Positions 1 to 64,000 of a stretch of 64,000 nucleotides of DNA are shown one piece after another. Within the stretch, counting starts at the first letter, position 1, and each line of letters begins with the position of its first letter. Below the pieces are notes generated by a model that did not search any database, was not told where the DNA came from, and saw nothing but the letters and a program-made list of their open reading frames with translations. Made by a program: the position numbers and the translations under genes. The stretch is from Cupriavidus necator (GTDB lineage Bacteria; Pseudomonadota; Gammaproteobacteria; Burkholderiales; Burkholderiaceae), in assembly GCA_022041995.1 (NCBI GenBank), contig CP074381.1, positions 1,674,001-1,738,000 of the forward strand. The letters run 5' to 3'.

Positions 1-1206
1 CTGTCCTATCACGAGAACTGGGAGAAGCAATGGAAGAGCCCGGAGCCCAGGCGTGAGTATGACGTGGTGATCGTCGGCGGCGGCGGGCACGGTCTCGCGA
101 CCGCGTACTACCTTGCGAAGGAGCACGGGATCACGAACGTCGCGGTGCTCGAGAAGGGCTGGATCGGCGGCGGCAATACCGCGCGCAACACGACGATCGT
201 CCGCTCGAACTATCTGTGGGATGAGTCCGCGGGGCTCTATGAAAAGGCGATGAAACTGTGGGAGGGGTTGTCGCAGGACCTGAACTACAACGTGATGTTC
301 AGCCAGCGCGGCGTGATGAACCTGGCCCACACGCTGCAGGACGTGCGCGATACCGAGCGCAGGGTGAACGCGAACCGCCTGAACGGCGTCGACGCGGAGT
401 TCCTGACGCCGCAGCAGATCAAGGAGATCGAACCGACGATCAACCTGAACAGCCGCTATCCCGTGCTTGGCGCGTCGATCCAGCGCCGTGCCGGCGTGGC
501 CCGGCACGACGCGGTCGCGTGGGGCTTCGCGCGAGGCGCCGATCGCGCCGGCGTAGACATCATCCAGAACTGCCAGGTGACCGGCATCCGCCGCGACCGC
601 GGCGCGGTCGTCGGCGTCGAGACGGTGAAGGGCTTCATCAAGGCGAAGAAGGTCGCGGTGGTCGCGGCCGGCAACACGTCGACACTCGCGGACATGGCCG
701 GCGTGCGTCTGCCGATCGAGAGCCATCCGCTGCAGGCGCTGGTGTCGGAGCCGATCAAGCCAGTCGTCAATTCGGTGATCATGTCGAACGCGGTGCACGC
801 GTACATCAGCCAGTCCGACAAGGGCGACCTGGTGATCGGCGCGGGCATCGACCAGTACACCGGCTTCGGCCAGCGTGGCAGCTTCCACATCATCGAGGGG
901 ACCTTGCAGGCAATCGTCGAAATGTTCCCGGTGTTCTCGCGTGTGCGGATGAACCGCCAGTGGGGCGGCATCGTCGACGTGTCGCCAGATGCCTGCCCGA
1001 TCATCAGCAAGACCGACGTGAAGGGCCTCTATTTCAACTGCGGCTGGGGCACGGGCGGCTTCAAGGCGACGCCGGGATCGGGCTGGGTATTCGCGCACAC
1101 GATCGCGCGCGACGAGCCGCATCCGCTGAACGCGCCATTCGCACTGGATCGCTTCTATACCGGCCACCTGATCGATGAGCACGGCGCTGCCGCCGTCGCG
1201 CACTGA
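1..1206 (+). CDS. soxB: Sarcosine oxidase subunit beta (5' end outside window)
   Basis: Flavoprotein beta subunit of heterotetrameric sarcosine oxidase, which oxidises sarcosine to glycine and passes the methyl group to tetrahydrofolate or releases it as formaldehyde. The frame is open from base 1 and about 401 residues are visible, so only a dozen or so N-terminal residues are missing compared with the usual length near 414. The dinucleotide-binding motif [10 protein letters not shown] lies at positions 64-93. The motif RHDAVAWG (about 505-528) contains the histidine that carries covalent FMN in this family. Closing FAD-domain motifs ([23 protein letters not shown]) are intact. It is the first visible gene of soxB-soxD-soxA-soxG. 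Identification is secure. Confidence 0.95.
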
Positions 1207-1225
1207 ACGCCCCGAGGAGAAAGAA

Positions 1226-1522
1226 ATGTTGCTGATCGAATGTCCGTGGTGCGGCCCGCGCGCCGAATCAGAATTCTCGTGTGGCGGCGAGGCCGACATC
1301 GCGCGCCCGCTCGAAACCGACAAGCTGTCTGACCGCGAATGGGGAGACTACCTGTTCATGCGTACCAATACCCGCGGCATGCATCGCGAGCAATGGATCC
1401 ATGCCCAAGGCTGCCGCCGGTGGTTCAAGGTCGAGCGCGACACCGTCACCTACGACATCAAGGGCTACGAAACCTTCGTCCAGCCCACCGCCAACGCACC
1501 GCAGAAAGGGGCCAAGCAATGA
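1226..1522 (+). CDS. soxD: Sarcosine oxidase subunit delta
   Basis: Small zinc-binding delta subunit of sarcosine oxidase, 98 residues, normal for the family. The start at 1226 is chosen because GAGGAGA lies just upstream and the protein begins MLLIECPWCGPR. The zinc ligands known from the family are present as Cys6, Cys9, His59 and Cys63. Its stop overlaps the soxA start as ATGA, so translation is probably coupled. No anomaly seen. Confidence 0.95.
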   Translation: MLLIECPWCGPRAESEFSCGGEADIARPLETDKLSDREWGDYLFMRTNTRGMHREQWIHAQGCRRWFKVERDTVTYDIKGYETFVQPTANAPQKGAKQ

Positions 1523-4500
1523 GCCAGAAAGACCGTCTCGGCACGGGCGGCCGCATCAATCGCGGCCAGCCGCTGGCCTTCACGTTCAACGGACGCGCAT
1601 ATCAGGGCTACCAGGGCGACACGCTGGCTTCGGCGCTGCTCGCCAACGGCGTGCGCTTCGTCGCGCGCAGCTTCAAGTACCATCGTCCGCGCGGCATTAT
1701 GACCGCCGACGTCGCCGAGCCAAATGCCGTGGTGCAACTGGAACGCGGCGCGTACACCGTGCCGAATGCGCGCGCAACGGAGATTGAGTTGTATGAGGGA
1801 CTCGTCGCGACGAGCGTGAACGCGGAGCCGGACCTGGAGCGCGACCGCATGGCGGTTAACCAGAAGTTTGCACGCTTCATGCCGGCTGGCTTCTACTACA
1901 AGACCTTCATGTGGCCGCGCAAGATGTGGCCGAAGTATGAGGAGAAGATCCGCGAGGCGGCGGGCCTGGGCAAGGCGCCCACGACGCTGGACGCCGATCG
2001 CTACGACAAATGCTACGCGCATTGCGACGTGCTCGTGGTCGGCGGCGGCCCTGCCGGCCTTGCGGCCGCGCATGCGGCGGCAGAGACAGGCGCGCGCGTG
2101 ATCCTCGTCGACGACCAGCGGGAGCTCGGCGGCAGCCTGCTGTCCGGGCGGACCGAGATCAACGGCAAGGCCGCACTGCAGTGGGTTGGCGAGATCGAGA
2201 GCAAGCTGCGCAAGCTGCCGGACGTGACGATCCTGACGCGCAGCAACGCGTTCGGTTACCAGGACCACAATCTTGTCACCGTTACGCAACGCCTCACTGA
2301 CCACTTGTCTGTATCGATGCGTCATGGCTCGCGCGAGTTACTGTGGAAAATCCGCGCAAAACGGGTGATCCTCGCGACCGGCGCACACGAGCGACCGATC
2401 GTCTTCGGTAACAACGACCTGCCGGGCGTAATGATGGCGTCTGCGGTGTCGACCTACGTCCATCGCTACGGCGTGCTGCCAGGGCGTGACGCGGTCGTGT
2501 TTACGAACAACGATCGCGGCTATCAGGCGGCGCTCGACCTGAAGGCGTGCGGCGCCAAGGTGACGGTCGTCGATCCGCGCACCGCGACCAATGGCGCGCT
2601 GCCCGCCTTCGCGAAGCGGCAGGGCGTGACCGTCATGAACGGAGCGGTCGTGATAGCCGCGTCCGGCAAGCGGCAGGTCACGTCGGTCAAGGTGACCTCC
2701 TATGCGAACGGACAGGCAGGCGGCAAGGTGTCGACGATCCCTTGCGATCTCGTCGCCATGTCGGGCGGCCTGAGCCCGGTGCTTCACCTGTTCGCGCAGT
2801 CGGGCGGCAAGGCGCAGTGGAGCGATGAGAAGGTGTGCTTTGTGCCGGGCAAGTCGCTGCAGGCCGAGGTGAGCGTTGGTGCGGCGGCGGGGAGTTCGAC
2901 CTTGCGCTGGCGCTGCCGCTCGCACTGGAAGCGGGGGCCGAAGCGGCGAAAGCCGCCGGCTTCAGTACCGCAAAGCGGCTGGCCGCGCCGAAGGTCACGC
3001 CGGTCGCCGAGGGTGCCCTGCTGCCACTTTGGCTCGTCGGCAGCCGCGCGGCCGCGGCGCGCGGGCCGAAGCAGTTCGTCGACTTCCAGAACGACGTCGC
3101 TGCGTCGGACATCCTGCTCGCCGCGCGCGAAGGCTTCGAGTCGGTCGAACATGTCAAGCGCTACACCGCGATGGGCTTCGGTACCGACCAGGGCAAGCTC
3201 GGCAACATCAACGGGATGGCGATCCTGGCACAGGCGCTCGGCAAGTCGATACCCGAGACCGGCACGACCACCTTCCGCCCGAACTACACGCCGGTCACGT
3301 TCGGCACGTTCGCCGGGCGGGAAGTCGGCGACTTCCTTGACCCGGTCCGCAAGACCTGCATCCACGAATGGCACGTCGAGCATGGCGCGCTGTTCGAAGA
3401 CGTCGGCAACTGGAAGCGTCCATGGTACTTCCCGAAGAAGGGCGAGAACCTGCACGCGGCGGTGAAGCGCGAGTGCCTCGCGGTGCGCAACAGCGTCGGC
3501 ATCCTCGATGCGTCGACGCTCGGCAAGATCGACATCCAGGGCCCGGACGCGGTGACGCTGCTGAACTGGATGTACACCAACCCGTGGAACAAGCTTGAAG
3601 TCGGCAAGTGCCGTTATGGCCTGATGCTTGACGAGAACGGCATGGTCTTCGACGACGGCGTGACGGTGCGGCTCGGCGAGCAGCATTTCATGATGACGAC
3701 GACGACGGGCGGCGCCGCGCGCGTGCTGACCTGGCTGGAGCGCTGGCTGCAGACCGAATGGCCGCACATGAAGGTCCGGCTTTCATCGGTGACCGATCAC
3801 TGGGCGACGTTCGCGGTGGTCGGGCCGAACAGCCGCAAGGTGCTGCGCAAGGTCTGCGATGACATCGACTTCGCCAACGACGCGTTCCCGTTCATGAGCT
3901 ATCGGAACGGCACCGTCGCCGGCGCAAAGGCACGCGTGATGCGGATCAGCTTCTCGGGCGAGCTGGCGTACGAAGTGAACATTCCCGCGAACGCCGGCCG
4001 TGCCGTGTGGGAAGCGCTGATGGCCGCTGGCGCCGAGTTCGACATCACGCCGTACGGCACGGAAACGATGCACGTGCTGCGCGCGGAGAAGGGCTACATC
4101 ATCGTCGGCCAGGACACAGACGGTTCGGTCACGCCGTATGACCTCGGGATGGGAGGCGTCGTCGCGAAGTCGAAGGACTTCCTCGGCAAGCGCTCGCTGA
4201 CGCGCTCGGATACCGCGAAGGAAGGCCGCAAGCAGTTCGTCGGCCTGCTGACCGACGACGCGGAGTTCGTCCTGCCCGAGGGCGCTCAGATCCTCGCGCC
4301 GGGCACGCGCGTGTCGACGACCGAGCCAACGCCGATGATCGGCCATGTGACGTCGAGCTACTACAGTCCGATCCTGAAGCGTTCGATCGCGCTCGCCGTG
4401 GTGAAGGGCGGCCTGGGCAAGATGGGCCAGAGCGTTGCGATCCCGCTGGCCAATGGCCGGCGCGTGATGGCGAAGATCTCCAGCCCCGTTTTCTACGATA

Positions 4501-4529
4501 CCGAAGGAGTGCGCCAGAATGTGGAATGA
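1519..4529 (+). CDS. soxA: Sarcosine oxidase subunit alpha, interrupted by a one-base loss
   Basis: Large alpha subunit of sarcosine oxidase. The N-terminal part has a ferredoxin-like region (QGDTLASALLANGVRFVARS). An NAD-binding Rossmann motif follows (VLVVGGGPAGLAAAHAAAE, near residue 172). The C-terminal half is GcvT-like and folate-binding (LDASTLGKIDIQGPDAV; HVLRAEKGYIIVGQDTDG). The reading frame breaks in the G4 run at 2889-2892: before it the frame reads AEVSVGAAAG, and after it the -1 frame resumes with GEFDLALALPLALEAG, the expected continuation. Adding one base gives about 1003 residues, the normal length. No domain is missing, so a sequencing or assembly error is more likely than decay. 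It starts within ATGA of soxD and overlaps soxG by 11 bases. Confidence 0.9.
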
Positions 4530-5172
4530 AACGGGTAATGCTACGCCGGTCGCAGACATGCCGGCGACGGATGCGCGCCAGCGCGGCGTCCGACTCGAGT
4601 CGCCGTTCATCGGCGCGACCGATCTGCTGAACGCGCAGCAGGCGCGCGCATCGAAGCACTTCGTGATGCGCGAGCGCGCCTTCCTTGATCTCGTCAACGT
4701 GCGCGGCGATCTGTCCGATCCTGTATTCGTCGACGCGTTTGAGGGCGTGGTCGGGTGCTGTCCGCCAGCCGCCCCTAACACAGTCGCGCGCAGTACCAAC
4801 TATGACGTGCTGTGGCTCGGCCCCGACGAGTGGCTCGTGCGGTCGAACGGCCCCGTGCCGGCGGGCGTACTCGAGCCGAAGCTCGCTCAGGCGATCGCCG
4901 GAGCTTACGCGGCGGCGGTCGACGTCGGCAGCGGCTATACGGTCGTCGAGATCAGTGGGGGCCGCGTGCGCGACGTGCTGGCGCGCGGCTGCCCGCTCGA
5001 TCTGCATCCGCGCGTGCTCAAGCCGGGGCAGTGTTTGCAGAGCCACTACTTCAAGGCCTCGATCGTGCTCGTGCCGACCGGCGTCGACCGCTTCGAGATC
5101 GTGGTGCGCCGCAGTTTTGCCGATTACTTCTGCCGCATCATGCTCGACGCGGCGCAGCCGCTGACATCATGA
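4519..5172 (+). CDS. soxG: Sarcosine oxidase subunit gamma
   Basis: Gamma subunit of heterotetrameric sarcosine oxidase, 217 residues, related in fold to GcvT-type domains. Recognisable segments are LGPDEWLVR, DVGSGYTVVEISG and the closing RRSFADYFCRIMLDAA. The start MWNETGN lies inside the end of soxA and the stop overlaps the next ATG (ATGA), consistent with one translationally coupled operon. No frame problem is seen. Confidence 0.92.
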   Translation: MWNETGNATPVADMPATDARQRGVRLESPFIGATDLLNAQQARASKHFVMRERAFLDLVNVRGDLSDPVFVDAFEGVVGCCPPAAPNTVARSTNYDVLWLGPDEWLVRSNGPVPAGVLEPKLAQAIAGAYAAAVDVGSGYTVVEISGGRVRDVLARGCPLDLHPRVLKPGQCLQSHYFKASIVLVPTGVDRFEIVVRRSFADYFCRIMLDAAQPLTS

Positions 5173-5615
5173 AGCTCGTCGATAACGCGTTCAACGGACC
5201 ACTCGGTGCACTCGACGCGCCGCTCCTGCCGGGCAGGGGATGGAGCGTGTTCATCGATGCGTTGGCGGTGCCGGTGCGGATTGGCATCCATCCGCATGAG
5301 CACGACGCACCGCAGCCGCTCGTCATCGACGCACGACTCGGCTATCGTTGCGAGCCGCGCGAGGAAGGCGAGTGGATCGATTACGAGGGCTATTGTGCTC
5401 GCCTCGCCGCGTTTCTCGCGCACAAGCCGCATACTCGGCTGCTCGAGACGCTGGTGGCCGAAATCGCGGAGCTGTCGTTTCGCGAATGGCCGGCGCTCGA
5501 CACGCTGACGCTTGCCGTGCACAAGCCGAAGATCCGGCCTGGCACGCAACGCGTCGGTGTCGCACTCGAGTGGACACGCGCCGATTACCTGAGGCGCAGC
5601 GGGAAGGCGGGATAG
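5169..5615 (+). CDS. FolB-like dihydroneopterin aldolase family protein
   Basis: A 148-residue protein of the dihydroneopterin aldolase/FolB family, recognised from the segments VRIGIHPHE, IDYEGYCARLAAFL, HTRLLETLVAEIAEL and LTLAVHKPKI. The family acts in tetrahydrofolate biosynthesis. Translation starts at the ATGA overlap with soxG, so it belongs to the sarcosine oxidase operon. Since sarcosine oxidase uses THF as methyl acceptor, a dedicated enzyme that raises the folate pool is a reasonable inference. The protein may not be the housekeeping FolB of the cell, so no symbol is given. Confidence 0.8.
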   Translation: MKLVDNAFNGPLGALDAPLLPGRGWSVFIDALAVPVRIGIHPHEHDAPQPLVIDARLGYRCEPREEGEWIDYEGYCARLAAFLAHKPHTRLLETLVAEIAELSFREWPALDTLTLAVHKPKIRPGTQRVGVALEWTRADYLRRSGKAG

Positions 5616-5630
5616 TCGTTGCCCGAGCCG

Positions 5631-5657
5631 TGTCGGCGTTGTTCAAACGCGTGTCGG
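5631..5657 (+). promoter_or_regulatory. Candidate AraC-type site upstream of the porin
   Basis: Two direct TGTCGG hexamers at 5631-5636 and 5652-5657, exactly 21 bp apart (two helical turns), with TTCAAACGC in the spacer. TTGGACATAG follows at about 5660-5669 and may be the -35 region. The same arrangement occurs at 8656-8682 and 25109-25135. Direct repeats two turns apart are typical of AraC-family activators, and a GbdR-like regulator is encoded nearby. Binding is inferred. Confidence 0.55.
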
Positions 5658-5700
5658 TATTGGACATAGGCTTTCCCGTCTCGCGAACTACTCTCGAAGA

Positions 5701-5737
5701 CGCTGCCGCACATGCCGCGCCGACCGGCGCGGCAGCG
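5701..5737 (+). promoter_or_regulatory. Leader with two mutually exclusive hairpins
   Basis: CGCTGCCGC at 5701-5709 can pair perfectly with GCGGCAGCG at 5729-5737. The intervening TGCCGCGCC (5713-5721) pairs with GGCGCGGCA (5726-5734), and the two stems compete for the same 3' arm. The element ends 36 bases before the porin ATG. A close copy sits at the same spacing before fdhA, with a G-C to G-T change that keeps pairing. An RNA switch or a duplicated promoter are both possible. Confidence 0.45.
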
Positions 5738-5770
5738 GCGCGAGTCACGATAATACAAGGAGAGAATCCA

Positions 5771-6920
5771 ATGAAAATGGGAGCGACTGCGGGCCCGGCT
5801 CTGGCGCTGATGTTTTCCGCGTCCGCCTTTGCCCAAAGCGGCGTCACGCTGTACGGTGTGATCGACGAAGGCATCAACTATACGAATAACGTCGGCGGGC
5901 ATAGCCTGACCGAACTGGCAAGCGGCTTTGCGCAAGGCAGCCGTTGGGGCCTGAAGGGGACGGAGGATCTGGGCGGCGGCCTCAAGGCGTTGTTTCAGCT
6001 CGAGAACGGTTTCAATGCAAGCAACGGCAAGGCGGCACAGGGCGGGCTGATGTTCGGTCGGCAGGCCTACGTCGGGCTTTCCGACAATCAATGGGGGAGC
6101 GTCACGCTCGGGCGCCAGTATGATTCGGTGATCGACTATCTCGCGCCGACGACCGTTGCCGGCAATTGGGGGGAACCATGTTCGGCCACCCCTACGATAA
6201 CGACAACCTGATCTACTCGTTCCGCGTCAACAACACCGTCAAGTACACGAGTCCCTCGCTTGGCGGGTTCCAGTTCGGCGGCACCTACAGTTTCAGCAAC
6301 GACACCAACTTTGCCAACAACCGCCAGTACGGTGCGGGATGCAGTACGCGAACGGAGGCTTGTTGCTGGCTGCAGCCTATCTCCAGGCGGACAACCCGTC
6401 GGCGACGGCGGGGGGCGCCATCAATAACGGCGGCGACCAGAACTTCCTTGCCAAGCGTTTGCGCATCTTCGGAGCCGGCATCAACTACACGTTCGGCGCG
6501 GCGACGGCAGGCTTCGCTTACTCCAACTCGAATCTGACCGAACCGCTGTCCACTTCGTACATCTCCGGCTCGATCCTGCCGGCCAGCGGCACGTTGAACT
6601 CGCTCCGGTTCCAGAACCTGGAAGTAAATTTCAAGTATCAGTTCACGCCCGCCTTCTACGCGGGCGGGGCGTATACGCTCACCCTGGAAAACTTCAACGC
6701 GTCGTCGGGCGAGGCGAAGCCGAAAGTTCATTCCGTCGGCCTGATGGCGGACTACAGCTTCTCGAAGCGCACGGACGTCTATATCCAGGGTGCCTACCAG
6801 CATGTCGCCGGCGGCAAGACCGGCACCGCATTGGACATGGCTGACTTGCCCGGGGCGTCGAACGCTTCATCGACGTCGAATCAGTTCCAGGTCCGTGCGG
6901 CGATTCGCCACAAGTTCTAA
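5771..6920 (+). CDS. Outer-membrane porin (Gram-negative general porin type), two one-base losses
   Basis: Trimeric beta-barrel porin of the outer membrane. The start follows a strong AAGGAGAG ribosome site. The signal peptide MKMGATAGPALALMFSASAFA is cleaved before QSGVTLYGVIDEG, the usual first strand of Burkholderiaceae porins. SRWGLKGTEDLGGGLKALFQ and the terminal QVRAAIRHKF (C-terminal Phe) are hallmarks. The frame shifts at the G6 run 6168-6173 and again at 6336-6338. In both places one missing G explains the shift, and the repaired protein has about 383 residues. The position between the sarcosine oxidase and formaldehyde dehydrogenase genes suggests entry of betaine-type substrates, which is an inference. 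Confidence 0.88.
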
Positions 6921-6941
6921 ACCTGTTCCCTCCCGGCGGTC

Positions 6942-6969
6942 GCCACGAGTCGCGACAGCGACTCGTGGC
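6942..6969. terminator. Perfect hairpin between convergent genes
   Basis: GCCACGAGTCGC and GCGACTCGTGGC form a perfect 12-bp stem with a GACA loop, 21 bases after the porin stop and 44 bases before the stop of the converging MFS gene. No T tract follows on either strand. It may therefore be a bidirectional transcription barrier or an mRNA 3' end stabiliser rather than a classic terminator. Confidence 0.5.
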
Positions 6970-7013
6970 AGGCGGCCTGGACCGGCACTTCTCGCGAGAA
7001 CCGGACCTGCGCG

Positions 7014-8443
7014 TCAGGAGGACTTGTCCGCTACAGCGGGATAAAGCGCCGTCTCACCTGTTGCGTCCTCGGACGCCAGCGCTTCCAGTGCGACGCCACG
7101 GGTCTCGATACCCAGCACCCACACAGCGAGTGCCGCCACCGCGAACGACAGCGCGCCGAGCGTGAACACGCCGCCCTGTCCGAATACCGGTAACACCACG
7201 CCAACCACGTAGGGGCCGATCAGCGAGCCGATCCGCCCGACCGCCGAGGCGAAACCCGATCCCGTCGCACGCGAGCCGGTACCATACTGCTCCGGCGTGT
7301 AGGTGTATAGCACCGCCCACATGCCGAACAGGAAGAACTGCATCGCCAGGCCGGTGCCGACGAGCAGCGCGACACTGCCGCCATACAGCGCACTCTGGCC
7401 ATACAGGTACGCCATCATGCCGCCGCCGAGCAGCGACGCGATGCAGGTTGGCTTGCGCCCCCAGCGCTCGACGAGCCACGCTGCGCACAGGAAGCCCGGT
7501 ACGCCTCCGAGGGAGATCAGTACCGTGTAGTACACCGATTGCGTGACCGCAAAGCCGGCCTGCTGCAGCAGCGCGCCAAGCCAGGACGTCAGTCCGTAGA
7601 AGCCGAGCAGCGCGAAGAACCACAGTAGCCAGACCATCGTCGTGCGGCGGCGGTATGCGCCGCTCCAGATCTCGCGCAGCGCGCCGCGCCCGCGCACTGT
7701 CGCGGCCATTGGCTGCTGCGACGGTCGCGGCAGCATCGCGACGCCGGCCGAACGCATTACCCTGGCCTCGATGCCACGCATCACCGCGTCGGCCTCGGCG
7801 TGCCTGCCCGCATGCTCGAGCCAGCGCGGCGACTCGGGCACGATGCGGCGAACGATCAGCACGAACACGGCCGGGATCGCGAGCAGCGCGAACACGGTGC
7901 GCCAGCCGAACTGCGGCAGCACGAAGTAAGAGACAACCCCGCGGTGATAAAACCGAGCGGCCAGAAACCGTCCATCAGTGCGATCAGGCGGCCGCGATTC
8001 GCGGTGGGGACGAATTCGGACAACAGCGTTTGCGCGACCGGAAACTCCATGCCCATGCCGATGCCGAGCAATACGCGCCAGGCGATGAGCGCGTCGACGC
8101 TTTGCGCAGTCGAGCAAAGATACGACGCTATGCCCCACAGCACCATGCTCCACTGGAACACAGGTCGTCGTCCGAAGCGGTCCGCGAGCAGGCCGGCGAG
8201 CGCCGCGCCGACCACCATCCCGAAGAAGCTTGCGCTGGCGACGACGCCGGTCATTGCGGTGGACAGCCCGAACTCCTGCTTGATCGAGCCCAGTATGAAC
8301 GTCATGGTGGCGAGATCGACCGAGTCGAAGAAGAAGGCAATCGCGACGATGACGAAGATCAGCTTGTGGTAGCCGGAAAACGGCAGACGTTCGAGCCGCG
8401 CGGCGGCGTTCGAGCGCGTGGGTGAGGTGGTGGGAGTTGGCAT
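7014..8443 (-). CDS. MFS transporter, one-base loss
   Basis: Twelve-helix inner-membrane carrier of the major facilitator superfamily. The motif LADRFGRRPVFQ follows helix 2 and PESPRWLEHAGR follows helix 6, a signature of sugar-porter-like and organic-acid MFS carriers. The start MPTPTTSPTRS at 8443 has AAGGA upstream. The frame breaks at the C4 run 7937-7940 (G4 on the coding strand), where GFITAG should continue directly into VVSYFVLPQFGWR. One added base restores about 476 residues. It lies between the porin and fdhA, so a quaternary amine or a breakdown product is the likely substrate, but the sequence does not show which. Confidence 0.85.
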
Positions 8444-8540
8444 GGCGTCCTTGAAAAAATGAGGACCTCTTAGCGGGTTGCTTTCAGGCCCCAATCTTCA
8501 GTAGACGTGGTTATCGCCGCACGCTCTGGAGAATACCCGT

Positions 8541-8567
8541 CGCCGGTCTGTGCAAATCCGACATCGG
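8541..8567. promoter_or_regulatory. Weaker AraC-type site upstream of the MFS gene and fdhA
   Basis: CGCCGG at 8541-8546 and CATCGG at 8562-8567 are 21 bp apart, with TGTGCAAATCC in the centre. Spacing and centre match the sites at 8656 and 25109, but the hexamers are degenerate. It lies about 100 bases before the MFS start and 115 bases upstream of the stronger fdhA site. It could serve the divergent MFS gene. Confidence 0.35.
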
Positions 8568-8655
8568 CAGACCAGTGTCGGGGCGGTACCGCCCGGCTCG
8601 CGCGGTGGGCGCGCGCGGCGTACCCAATGCCGAGGTCGGAGCCGACGCTCACCGA

Positions 8656-8682
8656 TGTCGGCGCTGTGCAAGCGCCTGTCGG
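8656..8682 (+). promoter_or_regulatory. Candidate AraC-type site upstream of fdhA
   Basis: TGTCGG at 8656-8661 and 8677-8682, 21 bp apart, with CTGTGCAAGC in the spacer and TTTTGGACATAG immediately after. The whole segment to about 8770 aligns with 5631-5745 upstream of the porin, so promoter and leader appear to be copies of one module. Confidence 0.55.
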
Positions 8683-8725
8683 GTTTTGGACATAGCGGCC
8701 TGGTGTCCCGGAATACGCTCGAAGA

Positions 8726-8765
8726 CGCTGCCGCGCATGCCGCGCCGATCGGCGTGGCTGCGGCA
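8726..8765 (+). promoter_or_regulatory. Second copy of the hairpin leader, before fdhA
   Basis: CGCTGCCGC at 8726-8734 is identical to the upstream arm at 5701. GCCGCGCC (8739-8746) pairs with GGCGTGGC (8751-8758, one G-T pair). TGCCGC (8729-8734) can instead pair with GCGGCA (8760-8765). As in the porin copy, about 35 bases separate the hairpin from the ATG, with GGAGA between them. Confidence 0.45.
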
Positions 8766-8793
8766 CGATTCAACGAGACATGGAGACAATGCG

Positions 8794-9989
8794 ATGAGCA
8801 GCAACCGAGGTGTCGTATATCTTGGCCCGGGCCAGGTCGAGGTGCAGAAGATCGACTATCCGAAAATGGTCGATCCCAGCGGCCGGGCAATTGGCCACGG
8901 CGTGATCCTCAAGGTCGTCAGCACGAACATCTGCGGCTCGGACCAGCACATGGTGCGCGGCCGCACGACCGCACCGACCGGCCTCGTGCTCGGTCACGAG
9001 ATCACCGGCGAGGTCATCGAAATCGGCCGCGACGTCGAGACATTGAGGATCGGTGATCTGGTGTCGGTGCCGTTCAACGTCGCGTGCGGCCGCTGCGCGA
9101 TGTGCAAGGAGCAGCACACCGGCGTATGCCTGAGTGTCAACCCGTCGCGCGCGGGCGGGGCGTACGGCTATGTCGACATGGGCGGCTGGATCGGCGGGCA
9201 GTCCGAGTACGTGATGGTGCCGTATGCCGACTTCAACCTGCTGAGGTTCCCCGACCGCGACCAGGCGATGGCAAAGATCCGCGATCTCACCTGCCTGTCG
9301 GACATCCTGCCAACGGGCTATCACGGCGCCGTGACCGCGGGCGTGAAGCCGGGTCGACGGTCTACATCGCCGGCGCGGGCCCGGTCGGCATGGCGGCTGC
9401 CGCTTCGGCGCGCCTGCTCGGCGCGGCCTGCACGATCGTCGGCGACATGAACCCGGCGCGTCTCGCGCATGCGAAGGCGATGGGCTTTGAGGTCGTCGAT
9501 CTGTCGAAGGACGCGACCCTAGGCGAGCAGATCGCAGAGATTCTCGGCACGCCCGAGATCGACTCCGCTGTGGACTGCGTCGGCTTCGAAGCACACGGCC
9601 ACGGCTCGTCAGGCTATGTGGAGGAGGCGCCCGCCACCGTGCTCAATTCGCTGATGGAAATCACGCGGCCAGCCGGTGCGATCGGGATTCCGGGTCTCTA
9701 CGTGACCGACGATCCTGGCGCCAAGGAGGCTGCAGCGCAGCGCGGCAGCCTCAGTATCCGCTTTGGCCTCGGGTGGGCGAAGTCGCACTCTTTCCATACG
9801 GGTCAGACGCCCGTGCTTAAGTACAACCGCAACCTGATGCAGGCGATCCTGCACAATCGTTTGCCGATCGCGGAGATCGTCAATGTGTCGGTAATTTCGC
9901 TCGACCAGGCGCCGGAAGGCTACAAGCAGTTTGATGGCGGCGCGCCCCGCAAATTTGTCATCGATCCGCACGGGCTGATGGCGGCCTGA
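8794..9989 (+). CDS. fdhA: Glutathione-independent formaldehyde dehydrogenase, one-base loss
   Basis: Zinc-dependent, NAD-linked formaldehyde dehydrogenase of the medium-chain alcohol dehydrogenase family. It oxidises the formaldehyde released by demethylation to formate. Catalytic zinc motifs NICGSDQHMVRG and GHEITGEV and the structural-zinc cysteines CGRCAMCKEQHTGVC are present. The frame breaks at 9351-9353 after TAGVKPG. One added base continues into STVYIAGAGPVGMAAAASA, the NAD-binding fold, and gives 398 residues, the family length. The ATG at 8794 has GGAGA upstream. A strong terminator follows at 10011. Confidence 0.93.
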
Positions 9990-10010
9990 CCGGCCAGTCG
10001 GAAACGACAC

Positions 10011-10038
10011 GGGCGGCCTTTACCGGCCGCCCGTTTTT
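10011..10038 (+). terminator. Rho-independent terminator after fdhA
   Basis: GGGCGGCC (10011-10018) pairs with GGCCGCCC (10025-10032) and is followed by GTTTTT. It ends fdhA, 21 bases after its stop. Confidence 0.85.
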
Positions 10039-10084
10039 CGGTCCCTCGGCACAGCAGTGGTTCGCTGCCGCGCCGCCAGGCCGC

Positions 10085-11116
10085 TCACGCGTGCAGCACC
10101 GTCGATGGTGATGCGTACGCCGAGCCGCCTTTTCCCGACAACTTCGCCAGCGGCGCGCCCTGCGCCCTGCGCTCGCGCGTCGGGGCGACGCCGAACGCGT
10201 CGCGGTAGCTCTTGCTGAAATGGCACGCGGACTGGAAGCCGCATGCCATCGTGATGTGCATGATCGACATATCTGTTTGCAGCAGCAGCTCGCGCGCGCG
10301 GCGCAGGCGCAGCGTCAGGTAGTAATGGGTCGGCGTCATCCCAAGATGGTCGCGGAACAGGCGCTGCAATTGCCGTTGCGACAGGCTTGCCAGCCGTGCG
10401 AGCTCTTCGCGCGACAGCGGCTCCTCGATGTTGTTCTCCATCAGCGAGACCACCTCGAACAGCGACTTCTTCGCTGAGCCTAGCCGCGCAACCAATGGCA
10501 TCTTCTGCTGCGCGGTCGTGTCGCGTACGTGCTCGACGATGAACTGCTCAGCGATCTGCGTGACGCGCGCGGTACCGACGCGACGTGTGATCAGGTTCAG
10601 CATCATGTCCAACGGCGCAACGCCGCCCGTGCACGTGACGCGGTCGCGGTCGATCACGAACAATTCCTTCAGGAAGCGCGTGTCGGGAAACTCCTCCTTG
10701 AGTGCGGACATGTTCTCCCAGTGGATCGCGCAGGCATAACCGGCCAGCAGCCCCGATTTCGCGAGCGCATACGTGCCGGTGCAGAGGCTCCCCAGCATGA
10801 TGCCCTCGCGCGCCGCGCGGCGCAGCGTGGACAGGTGCTCCGCTGTCGTCGAACGCTGCACGTCGATGCCGCCGCAGACGAACATGATGTCCGGACGCCC
10901 GACGCTGTCCGCCCGGTGGGTGTCGATCGCCAGGCCATTGCTTGCCGTCACCAATCCGCCTTCCGGGCTGATGACGGTCCAGCGGTACAGCTCCTGGCCG
11001 CTCAGGTAATTGGCCATCCGCAGCACTTCTATCGCATTAGTGAACGCGATCATGGTGAAGTTGGGTAGCGGCATGAACGCGAAGTGAGATAACGACGCGG
11101 TGCGATCGATCGACAT
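10085..11116 (-). CDS. gbdR: GbdR-like AraC-family regulator of glycine betaine catabolism
   Basis: GlxA-type regulator of 343 residues with an N-terminal DJ-1/PfpI-like sensor domain and a C-terminal AraC helix-turn-helix pair. The sensor domain contains FTMIAFTNAIEVLRMANYLS and LCTGTYALAKSGLLAGY. The HTH region runs from about residue 225 to 325 (LARLASLSQRQLQRLFRDHLG; CGFQSACHFSKSYRDAFG). The segment LSGQELYRW resembles Pseudomonas GbdR, which senses glycine betaine and dimethylglycine and activates gbc, dgc and sox genes. The start at 11116 (MSIDRTASLSHF) has AAGGA upstream. It is divergent from glyA. The assignment as the GbdR orthologue rather than a paralogue is inferred from this similarity and from location. 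Confidence 0.8.
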   Translation of the reverse strand: MSIDRTASLSHFAFMPLPNFTMIAFTNAIEVLRMANYLSGQELYRWTVISPEGGLVTASNGLAIDTHRADSVGRPDIMFVCGGIDVQRSTTAEHLSTLRRAAREGIMLGSLCTGTYALAKSGLLAGYACAIHWENMSALKEEFPDTRFLKELFVIDRDRVTCTGGVAPLDMMLNLITRRVGTARVTQIAEQFIVEHVRDTTAQQKMPLVARLGSAKKSLFEVVSLMENNIEEPLSREELARLASLSQRQLQRLFRDHLGMTPTHYYLTLRLRRARELLLQTDMSIMHITMACGFQSACHFSKSYRDAFGVAPTRERRAQGAPLAKLSGKGGSAYASPSTVLHA

Positions 11117-11530
11117 GGGGGGCGTCCTTCGGATTTTTAAGGTGCATTTCCAGCCCAGAGGGAAAGGCTGGATGCTGTTTTTATTTATTGTTAAGTTAGC
11201 CGCAACAAACATGCCATACGGCGAAACCCTAGCTCTTTAGTAGGGTGCCCGACTGGAGGCATGGCGGGCGCCGCTTTCGTTGCACCGCAATCGGGACACG
11301 CCGCACCTGTGATGCGCGTCGGGCACCGCCGCAGTGCCGTCCCAGGGCCACTTGTGCAAATCGGACGCAAATGGCGGAAATGGAAAAGAACGCGTCTGAA
11401 TTCATCAATCGGGCCAAAACACGAACGACAAGAATAGAGCCGTCGGCAACGCTGCGCCGACCAGTCGGAAAGGCCTGGCGCAGCGGGCCTCTCGCCCCCA
11501 GTCAGGTATCTCCATCCCACACGGACCTCT
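11117..11530. promoter_or_regulatory. Divergent promoter region gbdR-like / glyA
   Basis: A 414-bp gap between divergent genes with an AT-rich patch near 11170-11200 (TTTTTATTTATTGTTAAG on the plus strand) that could hold the regulator promoter. The string TTGTGCAAATCGGACGC near 11351-11367 resembles the centre of the proposed regulator sites, but its flanking hexamers are poor matches. No ORF with credible coding character was seen. Confidence 0.4.
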
Positions 11531-12805
11531 ATGTCGAACACCCAGTCTTTCTTCTCGCAGCCCCTGGCCGAGCGCGATGCGCTGGTTCGCGGCGCCCTTT
11601 CGAAGGAACTCGAACGTCAGCAGTCGCAAGTCGAGCTGATCGCCTCGGAAAACATCGTGTCGCGTGCGGTCCTCGAAGCACAAGGCTCGGTACTGACCAA
11701 CAAGTACGCCGAGGGTTACCCGGGCAAGCGCTACTACGGCGGCTGCGAATTTGCGGACGAAGTCGAATCGCTCGCGATCGAGCGCGTGAAGCAGTTGTTC
11801 AACGCCGGCTTTGCCAACGTGCAGCCGCACTCGGGGGCGCAGGCGAACGGCTCGGTGATGCTCGCGCTGACCAAGCCAGGCGACACCGTGCTCGGCATGT
11901 CGCTCGACGCCGGCGGTCACCTGACCCATGGCGCGAAGCCGGCCCTGTCGGGCAAGTGGTTCAACGCCGTGCAGTATGGCGTGAACCGCGAGTCGATGCT
12001 GATCGACTACGACCAGGTCGAAGCGCTCGCGAAGGAGCACAAGCCAAGCCTGATCATCGCCGGCTTCTCCGCGTATCCGCGCCAGCTCGACTTCGCCCGC
12101 TTCCGCGCGATTGCCGACAGCGTAGGCGCCAAGCTGATGGTCGACATGGCGCACATCGCCGGCGTCATCGCTGCGGGCCGCCATTCGAATCCGGTCGAGC
12201 ACGCCCACGTCGTCACCTCGACCACGCACAAGACCCTGCGCGGCCCGCGCGGCGGCTTCGTGCTGACCAACGACGAGGAGATCGCCAAGAAGATCAACTC
12301 GGCCGTGTTCCCCGGCCTGCAGGGCGGCCCTTTGATGCACGTGATCGCCGGCAAGGCGGTCGCGTTCGGCGAAGCCCTGACATCGGAGTTCAGGACCTAC
12401 ATCGACAACGTGCTCGCGAACGCGAAGGCGCTCGGCGAGGTGTTGAAGGAGGGCGGCGTCGACCTCGTGACCGGCGGCACCGACAACCACCTGCTGCTGG
12501 TCGATCTGCGTCCCAAGGGGCTCAAGGGCACGCAGGTCGAGCAGGCGCTCGAGCGCGCCGGCATCACCTGCAACAAGAACGGCATCCCGTTCGACACCGA
12601 GAAGCCGACGATCACGTCGGGGATCCGGCTCGGCACACCGGCTGCCACGACGCGCGGTTTCGGCGTTACGGAGTTTCGCGAGATCGGCCGCCTGATCCTC
12701 GAGGTGTTCGAAGCGCTACGCGCGAATCCGGACGGTGACGCCGCCACCGAGCAGCGCGTGCGCCGCCAGATCTTCGCGCTGTGCGACCGCTTCCCGATCT
12801 ATTGA
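11531..12805 (+). CDS. glyA: Serine hydroxymethyltransferase
   Basis: PLP enzyme that converts glycine and methylene-THF to serine, the outlet for both the glycine and the one-carbon unit made from betaine. It has 424 residues. Family motifs are [34 protein letters not shown] and [13 protein letters not shown], with the PLP lysine near residue 234. It heads the series glyA, dipeptidase, DUF5943, dgcA, dgcB, etfA, etfB, all on the same strand. It is probably a pathway-specific paralogue of the housekeeping glyA, which is inferred from context. Confidence 0.95.
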
Positions 12806-12834
12806 TCTGACCGAACGAAAAGACTGGAGCCCCT

Positions 12835-13806
12835 ATGAGCCCGCTGCATCAGGACAGCATCATCATCGACGGCCTGAACATCTCGAAGTTCGAGCGGTCG
12901 GTGTTCGAAGACATGAAGAAGGGCGGCGTCACGGCCGCGAACTGCACCGTCTCGGTCTGGGACAACTTCACCAGGACCGTCGACAACATTGCGCTGATGA
13001 AAAAGCAGATCCGCGACAATAGCGAACTGCTGACGCTGGTGCGCACCACCGACGACATACACCGCGCGAAGCATGAAGGCAAGACCGGCGTCATCCTCGG
13101 CTTCCAGAACGCCCACGCGTTCGAGGACAACCTCGGCTACGTCGAAGCCTTCGCCGATATGGGTGTGCGCGTCGTGCAACTCTGCTACAACACGCAGAAC
13201 CTCGTGGGCACAGGGTGCTACGAGCGCGATGGCGGGCTGTCGGACTTCGGCCGCGAGGTGATCACCGAGATGAACCGCGTCGGGATCATGGTCGACCTGT
13301 CGCATGTCGGCGGCAACACCTCGTCCGAGGCGATCGCGTTTTCGAAGAAGCCGGTCTGCTACTCGCACTGTCTGCCATCGGGCCTCAAGGAGCACCCGCG
13401 CAACAAGAGCGACGCGCAGCTGAAGGAGATCGCCGATGCGGGCGGCTTCGTCGGCGTGACGATGTTCGCGCCGTTCCTCAAGCGCGGGATCGAGGCGACG
13501 GTCGAGGACTACATCGAGGCGATCGGCTATGTCGTCAACCTGATCGGCGAGGACGCGGTCGGCATTGGCACCGACTTCACGCAGGGCTACAGCACCGAGT
13601 TCTTCGACATGCTGACGCACGACAAGGGCCGCTATCGGCGCCTGACCAATTTTGGCAAGGTGATCAACCCGGAAGGCATCCGGACGATCGGCGATTTCCC
13701 CAACCTGACCGCGGCGATGGAGCGCGCAGGCTGGAAGCCGTCGCGCATCCGCAAGATCATGGGCGAGAACTGGGTGCGCGTCTTCAAGGAAGTCTGGGGC
13801 GCTTGA
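12835..13806 (+). CDS. Membrane dipeptidase-like protein (peptidase M19, renal dipeptidase family)
   Basis: A 323-residue zinc-dependent amidohydrolase-fold protein of the M19 family. Motifs are VILGFQNAHAFEDNL, VRVVQLCYNTQN, GIMVDLSHVGG and KPVCYSHCLPSGLKEHPRN with DAVGIGTDFTQG. The gene is consistently found with dimethylglycine demethylase genes in Pseudomonas (PA5396 region), but its substrate in that pathway is not established. There is no signal peptide, so a cytoplasmic role is likely. It lies 29 bases after glyA. Confidence 0.88.
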   Translation: MSPLHQDSIIIDGLNISKFERSVFEDMKKGGVTAANCTVSVWDNFTRTVDNIALMKKQIRDNSELLTLVRTTDDIHRAKHEGKTGVILGFQNAHAFEDNLGYVEAFADMGVRVVQLCYNTQNLVGTGCYERDGGLSDFGREVITEMNRVGIMVDLSHVGGNTSSEAIAFSKKPVCYSHCLPSGLKEHPRNKSDAQLKEIADAGGFVGVTMFAPFLKRGIEATVEDYIEAIGYVVNLIGEDAVGIGTDFTQGYSTEFFDMLTHDKGRYRRLTNFGKVINPEGIRTIGDFPNLTAAMERAGWKPSRIRKIMGENWVRVFKEVWGA

Positions 13807-13931
13807 TTCCAGCGCCATCTTTCACGCAAATCCCACAAACGGGACGGGCGCGCGCGATACGCGCGTGCTCGCGGGCGATGCCGCGTCCGCACAACGATTC
13901 AAGCGGCTTTCTTCTTTTTCGGAGTTACCAC

Positions 13932-14465
13932 GTGCAACCACAACTGCCGATCGACGTTGATCCCGAAACCGGTGTCTGGACCACCGACGCGCTGCCCATG
14001 CTTTACGTGCCGCGCCATTTCTTCACCAACAACCATGTCGCTGTCGAAGAGGCGCTCGGCCGCGATGCGTACGAAGAGATCCTCTACAAGGCCGGCTACA
14101 AGTCGGCCTACCACTGGTGCGACAAGGAAGCGCAGTTGCACGGCATCAGCGGGATGGCCGTGTTCGAGCACTACCTGAAGCGCCTGTCGCAGCGCGGCTG
14201 GGGGCTGTTCTCGATCCTTGAGGCCGATCCGGCGACGGCGAGCGCGCGCATTGCGCTGCGCCACTCATCATTCGTGCTGCAGCAGCCGGAGAAGAGCGGC
14301 AAGCTTTGCTACATGTTCGCGGGCTGGTTCGCCGGCGCGATGGACTGGGTCAACGACACCGCACCCGCGGGCAAGGACGCGCCGCGCGCGCAGTCGAAGG
14401 AAGTGCAGTGCGCAGCCGATGGCCACGATCACTGCGTGTTCGCAGTGTCGCCGATCGCGCGCTGA
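13932..14465 (+). CDS. DUF5943 / V4R-like protein of the dgc operon
   Basis: A 177-residue protein related to the 4-vinyl-reductase (V4R) small-molecule-binding fold and matching the DUF5943 protein beside dgcA in Pseudomonas (PA5397). The GTG start at 13932 is chosen because TCGGAG lies seven bases upstream and the protein then begins VQPQLPIDVDPETG. The C-terminal segment CAADGHDHCVFAVSPIAR with paired Cys/His residues suggests a metal or ligand site. The function is unknown; a small-molecule sensor or accessory protein for DgcA is possible. Confidence 0.82.
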   Translation: MQPQLPIDVDPETGVWTTDALPMLYVPRHFFTNNHVAVEEALGRDAYEEILYKAGYKSAYHWCDKEAQLHGISGMAVFEHYLKRLSQRGWGLFSILEADPATASARIALRHSSFVLQQPEKSGKLCYMFAGWFAGAMDWVNDTAPAGKDAPRAQSKEVQCAADGHDHCVFAVSPIAR

Positions 14466-14526
14466 CACCGAAGCCCGTCCGCACTACGACAAATACGAGA
14501 CACACCAACGCCAGAGGCCGTCCGCG

Positions 14527-16590
14527 ATGCGTTATCCCCACTTGTTCAAACCTTTGCAGCTCAATCAGCTGACGCTGCGCAACCGCATCGTCAGCACGGC
14601 GCACGCGGAAGTGTATGCCGAACCGGGCGGCCTGCCCGGCGACCGCTACATTCGCTATTACGAAGAAAAAGCCAAGGGCGGCGTTGGCCTGGCGATTTGC
14701 GGCGGCTCGAGCCCGGTGTCGATCGACAGTCCCCAGGGCTGGTGGAAGTCGGTCAATCTCTCGACCGACAAGATCATTGATCCGCTGTCCCGTCTCGCCG
14801 AAACGATGCACCGGCACGGCGCCAAGATCATGATCCAGGCCACGCACATGGGACGCCGCTCGGCGTTCCACGGCGAACACTGGCCGCACCTGATGACGCC
14901 GTCGGGCGTGCGCGAGCCCGTGCACCGCGGCAACGCGAAGATCATCGAGGTCGAGGAGATCCGCCGCATCATCGCGGACTTCGCGGCCGCTGCCAGGCGC
15001 GTGAAGGACGCGGGCATGGACGGCATCGAGATCTCGGCGGCGCACCAGCATCTGATCGACCAGTTCTGGAGCCCGCGCACGAATTTCCGCACCGACGAGT
15101 GGGGCGGTAGCCTCGAGAACCGCATGCGCTTCGGCGTGGAGGTGCTCCAGGCGGTGCGAGAAGTGGTCGGCAAGGATTTCTGTGTTGGTCTGCGCATGTG
15201 CGGCGACGAGTTCCATGAAGACGGTCTCGATCACGAGCAACTGAAGGAGATCGCGCAGGCGATGTCCGAGTCGGGGCTTGTCGACTATATCGGCGTGGTG
15301 GGCTCCGGCGCCGATACGCACAACACGCTCGCAAACTGCATGCCGCCGATGGCGCTGCCACCCGAGCCGTTCGTGCATCTCGCGGCGGGCATCAAGTCGG
15401 TGATCAAGGTACCGTTGATGCACGCGCAGAGCATCCGCGACGCGGGCCAGGCCGAGCGCCTGCTCGCCAACGGCATGGTCGACCTGGTCGGCATGACGCG
15501 CGCTCAGATCGCCGACCCGCACATGGTCATCAAGATTCGCGACGGCCGCGAGGACGAGATCAAGCAATGCGTCGGCGCGAACTACTGCATCGACCGCCAG
15601 TACAACGGCCTCGACGTGCTGTGCGTGCAGAACGCCGCGACCTCGCGCGAGGCGACGATGCCGCACATCATCGAGAAGTCGCGCGGCCCGAAGCGCAAGG
15701 TCGTCGTGGTCGGTGCCGGGCCGGCGGGCCTGGAGGCGGCGCGAGTCGCGCGTTCGCGCGGCCATGACGTCGTGCTGTTCGAGAAGAACACCGAAGTGGG
15801 CGGGCAGATCCTGCTCGCCGCCAAGGCACCGCAGCGCGAGCAGATGCAGGGCATCGTGCGCTGGTTCGACATGGAGACCAAGCGCCTCGGCGTCGACCGG
15901 AGGCTGGGCGTCGAAGCGGATGCGAAGATGATCATGGCGGAGAAGCCGGACATTATCGTGCTCGCGACGGGCGGACGCGCATTCTCCGATCAGGTGCCCG
16001 GCTGGGCCGTCGCCGAAGGGCTCGCGGTCAGTTCGTGGGAAGTGCTGGCCGGCCGCGTCGAGGCGAAGGAGAACGTGCTCGTCTACGACGGCGTCAGCAC
16101 GCACGCAGGCGCGGGCGTTGCCGACTACCTGGCGAGCCGCGGTGCGAAGGTCGAAATCGTGACGCCGGACGTCAAGGTGGCCGACGACTGCGGCGGCACC
16201 ACCTTCCCGATCTTCTATCGCCGCCTGTACGCGCAGGGTGTGATTCATACGCCGAACTACTGGCTCGATCGCGTCTACGAGGAAGGCGGCAAGAAGATCG
16301 CGGTGCTGCGCAACGAGTACACGGAAGAGCTCGAGGAGCGCGCGGTCGACCAGGTCGTGATCGAGAACGGCTCGACGCCGAACGACGCGCTGTACTGGAA
16401 GCTCAAGCCGGAATCGGTCAACCGCGGCCAGGTCGACGTACACAAGCTGTTTGCGTCTGAGCCGCAGCCGAGTCTTTCGGAAACGCTTGGCAACGGCCGC
16501 TTCCTGTTGTTCCGCGTCGGCGACTGCATCTCGATGCACAACATCCACGGCGCCATCTATGACGCGCTGCGGCTCGTGAAGGATTTCTGA
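14527..16590 (+). CDS. dgcA: Dimethylglycine demethylase subunit DgcA
   Basis: Iron-sulfur flavoprotein of 687 residues, related to old yellow enzyme/2,4-dienoyl-CoA reductase. The FMN TIM barrel occupies about residues 1-340 (QATHMGRRSAFHG; HQHLIDQFWSPRTNFRTDEW; EWGGSLENRMRF). A cysteine cluster for [4Fe-4S] begins near residue 348 (CVGANYC followed by VLCVQNAAT). A FAD/NAD-like domain begins near residue 391 (KVVVVGAGPAGLEAARVARS). With DgcB it demethylates dimethylglycine to sarcosine. No frame problem is seen. Confidence 0.95.
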   Translation: MRYPHLFKPLQLNQLTLRNRIVSTAHAEVYAEPGGLPGDRYIRYYEEKAKGGVGLAICGGSSPVSIDSPQGWWKSVNLSTDKIIDPLSRLAETMHRHGAKIMIQATHMGRRSAFHGEHWPHLMTPSGVREPVHRGNAKIIEVEEIRRIIADFAAAARRVKDAGMDGIEISAAHQHLIDQFWSPRTNFRTDEWGGSLENRMRFGVEVLQAVREVVGKDFCVGLRMCGDEFHEDGLDHEQLKEIAQAMSESGLVDYIGVVGSGADTHNTLANCMPPMALPPEPFVHLAAGIKSVIKVPLMHAQSIRDAGQAERLLANGMVDLVGMTRAQIADPHMVIKIRDGREDEIKQCVGANYCIDRQYNGLDVLCVQNAATSREATMPHIIEKSRGPKRKVVVVGAGPAGLEAARVARSRGHDVVLFEKNTEVGGQILLAAKAPQREQMQGIVRWFDMETKRLGVDRRLGVEADAKMIMAEKPDIIVLATGGRAFSDQVPGWAVAEGLAVSSWEVLAGRVEAKENVLVYDGVSTHAGAGVADYLASRGAKVEIVTPDVKVADDCGGTTFPIFYRRLYAQGVIHTPNYWLDRVYEEGGKKIAVLRNEYTEELEERAVDQVVIENGSTPNDALYWKLKPESVNRGQVDVHKLFASEPQPSLSETLGNGRFLLFRVGDCISMHNIHGAIYDALRLVKDF

Positions 16591-16592
16591 CG

Positions 16593-18517
16593 ATGAATCC
16601 GTCCCTCCTGATTACCGTTCTGCTCTGGCTGTCGGTGGCGGGGCTCGCGTTCGCGGTCGTGAAGCGCGCGTCTTACTGGCGGCTCGGCCGGGCGACCGCG
16701 CCCGGGTCGTTCGGCATCGCGAACCTGCTGGCAATCCCGAAGCGCTATTTCGTCGACCTGCACCACGTCGTCGCCCGCGATCCGTACATCGCCAGGACGC
16801 ACGTCGCCACGGCTGGCGGCGCGATTGCCGCGCTGGCGCTCGTGTTCGTCAACTACGGTCTCGCAATCTACTCGCCATGGCTCGACCGGGCAATCTTCGC
16901 CGCGGCGGTCGCGATGCTGATTGGCGCGGTGTTCGTCTGGCGCCGGCGGGCCGCCAAGGACGTGCCCGCGCGCCTGTCGAAGGGACCATGGAACACGCTG
17001 CCGTGGCTGCTCGGTTCGTTCGCGCTCGGCCTCGTGCTGTTCGTGGTCGTGCCGGCTGGCGTCATGTCCGGTGCGTTCGCGGTGGTCTGCGCGCTGCTGA
17101 TCGGCGCCGGCGCGTTCGCGATGACGTTCGGCGCGGCAAAAGGCGGGCCGATGAAGCACGCGATCGCGGGCCTCATGCATCTGGCGTTTCATCCGCGCCA
17201 GGAACGGTTTGCCGGCAAGCCTGACTCATACACCGGCAGCGGCACCGCCACGCCGCCGACCGCGCTCAAGCTGCCCGAGATCGAAAAGCAGGAGTACGGC
17301 GTCGCCCGGCCCGTGGAGTTCCGCTGGAACCAGTTGCTGAGCTTTGACGCCTGCGTGCAGTGCGGCAAGTGCGAGGCCGCGTGTCCCGCGTTCGCCTCGG
17401 GCCAGCCGCTCAATCCGAAGAAACTGATCCAGGATCTCGTTGTCGGCATGGCGGGCGGCACCGATGCCGCGTACGCCGGCAGCCCGACGCCGGGCATCCC
17501 CGTCGGCCGCCATCGCGGCGAGCCGAATGGCCCGATCGTGTCGGGCCTGATCGATGCGCAGACGCTGTGGTCGTGCACGACCTGCCGAGCCTGCGTGCAG
17601 GAGTGCCCGATGCTGATCGAGCACGTCGATGCGATCGTCGATATGCGCCGCAACCAGACGCTTGTGCACGGCACCGTGCCGGGCAAAGGCGCCGAAGTGC
17701 TCGCGAACCTGCGCGAGACCGGCACGATGGGCGGCTACGACACCGCGGCGCGCTATGACTGGTCGGTCGACCTCAGTGCACCGGTCGCGCAGCGTGGCAA
17801 GGCGGTGGACGTGCTGATCGTTGCCGGCGAGGGCGCCTTCGACATGCGCTATCAGCGCACGCTGCGGGCCTTCGTGAAGGTGCTGAACAAGGCTGGCGTC
17901 GATTATGCGGTGCTCGGTAGCGTGGAAACTGACACCGGCGATGTGGCCCGCCGTCTCGGCGACGAGGCGACGTTCCAGCAGATGGCCAAGCGCCTGATCG
18001 GCACGCTCGGCACGCTGTCCTTCGGGCAGATCGTGACAGCAGATCCGCATGTGATGCACAGCCTGCGCAACGAGTATCGCGCCCTGGGCCTGCGCGTCAC
18101 GGTCAAGCATCACACGAGCTATCTTTCCGAGCTTGCCGACAGCGGCCGTATCGCGCCGAAGGCGGTCGAGGCGCTGCGCGAGAAGGTCACCACCTATCAC
18201 GACCCGTGCTATCTCGGCCGCTATAACGGCGAGATAGAGGCGCCGCGCAAGCTGCTGAAGACGATCGGCATCAAGGTGGTCGAGATGGAGCGCCATGGCA
18301 TGCGCGGCCGCTGTTGCGGCGGCGGGGGCGGCGCGCCGTTGACCGATATCCCGGCAAGCAGCGCATCCCGGATATCCGCATCGCCGATGCGCGTGCCGTG
18401 GGCGCGGAAGTGGTCGCGGTCGGGTGTCCGAACTGCACGGCAATGCTCGAAGGCGTGGTCGGCCCGCGCCCGGACGTGCTCGATGTGGCCGAACTTGTTG
18501 CGGCCTCGCTGGAGTGA
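16593..18517 (+). CDS. dgcB: Dimethylglycine demethylase subunit DgcB, one-base loss
   Basis: Membrane-anchored iron-sulfur subunit. Several hydrophobic helices occupy about residues 1-190. Two ferredoxin-type clusters follow (CVQCGKCEAACP near 253, CTTCRACVQECP near 327). CCG-type redox motifs follow (TTYHDPCYLGRYNGE and RCCGGGGGAPL near 574). After LTDIP the frame is lost at 18350-18354. One added base continues into GKQRIPDIRIADARAVGAE and VGCPNCTAMLEG and gives about 641 residues. Without repair the frame would run on into etfA as a false fusion. It passes electrons to the adjacent EtfAB. Confidence 0.9.
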
Positions 18518-18521
18518 ATCG

Positions 18522-19691
18522 ATGAACAAGATCCCCCGTATCGATCCGCGCCGGCCGTTCGTGATAACGGCGGCGGGCCTGAGAAGGATCACGCTCGGCG
18601 AAACCGGCAGCGCGGATCCGAACGCCGCGCACTGGCCCGGGCAGGGCCACGGCGCGACGGTGGCGAGGCCGCGCCGGGCGGTCAGCGATCCGCGGCAGGT
18701 ACTGCTCGTCGCCGCGCACAGCGAGCGCGGAGCGCTCGACGATCATGCGTGCCAGGCGCTCGCCGCGGCCGCGCTGCTTGCCGATGCGCAGACTGAGGTC
18801 GCGCTGCTGGTGTTCGGCGAGCTGAAGGACGACGCGGCGGCGCTCGGCGCCGACAAGGTCATCGCGCTGCCCGCATTCGATCGCCGCGCATTTGCGCCCG
18901 ATGCCGAGCTGCGGGCGCTGCTGGCCTGCGCGGCCGCGCTGTCGCCGAAGCATCTCTTCCTGCCTGATAACGCCACCGGCGACGGCGATCTTGGCCGCCG
19001 CTACGTGGCTGCGACCGGCGCGAGCGTCGCGACGCACGTCGACGAGATCGACGCGCGCCACGTCGGCACCTATGCACAGGCGAAACGCGCGTTTGCGACC
19101 CGCTCGCTGCCCGACGTGATCCTGCTTGCACCCGGTGCGGTCGACACGAAGCTGCCGTTCACTGGCGCGGGACAGGCCCTGTCCGGCGATTTCCTGCTCG
19201 GGATCGGCGACAGCTCGCAGCCGTACCGCGACCTGGGCCTCGAGGAGATCGATGCCGCACAGGTCGCGCTCGAAGAGGCGGACTTCATCGTGTCTGCCGG
19301 CAACGGCGTGGCCGATATCAGCGCGTTCGGGCAGCTCGCCGGCGTGTTCGGCGCGGCGATCGCCGCGAGCCGCGTCGCCGTCGACAACGGCCATTTCACG
19401 CGCGACAAGCAGGTGGGGGCGACCGGCAAGACGGTCGAGGCGAGCGTCTATATCGCGTTCGGCATCTCGGGCGCCGTGCAGCACCTGCAGGGCATCAAGG
19501 ACTGCCGTCACGTGATCGCCGTCAACCTGGACGGCAGTGCACCGATTGCCAAGCGCGCGAACCTGACCATCGTCGGCGACGCGAAAGAGACGATCGCGGC
19601 GCTGATCGAAGCGGTGCAGGCCGCGCGCCGCGCGAACGGAAAGGCGCCGGCCGCGGCCAGCGTCCGCGAACCCTTAGGAGCCGCAGCATGA
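18522..19691 (+). CDS. etfA: Electron transfer flavoprotein alpha subunit of the dgc system
   Basis: A 389-residue ETF-alpha homologue, probably dedicated to dimethylglycine demethylase (compare PA5400 in Pseudomonas). The FAD-binding C-terminal domain shows VGATGKTVEASVYIAFGISG and GIKDCRHVIAVNLDGSAPI. The start MNKIPRIDPRRPF lies 4 bases after the dgcB stop, and the stop overlaps the etfB start as ATGA. Confidence 0.92.
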   Translation: MNKIPRIDPRRPFVITAAGLRRITLGETGSADPNAAHWPGQGHGATVARPRRAVSDPRQVLLVAAHSERGALDDHACQALAAAALLADAQTEVALLVFGELKDDAAALGADKVIALPAFDRRAFAPDAELRALLACAAALSPKHLFLPDNATGDGDLGRRYVAATGASVATHVDEIDARHVGTYAQAKRAFATRSLPDVILLAPGAVDTKLPFTGAGQALSGDFLLGIGDSSQPYRDLGLEEIDAAQVALEEADFIVSAGNGVADISAFGQLAGVFGAAIAASRVAVDNGHFTRDKQVGATGKTVEASVYIAFGISGAVQHLQGIKDCRHVIAVNLDGSAPIAKRANLTIVGDAKETIAALIEAVQAARRANGKAPAAASVREPLGAAA

Positions 19692-20472
19692 ACGCCCCCA
19701 GCAAATCCGACGCATCGCGGTGCTGGTGTCGGTCGGACGTCATCCGCTCAGCGGCGCGAGGCGCTACAGCCGCAACGACGCGGCGGCGCTCGAAATCGGC
19801 CTGGCCCTCGCGGACAAGCATCGCGCGCAGCTGGCGGTGCTGCACGCGGGCGACGCCGCCGAGCCGGCGCTCGCCGAGTACCTGGCGCTCGGCGCACGCG
19901 AAGTCGAGGTGCTCGCATGCGGGGCTGCGGATGACGCCGGGCGCACATTGGCCGCGCGCGTGAAGGACTACGACCTCGTGCTGACCGGCACCCGCGCGGA
20001 AGGCGCGTACGACACCGGGATGCTGCCCTACCAGGTCGCTGCGGCGCTGGGCCGCCCGCTGCTCGGCGCGGCCGTCGATGTGGACATCGCGGACGGCCGC
20101 GCCACCGTGCGGCAGTTCCTGCCGAAGGGACTGCGCCGGCGCGTCGAGGCGCTGTTGCCGGCCGTGGTGGCCGTCCATCCACTCGCGAACGCGCAGCCGC
20201 GCTATGCGTACGCACGGCTGCGTGCGGGCGCGATCCGGACGGCGCCCGCGGCGCGATTCGAGGACGCCGGCGCCGCCGCATGGACGCTCGGCGCTCCCGA
20301 GCGCAAGCCAGTCAGGCTGGCCGCCGCCGAGAAGCGCTCCGGACACGCCCGGATGCTGTCGGCGACGACGACCGAGAGCCGCGGCGGAAACGTCGTAAAC
20401 GGAGGGACTTCGGTCGAAAAAGCACAAGCCATCCTCGCGTACTTGCGCGAGCATCAACTCATCGACTACTGA
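19688..20472 (+). CDS. etfB: Electron transfer flavoprotein beta subunit of the dgc system, one-base loss near the start
   Basis: ETF-beta homologue that binds AMP/FAD together with EtfA. Translation should start at the ATGA overlap (19688), giving MNAPSKSD. The frame then fails at about 19711, and one added C gives RIAVLVSVGRHPLSGARRYS in phase with the long downstream frame. Repaired length is about 261 residues. Motifs include LVLTGTRAEGAYDTGMLPYQ. The C-terminus KAQAILAYLREHQLIDY is typical of the dgc-linked version. Confidence 0.88.
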
Positions 20473-20474
20473 TA

Positions 20475-20492
20475 TTGCCGATCGGTCGGCAA
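20475..20492. promoter_or_regulatory. Inverted repeat before gbcA
   Basis: TTGCCGA and TCGGCAA form perfect 7-bp arms around TCGG, starting two bases after the etfB stop and 34 bases before the gbcA ATG. There is no T tract, so it is more likely an operator, an mRNA processing hairpin or an attenuator than a terminator. Confidence 0.35.
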
Positions 20493-20525
20493 ACAAACAG
20501 AAAACAAGGAATCCGGAGCCAAACG

Positions 20526-21767
20526 ATGAAAGTATCGGCAGACATTCGTGCGCTGGTGGACCGGCGCAAGCAAGGCTACAGCCTCGAGGCGCCTTTCTAT
20601 CAGAGTGAAGAGATTTTCGCGCTCGATATGGAAGCGATCTTCCGCAAGCACTGGATCCACGTGGCGGTCGAGCCGGACGTGCCCGAGCCGGGCGACTACG
20701 TGACCGTCGAGCTCGGCCACGACTCGATCCTGATCGTGCGCGACGACGACATGCAGGTGCGTGCCTTCCATAACGTGTGCCGCCATCGCGGGGCGCGCCT
20801 GTGCAACGAGGACAAGGGAACGGTCGGCAATATCGTCTGCCCATATCACAGCTGGACCTACAACCTGAACGGCGACCTGATGTTCGCCGAGCACATGGGC
20901 GAGAAGTTCGACCGGTGCAAGCACAGCCTCAAGTCTGTCCATGTGCAGAACCTCGCGGGCCTGATCTTCGTCTGCCTGGCGGACGAGCCGCCCGCCGACT
21001 TCGCGGCGATGCGCGCCGCGATGGAGCCGTACCTGCTCCCGCACGACCTGCCGAATACGAAGATCGCCGCGCAGGTCGACATCATCGAAAAGGGCAACTG
21101 GAAGCTCACGATGGAGAACAACCGCGAGTGCTATCACTGCGTGGCGAACCATCCCGAGCTGACCGTCTCGCTATACGAGTACGGATTCGGCTATCAGCAC
21201 TCGCCGGCCAACGCCGAGGGCATGGCAGCGTTCGAGAGAACCTGCGTCGAGCGCGCGGCGCAGTGGGAAGCGCTGAATCTGCCGTCGTCCGAAATCGAGC
21301 GCCTGCTCGACACCACCGGCTTCCGTACGCAGCGCCTGCCGCTCGACCGCAGCGGCGAATCGCAGACGCTCGATGCGAAGGTCGCCTCGAAGAAGCTGCT
21401 CGGCAACTTCGCGCAGGCCGACCTGGGTGGGCTTTCGTTCTGGACGCAGCCGAACGCATGGCATCACTTCATGAGCGACCACATCGTCACGTTCTCGGTG
21501 ATTCCGCTGTCGGCCGGCGAAACGCTGGTGCGCACGAAGTGGCTCGTCCACAAGGATGCGCAGGAAGGTGTCGACTACGACGTGGAGAACCTGACGGCGG
21601 TGTGGAACGCGACCAACGACCAGGACCGCGTGCTCGTCGAGTATTCGCAGCGCGGCGCGGCAAGCAGCGCGTACGAGCCCGGCCCGTACTCGCCGTTCAC
21701 CGAAGGTCTCGTCGAGAAGTTCTCGGCCTGGTATATCCGCCGGCTCGCCGAGCAGATGGGCGCCTAG
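20526..21767 (+). CDS. gbcA: Glycine betaine monooxygenase, Rieske oxygenase subunit
   Basis: Rieske non-heme iron oxygenase of 413 residues that converts glycine betaine to dimethylglycine and formaldehyde. The Rieske ligands are Cys85 and His87 (VCRHRGARLC) and CPYHSW, spaced as usual. The mononuclear-iron domain has NNRECYHCVANHPEL. The start at 20526 (MKVSADIRALVDRRK) agrees with the family. It is followed after 21 bases by its reductase gbcB. Confidence 0.95.
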   Translation: MKVSADIRALVDRRKQGYSLEAPFYQSEEIFALDMEAIFRKHWIHVAVEPDVPEPGDYVTVELGHDSILIVRDDDMQVRAFHNVCRHRGARLCNEDKGTVGNIVCPYHSWTYNLNGDLMFAEHMGEKFDRCKHSLKSVHVQNLAGLIFVCLADEPPADFAAMRAAMEPYLLPHDLPNTKIAAQVDIIEKGNWKLTMENNRECYHCVANHPELTVSLYEYGFGYQHSPANAEGMAAFERTCVERAAQWEALNLPSSEIERLLDTTGFRTQRLPLDRSGESQTLDAKVASKKLLGNFAQADLGGLSFWTQPNAWHHFMSDHIVTFSVIPLSAGETLVRTKWLVHKDAQEGVDYDVENLTAVWNATNDQDRVLVEYSQRGAASSAYEPGPYSPFTEGLVEKFSAWYIRRLAEQMGA

Positions 21768-21788
21768 GCGAAAGCGAAGGAAGGGGAG

Positions 21789-22941
21789 ATGGAGATGATG
21801 CGCGATGCGGTCCAATTCGAGCCCGCCGACAGCCGGGTGACGCGTGCGGCGTTCTGGAGTGCGCTCCCTGAACGCTGGACGAGCGACGTCGAGGAGACGC
21901 TTGTGTGCTGCCACGTGCGGCAGGAAACGCACGACGTGAAGAGTTTCTTCTTCCATTCGCCGGAGGGCCGCGCGTTCGTGTTTGAGCCGGGGCAGTTCAT
22001 CACGCTGGAGCTCGAGATCGAGGGCGAGACGATCAACCGGTGCTACACGATTTCGTCGTCGCCCGCGCGGCCGCATACGCTCGCGATCACGGTCAAGCGG
22101 GTGCCGGGCGGCAAGGTGTCAAACTGGCTGCACGACAACTTGCGGCCGGGCGCACCGATCCGGGTGCTCGGCCCGGCCGGCGAGTTCACCTGCGCGCGGC
22201 ATCCGGCGCGCAAGTATCTGTTCCTGTCCGCGGCTCGGGTATCACGCCGTTGATGTCGATGAGCCGTGCACACCATGATCTCGGCGAGGATCGCGACATC
22301 GTGTTCGTGCACAGCGCGCGCACGCCGGACGACATCATCTTCGCGCGCGAGTTGGACCTGATCGCGTCAAACCACGCCAACTTCCGCACCTCTTTTGTGT
22401 GCGAGCGGGTTGGCGCGCGTACCAACTGGCCGGGCATAACGGGCTTTCTGTCGCTGCCGCTGCTGAAGCTGATCGCGCCGGACTTCATGGAGCGCCAGAT
22501 CTTTACGTGTGGGCCGGCGCCATACATGAAGGCGGTACGCGACCTGCTCGACGAGGCCGGTTTTGATCGCATGCGCTACCACGAGGAAAGCTTCTCGTTC
22601 GAGACGCTGACGGCCGAGGCCTCGGCCGACGTGCCGGTAGCCGGCACCGCACCGGCGACAAACGGCGATGCCGACACGGCCCAGTTCAGCGTCAGCTTCG
22701 CCAAGAGCCACCGCGAGATCCTCTGCAATTCGGGCAGCATGTACTCGACGCGGCGCGGCAATCGGGCGTGCGGCTGCCGGCGTCGTGCACCCAGGGCATG
22801 TGTGGCACCTGCAAGGTCAAGCTCGTGTCCGGCCAGGTCGAAATGAAGCACAACGGCGGCATCCGCCAGCGCGAGATCGACCAGGGGATGGTGTTGTTAT
22901 GCTGCAGCAAGCCTCTGTCGGATCTCATCATCGATAAGTAG
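21789..22941 (+). CDS. gbcB: Glycine betaine monooxygenase, ferredoxin reductase subunit, two one-base losses
   Basis: Reductase that feeds electrons to GbcA. It has an FAD domain (INRCYTISSSPARP), an NAD domain (IFTCGPAPYMKAVRDLLDEAG) and a C-terminal plant-type [2Fe-2S] ferredoxin (CTQGMCGTCKVKLVSG followed by LLCCSKPLSDLII). The frame breaks at 22232-22233, where LFLSA should continue GSGITPLMSMSRAHHD. It breaks again at about 22735, where ILCNSG should continue QHVLDAARQSGVRLPASC. Each needs one base. Repaired length is about 384 residues. All cofactor motifs survive. Confidence 0.92.
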
Positions 22942-23047
22942 GGCAGGCGCCTGCCACGCGGCTGGAGGTCGATGACGACTGTCGGGCCGCTCTCTCGACG
23001 ATTCTAAGTACACGGGGCGTTTCCGCTCCGGCCAATGGAGGTATGCC

Positions 23048-23911
23048 ATGAAGCTGCTTGCAAAGCTGTTTTTTACCGGCGCGGCGTCGGTGATGATGAC
23101 ATGGAGCGCGTTCGCGCTCGGGGATGCCAAACCAACCTTGAAGATAGGCTACGTCGAGGGTTGGGATGACAGCGTCGCGACGACCAACGTCGCTGCACGG
23201 ATCATCGAGAAGAAGCTGGGGTACCCGGTGCAGCTGGTGCCGCTCGCGGCGGGCGTCATGTGGCAGGGTGTCGCGCGCGGCGATCTCGATGCGACGCTGT
23301 CCGCCTGGCTGCCGGTTACGCAGGGCGCGTACTGGGACCAGTTCAAGACCAAGGTGGTCAATCTCGGCCCCAACTTCACCGAGGCAAGGATTGGCCTGAT
23401 CGTGCCGGCGTCCGTGAACGCGAAGAGCATCGACGATCTGAACGCGCAGAAGGCGAAGTTCGAAGGCCGCATCGTCGGCATAGATGCCGGCGCCGGCGTA
23501 ATGCGAAAGGCTTCTGAAGCGATCAAGAGCTACGGCCTCAGTTATTCGCTGATGCCCAGTTCGGGCAGTGCGATGACAGCGGAACTGGCGCGCGCGATGA
23601 ACGCGAACAAGCCTGTGATCGTGACGGGCTGGGCGCCGCACTGGATGTTCGCCAAATGGAAGCTGCGTTTCCTCGACGATCCGAAGAAGGTGTTCGGCGA
23701 TGCGGAGCACGTCGACAACATCGTGAACCCGGGTCTTGAGGCAAAGGCGAAGCCGGTCGTCGTCTTCCTGAAGAAATTCCAATGGAAGCTAGGCGAGATC
23801 GACAGCGTGATGCTGGCGATCCAGGGCGGCACGAAGCCAGACGCGGCCGCCGATGCGTGGATCGCCGCGAATGCGGAGCGCGTGAATGCGTGGATCGAGG
23901 GCGAGCGTTAA
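23048..23911 (+). CDS. Periplasmic glycine betaine/choline ABC transporter binding protein
   Basis: Substrate-binding protein of the OpuAC/ProX family, 287 residues, with an N-terminal signal peptide ending near SAFALG. The segments KIGYVEGWDDSVATTN and VTGWAPHWMFAKWKLRFLDD carry the tryptophan and other aromatic residues that form the cation-binding box for trimethylammonium groups. It resembles the betaine, choline or carnitine binders BetX/CbcX/CaiX, and the exact ligand cannot be read from the sequence. It follows gbcAB on the same strand. The cognate ATPase and permease lie at 25334-27380 beyond the oppositely oriented purU. Confidence 0.88.
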   Translation: MKLLAKLFFTGAASVMMTWSAFALGDAKPTLKIGYVEGWDDSVATTNVAARIIEKKLGYPVQLVPLAAGVMWQGVARGDLDATLSAWLPVTQGAYWDQFKTKVVNLGPNFTEARIGLIVPASVNAKSIDDLNAQKAKFEGRIVGIDAGAGVMRKASEAIKSYGLSYSLMPSSGSAMTAELARAMNANKPVIVTGWAPHWMFAKWKLRFLDDPKKVFGDAEHVDNIVNPGLEAKAKPVVVFLKKFQWKLGEIDSVMLAIQGGTKPDAAADAWIAANAERVNAWIEGER

Positions 23912-23939
23912 TTCGTCAAACGACACAGGAGACACCAGG

Positions 23940-23980
23940 CACCGGCCACGCTCGCATTGCGCGCGTGGCCGGTGTGCTTT
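23940..23980 (+). terminator. Terminator after the binding-protein gene
   Basis: CACCGGCCACGC (23940-23951) pairs perfectly with GCGTGGCCGGTG (23963-23974), followed by TGCTTT. It separates the plus-strand binding-protein gene from the converging purU. Confidence 0.75.
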
Positions 23981-23985
23981 AGGGC

Positions 23986-24857
23986 TTACTGAAACACGAC
24001 CGTCCGGTCTCCATTCAGGAACACCCGTCGCTCAATGAAGGCCTTGACGGCGCGCGCGAGCGTGATGCATTCGACGTCGCGTCCGACAGCGAGCAGTTGC
24101 TCTGGCCGGTACGAATGATCGACGCGCTCGACGGCCTGCTCGATGATCGGACCTTCGTCGAGATCGTCGGTGACGAAATGCGCGGTCGCGCCGATCAGCT
24201 TGACGCCGCGCGCATGCGCCTGGTGATACGGCTTCGCACCCTTGAAGCCAGGCAGGAAAGAGTGGTGAATGTTGATCGCGCGATGGGCGAGCCTTCCGCT
24301 GGTGTCGGGGGACAACACCTGCATGTAGCGGGCGAGGATCACCAGTTCCGCGCCGCTCGACTCGAACAGGTCGAGCCACTGCGCTTCCTGTTTTGCCTTC
24401 GTCTCTGGCGTGATCGGGAAATGCCGGAACGGGAGATCATGCTGCCGGGCGAGCGGTTCCAGGTCGGGATGGTTCGAGGCGATCCCGACGATGTCCATCT
24501 TCAACTCGCCCATTCGCCAGCGGAACAGCAGGTCCGCAAGGCAATGTTCGAGCTTCGACACCATGATCAGAACCTTCGGGCGCGCGAGCGCGTCATAGAT
24601 CGCCCATTGCATGCCGAAGCGGTCCGCTATCGGCGTGAATTCCTGCCGCAGTACGTCGACGACAAGCGCTTCTGAATGCGTCGGATGAAATACACAGCGC
24701 AGGAAGAAGCGGTTGCTCAGGTCGTCATCGAAGACGGTCAGCTCGTCGATGTAGCAGCGGTGCCGCTCGAGCAAGCCGACGACCGCGGCCACCTGGCCTG
24801 GCGCGCTGGGGCACGCCAGCGTGAGAACGAATGGTTGTGAGCGGGCATGGCGTCCAT
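23986..24857 (-). CDS. purU: Formyltetrahydrofolate deformylase, probable one-base loss near the start
   Basis: PurU hydrolyses 10-formyl-THF to formate and THF and so recycles the folate loaded by betaine-derived one-carbon units. An N-terminal ACT domain (LTLACPSAPGQVAAVVGLLE) is followed by the formyltransferase-fold domain with INIHHSFLPGFKGAKPYHQA and GATAHFVTDDLDEGPIIEQ. The only well-placed start is ATG at 24857 with AAAGGA upstream, but that frame must shift by one base near 24832-24837 to join the conserved region. The repaired protein has about 290 residues. It is divergent from the transporter genes. Confidence 0.88.
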
Positions 24858-25333
24858 TGGATTCCTTTCTTGGGGTGGTGTGGCGGGCGGGCGCGTTGCG
24901 CGCCTGCGCGGGCCATGCGCGAAGTAAAGCAGGCTGCATGGCAGGCCGGATAGAACCGAAGCGCCGCGTGGCTGGTATCGGCGCGCCAACGCACGGTGCT
25001 ACCCGATGCCGGTGTCTTCAGCAAGGTCGCGCGGGCGGGTCGCAATCGATCCATTCGGCGTCGCTTGCGCACAAGCCGGGCCGGACCATCGGTTGCCATG
25101 GTTGGCGGTGTCGCATTTATGCAAGCCCTTGTCGGAATTCATCGGCAGGAGAGGGCCTTTTCTGGCAACTATGTAGGTGATCGCACCGTTTCTGTTTGTG
25201 ATGCGACGAACCGAATTTGCCAAGGTATTCCAGGGAAGAAGTAGCAATGCACCGCCAGCGCCTTTCGGATACAAGGAAGTCGCCGGTATGCCATATGACG
25301 TATGAGTCCCCGCAGGACCAGGAGAAGGTTTCG
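24858..25333. promoter_or_regulatory. Promoter region between purU and the transporter ATPase gene
   Basis: A 476-bp divergent intergenic stretch. It holds the regulator-type site at 25109-25135. The ATPase frame is open upstream to about 25217, with a possible alternative ATG at 25247. No other coding sequence was recognised. Confidence 0.5.
25109..25135 (+). promoter_or_regulatory. Candidate AraC-type site upstream of the transporter operon
   Basis: TGTCGC at 25109-25114 and TGTCGG at 25130-25135, 21 bp apart, with ATTTATGCAAGCCCT between them. This is the same hexamer spacing and TGCAAGC centre as upstream of fdhA. It lies about 200 bases before the ATPase start. Confidence 0.5.
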
Positions 25334-26491
25334 ATGGATAGTCCCAAGGTCGTGGTCGAAGGTCTGTGCAAGGTATTTGGAAGCAATCCGCAACAGGCGC
25401 TCGACATGCTCGCCGCCGGTTCGACGAAGGACGAAGTGTTCAGGCGGACCGGCCAGGTCGTCGGCGTGCATAACGTGTCGTTCGACGTCAATGAGGGCGA
25501 GATTTTCGTGCTGATGGGCCTGTCCGGCTCCGGCAAGTCGACGTTGATCCGTCTCGTGAACCGGCTTGTCGAGCCGACAGCCGGGAAGGTGCTGATCGGT
25601 GGCCGCGATGTGGCCGCCGTGAGCCGCTCGGAACTGATCGCGCTTCGTCGCAAGGACATGAGCATGGTGTTCCAGTCGTTCGCGCTGATGCCACAGCGCA
25701 CCGTGCTGTCAAACGCCGGGTTCGGGCTCGAGGTCGCCGGCGTCGGCCGGACCGAGCGTGAGCGCAGGGCGATGGATGTGCTTGAGCAGGTCGGGCTCTC
25801 GACGTTTGCGCAGAAGCTGCCGCGCGAGTTGTCGGGGGGCATGCAGCAGCGCGTCGGCCTTGCGCGGGCCCTTGCGGTCAACCCGTCGCTGATGATCATG
25901 GACGAAGCGTTTTCCGCGCTCGATCCGCTCAAGCGCAAGGAAATGCAGAACGTGCTGCTGCAGCTACAGAAGGAGTCTCGCCGCACGATCATGTTCGTGT
26001 CGCACGATCTGGAGGAAGCGTTGCGCATCGGCAGCCGGATCGCGATCATGGAAGGTGGCCGCCTGGTTCAGGTTGGGACGCCGCAGGAAATCATTGCGAA
26101 GCCAGCCGACGACTACGTCCGCACGTTCTTCGACGGCATCGACACCAGCCGCTACCTGACTGCCGGCGACCTGATGCAGACGGACGCCGTGCCGGTCGTG
26201 TCAAAGCTCGATACGCCAGACATTGCCGCGATGCTGAACGGCCAGGCCGGATGTGCCTTTGTGCTCGATGCCCAACGCAAGCTTCGAGGCTGCGTCATGC
26301 GCGATGCGGCGGCGAGCGTGCGGCCCATCGAAAGCATCCGGCGCGATGCGTCGCTTGAACACGTTGTCGAGCGTGTCGTGGCGAGCCCGAACGCGCTGCC
26401 AGTCGTCGACGACAACGGTTGCTACTGCGGCTCGGTCGACCGTGCCGTCATCCTGAAAGCCATCACGCACCTGCGAGGTCACCATGTCTGA
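25334..26491 (+). CDS. Glycine betaine/choline ABC transporter ATPase (ProV/OpuAA type)
   Basis: ATPase of a quaternary-amine ABC importer, 385 residues from the ATG at 25334, which has GGAGAAGG six bases upstream. Walker A GLSGSGKST lies near residue 62, the signature LSGGMQQRVGLARAL follows, and Walker B is LMIMDEAFSALDP. The family-specific N-terminus LCKVFG and the C-terminal pair of CBS-like segments (ending near RDAAASVRP and VVDDNGCYCGSVDR) are present. The permease start overlaps its end by 8 bases. Confidence 0.92.
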   Translation: MDSPKVVVEGLCKVFGSNPQQALDMLAAGSTKDEVFRRTGQVVGVHNVSFDVNEGEIFVLMGLSGSGKSTLIRLVNRLVEPTAGKVLIGGRDVAAVSRSELIALRRKDMSMVFQSFALMPQRTVLSNAGFGLEVAGVGRTERERRAMDVLEQVGLSTFAQKLPRELSGGMQQRVGLARALAVNPSLMIMDEAFSALDPLKRKEMQNVLLQLQKESRRTIMFVSHDLEEALRIGSRIAIMEGGRLVQVGTPQEIIAKPADDYVRTFFDGIDTSRYLTAGDLMQTDAVPVVSKLDTPDIAAMLNGQAGCAFVLDAQRKLRGCVMRDAAASVRPIESIRRDASLEHVVERVVASPNALPVVDDNGCYCGSVDRAVILKAITHLRGHHV

Positions 26492-27380
26492 AATCCTTCC
26501 GCTCGGCCACTGGGTCGACCAGTCCGTCCATTACCTTCTAGATCACGACGCGGCCACGTTCGACGCGGTCGGTCGAGCGATCGAGGGGCTCGCCGCAATG
26601 ATCGAGCGGAGCCTGCAGGCGGTGCCGATGTGGCTGATGATGGCGTTCTTCATTGGCATCGGACTCTGGCGCGTCGGCTGGCGCTTTGCGATCTTCACGG
26701 CCGCATCGCTGTTCGTGATCTTCGCCACGGGATTCTGGGATCAGACCGTGATTACGCTGGGCCTCACGCTGTCGTCGACGATCATCAGTCTGATCCTTGG
26801 CGTTCCGCTCGGCATCTGGGCGGCGAAGAGCCGGGTGGTTGCGGCCATCGTGCGCCCGATCCTTGACCTCATGCAGACGATGCCGGCCTTTGTCTACCTG
26901 ATTCCTGCCGCGATGCTGTTCGGACTGGGTCGCGTGCCGGGTATCCTGTCGACCGTGATATTTGCGATGCCGCCCGCGGTGCGCCTGACCAGCCTTGGGA
27001 TTCGCCAGGTGAACATGGAGATCGTCGAAGCCGGCTATGCGTTTGGCTGCACGCCGTGGCAGTTGCTGTACAAGGTGCAGTTCCCCAACGCGCTGCCGTC
27101 GATCATGCAAGGCGTCAACCAGACCATCATGATGGCGCTGTCGATGGTGATCATTGCATCGATGGTAGGCGCGGGCGGCCTGGGCAACGAGGTGCTAGCG
27201 AGCATCCAGCGGCTCGACATCGGCCTGGGCTTCGAAAGCGGCCTGTCGGTGGTGCTGCTGGCGATTGTCCTGGACCGCATTACGGAGAGCTTTGGGCGTG
27301 CACCGGGTACCGCGAAGGCGCCGCTGTTCTCGGGGCTCAGGCAGCTGTTCAGTGCCAAGACGGCGACGGCCCACGCCTGA
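26484..27380 (+). CDS. Glycine betaine/choline ABC transporter permease (ProW type)
   Basis: Inner-membrane permease of 298 residues with about seven hydrophobic segments. The binding-protein-dependent transport motif is seen at EAGYAFGCTPWQLLYKVQFP, following LDLMQTMPAFVYLIPAAMLF. It overlaps the ATPase gene and is followed 31 bases later by an AraC-type regulator, so the three probably form one transcript. Confidence 0.92.
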   Translation: MSEILPLGHWVDQSVHYLLDHDAATFDAVGRAIEGLAAMIERSLQAVPMWLMMAFFIGIGLWRVGWRFAIFTAASLFVIFATGFWDQTVITLGLTLSSTIISLILGVPLGIWAAKSRVVAAIVRPILDLMQTMPAFVYLIPAAMLFGLGRVPGILSTVIFAMPPAVRLTSLGIRQVNMEIVEAGYAFGCTPWQLLYKVQFPNALPSIMQGVNQTIMMALSMVIIASMVGAGGLGNEVLASIQRLDIGLGFESGLSVVLLAIVLDRITESFGRAPGTAKAPLFSGLRQLFSAKTATAHA

Positions 27381-27411
27381 TTCCGGCTCAGCCGTTCGCC
27401 AGGAGAGCGAT

Positions 27412-28407
27412 GTGAGGTCCGTTGCCGCCGCGCTGGCTCACAGCGCTCCACCGCCGATGTCGACGCTCGCGCATTTCGGCTTCCTGACGTTGCCCGATTT
27501 CTCGATGATCGCATTCTCGAGCGCGGTCGAAGTGCTGCGGATGGCGAACTATGTCGGGCGAGCCGACCATTACACGTGGTCGATTTATTCCGCACAAGGC
27601 GAGCCGGTGCGGGCGAGCAATGGCATCGCGGTGCGGCCGACGCGAGCGCTCGATGCCTCGGAATTGCCCGACGTGATGATCGTCTGCGGCGGCATCCGCA
27701 TCCGCGATGCCGTCGACGATGGCACGCGCATGATGCTTGCGCGACTCGCCGGGCAGAACATGCCGCTCGGCGGCATTTGCACGGGTGCCTACGCGCTGAT
27801 GTCGAGCAGTCTGCTCGACGGTTACCGCTGCGCCGTGCATTGGGAGAACCGGTCCGCGCTGCACCACGAGTTTCCGCTGGTGCAATTCGCCGACGAACTG
27901 TTCGTCATCGACCGGGACCGGCTTACCTGCACGGGCGGCACAGCACCGATCGACATGATGCTGAATCTCGTCGGCCTGCGTTTTGGCCAGCAAATGGCCG
28001 CGCAGGTCTCCGAACAGTTTATTCTCGAGCGGATCCGTGGCGCGACCGATCCGCAGCCGATCCCGGTCGACGCACGGGTTGGCCTCTCGCGGGCGGAGCT
28101 GATCGAGGTCGTGCGGCTGATGGAGGCGAATATTGAGGAGCCGCTGTCGCTGGACGAGCTGGCGCGGCTCGTTCAGCTGTCGCAGCGGCATCTGCAGCGG
28201 ATCTTCAAGTTCTATCTGAACGTGTCGCCGACCCACCACTACCTGACCCTGCGCCTGAAGCGCGCGCGCGAGCTGCTGCGCACGACCAACGCGTCAATTG
28301 CCCGTGTCACGGCCGTCTGCGGCTTCCATTCGCCTTGCCACTTCAGCAAGGCGTACCGCGCCCAGTTCGGTCATGCGCCCAGCCACGAACGCCGACCGAC
28401 GCGATGA
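27412..28407 (+). CDS. Second GbdR/GlxA-type AraC-family regulator
   Basis: A 331-residue paralogue of the regulator at 10085, with the same DJ-1-like sensor (FSMIAFSSAVEVLRMANYVG; GGICTGAYALMSSSLLDGY) and AraC HTH pair (LARLVQLSQRHLQRIFKFYLN; CGFHSPCHFSKAYRAQFG). The GTG start at 27412 is preceded by AGGAGAG at 27401. It is probably cotranscribed with the transporter. In Pseudomonas the related regulators GbdR, SouR and CdhR respond to betaine, sarcosine and carnitine. Which ligand this one senses is unknown. Confidence 0.87.
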   Translation: MRSVAAALAHSAPPPMSTLAHFGFLTLPDFSMIAFSSAVEVLRMANYVGRADHYTWSIYSAQGEPVRASNGIAVRPTRALDASELPDVMIVCGGIRIRDAVDDGTRMMLARLAGQNMPLGGICTGAYALMSSSLLDGYRCAVHWENRSALHHEFPLVQFADELFVIDRDRLTCTGGTAPIDMMLNLVGLRFGQQMAAQVSEQFILERIRGATDPQPIPVDARVGLSRAELIEVVRLMEANIEEPLSLDELARLVQLSQRHLQRIFKFYLNVSPTHHYLTLRLKRARELLRTTNASIARVTAVCGFHSPCHFSKAYRAQFGHAPSHERRPTR

Positions 28408-28496
28408 TCGCCGGCGGGGCACGAAGCGCTCGCCAGGGGCCCAGGCCCGCACAATGCGCGATATTGCGCCAGCTTGACTACTGACCTTGACATCCC

Positions 28497-29648
28497 ATGA
28501 GCCAGACGATCCTGCACCCATTGCGCACCCCACTGTATGAGCGTCACCGTTTCATCCGCGCCCGCATGGCAGATGTTGGTGACTGGAATATGCCGATTGC
28601 CTATGGATCCCAGATCGAGGAGCACCACACCGTGCGGGCGGATGCCGCCATGTTTGACTTCTCGCACATGTGCGTGATCGACATACACGGGGCGGATGCT
28701 CGAATGTTTCTCCGCAAGCTGCTTGCCAACGACATCGGCAAACTGCGATCGCCTGGAAAAGCGCTCTATTCATGCATGCTTAACAGGGAAGGCGGAGTGA
28801 TCGATGACCTTGTCGTTTACTACCTGGACGATGAATGCTTCCGTATGGTCTTGAACGCGCACGCTGCCAGCCGCGACATTGAATGGATCCGGTCACAGAT
28901 CGTTGAGACCCAAAGCTCGGTGACCCTGGTCGCGCGGCGCCAGGATATGGTTAGCGGCGATGTGGAGGCGCTGGCAATGATCGCCGTGCACGGTCCCAAT
29001 GCTCGGGAAAAGGTATTTCGAGCCATTCCGTCAACGCGCGCCGCTGACAAGGTGAAGCCGTTCAACTCCATCATCGTGCACGACTCCGCAGTGGGCGAAC
29101 TGATGCTGGCACGAACGGGGAAGACCGGCGAGGACGGCTTCGAAATGATGGTGCTGGCAAAGCATGCTGTTCAGGTATGGGACATGCTGAGGTCGGCCGG
29201 CATCTCTGCAGCAGGCCTCGACGCATGGGAGACCCTTCGGCTCGAAGCAGGCATGCACCTGAATGGGCTGGACATGGACCCACAGACCTCGCCCTTCGAC
29301 GTCGGCTTGGGCTGGAGTGTTGATCTGGGGCTGGAGCGCGACTTTGTCGGCAAAGCAGCGCTACGTGCCCGCCGCCAAGATTGGCAGTTCGTCGGGCTCG
29401 CTTTCGAAGGAAGCGCCGCGGTCGCCCGCACGCAGAGTCCGGTGATGAGCCTCGAAGGGGAAAAGATTGGGAAGGTCACCAGCGGAACCTACAGTCCGAC
29501 GCTTCAAATCGCCATCGCTTTGGCTCTGATTACCCCAGACATCAAGGTCGGCTCGTATGTGAGTGTTGAGGTCTACAACAAGAGAATCTCCGCGAAAGTC
29601 GTTCGTCCACCTTTCGTACGGGACGGAAGCCCAGTGCGGGAACAATAG
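28497..29648 (+). CDS. GcvT-like aminomethyltransferase, stand-alone
   Basis: A 383-residue protein of the glycine-cleavage T-protein family, which moves a methylene or methyl group to THF. Recognisable segments are MFDFSHMCVIDIHGADA, GGVIDDLVVYYL, LEAGMHLNGLDM and GKVTSGTYSPTLQIAIALAL. No gcvH or gcvP lies nearby, so it is not part of a standard glycine cleavage operon. Substitution of another methylamine substrate is possible given the upstream betaine genes. The sequence looks somewhat less GC-rich than the genes to its left. No strong ribosome site was found. Confidence 0.85.
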   Translation: MSQTILHPLRTPLYERHRFIRARMADVGDWNMPIAYGSQIEEHHTVRADAAMFDFSHMCVIDIHGADARMFLRKLLANDIGKLRSPGKALYSCMLNREGGVIDDLVVYYLDDECFRMVLNAHAASRDIEWIRSQIVETQSSVTLVARRQDMVSGDVEALAMIAVHGPNAREKVFRAIPSTRAADKVKPFNSIIVHDSAVGELMLARTGKTGEDGFEMMVLAKHAVQVWDMLRSAGISAAGLDAWETLRLEAGMHLNGLDMDPQTSPFDVGLGWSVDLGLERDFVGKAALRARRQDWQFVGLAFEGSAAVARTQSPVMSLEGEKIGKVTSGTYSPTLQIAIALALITPDIKVGSYVSVEVYNKRISAKVVRPPFVRDGSPVREQ

Positions 29649-29831
29649 GGCGGCTTTTGGCAACCTCTCTGGCAGAGGTCGTGCTGACGCATTCCACCAG
29701 GCCATTTGTCGCGGGCGGAATCTGCCTTCGGACAGTCCGGGTTGCCGGACCACCAGAAGCATCGCTTTGTCTGGAGTACGGCTAAAACAGCCACAGACCT
29801 GACCCGCCCGAGAATCACGTTACGAACGCTT

Positions 29832-30722
29832 ATGCACGACAACTTGCCACAGCGCTTGCGCTCACTCCTTTTCGTCCCCGCTGACAGTGACCGGAAGCTT
29901 GCGTCCTCGCTGAAGTCAGCAGCGGATGGACTAGTGTTCGATCTGGAAGATGCCATCCCGGAGCCAGGGAAGGAGGACGCACGGCGCAAGCTGGTTGGCT
30001 TTCTCGAACAGCATCGTGCCTCGATGCATCAGGCCTTGCTGGTGCGTGTCAACGGGCTGGCATCCGGCCACATCCTGCGCGACCTGGCCGCCGTGATCCC
30101 GCACCGGCCCAACGCGATCGTGCTGCCAAAGTGTCGTAGTGTCGATGATGTGCATCGCCTTTGTGACTTCCTCGCGGCCTTTGAATGTGCGCTTTTGGAG
30201 GAAAGTTGGGAGGTGTCCATCATCGCGATGGCGACCGAATCATCCGAAGGTGTCTTCGGATTATCGTCGTATCGCAACGCGCCGATGCGGCTGCGGGCGC
30301 TGATGTGGGGCGTGGACGATCTTGCGGCCGACCTTGGCGCATTCTCGTCGCATACCGGCAAGGAGCTGACCACGCCGTTTTCCGTGGCTCGTACCATGTG
30401 CCTGCTGGCGGCCGCCCAGGCGGGTATCGAAGCCATCGATGCGGTCAGCACGAACCTGATCGATCCGGCGAGGATCGGGGAAGAAGCTGCACAGGCAAAA
30501 CGAGACGGATTCTCGGCCAAAGCCGCGGCACATCCTTCTCAGATCGACGCCATCAACCAGGCTTTCATACCGCAGCAAGCGGAAATACGCTGGGCTAGTG
30601 AGGTGGTCGAGGCGTTTTCGCGGGTCGGCGCCTCTGGTGTTGCCAGATTGGGAAACGCAATGATAGATCGGCCACACCTTCGCCTCGCACATCGTATCTT
30701 GTGTCACATCGACGAGAGCTGA
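29832..30722 (+). CDS. HpcH/HpaI-CitE family lyase
   Basis: A 296-residue TIM-barrel lyase of the citrate lyase beta/malyl-CoA lyase family. The N-terminus LRSLLFVPADSDRKL and the motif DGLVFDLEDAIPEPGKEDAR, with the metal-binding acidic residues, are diagnostic. MWGVDDLAADLGAFS and GFSAKAAAHPSQIDAIN follow the family pattern. It probably cleaves or hydrolyses a short hydroxyacyl-CoA, but the substrate cannot be told. It sits between the GcvT-like gene and an orphan binding protein. Confidence 0.85.
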   Translation: MHDNLPQRLRSLLFVPADSDRKLASSLKSAADGLVFDLEDAIPEPGKEDARRKLVGFLEQHRASMHQALLVRVNGLASGHILRDLAAVIPHRPNAIVLPKCRSVDDVHRLCDFLAAFECALLEESWEVSIIAMATESSEGVFGLSSYRNAPMRLRALMWGVDDLAADLGAFSSHTGKELTTPFSVARTMCLLAAAQAGIEAIDAVSTNLIDPARIGEEAAQAKRDGFSAKAAAHPSQIDAINQAFIPQQAEIRWASEVVEAFSRVGASGVARLGNAMIDRPHLRLAHRILCHIDES

Positions 30723-30826
30723 GATTAGCTATTGTGCAAGGGTGTCGACGCGATGATGCTTCGCGCCTTGAGGTTGGCGCGCTATGTTGCCGTATCAAGC
30801 TTCGCCGTAGAAAAGGAGGAAAGTCA

Positions 30827-30922
30827 ATGATGACAAAGGAGATGGTAGGCACCCTCCTCACGGCATGCGTTGATTCTATTTGCATCCGTGATGGCTGTCG
30901 TCCATGCGGCCTGGAGGCGTAA
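30827..30922 (+). CDS. Possible small ORF with strong ribosome site
   Basis: AAGGAGGAAAG lies just before tandem ATGs at 30827 and 30830. The frame encodes only 31 residues with GTLLTACV and three further cysteines. A one-base shift near 30870 would join it to a hydrophobic stretch (ILFASVMAVVHAAWRR) in the adjacent frame, giving a small membrane protein of about 80 residues. Given how often single bases are missing in this window that is plausible, but no family was recognised. The rest of the 30723-31146 gap shows nothing else. Confidence 0.25.
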   Translation: MMTKEMVGTLLTACVDSICIRDGCRPCGLEA

Positions 30923-31146
30923 CAGGCTGATCCGGGATGCGCCGTTCCAGCGTCGGTTCAGAATCGCTGGCGCACTTGTGCAGGCAGGGGGACGCGTCGG
31001 CGGGGAACGGCATCGCAACAATCCACTTCGTCATATGGACCACACCACGGTTCTCGCGTCCGATCGACTTCGGTAAGACGGCGAGTCGTTGCACCGCCCA
31101 CTGCCCCTGCCTCTGCCACCATGGCAAAATAGAAGCCGCCATTCAG

Positions 31147-31194
31147 GGTGCTATCAGAATCGGTGCGGGGTCGGTTTCGGCCGCTGATAGCACC
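31147..31194. promoter_or_regulatory. Long inverted repeat before the orphan binding protein
   Basis: GGTGCTATCAG (31147-31157) and CTGATAGCACC (31184-31194) are perfect 11-bp arms separated by 26 bases, ending 25 bases before the ATG at 31220. This could be an operator with two half-sites or a stem-loop in the 5' leader. Confidence 0.45.
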
Positions 31195-31219
31195 GTCCCT
31201 TAGTCGCCGGAGTCGGCCA

Positions 31220-32368
31220 ATGATCCATTTTACTCGACGGCTGCTCGTTACGAGTCTGAGCGCCCTGTTGCTGTCCTTTGCTTGCGACCAGTCGTATGGG
31301 CAGCTGGTTGTCAAGATCGGTGTTTCCGTTCCGCTGACAGGGATCAATGCCGCCAACGGGAAGGACATAGAGAATGGTGTTCGTCTCGCTGTTGAAGAAG
31401 CCAACGCGCAGCGCATCAGGCTGGATGGCCGGGACGCCCGCTTCGAGCTTGATTCGGTGGACGACCAAAGTGACCCGCGCATCGGCGTTCAGGTGGCCCA
31501 GAAGCTGGTCGATGACGGGGTGGCTGTCGTTGTCGGGTATTACAACTCTGGCGTTGCGCTTCCGTCCTCGCTGATTTTTGCCCGCGCAGGCATCCCGGTC
31601 ATCCATCCGGCGGCAACCAATCCGGCTATCACGCATCAAGGTCTGAAGACGGTCTTCCGCATCATTGCGACCGATACGCAAAACTCCGGTACCGCTGGCA
31701 AGTACGCGGTCAATGTCATGAAGGGGCAGCGCATTGCCGTGATGGACGACCGGACCGCGTTCGGCCAGGGGGCAGTGGACGAGTTCAAGAAGGCCGTCAC
31801 CCGTGCCGGCGGAAGAATCGCGATCGCTGAGTACACCAACGACAAGGCGGTCGAGTTCAGCGCGCAGCTCACGAGCATCCGGGCCGCCAATGCCGACATC
31901 CTGTTCTTCGGCGGCCTGGACAACCAAGGGGCGCTCATCACGAAGCGGATGAGGGAACTCGGCATGCGCACTCAGTTCGTCGGAAGCGGTGGCATCGCCG
32001 ACAGTATCTTCCTGAACGTTGCCGGTCCCGCCGCGGATGGCGCGATGGCCTGGGAATACGGACGCCCTGTCGAAACGCTGCCACAAGGCAAGGCCTTCAT
32101 GCAGAAATTCAGGAAGCGCTTCGGCACCGACAGTCTCAGCTATGCGCCCTTCGCGTATGACGCCACGTGGGTGGCTATACACGCGATCAGGCAGGCGAAC
32201 TCTGCGACGTCGGCCGACTTCCTCGCGGCGCTGCGCGCAACGCAATACGAGGGTATCACCGGGAAGATTGCCTTCGATCCGAACGGCGACCTGAAGAATC
32301 CGACGTCGACGCTGTATCAGGTAAAAGCTGGCCGTTGGCTTCCGGTAACGACGATCGGGGCCGAATGA
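31220..32368 (+). CDS. Branched-chain amino acid/amide-type ABC binding protein (LivJ-like)
   Basis: Periplasmic type-1 binding protein, 382 residues, with a signal peptide of about 28 residues (MIHFTRRLLVTSLSALLLSF). Family segments are KIGVSVPLTGINAANGKDIE, DDQSDPRIGVQVAQKLVDDG and GYYNSGVALPSS. No livHMGF genes follow, so it is an orphan or works with a distant transporter. The start was chosen for GGAG at 31209 and the signal peptide. Confidence 0.88.
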   Translation: MIHFTRRLLVTSLSALLLSFACDQSYGQLVVKIGVSVPLTGINAANGKDIENGVRLAVEEANAQRIRLDGRDARFELDSVDDQSDPRIGVQVAQKLVDDGVAVVVGYYNSGVALPSSLIFARAGIPVIHPAATNPAITHQGLKTVFRIIATDTQNSGTAGKYAVNVMKGQRIAVMDDRTAFGQGAVDEFKKAVTRAGGRIAIAEYTNDKAVEFSAQLTSIRAANADILFFGGLDNQGALITKRMRELGMRTQFVGSGGIADSIFLNVAGPAADGAMAWEYGRPVETLPQGKAFMQKFRKRFGTDSLSYAPFAYDATWVAIHAIRQANSATSADFLAALRATQYEGITGKIAFDPNGDLKNPTSTLYQVKAGRWLPVTTIGAE

Positions 32369-32510
32369 CGTGCCGATGCTCGATTAACGTGACTTGGCGA
32401 CTCTTAAGCAACGCGTTTTCGGGCCCTGTCATCGCCCCTGTCATCGTTATTCCCGCCAGTCAACGGCAGCGCGAGTGTCACGCAGAGGCTGGATTGCTGG
32501 ACCAGCACGC

Positions 32511-32915
32511 TCACTTCACGGGCGTCAGAATCGGTGCGCCCTGGTTCTTGAGCAGGAACACAACAAATCTGGCCGGCTGTGTGGCACTGGCATTGCGCCC
32601 GACGGTATGGATGTCGTTGGTGCCCTCGTGGAAGGTATCCCCGGCCTTGAGTGTCACCTCCTTGCCACCCTTGACGGCCATGACAATGCTCCCCTCCAGC
32701 ACGTAGACAAAGGCGTGTGCATCATGCCGATGCACAGGGTCGACCGAACCGGGCGGATACTCGACGATGATCATCTGAACTTCCTTGCCCGGATACTCGG
32801 GCAACGGTTCCGTCCGCAGCGGGGTGACCTTCGCTTCCGGTGCGGCGACCGCCGGCTGCGCCGCCGTCAGGCACGACAGCATCAGCGCGGCCGCGAACGA
32901 CACGATTGGTTTCAT
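32511..32915 (-). CDS. Periplasmic cupin-domain protein
   Basis: A 134-residue protein with a signal peptide ending near AVAAPEAK, followed by a single cupin barrel. Motif 1 is PVHRHDAHAFVYVLEGSIVM (metal-binding His-X-His and Glu) and motif 2 is GDTFHEGTNDIHTVGR. The enzymatic function is unknown. ATG at 32915 has GGAG upstream. Its start lies five bases after the stop of the NmrA-like gene, so the two are probably cotranscribed. Confidence 0.82.
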   Translation of the reverse strand: MKPIVSFAAALMLSCLTAAQPAVAAPEAKVTPLRTEPLPEYPGKEVQMIIVEYPPGSVDPVHRHDAHAFVYVLEGSIVMAVKGGKEVTLKAGDTFHEGTNDIHTVGRNASATQPARFVVFLLKNQGAPILTPVK

Positions 32916-32919
32916 GGCA

Positions 32920-33672
32920 TTACTCCACATTGGCTTGCGAGAGCCACTGGTCGAGGCTGACGCGGCCGATCCGCGCGTCGCCGAGCGGTACCAGCGACAG
33001 TTTCTCGACGTGGCCGCCGTAATACAGGGCGTCGGGGTCCGTCACGACCGAGCGAGCGTCGCCTGCCGACTTCAGATAACGCGCAATGATCTCCGCGAAG
33101 GGGGCGCGGTCCGGGCCAGCAATATCGATGGTGCCGTTCCGCGGTGCTTCCAGCGCGACTTGCGCAAGGATTGCCGCGACGTCCTGCGCAGCGATCGGCT
33201 GAAACAGCCCATCGCCGATGCGCACGGTGGTGCCGTCCGTGCCGAAATCCGCAATACCGCCGAGGAACTCCATGAACTGTGTGGCGCGCACGATCGTGTA
33301 TGGCACGCCGGCCGCTTCTACAGCCTCTTCCTGGGCGACCTTGGCGGTGAAATAGGCGTTCCCCGGCATGCGGTCGGTGCCGACGATGGACAGCGCGACG
33401 TGATGGCGCACCCCAGCAGCGACCTCGGCCTTGCCGAGATTGCGCGCCGAGGTGCGGAAGAAATCGAGTACTGCCTGCGGTTCCCAGGATGGTGCGTTCG
33501 CCACATCCACCACGACGTCTGCGTCCACGAGTGCCTGGTTCAATCCTTCGCCGGTCACGCTGTTCACGCCGGTACGCGGAGAGGCCGCCACCGCTGTATG
33601 GCCTGCCGCGTTAAGCAGCGCGACAAGTTGCGAGCCGATCAGGCCGGAACCACCGATTACAACGATCTTCAT
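32920..33672 (-). CDS. NAD(P)-binding NmrA-like oxidoreductase
   Basis: A 250-residue atypical short-chain dehydrogenase with the dinucleotide motif MKIVVIGGSGLIGSQLVALL at the start and AYFTAKVAQEEAVEAAGVPY later. Proteins of this type are NAD(P)H-dependent reductases or redox sensors, and the substrate is unknown. The start at 33672 has GGAGA upstream. It is divergent from the MocR-type regulator, which probably controls it. Confidence 0.82.
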   Translation of the reverse strand: MKIVVIGGSGLIGSQLVALLNAAGHTAVAASPRTGVNSVTGEGLNQALVDADVVVDVANAPSWEPQAVLDFFRTSARNLGKAEVAAGVRHHVALSIVGTDRMPGNAYFTAKVAQEEAVEAAGVPYTIVRATQFMEFLGGIADFGTDGTTVRIGDGLFQPIAAQDVAAILAQVALEAPRNGTIDIAGPDRAPFAEIIARYLKSAGDARSVVTDPDALYYGGHVEKLSLVPLGDARIGRVSLDQWLSQANVE

Positions 33673-33867
33673 GGCAGGGTCTCCAGATGAGAGTGTTGAG
33701 TGCCCGGTGCGGGCGGGGGCCGTGGTTGCAGGTGCATGTCCCCGTCGCATCGTGTGGGATCATTGTGGAACAATCATGCCCTATGGATAAGGGCCAAGAA
33801 TTGTCGAAATGACTAGGCCAAGTCCAGTCTGCGTCCCATTGCCGCGCCCATTGGCCACGAGATCATC

Positions 33868-35385
33868 ATGACCGCACGCACTTCCCCCTTGGCCATCGAA
33901 ATCGATCGGCAGAACCGCTCGCCGATCTATATGCAGATTTGCGAGCGGTTCAGGACGGCCATCGCGGCCGGGCACCTGCGTCCCGGCGATCGCGTGCCTG
34001 CGCTGCGCGGCCTCGCCACGCAATTGAATACGGCCCGGGGCACGGTCGAGATGGCCTATACCATCCTTGTCGATGAAGGGTATCTGCAGATGCGCGGTGC
34101 GGCCGGTACATTCGTCTCAGCTTCATTGCCGGCAGCGGTGACCCGTTCGGCACGTGGACGGGATCGGGAGGACCAGCACGCCACGGCGCAGCGCGCACCC
34201 ATGGCGTCCGATGCATCGCGCAGTCGCCAGTCGGCACCGCGTCAGCTCCCAATCGCGGTCGCAATGAGCGGGGAGCCGAAGCCTTTACAACCAGGGCTGC
34301 CGGCACTCGACGCGTTTCCGCGCAAGCTCTGGAACCGGCTCGTTTCGCGTTGTGCGCGCAGCGGGGAACGCGCGATGCTCGCCTACCCGGACCCCGTTGG
34401 TTATCGGGCGTTGCGCGAACACATCGCCACCTATCTTGGCTTGTCGCGGGGCGTGGCGTGCCTGCCTGATCAGGTGTTCATTACCGCTGGTTACCGCGCG
34501 GCGCTGGAACTTGTATTGCGCAGTCTTGCGAGCCCCAGCGATCGCATGTGGTTCGAAGACCCCGGCTATCTGCTCGCGCGCGGCTTTCTGGCCGAAGCCG
34601 GAGTCCAGCTCGTACCGGTGCCGGTAGATAGCGAAGGCATCGATGTCGGGCGCGGCATCGCGCTGGACCCGCAGGCGCGCTTCGCACTGGTGACGCCGTC
34701 GCATCAGGCCCCGCTCGGGCACACATTGTCGCTCGCCAGGCGCATGGCGCTGCTGGATTGGGCAGGGAAGGGGTCTCGCTGGATCATCGAAGACGACTAC
34801 GACAGCGAATTCCGTTATGTGGGCCGGCCTCTGCCGGCTTTGAAAAGCCTCGATCAGAACGATAGCGTGATCTATTGCGGCACCTTCAGCAAGGTGATGT
34901 TTCCCGGACTGCGGCTGGCGTATGCCGTGGTGCCGGAGCGCGCTGTTGAACGCGTGGGGCGCGTGGCATGCAGCATGAATGCCGGCTCTCCGATGCTATT
35001 GCAGGCGGCGGTGGCAGACTTTATCGAACAGGGGCATTTTGCGCGGCACGTAAAGCGGATGCGTGCGTTGTACGGACAGCGACGCATGCTGATTGCGCAG
35101 GCGCTGGACCAGGCGTTCGGGGAGCGCATGATTGTCGCTTTGCCGCACGGCGGAATCCAGTTTGCGGTCCAGTTTGCCGAAGGCCCTGATGGCCCCGTCG
35201 ACGACGTGGCCTTTGCCTCGCGCGCACGCGCCGCGGGGCTTGCTGTGCTGCCACTGTCGATCTGGTACGCGAGCGGGCGCACGCGGCGCACGCCACGTGG
35301 CCTGGTAATGGGCTTCGCGAACGTCACCGATGCGAGGGAAGCGTCTCGCCTCGCGCGAACGTTGCGCGGATGCCTCGACGGCTAG
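33868..35385 (+). CDS. MocR-type regulator (GntR HTH fused to aminotransferase fold)
   Basis: A 505-residue PLP-dependent transcription factor. A winged GntR HTH occupies about residues 10-80 (PIYMQICERFRTAIAAGHLR; LATQLNTARGTVEMAYTILV). After a variable linker comes a fold-type-I aminotransferase domain with AYPDPVGYRALREHIATYLG, WIIEDDYDSEFRYVG and the PLP-lysine region YCGTFSKVMFPGLRLAY. It is divergent from the NmrA-like/cupin pair, a typical MocR arrangement. Confidence 0.9.
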   Translation: MTARTSPLAIEIDRQNRSPIYMQICERFRTAIAAGHLRPGDRVPALRGLATQLNTARGTVEMAYTILVDEGYLQMRGAAGTFVSASLPAAVTRSARGRDREDQHATAQRAPMASDASRSRQSAPRQLPIAVAMSGEPKPLQPGLPALDAFPRKLWNRLVSRCARSGERAMLAYPDPVGYRALREHIATYLGLSRGVACLPDQVFITAGYRAALELVLRSLASPSDRMWFEDPGYLLARGFLAEAGVQLVPVPVDSEGIDVGRGIALDPQARFALVTPSHQAPLGHTLSLARRMALLDWAGKGSRWIIEDDYDSEFRYVGRPLPALKSLDQNDSVIYCGTFSKVMFPGLRLAYAVVPERAVERVGRVACSMNAGSPMLLQAAVADFIEQGHFARHVKRMRALYGQRRMLIAQALDQAFGERMIVALPHGGIQFAVQFAEGPDGPVDDVAFASRARAAGLAVLPLSIWYASGRTRRTPRGLVMGFANVTDAREASRLARTLRGCLDG

Positions 35386-35411
35386 GCCGGCGCCGGGCTG
35401 AAGAAGCGCTC

Positions 35412-35660
35412 GTGAAGGAAGTCTGCGCGGAACGGCCGGGGAGTGATCTCCAGATCATCGAGCAGAGCACCGGATATATTCCGCAAGGGCTGCTGACTGG
35501 CCATCTGGACATTGGCATGACGTTCGGCGGTACGCCCGAGCCAGGGTGAAGAGCGGATCGCGTGCTTGAAGAGCGGCTGCTGCTTGTTGGGCCGCCGGGC
35601 GAGCTGTCCGCGCCGGGGGGCAGTGGCCGGTTTACCGTTTCAATGCTGGAGGAGAAGGCA
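35412..35660 (+). pseudogene. Remnant of a LysR-type regulator effector domain
   Basis: The frame from 35412 reads VKEVCAERPGSDLQIIEQS and GYIPQGLLTGHLDIGMTFG, the pattern of the first part of a LysR effector domain. It then meets a TGA at 35547-35549, and in the same frame after it RVLEERLLLVGPPGEL continues the pattern. The HTH part and the C-terminal half are absent. The stretch to 35799 holds nothing else recognisable. Confidence 0.6.
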
Positions 35661-35799
35661 CGGGTATCCAGCGGTGAGGGGCCTGCTTCAGGTCAAATCC
35701 GGGGTAAAGGACTTGAGGAGGAGGCATCCAGCACATCGAAATGCGCCCGTGGATCGGGTAACGATCCGCAGGCGCCTCCGGCAGATTGCTCCGCTTTGA

Positions 35800-36792
35800 T
35801 TACTCTGGCTGGATCGCCGCTTCCTTGACCACTTTGCCCCACTTGGCCAGGTCCGACTTGATCAGCGCCGCGTACTCCTGCGGCGTACCGCCTTGCACGT
35901 CGATGCCGGCCGTTTCCAGCTTGGCGCGCACTTCAGGCAGCTTCAGCACCGCGTTGATCTCGGTGTTGAGCTTCGCCACGACCTCCTTCGGCGTGTTCGC
36001 CGGCGCCAGGAAGCCGCCGTTGGTGTTGGCGTCGTAACCCTTGAGGCCTTGTTCTTCGGCGGTGGGTGCATTGGGCAATGTCTTGGATCGCTTGCGTGTA
36101 GACACCGCTAGCGCGCGCACATTGCCCGACTTCACCTGTTCCTGAATGGCGCTGATCGTGTCGATGTAGAGCACGGTACGTCCGGCGATGAGGTCGGGAT
36201 GCGCTGCGGACGACCCCTTGTAGGGCACCAGCAATACCGGCGCGCCGCTGACCATGCGGAACATCTCGGCGGCCATTTCCTGCGCACTGCCGCGGCCTGA
36301 CGTGGCCACCTTGGCCTCGGCGGGGTTGGCCTTCATCCAAGTCACCAGTTCGGGCACGGTCTTGACCGGCAGCTTGGGATAGGCCGCGAACACCAACGGA
36401 ATCTCGTGCGTATATACGATAGGCTCGAAGCTCTTTTCCGGATCCCAGCTCAGGTTCTTGAACAGGAACTTGTTGATGTTATGGCTGCCGCCGACGATGC
36501 CGATTGTATAACCATCGGGCCTGGCGTTGGCCAGCACGGCGGTGCCCAGGTTGTTAGATGCGCCCGGGCGATTCTCGACGATAAACGGCTGGCCGAGCTT
36601 GACCGATAGTTTTTCGGCTACCACACGGGCGATGAGGTCGATGCCGCCGCCCGCCGGTGCTGGCACAATGATCGTGACGGGGCGGGTGGGGTAGTTGCCT
36701 TGGGCCGAGGCCATGGCGGGCACCACCATCATGGCGGCGCAGGCAGTCATCGCGCCAATCAGGGTCGTGAGCGTTCGGGAGGGGATTTGCAT
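35800..36792 (-). CDS. Bug-type tripartite tricarboxylate receptor
   Basis: Periplasmic solute receptor of the TctC/Bug family, 330 residues, with a signal peptide ending near AMASAQG. Family features are NYPTRPVTIIVPAPAGGGID, GQPFIVENRPGASNNLG and SGRGSAQEMAAEMFRMVSG. No tctA or tctB genes are present, which is usual for Bug proteins in Burkholderiales. The adjacent dehydrogenase genes suggest an organic-acid ligand. Confidence 0.9.
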   Translation of the reverse strand: MQIPSRTLTTLIGAMTACAAMMVVPAMASAQGNYPTRPVTIIVPAPAGGGIDLIARVVAEKLSVKLGQPFIVENRPGASNNLGTAVLANARPDGYTIGIVGGSHNINKFLFKNLSWDPEKSFEPIVYTHEIPLVFAAYPKLPVKTVPELVTWMKANPAEAKVATSGRGSAQEMAAEMFRMVSGAPVLLVPYKGSSAAHPDLIAGRTVLYIDTISAIQEQVKSGNVRALAVSTRKRSKTLPNAPTAEEQGLKGYDANTNGGFLAPANTPKEVVAKLNTEINAVLKLPEVRAKLETAGIDVQGGTPQEYAALIKSDLAKWGKVVKEAAIQPE

Positions 36793-36889
36793 GGTGTGTC
36801 TCCATCTGGATGCTGGTTAACTTGGGTCAACTCTGTGGGCGTCCCACGGATGCGAAGCCGTGGTGGCGCGGTAATTGGTACGTTCTGTA

Positions 36890-37660
36890 TCAGCCGCGGC
36901 CGACGAACGGCATGGCGCTGGCCATGACGGTCATATTGAGCACGTTGGCGTCCAGCGGCAGCGACGCCATATGGCGCACGGCATTGGCCACGTGGTTGGC
37001 ATCCATCATCGGCTCTGCCGCCGTGGTGCCATTGGCCTGCAGCACGCCGCGCGTCATGCGTTCGGACAACTCGGTGAGCGCATTGCCGATATCCACCTGG
37101 CCGGCAGCGATATGGAAGGCGCGGCCATCAAGCGCCAGCGCCTTGGTCAGGCCTGTGACAGCGTGCTTGCTGGCTGTGTACGGCGCGGTGAACGGGCGCG
37201 GCGTGTGGGCCGAGACCGAGCCGTTGTTGATGATGCGTCCGCCTTGCGGCGACTGACGGCGCATCAGCGCGAACGCGGCGCGCGCACACAAAAATACGCC
37301 GGTGACGTTGGTGTTAATGACGTTGAACCATTTGTCCAGCGGCAACTCGTCCATCGGCACCGCTGGCGCGTTCACACCCGCGTTGTTGAACAGCAGGTCG
37401 AGCCGGCCGAACTCGCGCTCGATGCTGTCGAACAGCGCCTGCACGCTCGCGGGATCGGTCACGTCGGTCGGCACGGCCAGCGCCGTCCTGCCACGCGCGG
37501 CGGCGTCGGCCACCAGCGTCTGCAGCGGATCGGCACGCCGGCCGGCCAGCACCACCGTCCAACCATCTTCCAGCAGAGCCAGGGCGGTCAGACGGCCGAC
37601 GCCACTGCCGGCGCCCGTCACCAGCGCGATTTTTCGGGATAGGTTCAACATTGTCTCCAT
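36890..37660 (-). CDS. SDR-family oxidoreductase
   Basis: Classical short-chain dehydrogenase/reductase, 256 residues. It has the cofactor motif [19 protein letters not shown], the structural LLFNNAGVN, and the catalytic Ser plus YTASK ([22 protein letters not shown] region). It is probably NAD(P)-dependent with an unknown hydroxy-acid or alcohol substrate. It lies between a broken FAH hydrolase and a Bug receptor on the same strand. Confidence 0.88.
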
Positions 37661-37679
37661 GAAGTGGTTGTGTCAGGTG

Positions 37680-37879
37680 CTATGCCTGGGTGACCGTCAG
37701 CATGATCTCGCCGATGCCGGCCACGCCTGCGTGGATCACGTCGCCCGGTTCCAATGGCGCGACGCCCGCCGGCGATAGTTGCCGCCGATGCAGAAAACGC
37801 GACGGATCGGGAAATACGCAGTGCTATGCGCCACGGGCAACGCGCTTGGCGCTGGCGGCGGCATGACGAAATCCATCAT
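37680..37879 (-). pseudogene. FAH-family hydrolase with large internal deletion
   Basis: Reading from ATG at 37879, the frame gives a normal fumarylacetoacetate/fumarylpyruvate hydrolase N-terminus (PPPAPSALPVAHSTAYFP, then IRRVFCIGGNY). After about 34 codons it jumps, in another frame, to the family's C-terminus (SPAGVAPLEPGDVI, HAGVAGIGEIMLTV) and a stop at 37680-37682. About 170 codons of the catalytic core are missing, so the product cannot be functional. The intact ancestor would have fitted the flanking organic-acid operon. Confidence 0.7.
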
Positions 37880-37886
37880 GGCGAAC

Positions 37887-38846
37887 TCAGGTGGTCAGGC
37901 TCATTGTGGGGCGCTTGCCGGCCAGTGCTTCGGCCACGCTGCCCAGCACCATGCGCGCCATGGCACCGCGCGTTTCCCACGTGGCGCTCGCGCGGTGGGC
38001 TTGCAGCGTGGTGCGGTCCGACTGGCGCAGCGTCAGCGGCACGCGCGGTTCATCGACAAAGACGTCCAAGCCCGCGCCCGCAATGCTTCCGGCTTCAATG
38101 GCCGCAGCAAGGTCGGCCTCGTTGACCAGGCGGCCGCGCGCCACGTTGATCAGGAACCCGCGCGGGCCGAGCGCATCGAGCACGGCGGCATTGACGATGC
38201 CTTCGGCCTTGTCAGCGGCAGCGCAGAGCACCAGCGCATCGCTGTCGCGTGCCAGGTCGATCAAGTCGGCCACGAAGGTGTGCGTCACGTCGTCCATCGC
38301 GCGCATATCCGTATAGCAGATGGGGCAGCCAAACGCTGTAGCACGTGTGGCCACGGCACGGCCCACGCGGCCCATGCCCACGATTCCGACGCGCATGCCG
38401 CTGAAGCGGCGCGCGAGTGGAATAGCGGACGGCGACGGATGCATTTCCCACTGGCCGTCACGGACAAAACGGTCGCCCGCGCAGAGGTTTCGGCACGCCG
38501 CGATCAGCAGGCCGATGGCCAGATCGGCCACGTCCTCGGTCAGCGCACCCAACGTGGCGGTCACGGGCAGGTTGCGCTCGCGGCAATAAGCCAGGTCGAC
38601 GGCATCGGTGCCCACGCCGTTGACCGCCACCACCTTCAGCGCCGGCAGTTGTTCCAGCATCTCGCGGGAGATCCCGGTGTGACCGCCAGTGATGACGGCT
38701 TCGACAGACGGGCCATGCTGCTGCAGAAAGGCGACTTGGTCCTCGATCTCGAAGTACTTGTGCACCTGGTAACGGGCGGCCAGTTCTTCGTTCGCGGCAG
38801 GAATCAGGATGGGGTTCAGTTGCAGGATCTGAGGCGTCATATGCAT
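37887..38846 (-). CDS. D-2-hydroxyacid dehydrogenase
   Basis: A 319-residue NAD(P)-dependent dehydrogenase of the D-isomer-specific 2-hydroxyacid family, similar to glyoxylate/hydroxypyruvate reductases. It has the Rossmann motif MRVGIVGMGRVGRAVATRA, the catalytic arginine region LINVARGRLVNEADL, and Glu in GLDVFVDEPRVP. In the usual histidine position the text reads LQAHRASATWETR, giving the active His. It is divergent from the HTH-citrate synthase. Confidence 0.87.
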   Translation of the reverse strand: MHMTPQILQLNPILIPAANEELAARYQVHKYFEIEDQVAFLQQHGPSVEAVITGGHTGISREMLEQLPALKVVAVNGVGTDAVDLAYCRERNLPVTATLGALTEDVADLAIGLLIAACRNLCAGDRFVRDGQWEMHPSPSAIPLARRFSGMRVGIVGMGRVGRAVATRATAFGCPICYTDMRAMDDVTHTFVADLIDLARDSDALVLCAAADKAEGIVNAAVLDALGPRGFLINVARGRLVNEADLAAAIEAGSIAGAGLDVFVDEPRVPLTLRQSDRTTLQAHRASATWETRGAMARMVLGSVAEALAGKRPTMSLTT

Positions 38847-38884
38847 GGATGTGGTGGCTGAGTAGGTGGATGCATCGTAGGCAA

Positions 38885-38935
38885 TAGTTGATTAACTACG
38901 CAATCTTGATATATAAAATCAATATAAATTGACGG
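38885..38935. promoter_or_regulatory. AT-rich divergent operator/promoter
   Basis: A strikingly AT-rich patch between divergent genes, with TTGAT and ATCAA arms around ATATAAA near 38907-38923 and a near-palindrome AGTTGATTAACT just upstream. It is a good candidate for the operator of the HTH-citrate synthase protein. Confidence 0.45.
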
Positions 38936-38948
38936 AAGCGAGTAACGA

Positions 38949-40088
38949 GTGGGAACCTGGATATCCATGGATGAGGCGTGTTCGCACCTCGGGGTGCGGC
39001 CGCAGACCGTTTATGCCTATGTGAGCCGGGGCAAGATCGAGGTCATGTCCGACCCGGCCGATACGCGCCGCAGCCTGTACCGCGCAGAGGACGTGGCAAC
39101 GCTGGCCAGGCGCAAGCAGGCCGGCCGCAAGCACGAGACACTGGCCGCCAACACGCTGTTCGGCGCAGAGCCCAGCATTCCCACGGCCATCTCCACGTTC
39201 GTGCGCGAGCGGCTTTACTACCGGGGACACGATGCGGTGACGCTGGCCGGATCGGCCACGCTGGAAGAGGCCGCGAATCTGCTCTGGGAGGCCGCGCAGC
39301 CCGTGGATTTTTCATCGTCGGCACGTGTCGGCCAGCCGGGCCGCGTAGCGGCGTTCAAGGCCCTGGCGGAGCTGGCGGCGACGGGACATTCCACGCATGG
39401 CCGCATGACGCGCGTGCTGCATGGCGAAGGGCAGGGGCTGGTGGGACTGCTGGCCAACGCATTCGGCGCGCAGCCAGGCACGCAGCCCTTGCATATGCGG
39501 CTGGCACAGGGCTGGGGTCAGCCTGCGGTGGCGGAGTTGTTGCGCACTGCCATGGTCCTGTTGCTCGATCACGAGTTGACCAGTTCGGCGTTTGCGTCGC
39601 GCATCGCCGCGTCAACGGGTGCATCGCTGCCGGCGTGCTTGCTGTCCGGGCTGACCACGCTGTCCGGGCCCTTGCATGGCGATGCATCGGGCCGCGTGAA
39701 GGCGCTTTTCAGTGAATTGGACCGGCAGGGCGAGGACGAGGTGCTCGCCCATCATCTGTCCACCGGTCAGCCGCTGGCTGGGTTTGGTCATCACCTGTAT
39801 CCTGATGGCGATCCGCGCGCGACGGCGCTGCTGAGCCTGTTTGATCCGCCGCCCGTGATTGCGCGCTTTGTGGAAAAGGCAACGCGACTGACCGGTTTGC
39901 AGCCCAATATCGACGTGGCATTGGCGGCCCTTGTCACGCACTATGATTTGCCTGATGACGCGGCTTTCGGCATGTTTGCCACGGCGCGCAGCGTGGGCTT
40001 GCTTGCCCACAGCCTGGAGCAGTTGAACGTCGGTCAGGTGATCCGGCCGCGGGGCCGCTACGTGGGCAAGGTGCCCGAGCGAACCTGA
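38949..40088 (+). CDS. Citrate synthase-fold protein with N-terminal HTH
   Basis: A 379-residue protein whose first 55 residues form a MerR/excisionase-like HTH (MDEACSHLGVRPQTVYAYVS and RGKIEVMSDPADTRRSLY). The rest is a citrate synthase fold. Catalytic-type residues are kept in LSGPLHGDASGRV, GFGHHLYPDGDPRA and QPNIDVALAALV. It may be a metabolite-sensing DNA-binding protein or a condensing enzyme that regulates its own divergent operon. GTG at 38949 is used; ATG at 38967 is an alternative start. Confidence 0.82.
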   Translation: MGTWISMDEACSHLGVRPQTVYAYVSRGKIEVMSDPADTRRSLYRAEDVATLARRKQAGRKHETLAANTLFGAEPSIPTAISTFVRERLYYRGHDAVTLAGSATLEEAANLLWEAAQPVDFSSSARVGQPGRVAAFKALAELAATGHSTHGRMTRVLHGEGQGLVGLLANAFGAQPGTQPLHMRLAQGWGQPAVAELLRTAMVLLLDHELTSSAFASRIAASTGASLPACLLSGLTTLSGPLHGDASGRVKALFSELDRQGEDEVLAHHLSTGQPLAGFGHHLYPDGDPRATALLSLFDPPPVIARFVEKATRLTGLQPNIDVALAALVTHYDLPDDAAFGMFATARSVGLLAHSLEQLNVGQVIRPRGRYVGKVPERT

Positions 40089-40091
40089 TGC

Positions 40092-40312
40092 TTGCTGATC
40101 AGCAATGACCGCCGCCACTTCATGCGACTCGCCCTAGCGGGCGGCGCAGCGCCTACGCTGTCGTGCCTGTCCCCGGCTCACGCGCGGCTGAGCCTGTCGC
40201 CGACACGGCCTATACCAACGCAAAAGTCCTGACGGTCGATGCTGCCAACGCCGTAGAACAGGGGTTTGCCGTCAAGGACGGAAAATTCCTGGCGACCGGA
40301 TCGGCAATTGAA
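40092..40312 (+). pseudogene. Truncated Tat-exported amidohydrolase N-terminus
   Basis: Starting at a TTG, the text reads NDRRHFMRLALAGGAAP, a twin-arginine signal. After a one-base frame change near 40163-40190 it reads ADTAYTNAKVLTVDAANAVE and FAVKDGKFLATGS, the N-terminus of YtcJ-like amidohydrolases. The gene stops abruptly at about 40312, where a converging unrelated gene ends. The catalytic domain is missing. Confidence 0.6.
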
Positions 40313-40827
40313 TTAGATGGGATCAGTGCTTGGGGAGGTCTTTATGGAAAAATCAAGAAACTCCTGCTTCGGAAGCTTTGGTGGCTTGAATTGTATAAAT
40401 CCATAGCCCAACGCGGTATGGCAAGCATTGCAGCCGTTTACCGCTGCTGAGAAACGATGATTAAATTGTTGGATGTCTTGTTTTTCGATAGCTTGAGCCA
40501 GTGGTTCGAGGTAAGTTTTCTCATTAGCCTTTAGCATTGACGCATGCTGCGGCCTCGTTATCTCTCCCACTTCTTGCGCCTCAAGCAACTCCTTGAGCTG
40601 ATACTGGGCCAATCCCCAATTTCCGCCATTTGCTGCCCAGTAGATATTAGTAAAACGGTAAGCCATCTCATGCATCACGGTTCCAAGTCCGGGCTGAATG
40701 GATGCAAGGGTCTTAACCCGATTCTCAAGCGGCCCCGCTCGATGCTTTTTTCCGATTCTGCCGTTGTCTGTGCTGCCGACCAAGTTCCAAGGCCGAGAAA
40801 TAGGATAGCGACTAGTCCGCGCAGCAT
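40313..40827 (-). CDS. Small periplasmic c-type cytochrome-like protein, one-base loss
   Basis: From ATG at 40827 (GAGGGA upstream) a signal peptide MLRGLVAILFLGLGTWSAAQ is read. The frame shifts at the C4 run 40733-40736. It continues with PLENRVKTLASIQPGLGTVM and MAYRFTNIYWAANGGNWGLA, and a single heme motif GCNACHTALGYGF near the C-terminus. Repaired length is about 171 residues. The family is not known to me. The base composition is clearly more AT-rich than the neighbours, which suggests transfer from elsewhere. Confidence 0.6.
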
Positions 40828-40954
40828 AGTTTCCCTCACGCAGGTGCTCAATCATGCGTATTCATGGTCATGCCAACTTCATTGAGTTGGCGACATTAAC
40901 GCCAATTTACAATAGATCATACTGACGAAAAGACAAGACACCACCAGCAGATGT

Positions 40955-41195
40955 CCGTTGCCGCGCAGAGAGGTCGGCCCGCTTGTCCATCTTGGCCGCA
41001 TGAGCCGCGCTGCCTGTTCGAACAACCATGCCGTCAGACAGCGGCTTGGTCTCGTCGGTGGCCGGTATCAGCCGGGTCTTGTTGCCCTTGCCGATGACCG
41101 CCAGCCATCAGCGCTCAACGCCCTGCGCATCGAGCCGGAAGGGCGAGTGCGTCGACAGTGCGCACGCGCAGTTGAAACAGCAGCTTATCTCGAGG
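40955..41195 (-). pseudogene. Tyrosine recombinase (integrase) remnant
   Basis: Read on the minus strand, the text gives THSPFRLDAQGVER, a stop, then WLAVIGKGNKTRLIPATDET. This matches the region between the two catalytic arginine boxes of XerC-like integrases. No catalytic Arg-His-Arg-Tyr set survives. The surrounding 40828-41506 stretch has no other recognisable gene. Confidence 0.55.
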
Positions 41196-41506
41196 ATCCG
41201 CTCAGGTTCGGAGCCTCGCGCCGGCGCTTCTCGGGCTCATGCACCGGCGAAGGCCGCGGCAGTTCGATCGATGGTGCGCAAATGAACAAAGCCATGAGCC
41301 TGCACAGTTGCGGGAGTGGGGCGCGGCAAAACGAACGAGGGCCTGCCTCGTCCTACTGAACACGCTTGATCGACAGCCCTCTTCTTATGCCCGTTTCACC
41401 ACCCGACAGGGCAGCCCAACGGAGCCTCTGTGGCCGACACTATCGCCATCAATGCGATGACCGCCTGCCCCGCCTGAGTTTCGCGGGAGCCAGCGAAGGC
41501 GTTTGC

Positions 41507-41869
41507 TCACCCCACCAGCAGTTTCGCAAAACTCAGCTCATGGCCGTCGGGATCGCTGATATGGAAATACCGCTCGCCCCACTCGGCATCGCGCGGGGCG
41601 GCCTCGGGACGCAGCCCGTGTTCGAGCGCCCGTTGGTGGATGGCGTCGACATCGTCGACATGGAAAATGACGCGTCCCCACCACGACCATTGCCGGCTGG
41701 ATGGCTGCGCAATCAGGTTGAGATAGCCCGTGCCTAAGTGGAAGCTGGTGAATTCCGCATTGGCGCCTCCATAGCGGATCTGGAATCCGAGCGCCTGGTA
41801 GAAGGCAACGGCTCGTGACATGTCGTGGGTGGCGAGTGTCACGGCATTGATCGAGGAAATCATAGGCAT
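41507..41869 (-). CDS. VOC/glyoxalase-family protein
   Basis: A 120-residue vicinal-oxygen-chelate fold protein with paired beta-alpha-beta modules. SINAVTLATHDMSRAVAFYQ opens the first and FHVDDVDAIHQRALEHGL the second. Metal-ligand-type residues are His in the first segment and Glu in DPDGHELSFAKLL. The substrate is unknown; it could be a lyase, dioxygenase or resistance protein. Confidence 0.85.
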   Translation of the reverse strand: MPMISSINAVTLATHDMSRAVAFYQALGFQIRYGGANAEFTSFHLGTGYLNLIAQPSSRQWSWWGRVIFHVDDVDAIHQRALEHGLRPEAAPRDAEWGERYFHISDPDGHELSFAKLLVG

Positions 41870-41896
41870 TGGCGTGTTTAACCGGACTAGATCAGA

Positions 41897-43024
41897 CTAG
41901 ATCCCGATTTGCACCGGAATCCGCCGCCGCCCGAACTGGCGCTCGAATTGTCCGAAGCGACCGGCAATCGGCGCAAAGCATTCAGGACAGGTTCCCGCAG
42001 CAGTCAGCCGATAGCTTTCGATCGCATGCCAGTCGCGCACAATGAGCAGTGCGTGGCATGCGGGGCAAAAGGTCGTGTCACCGGCGGTGTCATGGACATT
42101 GCCGGTGTACACGTAGTGCAGCCCCTCTGCCAGCGCGAGCTTGCGGGCACGCGCAAGCGTCGTGCAGGGCGTGGGCGGCACGTCGCGCATCTTGTAGTCG
42201 GGGTGGAATCCCGTGAAGTGCAGCGGTACGTCGGTGCCTAGTTCCCTGGCGATCCACTGGGCCTCGGCGCGAATCTCGTCATCGCTGTCGTTCTTGCCGG
42301 GAATGAGCAGTGTCGTGATCTCGAACCAGACCGCGGTTTCGTGCTTCAGGTACCGGAGCGTCTCCAGCACTGGCTCCAGGTGGGCCCCGGTGCACGCAAG
42401 ATAGAACGCGTCGGTAAAGCCTTTCAGGTCGACGTTTGCCGCATCCATCTTGGCGTAGAAATCGCGCCGCGCCTCCGCGCCCATATAACCGGCTGTCACC
42501 GCCACCGCCATGATGCCCAGTTCATGGCAGGCATCGGCCACGTCCATCGCATATTCGGCAAAAATTACCGGGTCGTTGTAGGTGAAGGCGACGCTCTTGC
42601 ACCGGTGGGACGCTGCGGCTTCGGCGATGGCTTCGGGCATGGCTGCATCGGCCAGCGTGTCCATCTCGCGCGATTTGCTGATGTCCCAGTTCTGGCAGAA
42701 CTTGCATGCCAGGTTGCACCCCGCCGTGCCGAACGACAGGACCGCGCTGCCCGGGTAGAAGTGATTGAGCGGCTTCTTTTCGATGGGATCGATGCAGAAT
42801 CCCGAGGAGCGGCCATACGCGGTCAGCACCATTTCCTTGCCGGCCCGCTGGCGCACAAAGCAGGCGCCGCGCTGCTCGTCATGCAGGCGGCAGTGGCGTG
42901 GGCAAAGGTCGCATTGCATGCGGCCGTCGTCCGCGAAATGCCAGTAGCGGCCGGGTAAGGGCCGGAATGCCTGGGATAAGGGGTCTGCTTCATGGCTCCG
43001 TCCCGCACTGGAACTTGGGTGCAC
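41897..43024 (-). CDS. amrS: AmmeMemoRadiSam system radical SAM enzyme
   Basis: A 375-residue radical SAM protein. It has an N-terminal cysteine pair cluster (MQCDLCPRHCRLHDEQRGAC), the CxxxCxxC motif in AGCNLACKFCQNWDISKSR, and C-terminal cysteines (TFCPACHALL, GTCPECFAPI). The usual partners AmrA and AmrB/MEMO1 are not in the neighbourhood. The biochemical role of this system is not settled. The start at 43024 is GTG. Confidence 0.9.
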   Translation of the reverse strand: MHPSSSAGRSHEADPLSQAFRPLPGRYWHFADDGRMQCDLCPRHCRLHDEQRGACFVRQRAGKEMVLTAYGRSSGFCIDPIEKKPLNHFYPGSAVLSFGTAGCNLACKFCQNWDISKSREMDTLADAAMPEAIAEAAASHRCKSVAFTYNDPVIFAEYAMDVADACHELGIMAVAVTAGYMGAEARRDFYAKMDAANVDLKGFTDAFYLACTGAHLEPVLETLRYLKHETAVWFEITTLLIPGKNDSDDEIRAEAQWIARELGTDVPLHFTGFHPDYKMRDVPPTPCTTLARARKLALAEGLHYVYTGNVHDTAGDTTFCPACHALLIVRDWHAIESYRLTAAGTCPECFAPIAGRFGQFERQFGRRRIPVQIGI

Positions 43025-43049
43025 CGCGTGCCGCCCGCACGCTTAACGC

Positions 43050-43238
43050 TTAATCCTTATGTGCCTTGTGGACGGCCGTTACCGACAATACATCCAGGTC
43101 GAAGAAGGGGCTGTCCGGTGGCGGCGGTGGCACTCCCGCGCCCCAGTTGGCGATGGCGAGCTTGATGTACTCAGCCATCTGTTCGTCGGAGACATCCCTG
43201 GGTTGGTCGATCATGACGACATAGCGGCGATTGCTCAT
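43050..43238 (-). CDS. Small conserved-looking hypothetical protein with proline run
   Basis: A 62-residue protein from ATG at 43238 with AAGGA upstream. It contains YVVMIDQPRDVSDEQMAEYI and a PPPPP run before FFDLDVLSVTAVHKAHK. It lies 25 bases upstream of amrS on the same strand. The function is unknown. Confidence 0.55.
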   Translation of the reverse strand: MSNRRYVVMIDQPRDVSDEQMAEYIKLAIANWGAGVPPPPPDSPFFDLDVLSVTAVHKAHKD

Positions 43239-43570
43239 GGCAGGTCCTTCTCTGGCCCGTGACGGCATCCTTCCCCGTACCGCGTGCGGATGCGCCAGTG
43301 CCCCCCGATGGTCGCCGCGGCGGGGCATGTCGGCTGAGTTCAGTATAGGCCCCTGCATGCGCCAATGGCGTGCCGGTCAGCGCTGCGCATCCTCGCCAAG
43401 CTGCGCCAGAAGCCCCGCAATAAACGTCCTGACTTTCATCATCCGTGGCGAATCGTTTCATCGACAGCGACATGGCGGCGCACGTGCACCTCTGCGACAA
43501 GCTTGCCGAGACAGGGAACGAACGGCTGGAGGTGTTCCGGCTCTTGCTTGCTTCGAGCGCGGGGCTTGAG
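43239..43570. other. Gap without recognised gene
   Basis: About 330 bases between the small hypothetical gene and the beta-propeller gene. Short frames exist on both strands, but none has a ribosome site or a family resemblance that I can support. Confidence 0.4.
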
Positions 43571-44536
43571 TCAGTCCAATCCGCCGAGGCGAACCAGATT
43601 CGATGCTGTCGGGGGCGGGCCCTCATACCAATGGTGTGCGATGAAGCCGCCGTCGTTGATGGCGAAGGGACCGTCGTCGCCGTCGCGCCAGGCCAGCGCG
43701 GTGCTGCCGATCAGTTCCGGCCCGATCCCGGGCACCTCGGAGACGTGGCGCTCCGGCGTGATCTTCATTATCTCCTTGCGGTGCGTCGTGTAGTAGAGGT
43801 TGCCCCCGGGCGAGAACACGAAGTCGTCGGCGCGCACGGGTTCGGCAAAGACCTCTACGCCGCCGCTGGGCCTCAAGTCGTCGCCGATGCGGATGCGCAG
43901 CATGGTGGCGCGAGCGGTGTTCGACACGTAAAGGTGGCCTAGATGGATCTTAAGGCCGTTGGCTGCCGGCGTGGGCAACTGGAACCCCGCCGGCGCATCG
44001 AGCGCGTCGTCCCGGATGAAGGGCGAAACCCGCCTGGTCTTCACATCCAGGTGCCAGATCACGCCGCCGCGACCGTCGGCGATGAGCACGCGTCCCGGCG
44101 CGAGCAGCGTCATCCCGTTCAGGGCCCTTGCCTGGTCGACCTTGAGCAGCGGGCGCGGCACATCACCGGGCGCCTGGCGGTAGACCCATTGCGTGGGCGG
44201 CGAGGTCTTGCCAGTGATGCCAGCCTCAGCAGCGCCAAAGTACAGAGTCCCGTCGGTGTCGAAAACCATGCCCCACGGATGCACGTCGAGTTGTGCGTGG
44301 ACCGAAAAACCCTTGTCGTCGACGTACTTCAGGATCTGACGGCCCCGGAAGTCCGTGACATAGAGTGCCCTGTCAGGCCCGACGGCGATACTCTCCAGGA
44401 AGGAGGGCGCCGATTGCTGGGCCACCACCACCGGTCGCACAGTGCGGTCGCTCGCCGCGGCGGACTGGGCACGAAGAGGAAGGCTGTGGCCAAGGAGCGC
44501 AACCAGGCAGGCCGCGCAAATTGTGCGTCGGTTCAT
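43571..44536 (-). CDS. Periplasmic SMP-30/gluconolactonase-like beta-propeller
   Basis: A 321-residue protein with a signal peptide (MNRRTICAACLVALLGHSLP) followed by propeller blades such as ESIAVGPDRALYVTDFRGRQ, VHPWGMVFDTDGTLYFGAAE and VRADDFVFSPGGNLYYTTHR. The fold is shared by lactonases. It is the last gene of the LysR-flanked operon with a maleylacetate reductase-like enzyme and a Bug receptor, which suggests lactone or aromatic-acid metabolism. Confidence 0.78.
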   Translation of the reverse strand: MNRRTICAACLVALLGHSLPLRAQSAAASDRTVRPVVVAQQSAPSFLESIAVGPDRALYVTDFRGRQILKYVDDKGFSVHAQLDVHPWGMVFDTDGTLYFGAAEAGITGKTSPPTQWVYRQAPGDVPRPLLKVDQARALNGMTLLAPGRVLIADGRGGVIWHLDVKTRRVSPFIRDDALDAPAGFQLPTPAANGLKIHLGHLYVSNTARATMLRIRIGDDLRPSGGVEVFAEPVRADDFVFSPGGNLYYTTHRKEIMKITPERHVSEVPGIGPELIGSTALAWRDGDDGPFAINDGGFIAHHWYEGPPPTASNLVRLGGLD

Positions 44537-44568
44537 CGTTTGTCTCTCATGGTTCTGGCGGGAGGCAC

Positions 44569-45654
44569 TCATAGCGCCGGCGGCGCGCCGTCAAACGCGT
44601 CCTGCAGCAGTTGCCGCAAGGCCTTCGCTTCAAGCGGACGGGGGTTCGGGTAGTGGTTCTCCATCGCCAACGCGCAGACGCGGTCGAGGTCCTCCTCGCG
44701 CATGCCAATATCGCGCAGCGCCACGGCAGCACCCAACGAAGCAGCCAGGTCGAACACCGCCTGCGGGCCGCTAGCGTCAGGGCGGCCCAACGCGGCGGCA
44801 ATCGCCGCCATCGCCTGGGGTGCCGCGGGCGCGTTGTAGGCCAGCGCGTGCGGCAGCACGATCGTGTGCGTCTCGGCATGGGGCAGGTTGTAGCTGCCGC
44901 CAAGCGTGTGGCACAGCTTGTGATGCAGGCCAACCGTGGCGCTGCCCAGCACGGCGCCGCAGAGCCAGGCGCCATATAGCGCATCGCCCCTGGCCGCGCG
45001 CAGCTCGGCGCTGTCCCGCTCGCCGCCGGCTGTCGCGATCACCGGAAGCGCACGCCCCAATGCCGCGATGCCTTCCCGGCACATCCAGTCGCTGACGGGC
45101 GTCCGATCGCCCGCGTAGAGCCCTTCGGCGGCGTGAGCAATGGCATTGATGCCGCTGGTCACGCTCATCGCCACCGGCAGGCCAAGGGTCAGGTCCGGAT
45201 CGTAGACCACCGTGCGCGGCAGCACGCGTGGATCGCGCCCGGTACGCTTCAGGCCCCCTTCGGTCAGGCCATAGATCGGCGTCATCTCCGAGCCGGCGTA
45301 GGTCGTCGGGACGGCAAGGATGGGCAAGTCCGATTCGAGGGCGATGGCCTTGCCAAGCCCGATGGTCGAGCCGCCGCCGATCGCCACCACGGCATCGGCG
45401 CCGAGTTCCGCCGCGCGGGACCGCGCCAGTCGCGCCTGCTCCACTGGCACGTGCATGACCGCGCCGTCGAAGATGCCGGCGCAGCGCGCCCCCAGCACCG
45501 CAGCGGCGCGCTCGGCCAGGTCGCGTTGTTGCGGGGTGCAGAGCACCAGCAGCTTGCGTGCGCGCAAGTTGTCGGCCTCGTCGCCGAGCGTTGCGAGTGA
45601 GCCGGCCCGGAAAACGATGCGTTGCGGATGGGTCTGGTAGATAAAGGGTTGCAT
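44569..45654 (-). CDS. Maleylacetate reductase-type iron alcohol dehydrogenase
   Basis: A 361-residue protein of the iron-containing alcohol dehydrogenase family, closest in pattern to maleylacetate reductases. Motifs are AVVAIGGGSTIGLGKAIAL, PILAVPTTYAGSEMTPIYG and the metal-binding LHHKLCHTLGGSYNLPHAET. Maleylacetate reductase makes 3-oxoadipate in hydroxyquinol and chlorocatechol pathways, but no ring-cleavage genes are in view. A GTG at 45666 is an alternative start directly abutting the upstream Bug gene. Confidence 0.85.
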   Translation of the reverse strand: MQPFIYQTHPQRIVFRAGSLATLGDEADNLRARKLLVLCTPQQRDLAERAAAVLGARCAGIFDGAVMHVPVEQARLARSRAAELGADAVVAIGGGSTIGLGKAIALESDLPILAVPTTYAGSEMTPIYGLTEGGLKRTGRDPRVLPRTVVYDPDLTLGLPVAMSVTSGINAIAHAAEGLYAGDRTPVSDWMCREGIAALGRALPVIATAGGERDSAELRAARGDALYGAWLCGAVLGSATVGLHHKLCHTLGGSYNLPHAETHTIVLPHALAYNAPAAPQAMAAIAAALGRPDASGPQAVFDLAASLGAAVALRDIGMREEDLDRVCALAMENHYPNPRPLEAKALRQLLQDAFDGAPPAL

Positions 45655-45666
45655 GATGCCGGACAC

Positions 45667-46670
45667 CTATTCAAGGACGATGTGGCGCGCCTTGATCAGC
45701 CGGCCCCAGCGCGCGGATTCTTCCTGGATCAGCTTGTTGGCCTGGGCACCGTCGCCGGCGATCACATCGAAGCCACCGTCGCTCAGTACCTTGCCGATGG
45801 CCGGATCGCGCAGCGTGGCGTTGACCTCGGCGGCGAGCTTGCCAATGACGTTGGGCGGCGTGCGCGCCGGCGCGATCATCGCTACCCACGAATAGGCCTC
45901 GAAGCCCTTGTAGGCCTCGGCCACTGCCGGCACGCCCGGCAGGCGCGCATCGCGTTGCCGGGCCGTCACGGCCAGCGCGCGCAGCTTGCCGGCCTGCACA
46001 TAGGGCATCACCAGCGGCAGGCTGGCGATCATCGAGTCGACATGGCCGCCCAGCAGGTCGTTGATGGCCGGGCCGCCGCCCTTGTAAGGGGTATGCGTGC
46101 CGCTGGTTCCCGCGGCTTCATGGAACAGTTCGGCCACCAGCTGGTTGGAACTGCCGGCGCCGACCGACGCGTACGACACGCCATCCTTCTTCTTCGCCGC
46201 GGCGACATAGTCCTGCAGCGTCTTGTACGGCGAACTGGCGGGAACGACCAGCACCATCGGCGAGCGGACCATGTATGAGACGCCGGTCAGGTCCTTCTGC
46301 GAGACATACGGCAGTTTTGGATAGATATGCGACTCGGTAGCGAAGCCATCGAACACCATGCCGATGGTGTAGCCGTCCGCCGCGCTGCGCGCGATCTGTG
46401 CGGTGCCGATGGTGCCGCCCGCGCCGGCGCGGTTGTCGATCATCACCGGCTGCGCCAGGCGCTTGCGCAGGCCCTCCTGGATCTGCCGCGCCACCTTGTC
46501 CACGGTGCCGCCGGCGGCATAAGGCACGATCAGCGTGACCGGCTTGGCCGGCCAGGTTTCGGCGCGGGCGCTGGCGGGGACATCGACACGGCCGTTACCG
46601 TGACCAGCGCCGCTGCCGCCAGCCGTGGCAGCGCGAAGCGCCGGATCGTCTTTGCTGCGGTAGTCTCCAT
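45667..46670 (-). CDS. Bug-type tripartite tricarboxylate receptor, one-base loss
   Basis: Second TctC/Bug receptor. From ATG at 46670 (GAGGAG upstream) a signal peptide ends near MSPPA. The frame shifts near 46566-46572, after which ETWPAKPVTLIVPYAAGGTV and PVMIDNRAGAGGTIGTAQIA give the family core. Repaired length is about 334 residues. It heads the operon with the maleylacetate reductase-like gene and is divergent from a LysR regulator. Confidence 0.88.
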
Positions 46671-46714
46671 CGGGGTCTGCTCCTCTCTGTCATGGGGATG
46701 CCCGGCAACCTCCA

Positions 46715-46736
46715 CTTTTGCTTTATTTGCTAAAAG
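46715..46736. promoter_or_regulatory. Possible LysR operator
   Basis: CTTTTGC and GCTAAAAG form imperfect arms around an AT-rich centre in the 160-bp region between the divergent Bug operon and the LysR gene. Both position and dyad shape suit a LysR binding site. This is an inference from shape only. Confidence 0.35.
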
Positions 46737-46830
46737 CCGGCGCGCCGGGATCGGTCACTGGATGTTAGACTGGTCCGCATCGTGCGGGAAGCCGGTTCGC
46801 CTGCGCAAGGCCTTTGCGGAGAATGCAAAA

Positions 46831-47769
46831 ATGGAGTTCAGCCGATTCGCGGAAAACCTGTCCATCTTCGTCGAGGTCGCCCAGTCGGGCAGCTTCTCGG
46901 CGGTAGCCCGCCAGCGTGGCCTCGTGGCCTCCTCGGTGGCACGGCAAATCGATACGCTGGAGCGCGAACTAGGGGTGCCGCTGTTCACGCGCTCGACCCG
47001 GGCACTGGTCCGCACCGATGCCGGGGAACTGCTGTTCGCGCGCGCCACGCGCATCCTGCATGAGCTGAGCGATACGCGCGATGCCGTGACGGCGCTGGAG
47101 CAGGGCGTCAGCGGGCTGATCCGGGTCGCGTGCCTGCCCGCGTTCGGCCGGCGCCACGTGGTACCGCACCTCGGCGCGCTGTACGCCCAGTATCCGCGGC
47201 TGACGGTGGAGCTGGCACTGACCGAGCGCATCGTCGATCCCGTGGTCGAACGGTTCGATGTCGTGATCCGCGTCGGCCAGCAGGCCGACAGCTCGCTGGT
47301 TGCCCGCTGCATCGCCAGCCAGCGCTACATCATCTGCGCGACGCCCGGCTATCTGGCCTTGCATGGGCGTCCGGCGCATGCCGACGAGATCGGCAGGCAC
47401 CGCCTGATCGACCGTGGCCACAGCACCAGCATGCGCGGCTGGCGTGAGCTGCTGACGCCGGCGCACGCCGCCGAGGCGACGTTTGCGCTCGAGTGTGACG
47501 ACTGCGATGCGCGCCGGCTGTCGGTGCTGCAGGGCCTTGGCATTGCGCTGATGCCCGATTGGTCGGTCGGGCCGGATATCGGCGCGGGCAGGCTGGTGGA
47601 GCTGACGCTTGAGGGCCTGTTGCCACAGGCGCCAGGCGGCATCTACCTGCTGCGCGCCACCCAGCATGCCAGCGCGAAAGTGAAGGCTTTCTGTACCCAC
47701 CTGACAGCCAGCATGGGCAGTCCCCCGACCTGGCAACAGGCGATGGCTGGGGAAGCCGTTCTGGCGTAA
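46831..47769 (+). CDS. LysR-family transcriptional regulator
   Basis: A 312-residue LysR regulator. The HTH lies in residues 5-65 (FVEVAQSGSFSAVARQRGLV; RQIDTLERELGVPLFTRSTR) and is followed by the effector-binding domain (RFDVVIRVGQQADSSLVARC). It is divergent from the Bug/maleylacetate reductase/beta-propeller operon and is the likely regulator of it. ATG at 46831 has GGAGA upstream. Confidence 0.92.
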   Translation: MEFSRFAENLSIFVEVAQSGSFSAVARQRGLVASSVARQIDTLERELGVPLFTRSTRALVRTDAGELLFARATRILHELSDTRDAVTALEQGVSGLIRVACLPAFGRRHVVPHLGALYAQYPRLTVELALTERIVDPVVERFDVVIRVGQQADSSLVARCIASQRYIICATPGYLALHGRPAHADEIGRHRLIDRGHSTSMRGWRELLTPAHAAEATFALECDDCDARRLSVLQGLGIALMPDWSVGPDIGAGRLVELTLEGLLPQAPGGIYLLRATQHASAKVKAFCTHLTASMGSPPTWQQAMAGEAVLA

Positions 47770-48122
47770 GACGGCCCGGGGGGTGGCTTTCGCGATCTCC
47801 GCAAGATACTGTTCGGGAAGACCGCGTCAATGATGCACCCGAGCGATGTTGTCCCGGTGTGCCGCAGGGCATAGTAGCGGGGGATTGTAGAGCGAAGCGA
47901 TTGTGCCACCTCAATTTTCGAGGACGGCTCGGGTTCGGCCTTGCAGCCATAGAACAATACAGTCGCATGAATGCTGAGCGTAAAAAGGCAACGCTCAACA
48001 TCTGGCTCTTTTCGCGCTCGGTCGGAGGGCAAGGCGAGCACGCGGAAAATGCGGGCGTTCCGTGATCCCCTTGATGGACCTGCCCTTGCCGGCACCATCG
48101 CGCCAATGACTATGTCAACCGG
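47770..48122. other. Gap without recognised gene
   Basis: About 350 bases between the LysR gene and the end of the histidine phosphatase gene. I found no RNA gene, repeat or supported coding frame. Confidence 0.4.
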
Positions 48123-48683
48123 TCATGCGGAGATTGGTATCGCGGAATCTCCTGCGAGCAGTAGCTGTGGCAACTGCGTGAAAGACCAGCCGCCGGGCGT
48201 TCGATCGAATATCCATACCATGTCATACCGGTCATCCGGCCATTGCGCAGGTACCGCGGGAGCATCGGGAAGACATCCCACGAGAGAGGGCAGAACCTTA
48301 TGCTCCCAGGCGATCAAAACGACGCCCGGCTGTGCCAGCACCTCCGCCATCAGAGCCTCACGATCGTCCTTCAAATGGCTGTCGACGTAGTGGACCTGCG
48401 AGGTTGCCTTCAGCAGGGCAACCAATGGTGCAACGGTCTGCATGGATCTCTTGCTCTCGCTGCCTGGACCGCTCCCGGCCGCGAACACTGCAGCAGGCTT
48501 GCGTTGCGCCGACGAGGCTCCATCATCCGGACAAAAGAACCGGGCCAACGCACCCGCGCGCTGCCACCCGCGGACGGTCAGGCTCTCCGGGTCCGCCGCG
48601 CCGTTGGCTTCGATCCCGGCACCCGCACCATCACCAACCGGCTTTTCCGCGTGCCTGATAATCATGATCCGGTCGGGTGTCAT
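48123..48683 (-). CDS. Histidine phosphatase superfamily protein
   Basis: A 186-residue protein with the N-terminal RHG-type motif as IMIIRHAEKPVGDG, a second catalytic arginine region near LTVRGWQRAGALARFF, and the late histidine in VVLIAWEHKVLPSLV. No signal peptide was seen. The substrate is unknown. The frame is intact and the size is normal for short phosphatases of this group. Confidence 0.78.
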   Translation of the reverse strand: MTPDRIMIIRHAEKPVGDGAGAGIEANGAADPESLTVRGWQRAGALARFFCPDDGASSAQRKPAAVFAAGSGPGSESKRSMQTVAPLVALLKATSQVHYVDSHLKDDREALMAEVLAQPGVVLIAWEHKVLPSLVGCLPDAPAVPAQWPDDRYDMVWIFDRTPGGWSFTQLPQLLLAGDSAIPISA

Positions 48684-48766
48684 ACCTCACTCCCATGGCG
48701 GTGCGACGCGCTGCAATGTCCGCCGCATCTTTTTTTCATCGGTTTCACGCATTGCCTCCGGCGGAA

Positions 48767-49205
48767 TCACCCCAGCTCCAGCCAAAGTGGCTGATGATCG
48801 GACGAGCGGCTGGTCAAATCCACCTCGCAGCCAACGATGCGTGGCCTCAGGTCCTCTGTCACGAAAACAAAATCGACCGTGGCAGCGCGCGGGGCGTTCC
48901 CGTGCGCACACGCCCACGCGTCGACAAACGACGGCGCGTTCGCAATCGGCTCCAGCATCCTGCAATAGGAGCCGATTGCATCGATCACAACGGCGTCTGG
49001 CAGCAGGCGGGCCAGTTCGGCAAACTGGTCGGGTGACGGGCCTCCTGCCAGTCCACCGGCCCCTTCGCTTTCATGAAATCCCGGGTGATTTCCTGTACGC
49101 ACAGGACGTCGAACACAGTGATTTTGCCTCGCGCACGATACGGGCGAGATCGACCCGGCCATCCACGCCACGTCCCCACTGGATGTTCCAATCAACGAGT
49201 CGCAT
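48767..49205 (-). pseudogene. Endonuclease/exonuclease/phosphatase protein, frameshifted and internally deleted
   Basis: ATG at 49205 (AAGGAGAG upstream) starts MRLVDWNIQWGRGVDGRVD, a typical EEP opening. The text then changes frame twice (TVFDVLCVQEITRDF; QFAELARLLPDAVVIDAIG) and ends with TVDFVFVTEDLRPRIVG and SRSSDHQPLWLELG, the catalytic SDHQP motif. The central region of some 80-100 residues is missing compared with the usual length near 250. Confidence 0.65.
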
Positions 49206-49250
49206 GACGCTCTCCTTCGACAGCCGTACAGGCGGTCTACCTGTTCTCCT

Positions 49251-50789
49251 TCACCGGGGCGACCCTGGGCGCGATGTACTCTGGAACTGCTTCCACAGCT
49301 TCCGTTGATTGTCACGATCGTCGGAGACGCGTGCTGCCAGGAAGCCGCGCGCGTAGCTCGCACCATCGGAGGCCTTGCGATGGTGCTGCTGCAAATGCCC
49401 TAGCAGGCCGTCGGCCACCGCCATGTCGTTGCCCCATCCCAGGTCATCCTGCAGCTTTGCCAGCACGCGCCGATACGGCTTCAGATTCCTTGATCTGAAG
49501 AGATCAGCGAAGAATTCGGCCGCGTAGCGCAGTTTCTTGGCGGCGATCCGGGCCCGGTGACGGTGAGGCGCATCGAGCTTGTGCAGGCCCCGTCCACGGC
49601 GGACCAGCGTACGATGACGTTTGCGCAAGACGCGATCCGCAAGGACGCCCACACGTTGCTCAAGCAACTTGCACGTATCCTCGGACGTATCGCGCCATGG
49701 CGTCGTCGTGATCCAGTGATCGAGCGCAAGCGCCACGCGTGCATAACGCGGCGACTGTACCGCGGCTGTTGCCTTCGCCTGGCGGGCCTTCGCAATCTCT
49801 GCCGCCGCTGCCTTGGTTTCCGCCATCGAGTTGTGCTTGTCGTCGCCTGCGTCAACTTGCGAGAGTGTGGAGTGGGCCAGCACATACCAGTCCCGGGACT
49901 CACCTAGTTCGTCGGCGATCCACGTCACCTCATCGGCGAGGGCATCCGGCAGGGTGACCACATTGTCGAACATATCGAGCGCGGACCGGAAGCGGCGCAG
50001 TCCAACCCGCATCTGATGTACGCCATCGGGCGAATGTCCGGTGGCTACCAGCGGTGCATTAGCACGTACTTGGTCCAGGCAGTTGTGCAATATCTTGCAG
50101 AGGGCCTCTTCCACGGTGTCCTTCTTCCTCAGCGCGATGGGCTGGGCTCTGACCGCCGAGCGGTTTGCGGATCCGAGCAAGTCGTAGCCGCGATCGCTTT
50201 TGCTCTGCATGCTCAGGCTCATCGGTATCTTGTCGATAAGGCGGAGTCCGATTTCGCCAAGGCGGCGCGGATCGCCATACTTGAGTTCTAATTCAAGCTC
50301 GGAGAAGGAGCGGGCCTGCTCTGCGGCCGTGATTTTCCCAGTATCCAGTGCGAGTTCGATCTGCTCGCCGCTCGCCAGCTTCAGCGTCCACAATTTGCGT
50401 GTGACCGTGCTTCGGAAAATCGGGGCCAGTTGATCAGACAGTGAGCCGTCCTTGAGGACTTGAAAAAGCGCCGAAGACTTTGGCACAGCGGCGCGCAAGG
50501 CATCGAGATCGGGCTTCGCCTCTTTCAGTGCGGACTCGTACTCTTCGCGTTCGAAGACCCCACCGTGCTGCTCGCCGGACGACTTCAAGGTCTGCACGAT
50601 CTGGTCGCCATTCCGCCGGACACGCAACGCTGCGCTGTTTCGCCGCAGGAAAAAGTCCGGAGTATCGAAGTATTCGCTTTCCAGAGCCTGCTCCTTTGGC
50701 GAATCAAATTCCACATTCAGAAGCATTGGCAATTCGCGCAGGGTGACATCCTGATCTGCCGCCAGTTCAAACTTAAGTTCCTTCTCCAT
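49251..50789 (-). CDS. CYTH-CHAD protein (triphosphatase/polyphosphate-associated)
   Basis: A 512-residue two-domain protein. The CYTH triphosphate tunnel domain occupies residues 1-200 (MEKELKFELAAD with the ExExK-like motif; ALRVRRNGDQIVQTLKS; FSELELELKYG). The CHAD domain occupies about residues 220-490, with conserved histidines and basic residues (GVHQMRVGLRRFRSALDMF; RARIAAKKLRYAAEFFADLF). CYTH domains hydrolyse inorganic triphosphate and CHAD domains bind polyphosphate granules. The frame is intact. Confidence 0.9.
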   Translation of the reverse strand: MEKELKFELAADQDVTLRELPMLLNVEFDSPKEQALESEYFDTPDFFLRRNSAALRVRRNGDQIVQTLKSSGEQHGGVFEREEYESALKEAKPDLDALRAAVPKSSALFQVLKDGSLSDQLAPIFRSTVTRKLWTLKLASGEQIELALDTGKITAAEQARSFSELELELKYGDPRRLGEIGLRLIDKIPMSLSMQSKSDRGYDLLGSANRSAVRAQPIALRKKDTVEEALCKILHNCLDQVRANAPLVATGHSPDGVHQMRVGLRRFRSALDMFDNVVTLPDALADEVTWIADELGESRDWYVLAHSTLSQVDAGDDKHNSMAETKAAAAEIAKARQAKATAAVQSPRYARVALALDHWITTTPWRDTSEDTCKLLEQRVGVLADRVLRKRHRTLVRRGRGLHKLDAPHRHRARIAAKKLRYAAEFFADLFRSRNLKPYRRVLAKLQDDLGWGNDMAVADGLLGHLQQHHRKASDGASYARGFLAARVSDDRDNQRKLWKQFQSTSRPGSPR

Positions 50790-51269
50790 GATGGTGCTCC
50801 TTCCCTGAGGACAGTAGGCGCAGCTTATCGCCTGGGCTTCGTCCAGTTCCTACATCGGGTGGCCGGATTTACGCATGCTGCCTGCGCAACCCGGTTCCTC
50901 GGCATGTGGCGGGTGCGATAGTCGTGGAGAGGCAAGAGACGTGCCGTCGCCGGGGAAGGTAGCAGGCCGGTGTCTCTTCCGCTCTTTCGCATTGTCTGAT
51001 GAGCGGCTCCGCTGCCAGGCGCCCCCTGAGCGCCTTGAACGGGCATGGGCCTGTCTCTCGGCGGCATCGGCTTCGCGCGCCTTCCACTTCCTTTGCGCTC
51101 GGCTCGCTCTGCGTAAACGTAGCCCGGTAGCGGCCGGTCACCGCGGTATGCCGGTGTCTGGCCGCCTTCATCCAAGCCCGAGATGGAGTCCTATGGTAAG
51201 GTTGGCACGATCAGTTCAAGGACTTCGATAGGTGATCCATGGGCCGCACCTTTGTGGTGGGGATGCAGC
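50790..51269. other. Gap without recognised gene
   Basis: About 480 bases. A minus-strand frame of about 116 codons (to about 50825) is open, but it is rich in Arg, Pro and Gly, has no clear ribosome site and matches no family I know. I do not call it a gene. Confidence 0.35.
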
Positions 51270-51701
51270 GTGAGTGATGCGAAGCAAGAAGCGCAGCGCA
51301 CGCTGCGGTCTGAGAGAGTTTCAATCAGCAGGGCTTTGCGCTTGAGCGTGCCGCCAGAGGCCAGGCCCGCTCCGGTCAACAGGAAAGACTGGCTGCGGCA
51401 GAGGAAAGAGCAATTGCAGACTGCCCGTGCCGCTGCCAAGCAAAAGCGCGATCGACTAAGAGCCGAAGTCATGTCGGCCGCGCAAGATGTTGCCCGAGAA
51501 GAACGCAAGGCTGCGCGGCTAGAATCTGAACGCCTGAAGACCGAAGCCAAGACCGCGCAGGCCTACGCGCGAGAGGACGCACGCGCCGCCGCCAAGTTCG
51601 AGCACGACCAACCAAGCCGCTCGGCGTCCAAGCGAAAGACGCTTGCTAATGGGAAACGCAAGCTGGTCTCTTTCGCTGATCTGCTGCGGATGCGTGAGTG
51701 A
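51270..51701 (+). CDS. Hypothetical basic coiled-coil protein
   Basis: A 143-residue protein from GTG at 51270 (an upstream ATG at 51183 is possible). It is dominated by Ala, Lys, Arg and Glu with a long predicted helix (QTARAAAKQKRDRLRAEVMS; AREERKAARLESERLKTEAK). No family was recognised. The composition suggests a nucleic-acid-associated or structural coiled coil, but a spurious frame cannot be excluded. Confidence 0.4.
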   Translation: MSDAKQEAQRTLRSERVSISRALRLSVPPEARPAPVNRKDWLRQRKEQLQTARAAAKQKRDRLRAEVMSAAQDVAREERKAARLESERLKTEAKTAQAYAREDARAAAKFEHDQPSRSASKRKTLANGKRKLVSFADLLRMRE

Positions 51702-52221
51702 TCTGGCAGAGGTTCGACAGGGCGGACTGCCGATCGATTTCGTGGAATGCGCGTCGATCTCGTATTCCGATTCAACGCGTTGTAGGACAAGCGGCTGAAC
51801 TCGCGGCGGACCATGTCGTGGAGCCTGCATTGTCAGCGTTCGTACCGGTCGTTGAGGTGAGTAGAGGCAGGCGCTCCAGCGCCTCCGCCGATTCCGGGAT
51901 GCGGGTCACGGCGCTAACCAAGCCTTTGACCCCGAAGCCGACCTCTCGATAAGAGGGCTTCCCCCATTGGCAGTGCAAGTCATGCTTACAAGGGTGCGAA
52001 TAATTGCCGGTTCCGCCGTTGCTTGGCATGACGCTCCCGGCAGGTGCTTTCCGGCGTTCCACAGACGGTCGCCATTTGCTCTCGACGTTGTGCGTGCTTT
52101 GCGGGCTTTTTCAGGTCAGGCCCCGCGCTGCGTATGAGGCATGCACAGCAGCATGGCCCAGCGCCGTGAGCCTGGCGCGGAACTTGCAAAACCAGTCAGA
52201 AAATCGACTGCGGATGCGGAC
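51702..52221. other. Gap without recognised gene
   Basis: About 520 bases upstream of the DUF421 gene. Short frames on both strands lack ribosome sites or family resemblance, and no repeat or RNA gene was seen. Confidence 0.35.
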
Positions 52222-52824
52222 ATGGACAGCGTGGAAGTGATCGTCGATGTGATGCGCCAGCTGGTGGGCGAAGGTGACAACCTGGCGTGGTGGCAAGGCG
52301 CCGTGCGTGCCGCCATCATCTTCGTCGGCACTTGGGCGATGCTGCGGTTGGCCGGCAGGCGGGCCTTCGCGCAAAAGACATCGTTCGACCTGTGCATCAT
52401 ATTGCTGCTGGGCGCGGTGTTGTCGCGCGCCGTGGTCGGGGCCACTTCATTCGCGGTGGCGTTTTCCGCTGCGCTGGCACTGGTGCTTCTGCACCGAGTG
52501 GTGGGCTGGCTGTCCAGCCGTTCTCCGGCATTCGACCGCGCCACTGGCGGCCACGCGCTGGACCTGCTGCGCGAGGGGGAACTGGACCGGGAGCGCGTGA
52601 TCCACGCAATGCTGACCGAGGAAGATCTCAAGGCCAACCTGCGTGCGACACTTCAGACCGACAGCTTCGACGACCTCAGCCGGGTGGTGCTTGAGCGCGA
52701 CGGCAAGGTGACGTTCGTGAAGGGACGCGGCGGCGGTCGCGTACCGGCTGCATTGGCCACGCATGCTGTCTCGCGCCGCAACGGAGTGCCCGTCCACGCG
52801 TCGGGGCGCAGCGATGACGCTTAG
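52222..52824 (+). CDS. DUF421 (YetF-like) membrane protein
   Basis: A 200-residue protein with about three N-terminal membrane helices (AAIIFVGTWAMLRLAGRRAF; LCIILLLGAVLSRAVVGATS). They are followed by the soluble DUF421 domain with LLREGELDRERVIHAMLTEE and DLSRVVLERDGKVTFVKG. The start at 52222 (MDSVEVIVDVMRQL) matches the family; the frame is open further upstream. The molecular role of DUF421 proteins is unclear. Confidence 0.8.
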   Translation: MDSVEVIVDVMRQLVGEGDNLAWWQGAVRAAIIFVGTWAMLRLAGRRAFAQKTSFDLCIILLLGAVLSRAVVGATSFAVAFSAALALVLLHRVVGWLSSRSPAFDRATGGHALDLLREGELDRERVIHAMLTEEDLKANLRATLQTDSFDDLSRVVLERDGKVTFVKGRGGGRVPAALATHAVSRRNGVPVHASGRSDDA

Positions 52825-53041
52825 GGAAAACGGCAGCGACAATGCCAGCATTGCGCGCTATTTGCTGCGCCACAATTTGCATGTGGTCACGGCGGAATCA
52901 GGCGCAGCGCGGGCAAGACCACTGCGGCCCGCGCGCATAAATCGCCGGAAGGCCGGGACGGCGCGCTGGCAATCCTGAGGTCCTGGGCCAGACTGCAATG
53001 AAGCACTACGCAACATACCAGCCCCAGAAAGAGACCCAGCC

Positions 53042-54096
53042 TTGGATAGTGCCCTCCCGACTAATGGTGCTGACAAAGCGCTGCGTACGGTATTGCGCGA
53101 GGCCGGCTTGCGTTATGTCGATGACAGCATGCCGGGCATCGGGCGCCGCCGCCAGGGCGACGGCTTTGCCTACATCGACGCCAACGGCAAACGCGTGCAC
53201 GATGCCGCCACGCTGGCACGCATCGCTGCGCTGGCGATTCCTCCTGCCTACGAGGAAGTGTGGATCTGCGCGAACCCTGCGGGGCACCTGCAGGCGACCG
53301 GGCGTGATGCGCGGGGCCGCAAGCAGTATGTCTACCACGCTGATTGGGGCGCGCTGCGCGATTCGGACAAATACGCGCGGTTGCCGGCCTTCGGCAGCGT
53401 ATTGCCCCGCTTGCGGGCGCGCGTCGCGCGCGACCTGCGCCGCAACGGCATGCCGCGCGAAAAAGTGGTCGCGGCGGTGGTGCAACTGCTCGACGCCACG
53501 CTTGTGCGCGTGGGCAGTCCGCAATATGCGAGGCAGAACCGCACCTACGGCCTCACCACGCTGCGCCGCCGGCATGTCACCGTGCGCGGCAGCCGGCTGC
53601 GGTTCCAGTTCACTGGCAAGAGCGGCATTACCCACGACGTATCGGTCAACGATCCGCGTCTGGCCCGCATCGTGCGCAATTGCGCCGACCTGCCAGGCCA
53701 GCGCCTGTTCAAGTATCGCGACAGCGACGGCGAGATCCGCGAGGTCGGATCCGCCGACGTCAACGCCTACCTGCAGCAGGCGACCGGCGGCGACTTCACT
53801 GCCAGGACTTCCGCACGTGGGCGGGCAGCGTGCACGCGCTCGCGCTGCTGCGCGCGGCCGGGGCGGACGGCGAAGCAGCGCGCAGGAAGTGCGTGGCCGA
53901 GGTCATCAAGTCAGTGGCCCAGCGCCTGCGCAACACCGTGGCAGTGTGCCGCAAATGCTATGTCCATCCGGCGGTGATCGAGGCCTTCATCGACGACGGA
54001 TTGCAGGACTGCGAGCGCGTCGCCATCGTCAGCCGCCTGCGTGCCGACGAAGCACGGCTCTTGAAGCTGCTTTCACAAGGGGCCAGGACTGCATAG
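53042..54096 (+). CDS. DNA topoisomerase IB, one-base loss
   Basis: Poxvirus-like type IB topoisomerase of bacteria, which nicks and reseals one DNA strand through a tyrosine. The N-terminal domain has SMPGIGRRRQGDGFAYID and IPPAYEEVWICANPAGHLQA. The catalytic core has RRRHVTVRGSRLRFQFTGKS. The frame fails at about 53804 in GGDFTA; one added A gives KDFRTWAGSVHALALLRAAG. The active-site tyrosine lies in VCRKCYVHPAVIEAF. Repaired length is about 351 residues. TTG at 53042 is the likely start. It usually belongs to non-essential, stress-linked loci. Confidence 0.87.
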
Positions 54097-54165
54097 GACG
54101 TCCCGCGGTGCTACCCTGTCGTCGTGTCCTACTGGGCTGCCCTTGCGCCTGAGCGGCGCACGATC

Positions 54166-55679
54166 TCAGCCCATTTCTTGGGCGGCGGGACTTGTATCCT
54201 GGAGCAGGGCCGCGGGCCAGTCTTCCCATTGAAGCGGGCGCGGGTTGTCATCGGACAACGACTTCCCATGCAAGTCCAGCGGCACCGGCTGGGTCAGCGT
54301 CTCGGGGCGCAGGATGCGGTCGAGTTCCTCTTTAGACAGCAAGCCCTTGCGCAAGACGATTTCATAGACGCTGCCGCCGGTGGCGTGCGCTTCCTGCGCA
54401 ACGGCGGTCGCGTTCGCATAGCCGATGTAGGGTTGAGCGCCGTCACGACGCCGATCGAGTTCTCGACCGTGGCGCGCAGCCGGTCGGCATTCGCGGTGAT
54501 GCCTTTGACGCAGCGCTCGGAGAGCGTCAGGCAGCCGTTGCGCAGATGGCTGACGCTCTTGAACAGACTGTGCGCGATGATCGGCTCGAACGCATTGAGC
54601 TGGAGCTGGCCGGCCTCGGCCGCAAAGCTGACGGTGATGTCATTGCCGATGACTTCGAAGGCGATCTGATTCACGACTTCGGGGATCACCGGATTCACCT
54701 TGCCGGGCATGATGCTGGAGCCGGCCTGCATCGGCGGCAGGTTGATCTCGCTCAGGCCAGCGCGCGGGCCGCTGGACAACAGCCTCAGGTCGTTACATGT
54801 CTTCGATAACTTCACGGCAACGCGCTTCAACACGCCGGAGAGTTGCACGAAGGAGCCGCAGTCCTGCGTGGCCTCGATCAGATTGGGTGCGGTCTCCAGC
54901 GGGATGCCGGTGATCTCGCGCAGGCGCCGCAGCACCACGGGCGCATACGATGGATGCGCGGTGATGCCGGTGCCGATCGCGGTGGCCCCAAGGTTGATCT
55001 CGCAGATCAGCATCGCGGCTTCGCGCAGGCGCGCCTCGTCCTCTCCGAGCATCACGGCGTAGGTGCTGAATTCCTGGCCGAGCGTCATCGGCACGGCGTC
55101 CTGCAGCTGAGTGCGGCCCATCTTGATAATGTGAGCGAACTCGTTGGCCTTCGCCTCGAAGGCCCGTCGCAGCACCGCCATGGCATCCACGAGACCGACG
55201 ATGCCGAACCACGTAGCGACCTTCAGCGCGCTCGGGTAGACGTCGTTGGTGCTTTGGCCGATGTTGACGTGCTCGTTCGGGTGCAGGTGCTGGTACTCGC
55301 CCTTCTGATGGCCGAGCAGTTCGAGCGCGCGGTTGGCGATCACCTCATTGGCGTTCATGTTGGTCGAGGTGCCGGCGCCGCCCTGAATGACATCGACGAC
55401 GAACTGGTCGTGCAGCTTCCCGGCAATCAACTCCTGGCAGGCGCCGACGATTGCGTCGCAGCGCGCCTTGTCGAGCAGGCCTAGCTCATGATTGGCCTGC
55501 GCCGCGGCCTGCTTGATCGCAGCCAGCGCCTTGATCAGCTCTGGGTAGATGGAGATCGGGGTGCCTGTGATAGGGAAATTCTCGACGGCGCGCAACGTAT
55601 GCACGCCATAGTAGGCCTGGACAGGGACTTCACGGTCACCCAGGAGGTCATGTTCGGTTCTGAAGAGTCCGGCAGTCAT
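54166..55679 (-). CDS. aspA: Aspartate ammonia-lyase, one-base loss, extended C-terminus
   Basis: Aspartase converts aspartate to fumarate and ammonia. From ATG at 55679 (GAGGAGCG upstream), family motifs are QGGAGTSTNMNANEVIANRA, MGRTQLQDAVPMTLGQEF and the signature GSSIMPGKVNPVIPEVVNQ. The frame is lost at 54430-54432 after VVTALNP. One added base gives YIGYANATAVAQEAHATGGS and then IVLRKGLLSKEELDRILRPE. The repaired protein has about 504 residues, some 30 more than usual, because a tail after ILRPETLTQP runs on to QDTSPAAQEMG. Confidence 0.9.
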
Positions 55680-55799
55680 GGTTACGCTCCTCGCGTAAAT
55701 TGGTTTTAGCACTGCGGCCGAAGTCTAGGGAATCGGCCGTGCCCGTGGCACGTTCGATGCCAAGATTTCATGGAATGTCGCGGCGCAGCGCATGGTTAT

Positions 55800-56045
55800 G
55801 CAGAAATCGCATAAACGGATCGATTCTGCCGGTCGCCTGCGCATGTTGGCCTGCCAGACTCGCTTGATCTCGGGACCCAGCAACTTATCGCGTTTGGATC
55901 GTAGCGCCGCGATGGATCGCGAAGCCGCGCGGCGTGGCGCCGATAGCCCGACGGCGTTGCAGAGCGGCTCGACCCCGAAGACGGCGCAGTCCTGATCGGC
56001 AAGAGCCTTGAGGACTTCAGGCGGTGGGGGGGCAGTTTCAACGCC
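55800..56045 (-). mobile_element. IS3-family transposase OrfB remnant
   Basis: Across two frames of the minus strand the text reads CAVFGVEPLCNAVGLSAP, then PSGYRRHAARLRDPSRR, then SKRDKLLGPEIKRVWQANMR. This is the N-terminal pattern of IS3-type OrfB transposases before the DDE catalytic domain. No catalytic residues or terminal inverted repeats were found. It lies between aspA and the Lrp gene. Confidence 0.6.
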
Positions 56046-56067
56046 GTTGGCGTTCCAAGCTATCGGC

Positions 56068-56534
56068 TCACTTCACCAAGTCCAGCAGCGACCCGTTTTG
56101 CTTCAGTGTCGCCAGCACGATATGTGAATTGATCGACATGACGCCGGCGCCTTGTGCAGCCGGTTGATGACGAAGTCGGAATAGTGCTCAAGGTTCCGCG
56201 CCCGTACGGTCAGCACATAGTTGGAGGGGCCGGTCACCACGCGCGCGGTCACCACCTCGGGCCAGTCGTTCAGCGACTGTGCGAAGCTCTCGTGCCAGCG
56301 CTCGACATCGGTGCGCATCGATACCTGCACCAGCGCCTCGAATTCCACGCCGAGCGCCTTGGGGACAACTTCGCAGCGATAGCCGGCGATGATGCCGCCT
56401 TCTTCCAGCAGCCTGACCCGGCGGAAACACGCCGAGGCGGACAGGTTCACCGCCTCGGCCAGCTCATGGTTGGTTATCTTGCCGTCCTTCACCAGGTGAT
56501 CCAGGATACGCACATCGATCAGGTCAAGCTGCAT
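56068..56534 (-). CDS. Lrp/AsnC-family regulator, one-base loss near the end
   Basis: Small leucine-responsive-type regulator. The HTH lies in residues 5-50 (RILDHLVKDGKITNHELAEA; SASACFRRVRLLEEGG) and is followed by the ligand-binding RAM domain (VTARVVTGPSNYVLTVRARN). Near 56144 the frame shifts after INRLHKAP. One added base gives GVMSINSHIVLATLKQNG, the family C-terminus, for about 155 residues. It is divergent from the aromatic aminotransferase operon and probably controls it. Confidence 0.87.
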
Positions 56535-56720
56535 GTTGAAAATTTCACCAGGAATCTAGACTTCGCAGAAATATTTGCAGCGCAAATTGCAGCTTTATAG
56601 CAATAAATCGAAGCAATTTCAACGGTCTCTTCGATAATATTTGTGCCTCGAAACACGGGCGTGCAAGGCATGGAAACCGCACCGCCCGCTGACCTGATCA
56701 TTCCCTGCACAAGAGGCCCG

Positions 56721-57923
56721 ATGTTTGCGCATGTTCCTGTCTATCCTGGTGATCCGATCCTGTCGCTGCTGGAAGCATTCCAGGCCGACTCCCGTGCTAC
56801 GCGGGCCAACCTGAGCATCGGGCTCTATTACGACGACGACAACAGCATCCCGGTGCTCGCCAGCGTGCGCGAAGCCGCGGCCACGGTGGCCGGTCAGTCC
56901 GCGCCGCATACCTACCTGCCGATGGAAGGCATGCCGCAATACCGGCAGGCGCTGCAGCGCGTGGTGTTCGGCGCGGACAGCGTGGCGCTGCGCGAGAACC
57001 GCGTGGCAACGATCCAGTCGGTGGGCGGTTCGGGGCGCTGCGCATCGGCGCGGAGTTCCTGAAGGCCTACTTTCCCGGTAGCGAGGTCTGGGTCAGCGAC
57101 CCGACCTGGGACAACCATGAAGTGCTATTCGCCGGCGCCGGCCTTGCGGTTCATGCCTACCCGCACTACGACCCGCAGACCAACGGCTTGCGCTTCGGCG
57201 ACATGCTGGCGACCATCGATGCGCTGCCCGCGCGCAGTGTCGTGCTGCTGCAGCCCTGCTGCCACAACCCGACCGGCATCGACCTGAGCCGCGACCAGTG
57301 GCGGCAGCTGATCGCGGCGCTGCAACGGCGTGAACTGATTCCGTTTGTCGACATGGCTTACCAGGGCTTCGGCGACGGACTGGACAAGGACGCGTGGGCG
57401 ATCCGCGCGATGGTCGATGCCGGCTGTCGTTTATCGCCAGCAATTCCTTCTCGAAGAATTTCTCGCTGTATGGCGAGCGTTGCGGCGGTCTGTCCTTTGT
57501 CGCCGCCGATGCCGCACAGGCGGCCCTGGTGCTGGGCCAGTTGAAGGCGACCGTGCGCCGCATCTATTCCAGCCCGCCGCTGCATGGCGCCCGGCTGGTG
57601 TCGACCGTCCTCAATACGCCGCACCTGACGGCGCTGTGGGAGGAAGAAGTCGCCAGCATGCGCAAGCGTATCGCGCGGATGCGCGCCTCGCTGCGGCAGT
57701 CGCTGGAAGCGCTCGTGCCGGCCTGTCAGCTGAGTACCTGACGATGCAGCGCGGCATGTTCAGCTACACCGGCCTGCGTGCCGAGGAAGTCGACCTGCTG
57801 CGTGAAAAGTACGGCGTCTACCTGCTGCGCTCTGGCCGCATGTGCGTGGCCGGGCTGAACGACGGCAATCTGGAGCACGTGGCTCAGTCGATGGCAACGG
57901 TATTGCGCGTGCGCGCGCAGTAA
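56721..57923 (+). CDS. tyrB: Aromatic/aspartate aminotransferase (TyrB type), three one-base losses
   Basis: PLP aminotransferase of subgroup I-alpha. [20 protein letters not shown] at 56721 is the standard start. The text loses one base at 57032-57035 ([12 protein letters not shown] expected), one T at 57430-57432 ([19 protein letters not shown] expected, containing the PLP lysine) and one at about 57720 (before [17 protein letters not shown]). With these the protein has 401 residues, the family length. [19 protein letters not shown] is intact. It precedes ridA, a porin and an amino-acid permease. Confidence 0.88.
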
Positions 57924-58011
57924 GCCGTCCGATCGCGGCCCCTGCCTACGGGGCCATCCGCTCCCGCCACCATCCGGCGGTGCCCGACACAAGATCAGGA
58001 TCCGAGACAAA

Positions 58012-58401
58012 ATGGCCAATCCCATCCAGACGCGCTTGCCCGCGCCGTCACAGCCATTCTCCTGGGCGACGCATGCCGGCTCGCTGATGTTCACCGCCCA
58101 CGGCGCGGTGGACAGCGCAGGCCAGATCGCCGGCGCCGATATCACGGCGCAGGCGCGGCTCACCTTCGACAACCTCGTCGCCGCCGTGGCCGCTGCGGGG
58201 GCCTCCATGACCGACGTGGCGCAGGTGCTGATCTACATGCGCGATGCGCGCGACATGGCGGCGATCGATGTCGTGTACCGCGAATATTTCACCGCACCGT
58301 ATCCCAATCGCGCCTCGGTCGCGGTGGCGGGCTTCGTCCACCCGGCGATGCTGATCGAGGTCGTCGCCTACGTCCACATCCTGCCGAAGCCCGGCGTCTG
58401 A
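58012..58401 (+). CDS. RidA-family enamine/imine deaminase
   Basis: A 129-residue RidA/YjgF/UK114-family protein with AGSLMFTAHGAVDSAGQIAG, DVAQVLIYMRDARDMAAIDV and YFTAPYPNRASVAVAGF. RidA removes reactive enamines and imines formed by PLP enzymes, which fits its place after an aminotransferase gene. The family arginine lies in PNRASV. Confidence 0.88.
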   Translation: MANPIQTRLPAPSQPFSWATHAGSLMFTAHGAVDSAGQIAGADITAQARLTFDNLVAAVAAAGASMTDVAQVLIYMRDARDMAAIDVVYREYFTAPYPNRASVAVAGFVHPAMLIEVVAYVHILPKPGV

Positions 58402-58471
58402 CAGCACGAATACCCCCGGCGCCGTAGAGCACGGGACAAAAAAATTGACTACCAACTGGAGGAGCAATCCA

Positions 58472-59536
58472 ATGAGGAGAGCAGCAATCCCGCTGATGCT
58501 GGGAGCCCTGACCGTGGGCGACGCATCCGCGCAGGGCTCGGTGACGTTGTATGGCATTGTCGACCAGAGCCTGCGCTTCACCACCCATGCCAACACCGCC
58601 AACGACCACAAGGTCGAACTGACCAACGGCGCGGTGACCAACAGCCGCTTCGGCCTCAGGGGCGAGGAAGCGCTGGGCGGGGGGCTGAAGGCCACCTTCC
58701 GGCTGGAGAATGGCTTCGACCCCGACACCGGCAATGCCAACCAGAACGGCCGGCTGTTCGGGCGCTACGCATATGTCGGGCTGTCCGGCAGCCTGGGCAC
58801 GATCCGGCTCGGGCGCCAGGCGACCGAAGGCTTCAATCTGTTCGGCGAATACGACCCGCTGACCATCGGCAACTACACCGCCAATGCGTGGCCGTACTTC
58901 ATGACCATCGGCCGCCTCGACAACATGGTCAGCTATGACGGCAGCTTTGGCGGCCTCAGCGTCGGCGCGAGCTACGCGCTCGGGGAGCAGCCTGGCAGCC
59001 TGGGCCGCAATGCCTACTGGGGTGCGCGCGCGGCCTACGCCATCGGCAACTTCAGCGTCGGCGCCGTGTACCAGGAAACGCGCGACCAATCTGATCAGGC
59101 CCAGCGCATGTGGGGTGCGGCCGCGCGCTACGCTGCCGGACCGGCAAAGCTGTTCGTCGGCTACCTTGGCGGCAAGGATGCCACCGGGTTTATCGACGGC
59201 GCACTGAACGATGCCTCCGGCACCGTCAGCTACGGCTCGTACACGGCAAATCCGCGCAAGGACAGCACCTTCTACGCCGGTGCCACCTATCAGGCCACCG
59301 CCGCGCTGGCGCTGACGGGCGCGTTCTATTACGACGACATCCGCAACGTGAACGGCATCGGCGGCAATCGTGGCAAGCGCTATGCTGGCGTGCTGCTGGC
59401 TGAGTACGCGCTGTCCAGGCGCACGCAGCTGTACGGTACGGTGGACCACAACGTCGTCAGTGGCGGCGCGGCGACCGAACTGCCGGGCCGTGGCAACCAG
59501 ACTGGCGCTTCCGTCGGCATCCGACACATCTTCTGA
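58472..59536 (+). CDS. Outer-membrane porin (Gram-negative general porin type)
   Basis: A 354-residue trimeric porin with an intact frame. GGAGGAG precedes the ATG at 58472. The signal peptide ends near GDASAQ, before GSVTLYGIVDQSLRF. SRFGLRGEEALGGGLKATFR and the terminal GASVGIRHIF with C-terminal Phe are typical. It is only moderately similar to the porin at 5771. It lies between ridA and the permease, so amino-acid entry is plausible. Confidence 0.93.
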   Translation: MRRAAIPLMLGALTVGDASAQGSVTLYGIVDQSLRFTTHANTANDHKVELTNGAVTNSRFGLRGEEALGGGLKATFRLENGFDPDTGNANQNGRLFGRYAYVGLSGSLGTIRLGRQATEGFNLFGEYDPLTIGNYTANAWPYFMTIGRLDNMVSYDGSFGGLSVGASYALGEQPGSLGRNAYWGARAAYAIGNFSVGAVYQETRDQSDQAQRMWGAAARYAAGPAKLFVGYLGGKDATGFIDGALNDASGTVSYGSYTANPRKDSTFYAGATYQATAALALTGAFYYDDIRNVNGIGGNRGKRYAGVLLAEYALSRRTQLYGTVDHNVVSGGAATELPGRGNQTGASVGIRHIF

Positions 59537-59597
59537 GCATCGATCAAACATTATCCAACGAGGGAACGGCGCGTCTGCCGTCCCCGAGGAGTGGTTC

Positions 59598-61028
59598 ATG
59601 ACAAATTCCACGCAGCAATTCCAGCAGATCGTCGAGCGGGAGAAGGGCCTACGGCGTACCCTAAGCGCCTCGCAGATGGCTATGATCGCCATCGGCGGAG
59701 CCATCGGCACGGGCCTCTTTCTTGGCAGCGGGTTCGCCATCGGCTTTGCCGGTCCTGGCGTGCTGGTGAGCTATGCGATTGGCGCGTTCATCGCACTGAT
59801 CCTGATGGGCTGCCTTGCCGAGATGACGGTGGCGCACCCGACTTCCGGATCGTTCGGCGCCTATGCCGAGCATTACATCAGCCCGCTGGCAGGATTCTTG
59901 GTGCGCTATAGCTACTGGGCCTGCATCGTGCTGGCGGTCGGCGCCGAGGTAACGGCGACCGCGTTGTATATGAAGTACTGGTTTCCGGCCGTGCCCGGCT
60001 GGTTCTGGATCGTGTCGTTCTCGGGTGCGCTGGTGCTGGTCAATGCGCTGAGCGTCAATATCTTCGGCGCGGTCGAGTACTGGTTCTCTGTGATCAAGAT
60101 CGCCGCGATCGTCGGCTTTATCGTGCTGGCGGCGTATGTCGTCTTTGGTGCGCCAGAGCTCGTGTCCGGCGGCGCGCAGCGCGCAGGCTTCCATCACTAC
60201 ACGGCACACGGCGGGTTCTTCCCGAAAGGGCTGTGGGGCATGTGGGTGGCAGTGATCATCTCCATCTTCAGCTACCTGAGCATCGAGATGATCGCCGTGG
60301 CCGCCGGCGAAGCCGAGGACCCCGAGCGCGCCGTGACGCGTGCCTTCCGCTCGACCATGCTGCGGCTGGTGCTGTTCTACCTGCTGACACTGGCGCTGAT
60401 GCTGGCGATCATACCGTGGACCGCTGCCGGCCATGACCAGAGCCCCTTCGTTAAGGTGATGGCGGCGATCGGCATTCCCGGCGCCGGCGGCGTGATCAAC
60501 TTCGTGGTTCTGGTGGCGGCGCTGTCGTCGATGAACAGCCAGCTCTACATCACTACGCGCATGATGTTCAGCCTGTCGCGCGCCGGCTATGCGCCCGTGC
60601 GCCTCGGCCAGGTCAACGCGCGCGGCGTGCCGCTGTCGGCGCTGCTACTGTCGACCGGCGGCATTGCGGTCGCAACGCTGCTGAGCATCGTGTATCCGGA
60701 GTCATCGTTTACCATCATGATGGCGATCTCGATGTTCGGCGCCATGTTCACGTGGATGATGATCTTCGTCACCCACTTCTTCTTCCGGCGCGCGTGGCAG
60801 GCGCGCGGAAACGCGCCGCTGCGCTTTCGCATGTGGGGTTTCCCGATGCTGACGCTCTTGGGCGCGGGCCTGATGCTCGCCATCATGCTGACGACGCTGG
60901 CCACCGACGAGTTCCGTATGACGCTTGTCTTCGGCGCGACCTTCCTGGTTTTCCTGACTGCCGCATACTTCGGCTGGTATCGCAGTCGCCGTGCCGGCAC
61001 GACGATAGCCGAAAGAAAGGCGGTCTGA
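59598..61028 (+). CDS. Amino-acid permease (APC family, AroP/GABA-permease-like)
   Basis: Twelve-helix inner-membrane transporter of 476 residues. The N-terminal signature is MIAIGGAIGTGLFLGSGFAI, and SYLSIEMIAVAAGEAEDPER is typical of the amino-acid transporter branch. GAGG-type sequence precedes the ATG at 59598. It closes the set of aminotransferase, RidA and porin genes. An aromatic or other neutral amino acid is the likely substrate, inferred from context. Confidence 0.9.
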   Translation: MTNSTQQFQQIVEREKGLRRTLSASQMAMIAIGGAIGTGLFLGSGFAIGFAGPGVLVSYAIGAFIALILMGCLAEMTVAHPTSGSFGAYAEHYISPLAGFLVRYSYWACIVLAVGAEVTATALYMKYWFPAVPGWFWIVSFSGALVLVNALSVNIFGAVEYWFSVIKIAAIVGFIVLAAYVVFGAPELVSGGAQRAGFHHYTAHGGFFPKGLWGMWVAVIISIFSYLSIEMIAVAAGEAEDPERAVTRAFRSTMLRLVLFYLLTLALMLAIIPWTAAGHDQSPFVKVMAAIGIPGAGGVINFVVLVAALSSMNSQLYITTRMMFSLSRAGYAPVRLGQVNARGVPLSALLLSTGGIAVATLLSIVYPESSFTIMMAISMFGAMFTWMMIFVTHFFFRRAWQARGNAPLRFRMWGFPMLTLLGAGLMLAIMLTTLATDEFRMTLVFGATFLVFLTAAYFGWYRSRRAGTTIAERKAV

Positions 61029-61189
61029 GGGCCGGGGTGCGCGAGGAGCGCCGACCTTGGGAAGCGAGCCGACTTTGCATGACGTCATTGTCGGCGCGTT
61101 CAAGAAGGCGCGCTTCGCTTCCATTGCCGGCCAGGAAGCGCCGCAACTCTCCTCGGTTGTGAATCTCGTTGCAGCGCGGCCACGCGGCA

Positions 61190-61325
61190 CGTTTTCTGCA
61201 GGCGGTCTTCCGTCGTATGGCGGTAGTCGATGCCGAAGGTCACGCTGTGGGCAGGCCCCGTGAACGCGAAGGTCCGCTGCACATTAGTGTCGACCGCGCC
61301 CCGGAGCTCTTGGTCCATTCCGGGC
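61190..61325 (-). pseudogene. TonB-dependent receptor fragment
   Basis: The minus strand reads MDQELRGAVDTNVQRTFAFT followed by HSVTFGIDYRHTTEDRL, a segment of the beta-barrel of TonB-dependent siderophore receptors. It is cut off on both sides. The remainder of 61029-61485 shows no gene. Confidence 0.5.
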
Positions 61326-61485
61326 GCGTCTCAGGGTTGAGAGGGAAGGTACAAGATTGAGTCATCCGGGTATTGCGCAGATGATGAACACGGGCTATAG
61401 TTCGGCCTCTTGCAGCAGGGCACGGTCGGCAAGGGAAGGTTGGTAGGCGTTGTAGGCTTATGATTTGTAAGGAAATCCGGTTCCC

Positions 61486-61529
61486 TTACAAGGCATAGGT
61501 CGGGGGTTCGAACCCCTCAGCACCCGCCA
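61486..61529 (+). repeat. tRNA-Val-like 3' remnant, possible attachment site
   Basis: TTACA at 61486 (like the anticodon loop of tRNA-Val UAC) leads into a T-arm GGGGGTTCGAACCCC and an acceptor strand AGCACCCGCCA ending at 61529. No matching 5' half (GGGTGCT plus D-arm) exists upstream. Immediately before it, TTGTAAGG and CCTTACAA form an 8-bp inverted repeat. A 3' tRNA half beside intact tRNA genes is what integrase-mediated insertion leaves behind. Confidence 0.5.
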
Positions 61530-61577
61530 CTCTCCATCGCAAGGACATGTGCATCGCCGCCAGCAAGCACCGACACA

Positions 61578-61654
61578 GGAGTGGTAGTTCAGTCGGTTAG
61601 AATACCGGCCTGTCACGCCGGGGGTCGCGGGTTCGAGTCCCGTCCACTCCGCCA
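61578..61654 (+). tRNA. tRNA-Asp (GTC)
   Basis: A complete 77-nt tRNA with encoded CCA. The acceptor GGAGTGG (61578-61584) pairs with CCACTCC. The anticodon stem CCGGC/GCCGG surrounds CTGTCAC with anticodon GTC at 61612-61614. The T-arm is GCGGGTTCGAGTCCCGT. A terminator follows at 61665. Confidence 0.95.
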
Positions 61655-61664
61655 GTTTTAAGGA

Positions 61665-61690
61665 AACGCCCGCGTTAGCGGGCGTTTTTT
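61665..61690 (+). terminator. Terminator after tRNA-Asp
   Basis: AACGCCCGC and GCGGGCGTT form a 9-bp stem with loop GTTA, followed by TTTT. Confidence 0.85.
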
Positions 61691-61699
61691 CATTTGTGC

Positions 61700-61805
61700 G
61701 GAGTGGAGGAAGCCGCCTGCGCGGCTTCCGGCGGGAATCGAAGGGCTGCGCTTGCAAGCGCAGCCGCGGCCCGCGGGACGTGGGCGAGTCCCGTCCACTC
61801 CGCCA
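61700..61805 (+). ncRNA. tRNA-Asp-like relic with a replaced interior
   Basis: This 106-nt stretch starts GGAGTGG and ends CGAGTCCCGTCCACTCCGCCA, identical to the acceptor strands and 3' end of the tRNA-Asp just upstream, so a perfect 7-bp acceptor stem plus GCCA remains. The interior is not a tRNA: it holds a hairpin GAAGCCGC/GCGGCTTC and a perfect palindrome GGCTGCGCTTG/CAAGCGCAGCC, and the T-loop has lost TTC. A near copy of the tRNA-Asp terminator follows. It may be a decayed tandem tRNA-Asp or a tRNA-like transcript; expression is unknown. Confidence 0.45.
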
Positions 61806-61813
61806 GTTTTGTT

Positions 61814-61841
61814 GAAAACGCCCGCATCAGCGGGCGTTTTC
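61814..61841 (+). terminator. Second copy of the tRNA terminator
   Basis: AAAACGCCCGC and GCGGGCGTTTT form an 11-bp stem around ATCA. The sequence parallels that at 61665-61690, so the tRNA 3' end and terminator were duplicated together. Confidence 0.75.
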
Positions 61842-61946
61842 ATTTGCTCCCCCATGTTTCCCACCCTGCACAAAGGGTGCGTGCCCAGCGGCTCCTGATA
61901 GAATTGCGGAGTTTGTCTTTCGTGCCAATCCACTACCCGAATCCGC

Positions 61947-63881
61947 ATGCTTGATTTCGTACGCAACAACCGGCGCCTGATGCTCTTGCTGCTGCTGGTG
62001 CTTGTTTTCCCGTCGTTCGTGTTCTTCGGCGTGGAAAGCTATTCGCGCTTCATGGACAGTTCGCACGATGCCGCCAAGGTCGACGGCCGCGCCATCAGCG
62101 TGCAGGAAATCGACAACGTCGTGCGCGACCAGAGCGAACGCGCGCGCCAGATCCTGGGCGCGAGCTATGACCCGCGCCAGTTCGAGGGCCCGGGCGCACG
62201 CAAGGCCGTGCTGGACCAGCTGATCCTGCAACGCGTGATGGCCAGTGCCGTGGCGCGTGAGCACCTGACCGTGTCCGACGCCAAGCTGCTCGAGGAAATC
62301 AGCAACCTGCCGGCGATCGCGCAACTGCCGCGCACCAAGGACGGCAAGGTCGACGACAAGGCCTACCTGCAGCTGCTGCAGTCGCAGGGCATGACGCCCG
62401 AGCAGTTCGATGCCCGCATGCGCTTCGAGCTTGCCACGCAGCAGTTGGGCGCATCGATCGCCGCGACGGCCTTCGTGCCCAAGTCGCTGCTCGAGCGCCT
62501 GATCGCCGTGCGCGACCAGCAGCGCGACGTGCAGGCGCTGCTGTTCAAGCCGGCCGGCTACACTGCCAAGGTGCAGCCCGATGCGGCCGCGCTGAAGGCC
62601 TACTATGACAGCCACCAGCAGGCCTTCTCGGTGCCGGAGCAAGCCAAGGTCGAGTACCTGTTGCTGTCGGGCGAGGCCCTGGCCGCGACGCAGGCGGTCA
62701 CGCCCGAAGAGCTGAAGTCCTACTACGACAGCAATATCGCGCGCTTCCGCATCGACGAGCAGCGCCGCGCCAGCCATATCCTGATCAGCGCGCCGAAGGA
62801 TGCGCCGGCCGCCCAGCGCCAGGCCGCGAAGGACAAGGCCACCAAGCTGCTGGAGGACCTGCGCAAGCACCCTGACACCTTCGCCGACGTGGCGCGCAAG
62901 AACTCGCAGGACCCGGGCTCGGCCGAGAAGGGCGGCGACCTGGGCTTCATGGGCCGCGGCGCGCTGGTCAAGCCGTTTGAGGACGCCATGTATGCGCTCA
63001 AGGATGGCCAGGTCAGCGACGTGGTGGAAACCGACTACGGCTACCACATCATCAAGCTGACCGGCATCAAGCCCGCCGAGACCAAGCCGCTGGAAGCCGT
63101 GCGCACGGAACTGGAAGCGGAGTTGCGCAAGCAGTTCGCCGACAAGAAGTTTGCCGAGCAGGCCGATGCCTTCGGCAATACCGTCTATGAGCAGGCAGAC
63201 AGTCTCAAGGCCGCCGCCGACAAGTTCAAGCTGACTATCCAGACCGCTGACAACGTCACGCGCCAGCCGAACCCGGCGCTTGGCGCGCAGAGCCCGCTCA
63301 ACAACGACAAGCTGCTCAAGGCGCTGTTCAGCGACGACGCGATCAAGAACAAGCGCAACACCGAGGCCGTCCAGGTGGCCCCGAACACGCTGGTGGCCGC
63401 GCGCATCGTCGAATACCGCCCGGCGGCCGTGCGCAAGTTCGAGGAAGTCGAAGCCAAGGTGCGCGAGGGCTATATCGCCCAGCAGGCGGCCGAACTGGCG
63501 CGCAAGGACGGCGAGGCTCGTCTTGCTGCGCTGAAGAAGGCAGACAGCGCCGACGGCTTTGGCGCGGTGCAGACCGTCTCGCGCGCCAAGGCCGAGGGCA
63601 TCGCGCCGCAGGCCGTGGAGGCTGTGATGCGCGCCGATGCCGCGAAGCTGCCGGCGGTCGTGGGTGTCGACCTGGGCGCCCAGGGCTATGCGGTCTATCG
63701 CATTACCAAGGTCAGCCAGCCTGCTCAGGCCAATCCGGCCCAGCGCCAGGCCGAAGCGCAGCAGCTGTCGCAACTGGCCGGCCAGACCGACCTGCAGGCC
63801 TTCTATGAAAGCCTGAAGGCCCGCGCCAAGGTCAAGATGCTGGCGCCGGTGGGTGCCACGCAGGCGCAAGGCGCCGAGTAA
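61947..63881 (+). CDS. ppiD: Periplasmic folding chaperone / peptidyl-prolyl isomerase PpiD
   Basis: A 644-residue membrane-anchored SurA/PpiD-type protein. One transmembrane helix lies near residues 10-30 (RLMLLLLLVLVFPSFVFFGV). A SurA_N-like chaperone region follows (KAVLDQLILQRVMASAVARE). A parvulin domain occupies roughly residues 270-370 (RRASHILISAPKDAPA; KGGDLGFMGRGALVKPFEDA; YGYHIIKLTGIKP). The protein helps outer-membrane proteins fold. The frame is intact, and a strong terminator follows the gene. Confidence 0.95.
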   Translation: MLDFVRNNRRLMLLLLLVLVFPSFVFFGVESYSRFMDSSHDAAKVDGRAISVQEIDNVVRDQSERARQILGASYDPRQFEGPGARKAVLDQLILQRVMASAVAREHLTVSDAKLLEEISNLPAIAQLPRTKDGKVDDKAYLQLLQSQGMTPEQFDARMRFELATQQLGASIAATAFVPKSLLERLIAVRDQQRDVQALLFKPAGYTAKVQPDAAALKAYYDSHQQAFSVPEQAKVEYLLLSGEALAATQAVTPEELKSYYDSNIARFRIDEQRRASHILISAPKDAPAAQRQAAKDKATKLLEDLRKHPDTFADVARKNSQDPGSAEKGGDLGFMGRGALVKPFEDAMYALKDGQVSDVVETDYGYHIIKLTGIKPAETKPLEAVRTELEAELRKQFADKKFAEQADAFGNTVYEQADSLKAAADKFKLTIQTADNVTRQPNPALGAQSPLNNDKLLKALFSDDAIKNKRNTEAVQVAPNTLVAARIVEYRPAAVRKFEEVEAKVREGYIAQQAAELARKDGEARLAALKKADSADGFGAVQTVSRAKAEGIAPQAVEAVMRADAAKLPAVVGVDLGAQGYAVYRITKVSQPAQANPAQRQAEAQQLSQLAGQTDLQAFYESLKARAKVKMLAPVGATQAQGAE

Positions 63882-63918
63882 GCGCCCAATCAGCCCGGGC
63901 AGCACCGCTGCAAGCAAG

Positions 63919-63947
63919 AACCCCTGCCAGGCGGCAGGGGTTTTTTT
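63919..63947 (+). terminator. Terminator after ppiD
   Basis: AACCCCTGCC and GGCAGGGGTT stems around AGGC, followed by a T7 run. It also lies just before the stop of a converging gene. Confidence 0.9.
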
Positions 63948-63955
63948 GTTTATTC

Positions 63956-64000
63956 TTACTTCGCGCCGCTGCGCTTGAGCATCGGCTTGAGCTGCGGCCA
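63956..64000 (-). CDS. C-terminal end of a converging gene
   Basis: The minus strand from the window edge reads WPQLKPMLKRSGAK followed by TAA at 63956-63958. It converges on the ppiD terminator, which suggests a real gene end. Only 14 residues are visible, so the product cannot be named. Confidence 0.4.
   Translation of the reverse strand, partial: WPQLKPMLKRSGAK

What the first reader, a model, noticed from the sequence alone, without database searches (positions are those of the whole stretch)
5631..8770. Duplicated promoter-leader module in front of the porin and fdhA
Segments 5631-5745 and 8656-8770 align along about 115 bases: TGTCGG repeats 21 bp apart, TTGGACATAG, CTCGAAGACGCTGCCGC, and a G/C hairpin. 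Each ends the same distance from the ATG. Conservation past the likely transcription start, including a pairing-preserving C-to-T change, implies a function in the RNA as well as in the promoter. Two unrelated genes share it.
Basis: partly seen in the sequence, partly recalled or inferred. Interest (0 to 1): 0.75.

Follow-up and report, generated by a model that had tools for sequence, protein, structure and literature searches.

The report
Shared betaine-type promoter with hairpin leader
A stretch of DNA that probably switches on formaldehyde detoxification during growth on glycine betaine was copied once, long ago, in front of a neighbouring porin gene in Cupriavidus, so that both genes carry the same switch and mostly a similar RNA hairpin at the start of their messages.

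Summary
Window 5631-5774 and 8656-8796 are two copies (78% identity, E 6.6e-23) of one module: TGTCGG-N15-TGTCGG, a -10-like element 37 bp after the start of the second repeat, a GC hairpin and the ribosome-binding site.

The window lies in Cupriavidus. Both copies occur together in 15 of 60 genomes of the genus, the same 15 that hold a close gbdR homologue. Elsewhere in the family the module lies before fdhA in Burkholderia, Paraburkholderia, Caballeronia and Trinickia. The porin copies, seen only in Cupriavidus and one related genome, form one clade: one old duplication.

The operator has the 15-bp-spaced architecture published for CdhR, described as similar to GbdR sites. Its exact pattern occurs three times in the 9.6-Mb genome, all in this betaine region.

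The hairpin starts near the predicted 5' end and usually keeps its pairing as its sequence changes, but covariation is weak and two porin copies have lost it. I favour a GbdR-type promoter with a 5'-terminal stabilising hairpin: a known kind of system, with a leader not in Rfam and a clear promoter capture.

The parts
5631..5657 (+). Operator of the porin copy: half-sites TGTCGG at 5631-5636 and 5652-5657 with a 15-bp spacer
   Evidence: PWM score 40.2 against at most 16.4 in 20 shuffles of the window (the PWM was built from this site among others)
5660..5669 (+). TTGGACATAG box between operator and -10
5689..5694 (+). Predicted -10 element TACTCT, 37 bp after the start of half-site 2
   Evidence: spacing 37 or 38 in 30 of 30 Cupriavidus copies; conserved in sequence
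5703..5741 (+). Leader hairpin of the porin copy
   Evidence: fold z -4.5, -4.3 on a shorter stretch; z mean -2.77 over 15 Cupriavidus porin leaders
5757..5764 (+). Shine-Dalgarno region before the porin ATG at 5772
   Evidence: read directly
5772..6920 (+). Porin gene (Porin_4 in an intact relative), broken into several frames in this assembly
8656..8682 (+). Operator of the fdhA copy: half-sites TGTCGG at 8656-8661 and 8677-8682
8684..8695 (+). TTTTGGACATAG box
8714..8719 (+). Predicted -10 element TACGCT, 37 bp after the start of half-site 2
8729..8765 (+). Leader hairpin of the fdhA copy
   Evidence: fold z -2.6, only -1.5 on a shorter stretch; z mean -1.77 over 15 Cupriavidus fdhA leaders; pair counts
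8794..9989 (+). fdhA, glutathione-independent formaldehyde dehydrogenase, with a frameshift near 9350 in this assembly
   Evidence: TIGR02819
10085..11212 (-). GbdR homologue (AraC family), convergent to fdhA: the proposed activator
   Evidence: NF052371, 389.6 bits, below its cut-off of 480; close orthologue in the same 15 of 60 genomes as the paired module
25109..25135 (+). Third operator-like site (TGTCGC-N15-TGTCGG) upstream of a choline/betaine ABC transporter gene cluster; without the rest of the module

Best explanation
The module is an activator-dependent promoter plus a structured 5' leader. Shown by sequence: two TGTCGG half-sites spaced by 15 bp, a fixed 37-38 bp from half-site 2 to a -10-like TAC[TG]CT, in most copies a GC hairpin whose foot lies 4-11 nt after the -10, then the ribosome-binding site. 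Inferred: the GbdR homologue encoded next to fdhA binds the two half-sites in the presence of betaine metabolites and recruits RNA polymerase, so that fdhA can remove the formaldehyde released by demethylation. Inferred: the hairpin sits at the 5' end of the mRNA and mainly protects it from 5'-end-dependent decay. The module was duplicated once, in a common ancestor of Cupriavidus and a related genus, and came to lie in front of a general porin, putting the porin under the same control, probably for substrate entry. Confidence by step: shared GbdR-type promoter about 0.85; one old duplication about 0.9; selection for the hairpin in the RNA about 0.65; stabiliser as its role about 0.4.
For: Both copies in 15 of 60 genomes of the genus, no third match at E up to 1e-3. 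The same 15 have the close gbdR orthologue. 14 of 18 full-length fdhA genes found in the genus abut the module; the 4 paralogues elsewhere have no match. Of 65 hit places examined, 63 lie directly before fdhA (47) or the porin (16). In the named scan 81 of 83 matches lie before fdhA (76) or the porin (5). Operator pattern exact at only 3 places of the 9.6-Mb genome, all in this locus. The CdhR site has half-sites with a 15-bp spacer and is described as very similar to GbdR, SouR and ArgR sites (passages of PMC5806209). Identity between the two copies of a genome is 0.92-0.93 in the half-sites and 0.82 in the -10 block, against 0.30 upstream and 0.53 before the -10. Hairpin: sense z means -1.1 to -2.8 in five groups of four genera against -0.42 for 220 control windows; foot at most 11 nt after the -10 in 96 of 98 leaders with a stem of 5 or more pairs (0.98, against 0.66 in shuffles); cells paired 86-93%. 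Porin copies form one clade, support 0.96.
Against: No binding, expression or start-site data. The GbdR homologue scores below the curated Pseudomonas cut-off. gbdR was not found in the fetched stretch in 33 of 76 named fdhA loci, some of them cut short; it was within 300 bp of fdhA in none of the 20 loci labelled Burkholderia. Covariation is weak: the number of pairs changed on both sides is reached by 56 of 500 shuffles (Burkholderia) and 470 of 500 (Paraburkholderia plus Caballeronia), and partners slid by -2 give 3 such pairs against 2 in both. Two of 15 Cupriavidus porin leaders have no hairpin; the two Trinickia leaders fold worse than shuffles; in Caballeronia the median z is no better than that of the complement. 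Much of the Burkholderia hairpin stability is expected from GC content (median rank 0.117 among GC-matched windows). RNAalifold did not recover the hairpin on the mixed alignment A6.
Confidence: 0.6

Rival explanations
1. Only the operator and promoter matter; the hairpin is a by-product of GC-rich sequence and of common origin.
For: Half-sites and -10 are the best conserved blocks; the hairpin sequence varies most and is absent in two porin copies; Burkholderia leaders rank only moderately among GC-matched windows; slid controls match or exceed the count of pairs changed on both sides in two of three alignments.
Against: Sense z below controls in four genera; cells paired fall to 17-62% when the partner is slid; two-sided changes to A-U and U-A within Cupriavidus; G025 keeps a shorter perfect hairpin in fdhA.
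Confidence: 0.24
2. The hairpin is a regulated RNA element (bound by a metabolite, protein or sRNA) that adds a second, post-transcriptional control shared by fdhA and the porin.
For: Recurrent position over several genera; the ribosome-binding region behind it is well conserved. An sRNA that represses a Burkholderia porin by pairing at its 5' UTR is known (passages of PMC10117139).
Against: Loop and stem sequence are not conserved between genera, as a ligand or sRNA site would need; no Rfam match at gathering score and only two sub-threshold matches in a permissive scan; lost in two porin copies.
Confidence: 0.12
3. The palindrome is a DNA operator for a second regulator just downstream of the start site.
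For: It is nearly palindromic DNA.
Against: Sequence changes between genera while pairing mostly stays, with many G-U pairs; the mean z of the transcript strand is below that of its complement in four genera.
Confidence: 0.06
4. Transcription attenuator: the hairpin ends transcription early unless conditions allow read-through.
For: A GC-rich hairpin lies in the leader.
Against: No run of T follows it; the scan found no terminator-like site on the + strand of 5560-8860.
Confidence: 0.02
5. Leader peptide: the ATG inside the hairpin starts a short regulatory or extended reading frame.
For: 13 of 15 Cupriavidus fdhA leaders hold an upstream ATG, 10 in frame with the gene.
Against: 8 of 15 porin leaders hold one and none is in frame; in frame in 1 of 35 Paraburkholderia, 2 of 14 Caballeronia and 1 of 20 Burkholderia leaders; no clear ribosome-binding site before it (read).
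Confidence: 0.02

Closest known systems
GbdR regulon promoters of Pseudomonas aeruginosa (GbdR, with the related CdhR, SouR and ArgR sites)
   Same: AraC-family regulator beside betaine catabolism genes; direct-repeat half-sites with a TCG-like core and a 15-bp spacer; class of target genes
   Different: Half-site here is TGTCGG (CdhR: GGTCGC; one GbdR distal half-site: GCCGC); adds a TTTTGnACAT-like box, a fixed distance to the -10 and a leader hairpin, none of which appears in the passages read. That fdhA belongs to the P. aeruginosa GbdR regulon is recalled, from no call.
5'-terminal stabilising stem-loops (E. coli ompA and papA, B. subtilis aprE)
   Same: GC hairpin within a few nucleotides of the predicted 5' end, upstream of the ribosome-binding site; exact sequence not conserved
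   Different: No half-life data here; shared by two genes through promoter duplication. The known examples come from reference titles seen in PMC3997798 and from recall.
NcS25 control of porin BCAL3473 in Burkholderia cenocepacia
   Same: RNA-level control of a porin in the same family of bacteria
   Different: Pairing at the ribosome-binding region and start of the gene; its 5' UTR is otherwise not conserved (passages of PMC10117139). Whether the two porins are orthologous was not tested.

Membership tests
GbdR-family (AraC) operator | Two direct half-sites with a 15-bp spacer | tested here: met
   TGTCGG-N15-TGTCGG in both copies and in relatives; published spacer
GbdR-family (AraC) operator | GbdR homologue in the same genomes | tested here: met
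   The 15 of 60 genomes with the paired module are the 15 with the close orthologue; the homologue is below the NCBIfam cut-off
GbdR-family (AraC) operator | Sites at several betaine or choline genes of the genome | tested here: inconclusive
   Third exact site before the choline-type ABC transporter at 25109; a weak candidate at 11372 before glyA is within shuffle range
GbdR-family (AraC) operator | Binding and betaine-dependent activation | not testable with these tools
   needs EMSA and reporter
5'-terminal stabilising stem-loop | Hairpin begins within a few nt of the 5' end | tested here: inconclusive
   Foot 4-11 nt after the -10 in 96 of 98 leaders; the start site itself is not mapped
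5'-terminal stabilising stem-loop | Pairing kept, sequence free | tested here: inconclusive
   partly in favour, covariation weak; two losses
5'-terminal stabilising stem-loop | Longer mRNA half-life with the hairpin | not testable with these tools
   needs a rifampicin chase
Known riboswitch or leader RNA (Rfam 15) | Match at the gathering score | tested here: not met
   Only a tRNA in the window; two matches far below their gathering scores in the permissive scan of the porin copy, none in that of the fdhA copy
Intrinsic attenuator | Hairpin followed by a T run | tested here: not met
   and reading of the sequence

The most novel reading that the evidence does not exclude
The fdhA leader hairpin is a regulated RNA element, found widely in Burkholderiaceae, that senses the state of one-carbon metabolism (for example formaldehyde stress through a protein or sRNA) and was carried with its promoter to a porin, so that a detoxification enzyme and an uptake channel share both transcriptional and RNA-level control.
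Probability: 0.08. Interest if true: 0.65.

Novelty: new member of a known kind. Interest (0 to 1): 0.36.

Why it matters
It gives a precise candidate operator for the betaine regulator in Burkholderiaceae; I saw no description of one in the listings, but that library lacks most subscription papers. It also shows a clean case of promoter duplication recruiting a porin into a catabolic regulon, with operator and -10 held by selection after the split. If the hairpin controls mRNA decay, it offers an inducible, stabilised promoter for Cupriavidus engineering. It is not a new class of system.

Tried and rejected
Leader peptide: rejected because the ATG and frame are not conserved. Attenuator: rejected, no T tract. 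Known RNA family: rejected. Gene conversion or recent duplication: rejected, since porin and fdhA copies fall apart in the tree (porin clade support 0.96), and the fdhA copy most like a porin copy lay in the same genome in only 1 of 16 genomes. Sigma-54 promoter: by eye the GG/GC spacing does not fit; not tested. Extra copies elsewhere: no third match at E up to 1e-3 in the genus. Two module-like hits in genus g37 (L075, L076) lie before no fdhA, close gbdR or porin; left unexplained. The match in a Rhodoluna MAG (L173) has no fdhA or porin behind it and is taken as chance. A first operator pattern had one N too many and could not find the modules; corrected. RNAalifold on the first 10-copy leader alignment paired the -10 with the Shine-Dalgarno region, which makes no sense if the -10 is not transcribed; disregarded. 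RNAalifold recovered a hairpin in the Cupriavidus fdhA and porin sets, but in the 20 Burkholderia-group leaders of that call only the five outer pairs of it. Structure prediction and viral collections were not used.

Rows dropped: one search gave 95 matches; 13 are second views of a place already counted, leaving 82 places; 65 of these were carried into, and 17 further hits of genus g35 (Burkholderia) were left out. The hits of genus g33, all near threshold, were not examined; of genus g44, 7 were examined, and further ones were fetched but not analysed. G025 fdhA was left out of alignment A7 (14 of 15 used). A6 used 38 of 47 distinct Paraburkholderia and Caballeronia leaders; 9 Paraburkholderia leaders of a divergent type were left out. 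The porin leaders of G080 and G025 (no hairpin) are included in the group. In one search one of 99 leaders had no stem of 5 pairs and is not in the 98. The control windows are less GC-rich (0.61) than the leaders.
Full report
OBSERVATION. The two stretches are real and align over about 140 bases, from TGTCGG to the start codons. Searching the whole 9.6-Mb genome with the fdhA copy returns itself and the porin copy (78%, E 6.6e-23); the third place scores E 0.002 over 34 bases. The half-sites are 21 bp apart in both copies, and half-site 2 starts 37 bp before the -10-like hexamer in both.

SETTING. Around lie SoxG (4519-5172), a FolB-like protein (5172-5615), the porin, an MFS transporter on the - strand, fdhA (TIGR02819), a GbdR homologue (10085-11212, -), glyA at 11531, and further on a choline-type ABC transporter and a second GbdR homologue (the glyA and MFS names are read from the translations, from no family search). 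This looks like a glycine betaine catabolism region. Contigs of equal length in named records identify the genus as Cupriavidus (G025 as Cupriavidus sp. P-10, G070 as C. necator SHC 2-3).

RELATIVES. A sequence-only model of ten copies (R1) was run on 60 genomes of the genus: 16 have a match, 15 of them exactly two, and G011 one weak partial match. In 398 genomes of the family 125 match at E up to 1e-3, in 7 of 25 genera, some near threshold. In 300 genomes of the order 3 match at E up to 1e-4: the own genome, G093 (genus g35) and one weak hit. Of 65 places examined, 47 lie directly before fdhA, 16 before the porin and 2 before neither. The 80 listed loci hold 83 matches: 76 before fdhA, 5 before the porin, 1 cut off by the locus end but with a Cupriavidus fdhA-type leader, and 1 chance hit. 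By record title the other hits are Cupriavidus, Burkholderia, Paraburkholderia, Caballeronia or Trinickia.

TRACKING THE BETAINE LOCUS. In the genus, 15 of 60 genomes hold full-length fdhA above the cut-off, 18 genes in all; the own gene is missed, as expected from its frameshift. Fourteen of the 18 abut the module; the four others, in G083, G002, G074 and G007, lie elsewhere and have no R1 match. A close gbdR orthologue is present in exactly the 15 genomes with the paired module; in G063 it lies on another contig, that of fdhA ending just behind the gene. One more genome, G078, has only the distant second homologue. In the named loci gbdR was found within the fetched stretch in 43 of 76, in 33 of them within 300 bp of fdhA. 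Of the 20 loci labelled Burkholderia none has it within 300 bp and 3 have it further off, so adjacency is not general. The operator pattern TGTCGS-N7-CAARC-N4-GTCG occurs exactly three times in the genome: before the porin, before fdhA, and at 25109 before the ABC transporter. With up to two mismatches it is no commoner than its control, 278 against 354. A candidate at 11372 before glyA is within the range of shuffles.

OPERATOR. The published CdhR site has two GGTCGC half-sites with a 15-bp spacer and is called very similar to the sites of GbdR, SouR and ArgR; mutating the CG of a distal half-site abolished GbdR binding (passages of PMC5806209). The present half-site and spacer fit that architecture. 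Binding by the homologue here is inferred.

BLOCKS. Between the two copies of the same genome (15 genomes) identity is 0.92-0.93 in the half-sites, 0.82 in the -10 block, 0.65 in the operator spacer, 0.53 in the 18 bp before the -10 and 0.30 just upstream. Operator and -10 are thus conserved as separate blocks. A tree of the modules puts all 16 porin copies, with that of genome G173 from another genus, in one clade (support 0.96). The fdhA copy most like a given porin copy lies in the same genome in 1 of 16 cases. This points to one old duplication. The porin was found in 7 of the 80 named loci, all Cupriavidus, though many of those loci hold little DNA upstream of fdhA; that the porin joined the locus in that lineage is therefore likely, not shown.

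HAIRPIN. Both own leaders fold into a similar two-part hairpin (z -4.5 for the porin, -2.6 for fdhA; complements -2.2 and -0.7); on a shorter stretch the fdhA leader gives only -1.5. Mean sense z is -1.77 (15 Cupriavidus fdhA), -2.77 (15 Cupriavidus porin), -1.91 (33 Paraburkholderia), -1.12 (14 Caballeronia), -1.48 (20 Burkholderia), but +1.09 for 2 Trinickia; 220 windows upstream of other open reading frames give -0.42. By mean the complements are weaker in all groups but Trinickia; by median Caballeronia too is reversed (-0.84 against -0.96). The sequences are related, so the p-values printed there are not independent. Against GC-matched windows of the same loci the median rank is 0.01-0.05 in Cupriavidus, Paraburkholderia and Caballeronia, 0.12 in Burkholderia and 0.46 in Trinickia. 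The hairpin foot lies 4-11 nt after the -10 in 96 of 98 leaders that have a stem of at least 5 pairs, of 99 (0.66 at most 11 nt in mononucleotide shuffles).

COVARIATION. For the named hairpin, cells paired are 91.6% (20 Burkholderia), 92.8% (14 Cupriavidus fdhA) and 86.4% (outer part, 38 Paraburkholderia and Caballeronia), against 17-62% when the partner is slid. Pairs changed on both sides: 2 (56 of 500 shuffles as high), 3 (11 of 500) and 2 (470 of 500); but a slide of -2 gives 3 such pairs in the first and third alignments. Covariation scores are reached by 12, 9 and 1 of 500 shuffles and exceed each slid version, narrowly in the third (0.259 against 0.248). Examples in Cupriavidus are G-C/G-U/A-U at columns 33-46 and C-G/U-G/U-A at 23-51. 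RNAalifold found the hairpin in Burkholderia but not in the mixed alignment. This is support, not proof. Against it, the porin leaders of G025 and G080 have lost the hairpin while keeping operator and -10, and outside Cupriavidus the hairpin sequence is the most variable part of the leader. G025 fdhA keeps a shorter perfect hairpin.

MECHANISM. Most likely a GbdR-type activator binds the half-sites in the presence of betaine metabolites (in Pseudomonas GbdR answers to glycine betaine or dimethylglycine; passages of PMC3170909) and activates a promoter with a poor -35. The transcript would start just before the hairpin, whose place at the 5' end and freedom of sequence suit a stabiliser against 5'-end-dependent decay. 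In B. subtilis the pyrophosphohydrolase needs unpaired 5' nucleotides (passage of PMC3997798); 5' stem-loops that lengthen mRNA life in E. coli are known to me from reference titles there and from recall. That fdhA removes formaldehyde from demethylation is established pathway knowledge. The porin's substrate is not known.

VERDICT. A real, conserved promoter-leader module of known kind, with one clear promoter-capture event and a plausible but unproven RNA element.

Noticed in passing
window 2800-2900, 6160-6340, about 7930, about 9350: A sarcosine oxidase subunit (name read from the translation), the porin, the MFS transporter and fdhA are each split over frames in this assembly, while fdhA and most porins of relatives are intact; several breaks in 7 kb suggest indel errors in the draft rather than gene decay.
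   Followed up: partly
window 27265-28407 (+): A second GbdR homologue lies in the same region, next to the choline-type ABC transporter. In one search the second homologues of 16 genomes are 53-55% identical to the fdhA-linked one, and 12 of 16 show a stop inside the matched stretch.
   Followed up: no
L075:641-744 (+) and L076:526-624 (+): Two genomes of genus g37 hold an operator plus -10 module with no fdhA, porin or close gbdR behind it, perhaps remnants after gene movement.
   Followed up: partly
L168:3001-3975: A weakly similar (22% identical) GbdR-like protein lies downstream of the orphan module of G131.
   Followed up: no
L302, L303, L304, L305 (G083, G002, G074, G007): fdhA paralogues 77-80% identical to the betaine-locus protein lie elsewhere and lack the module.
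   Followed up: yes
window 8775-8797: The ribosome-binding stretch before fdhA (ACATGGAGACA...ATG) is unchanged in 20 Burkholderia leaders and largely kept in other genera, perhaps more than a Shine-Dalgarno sequence alone requires.
   Followed up: no
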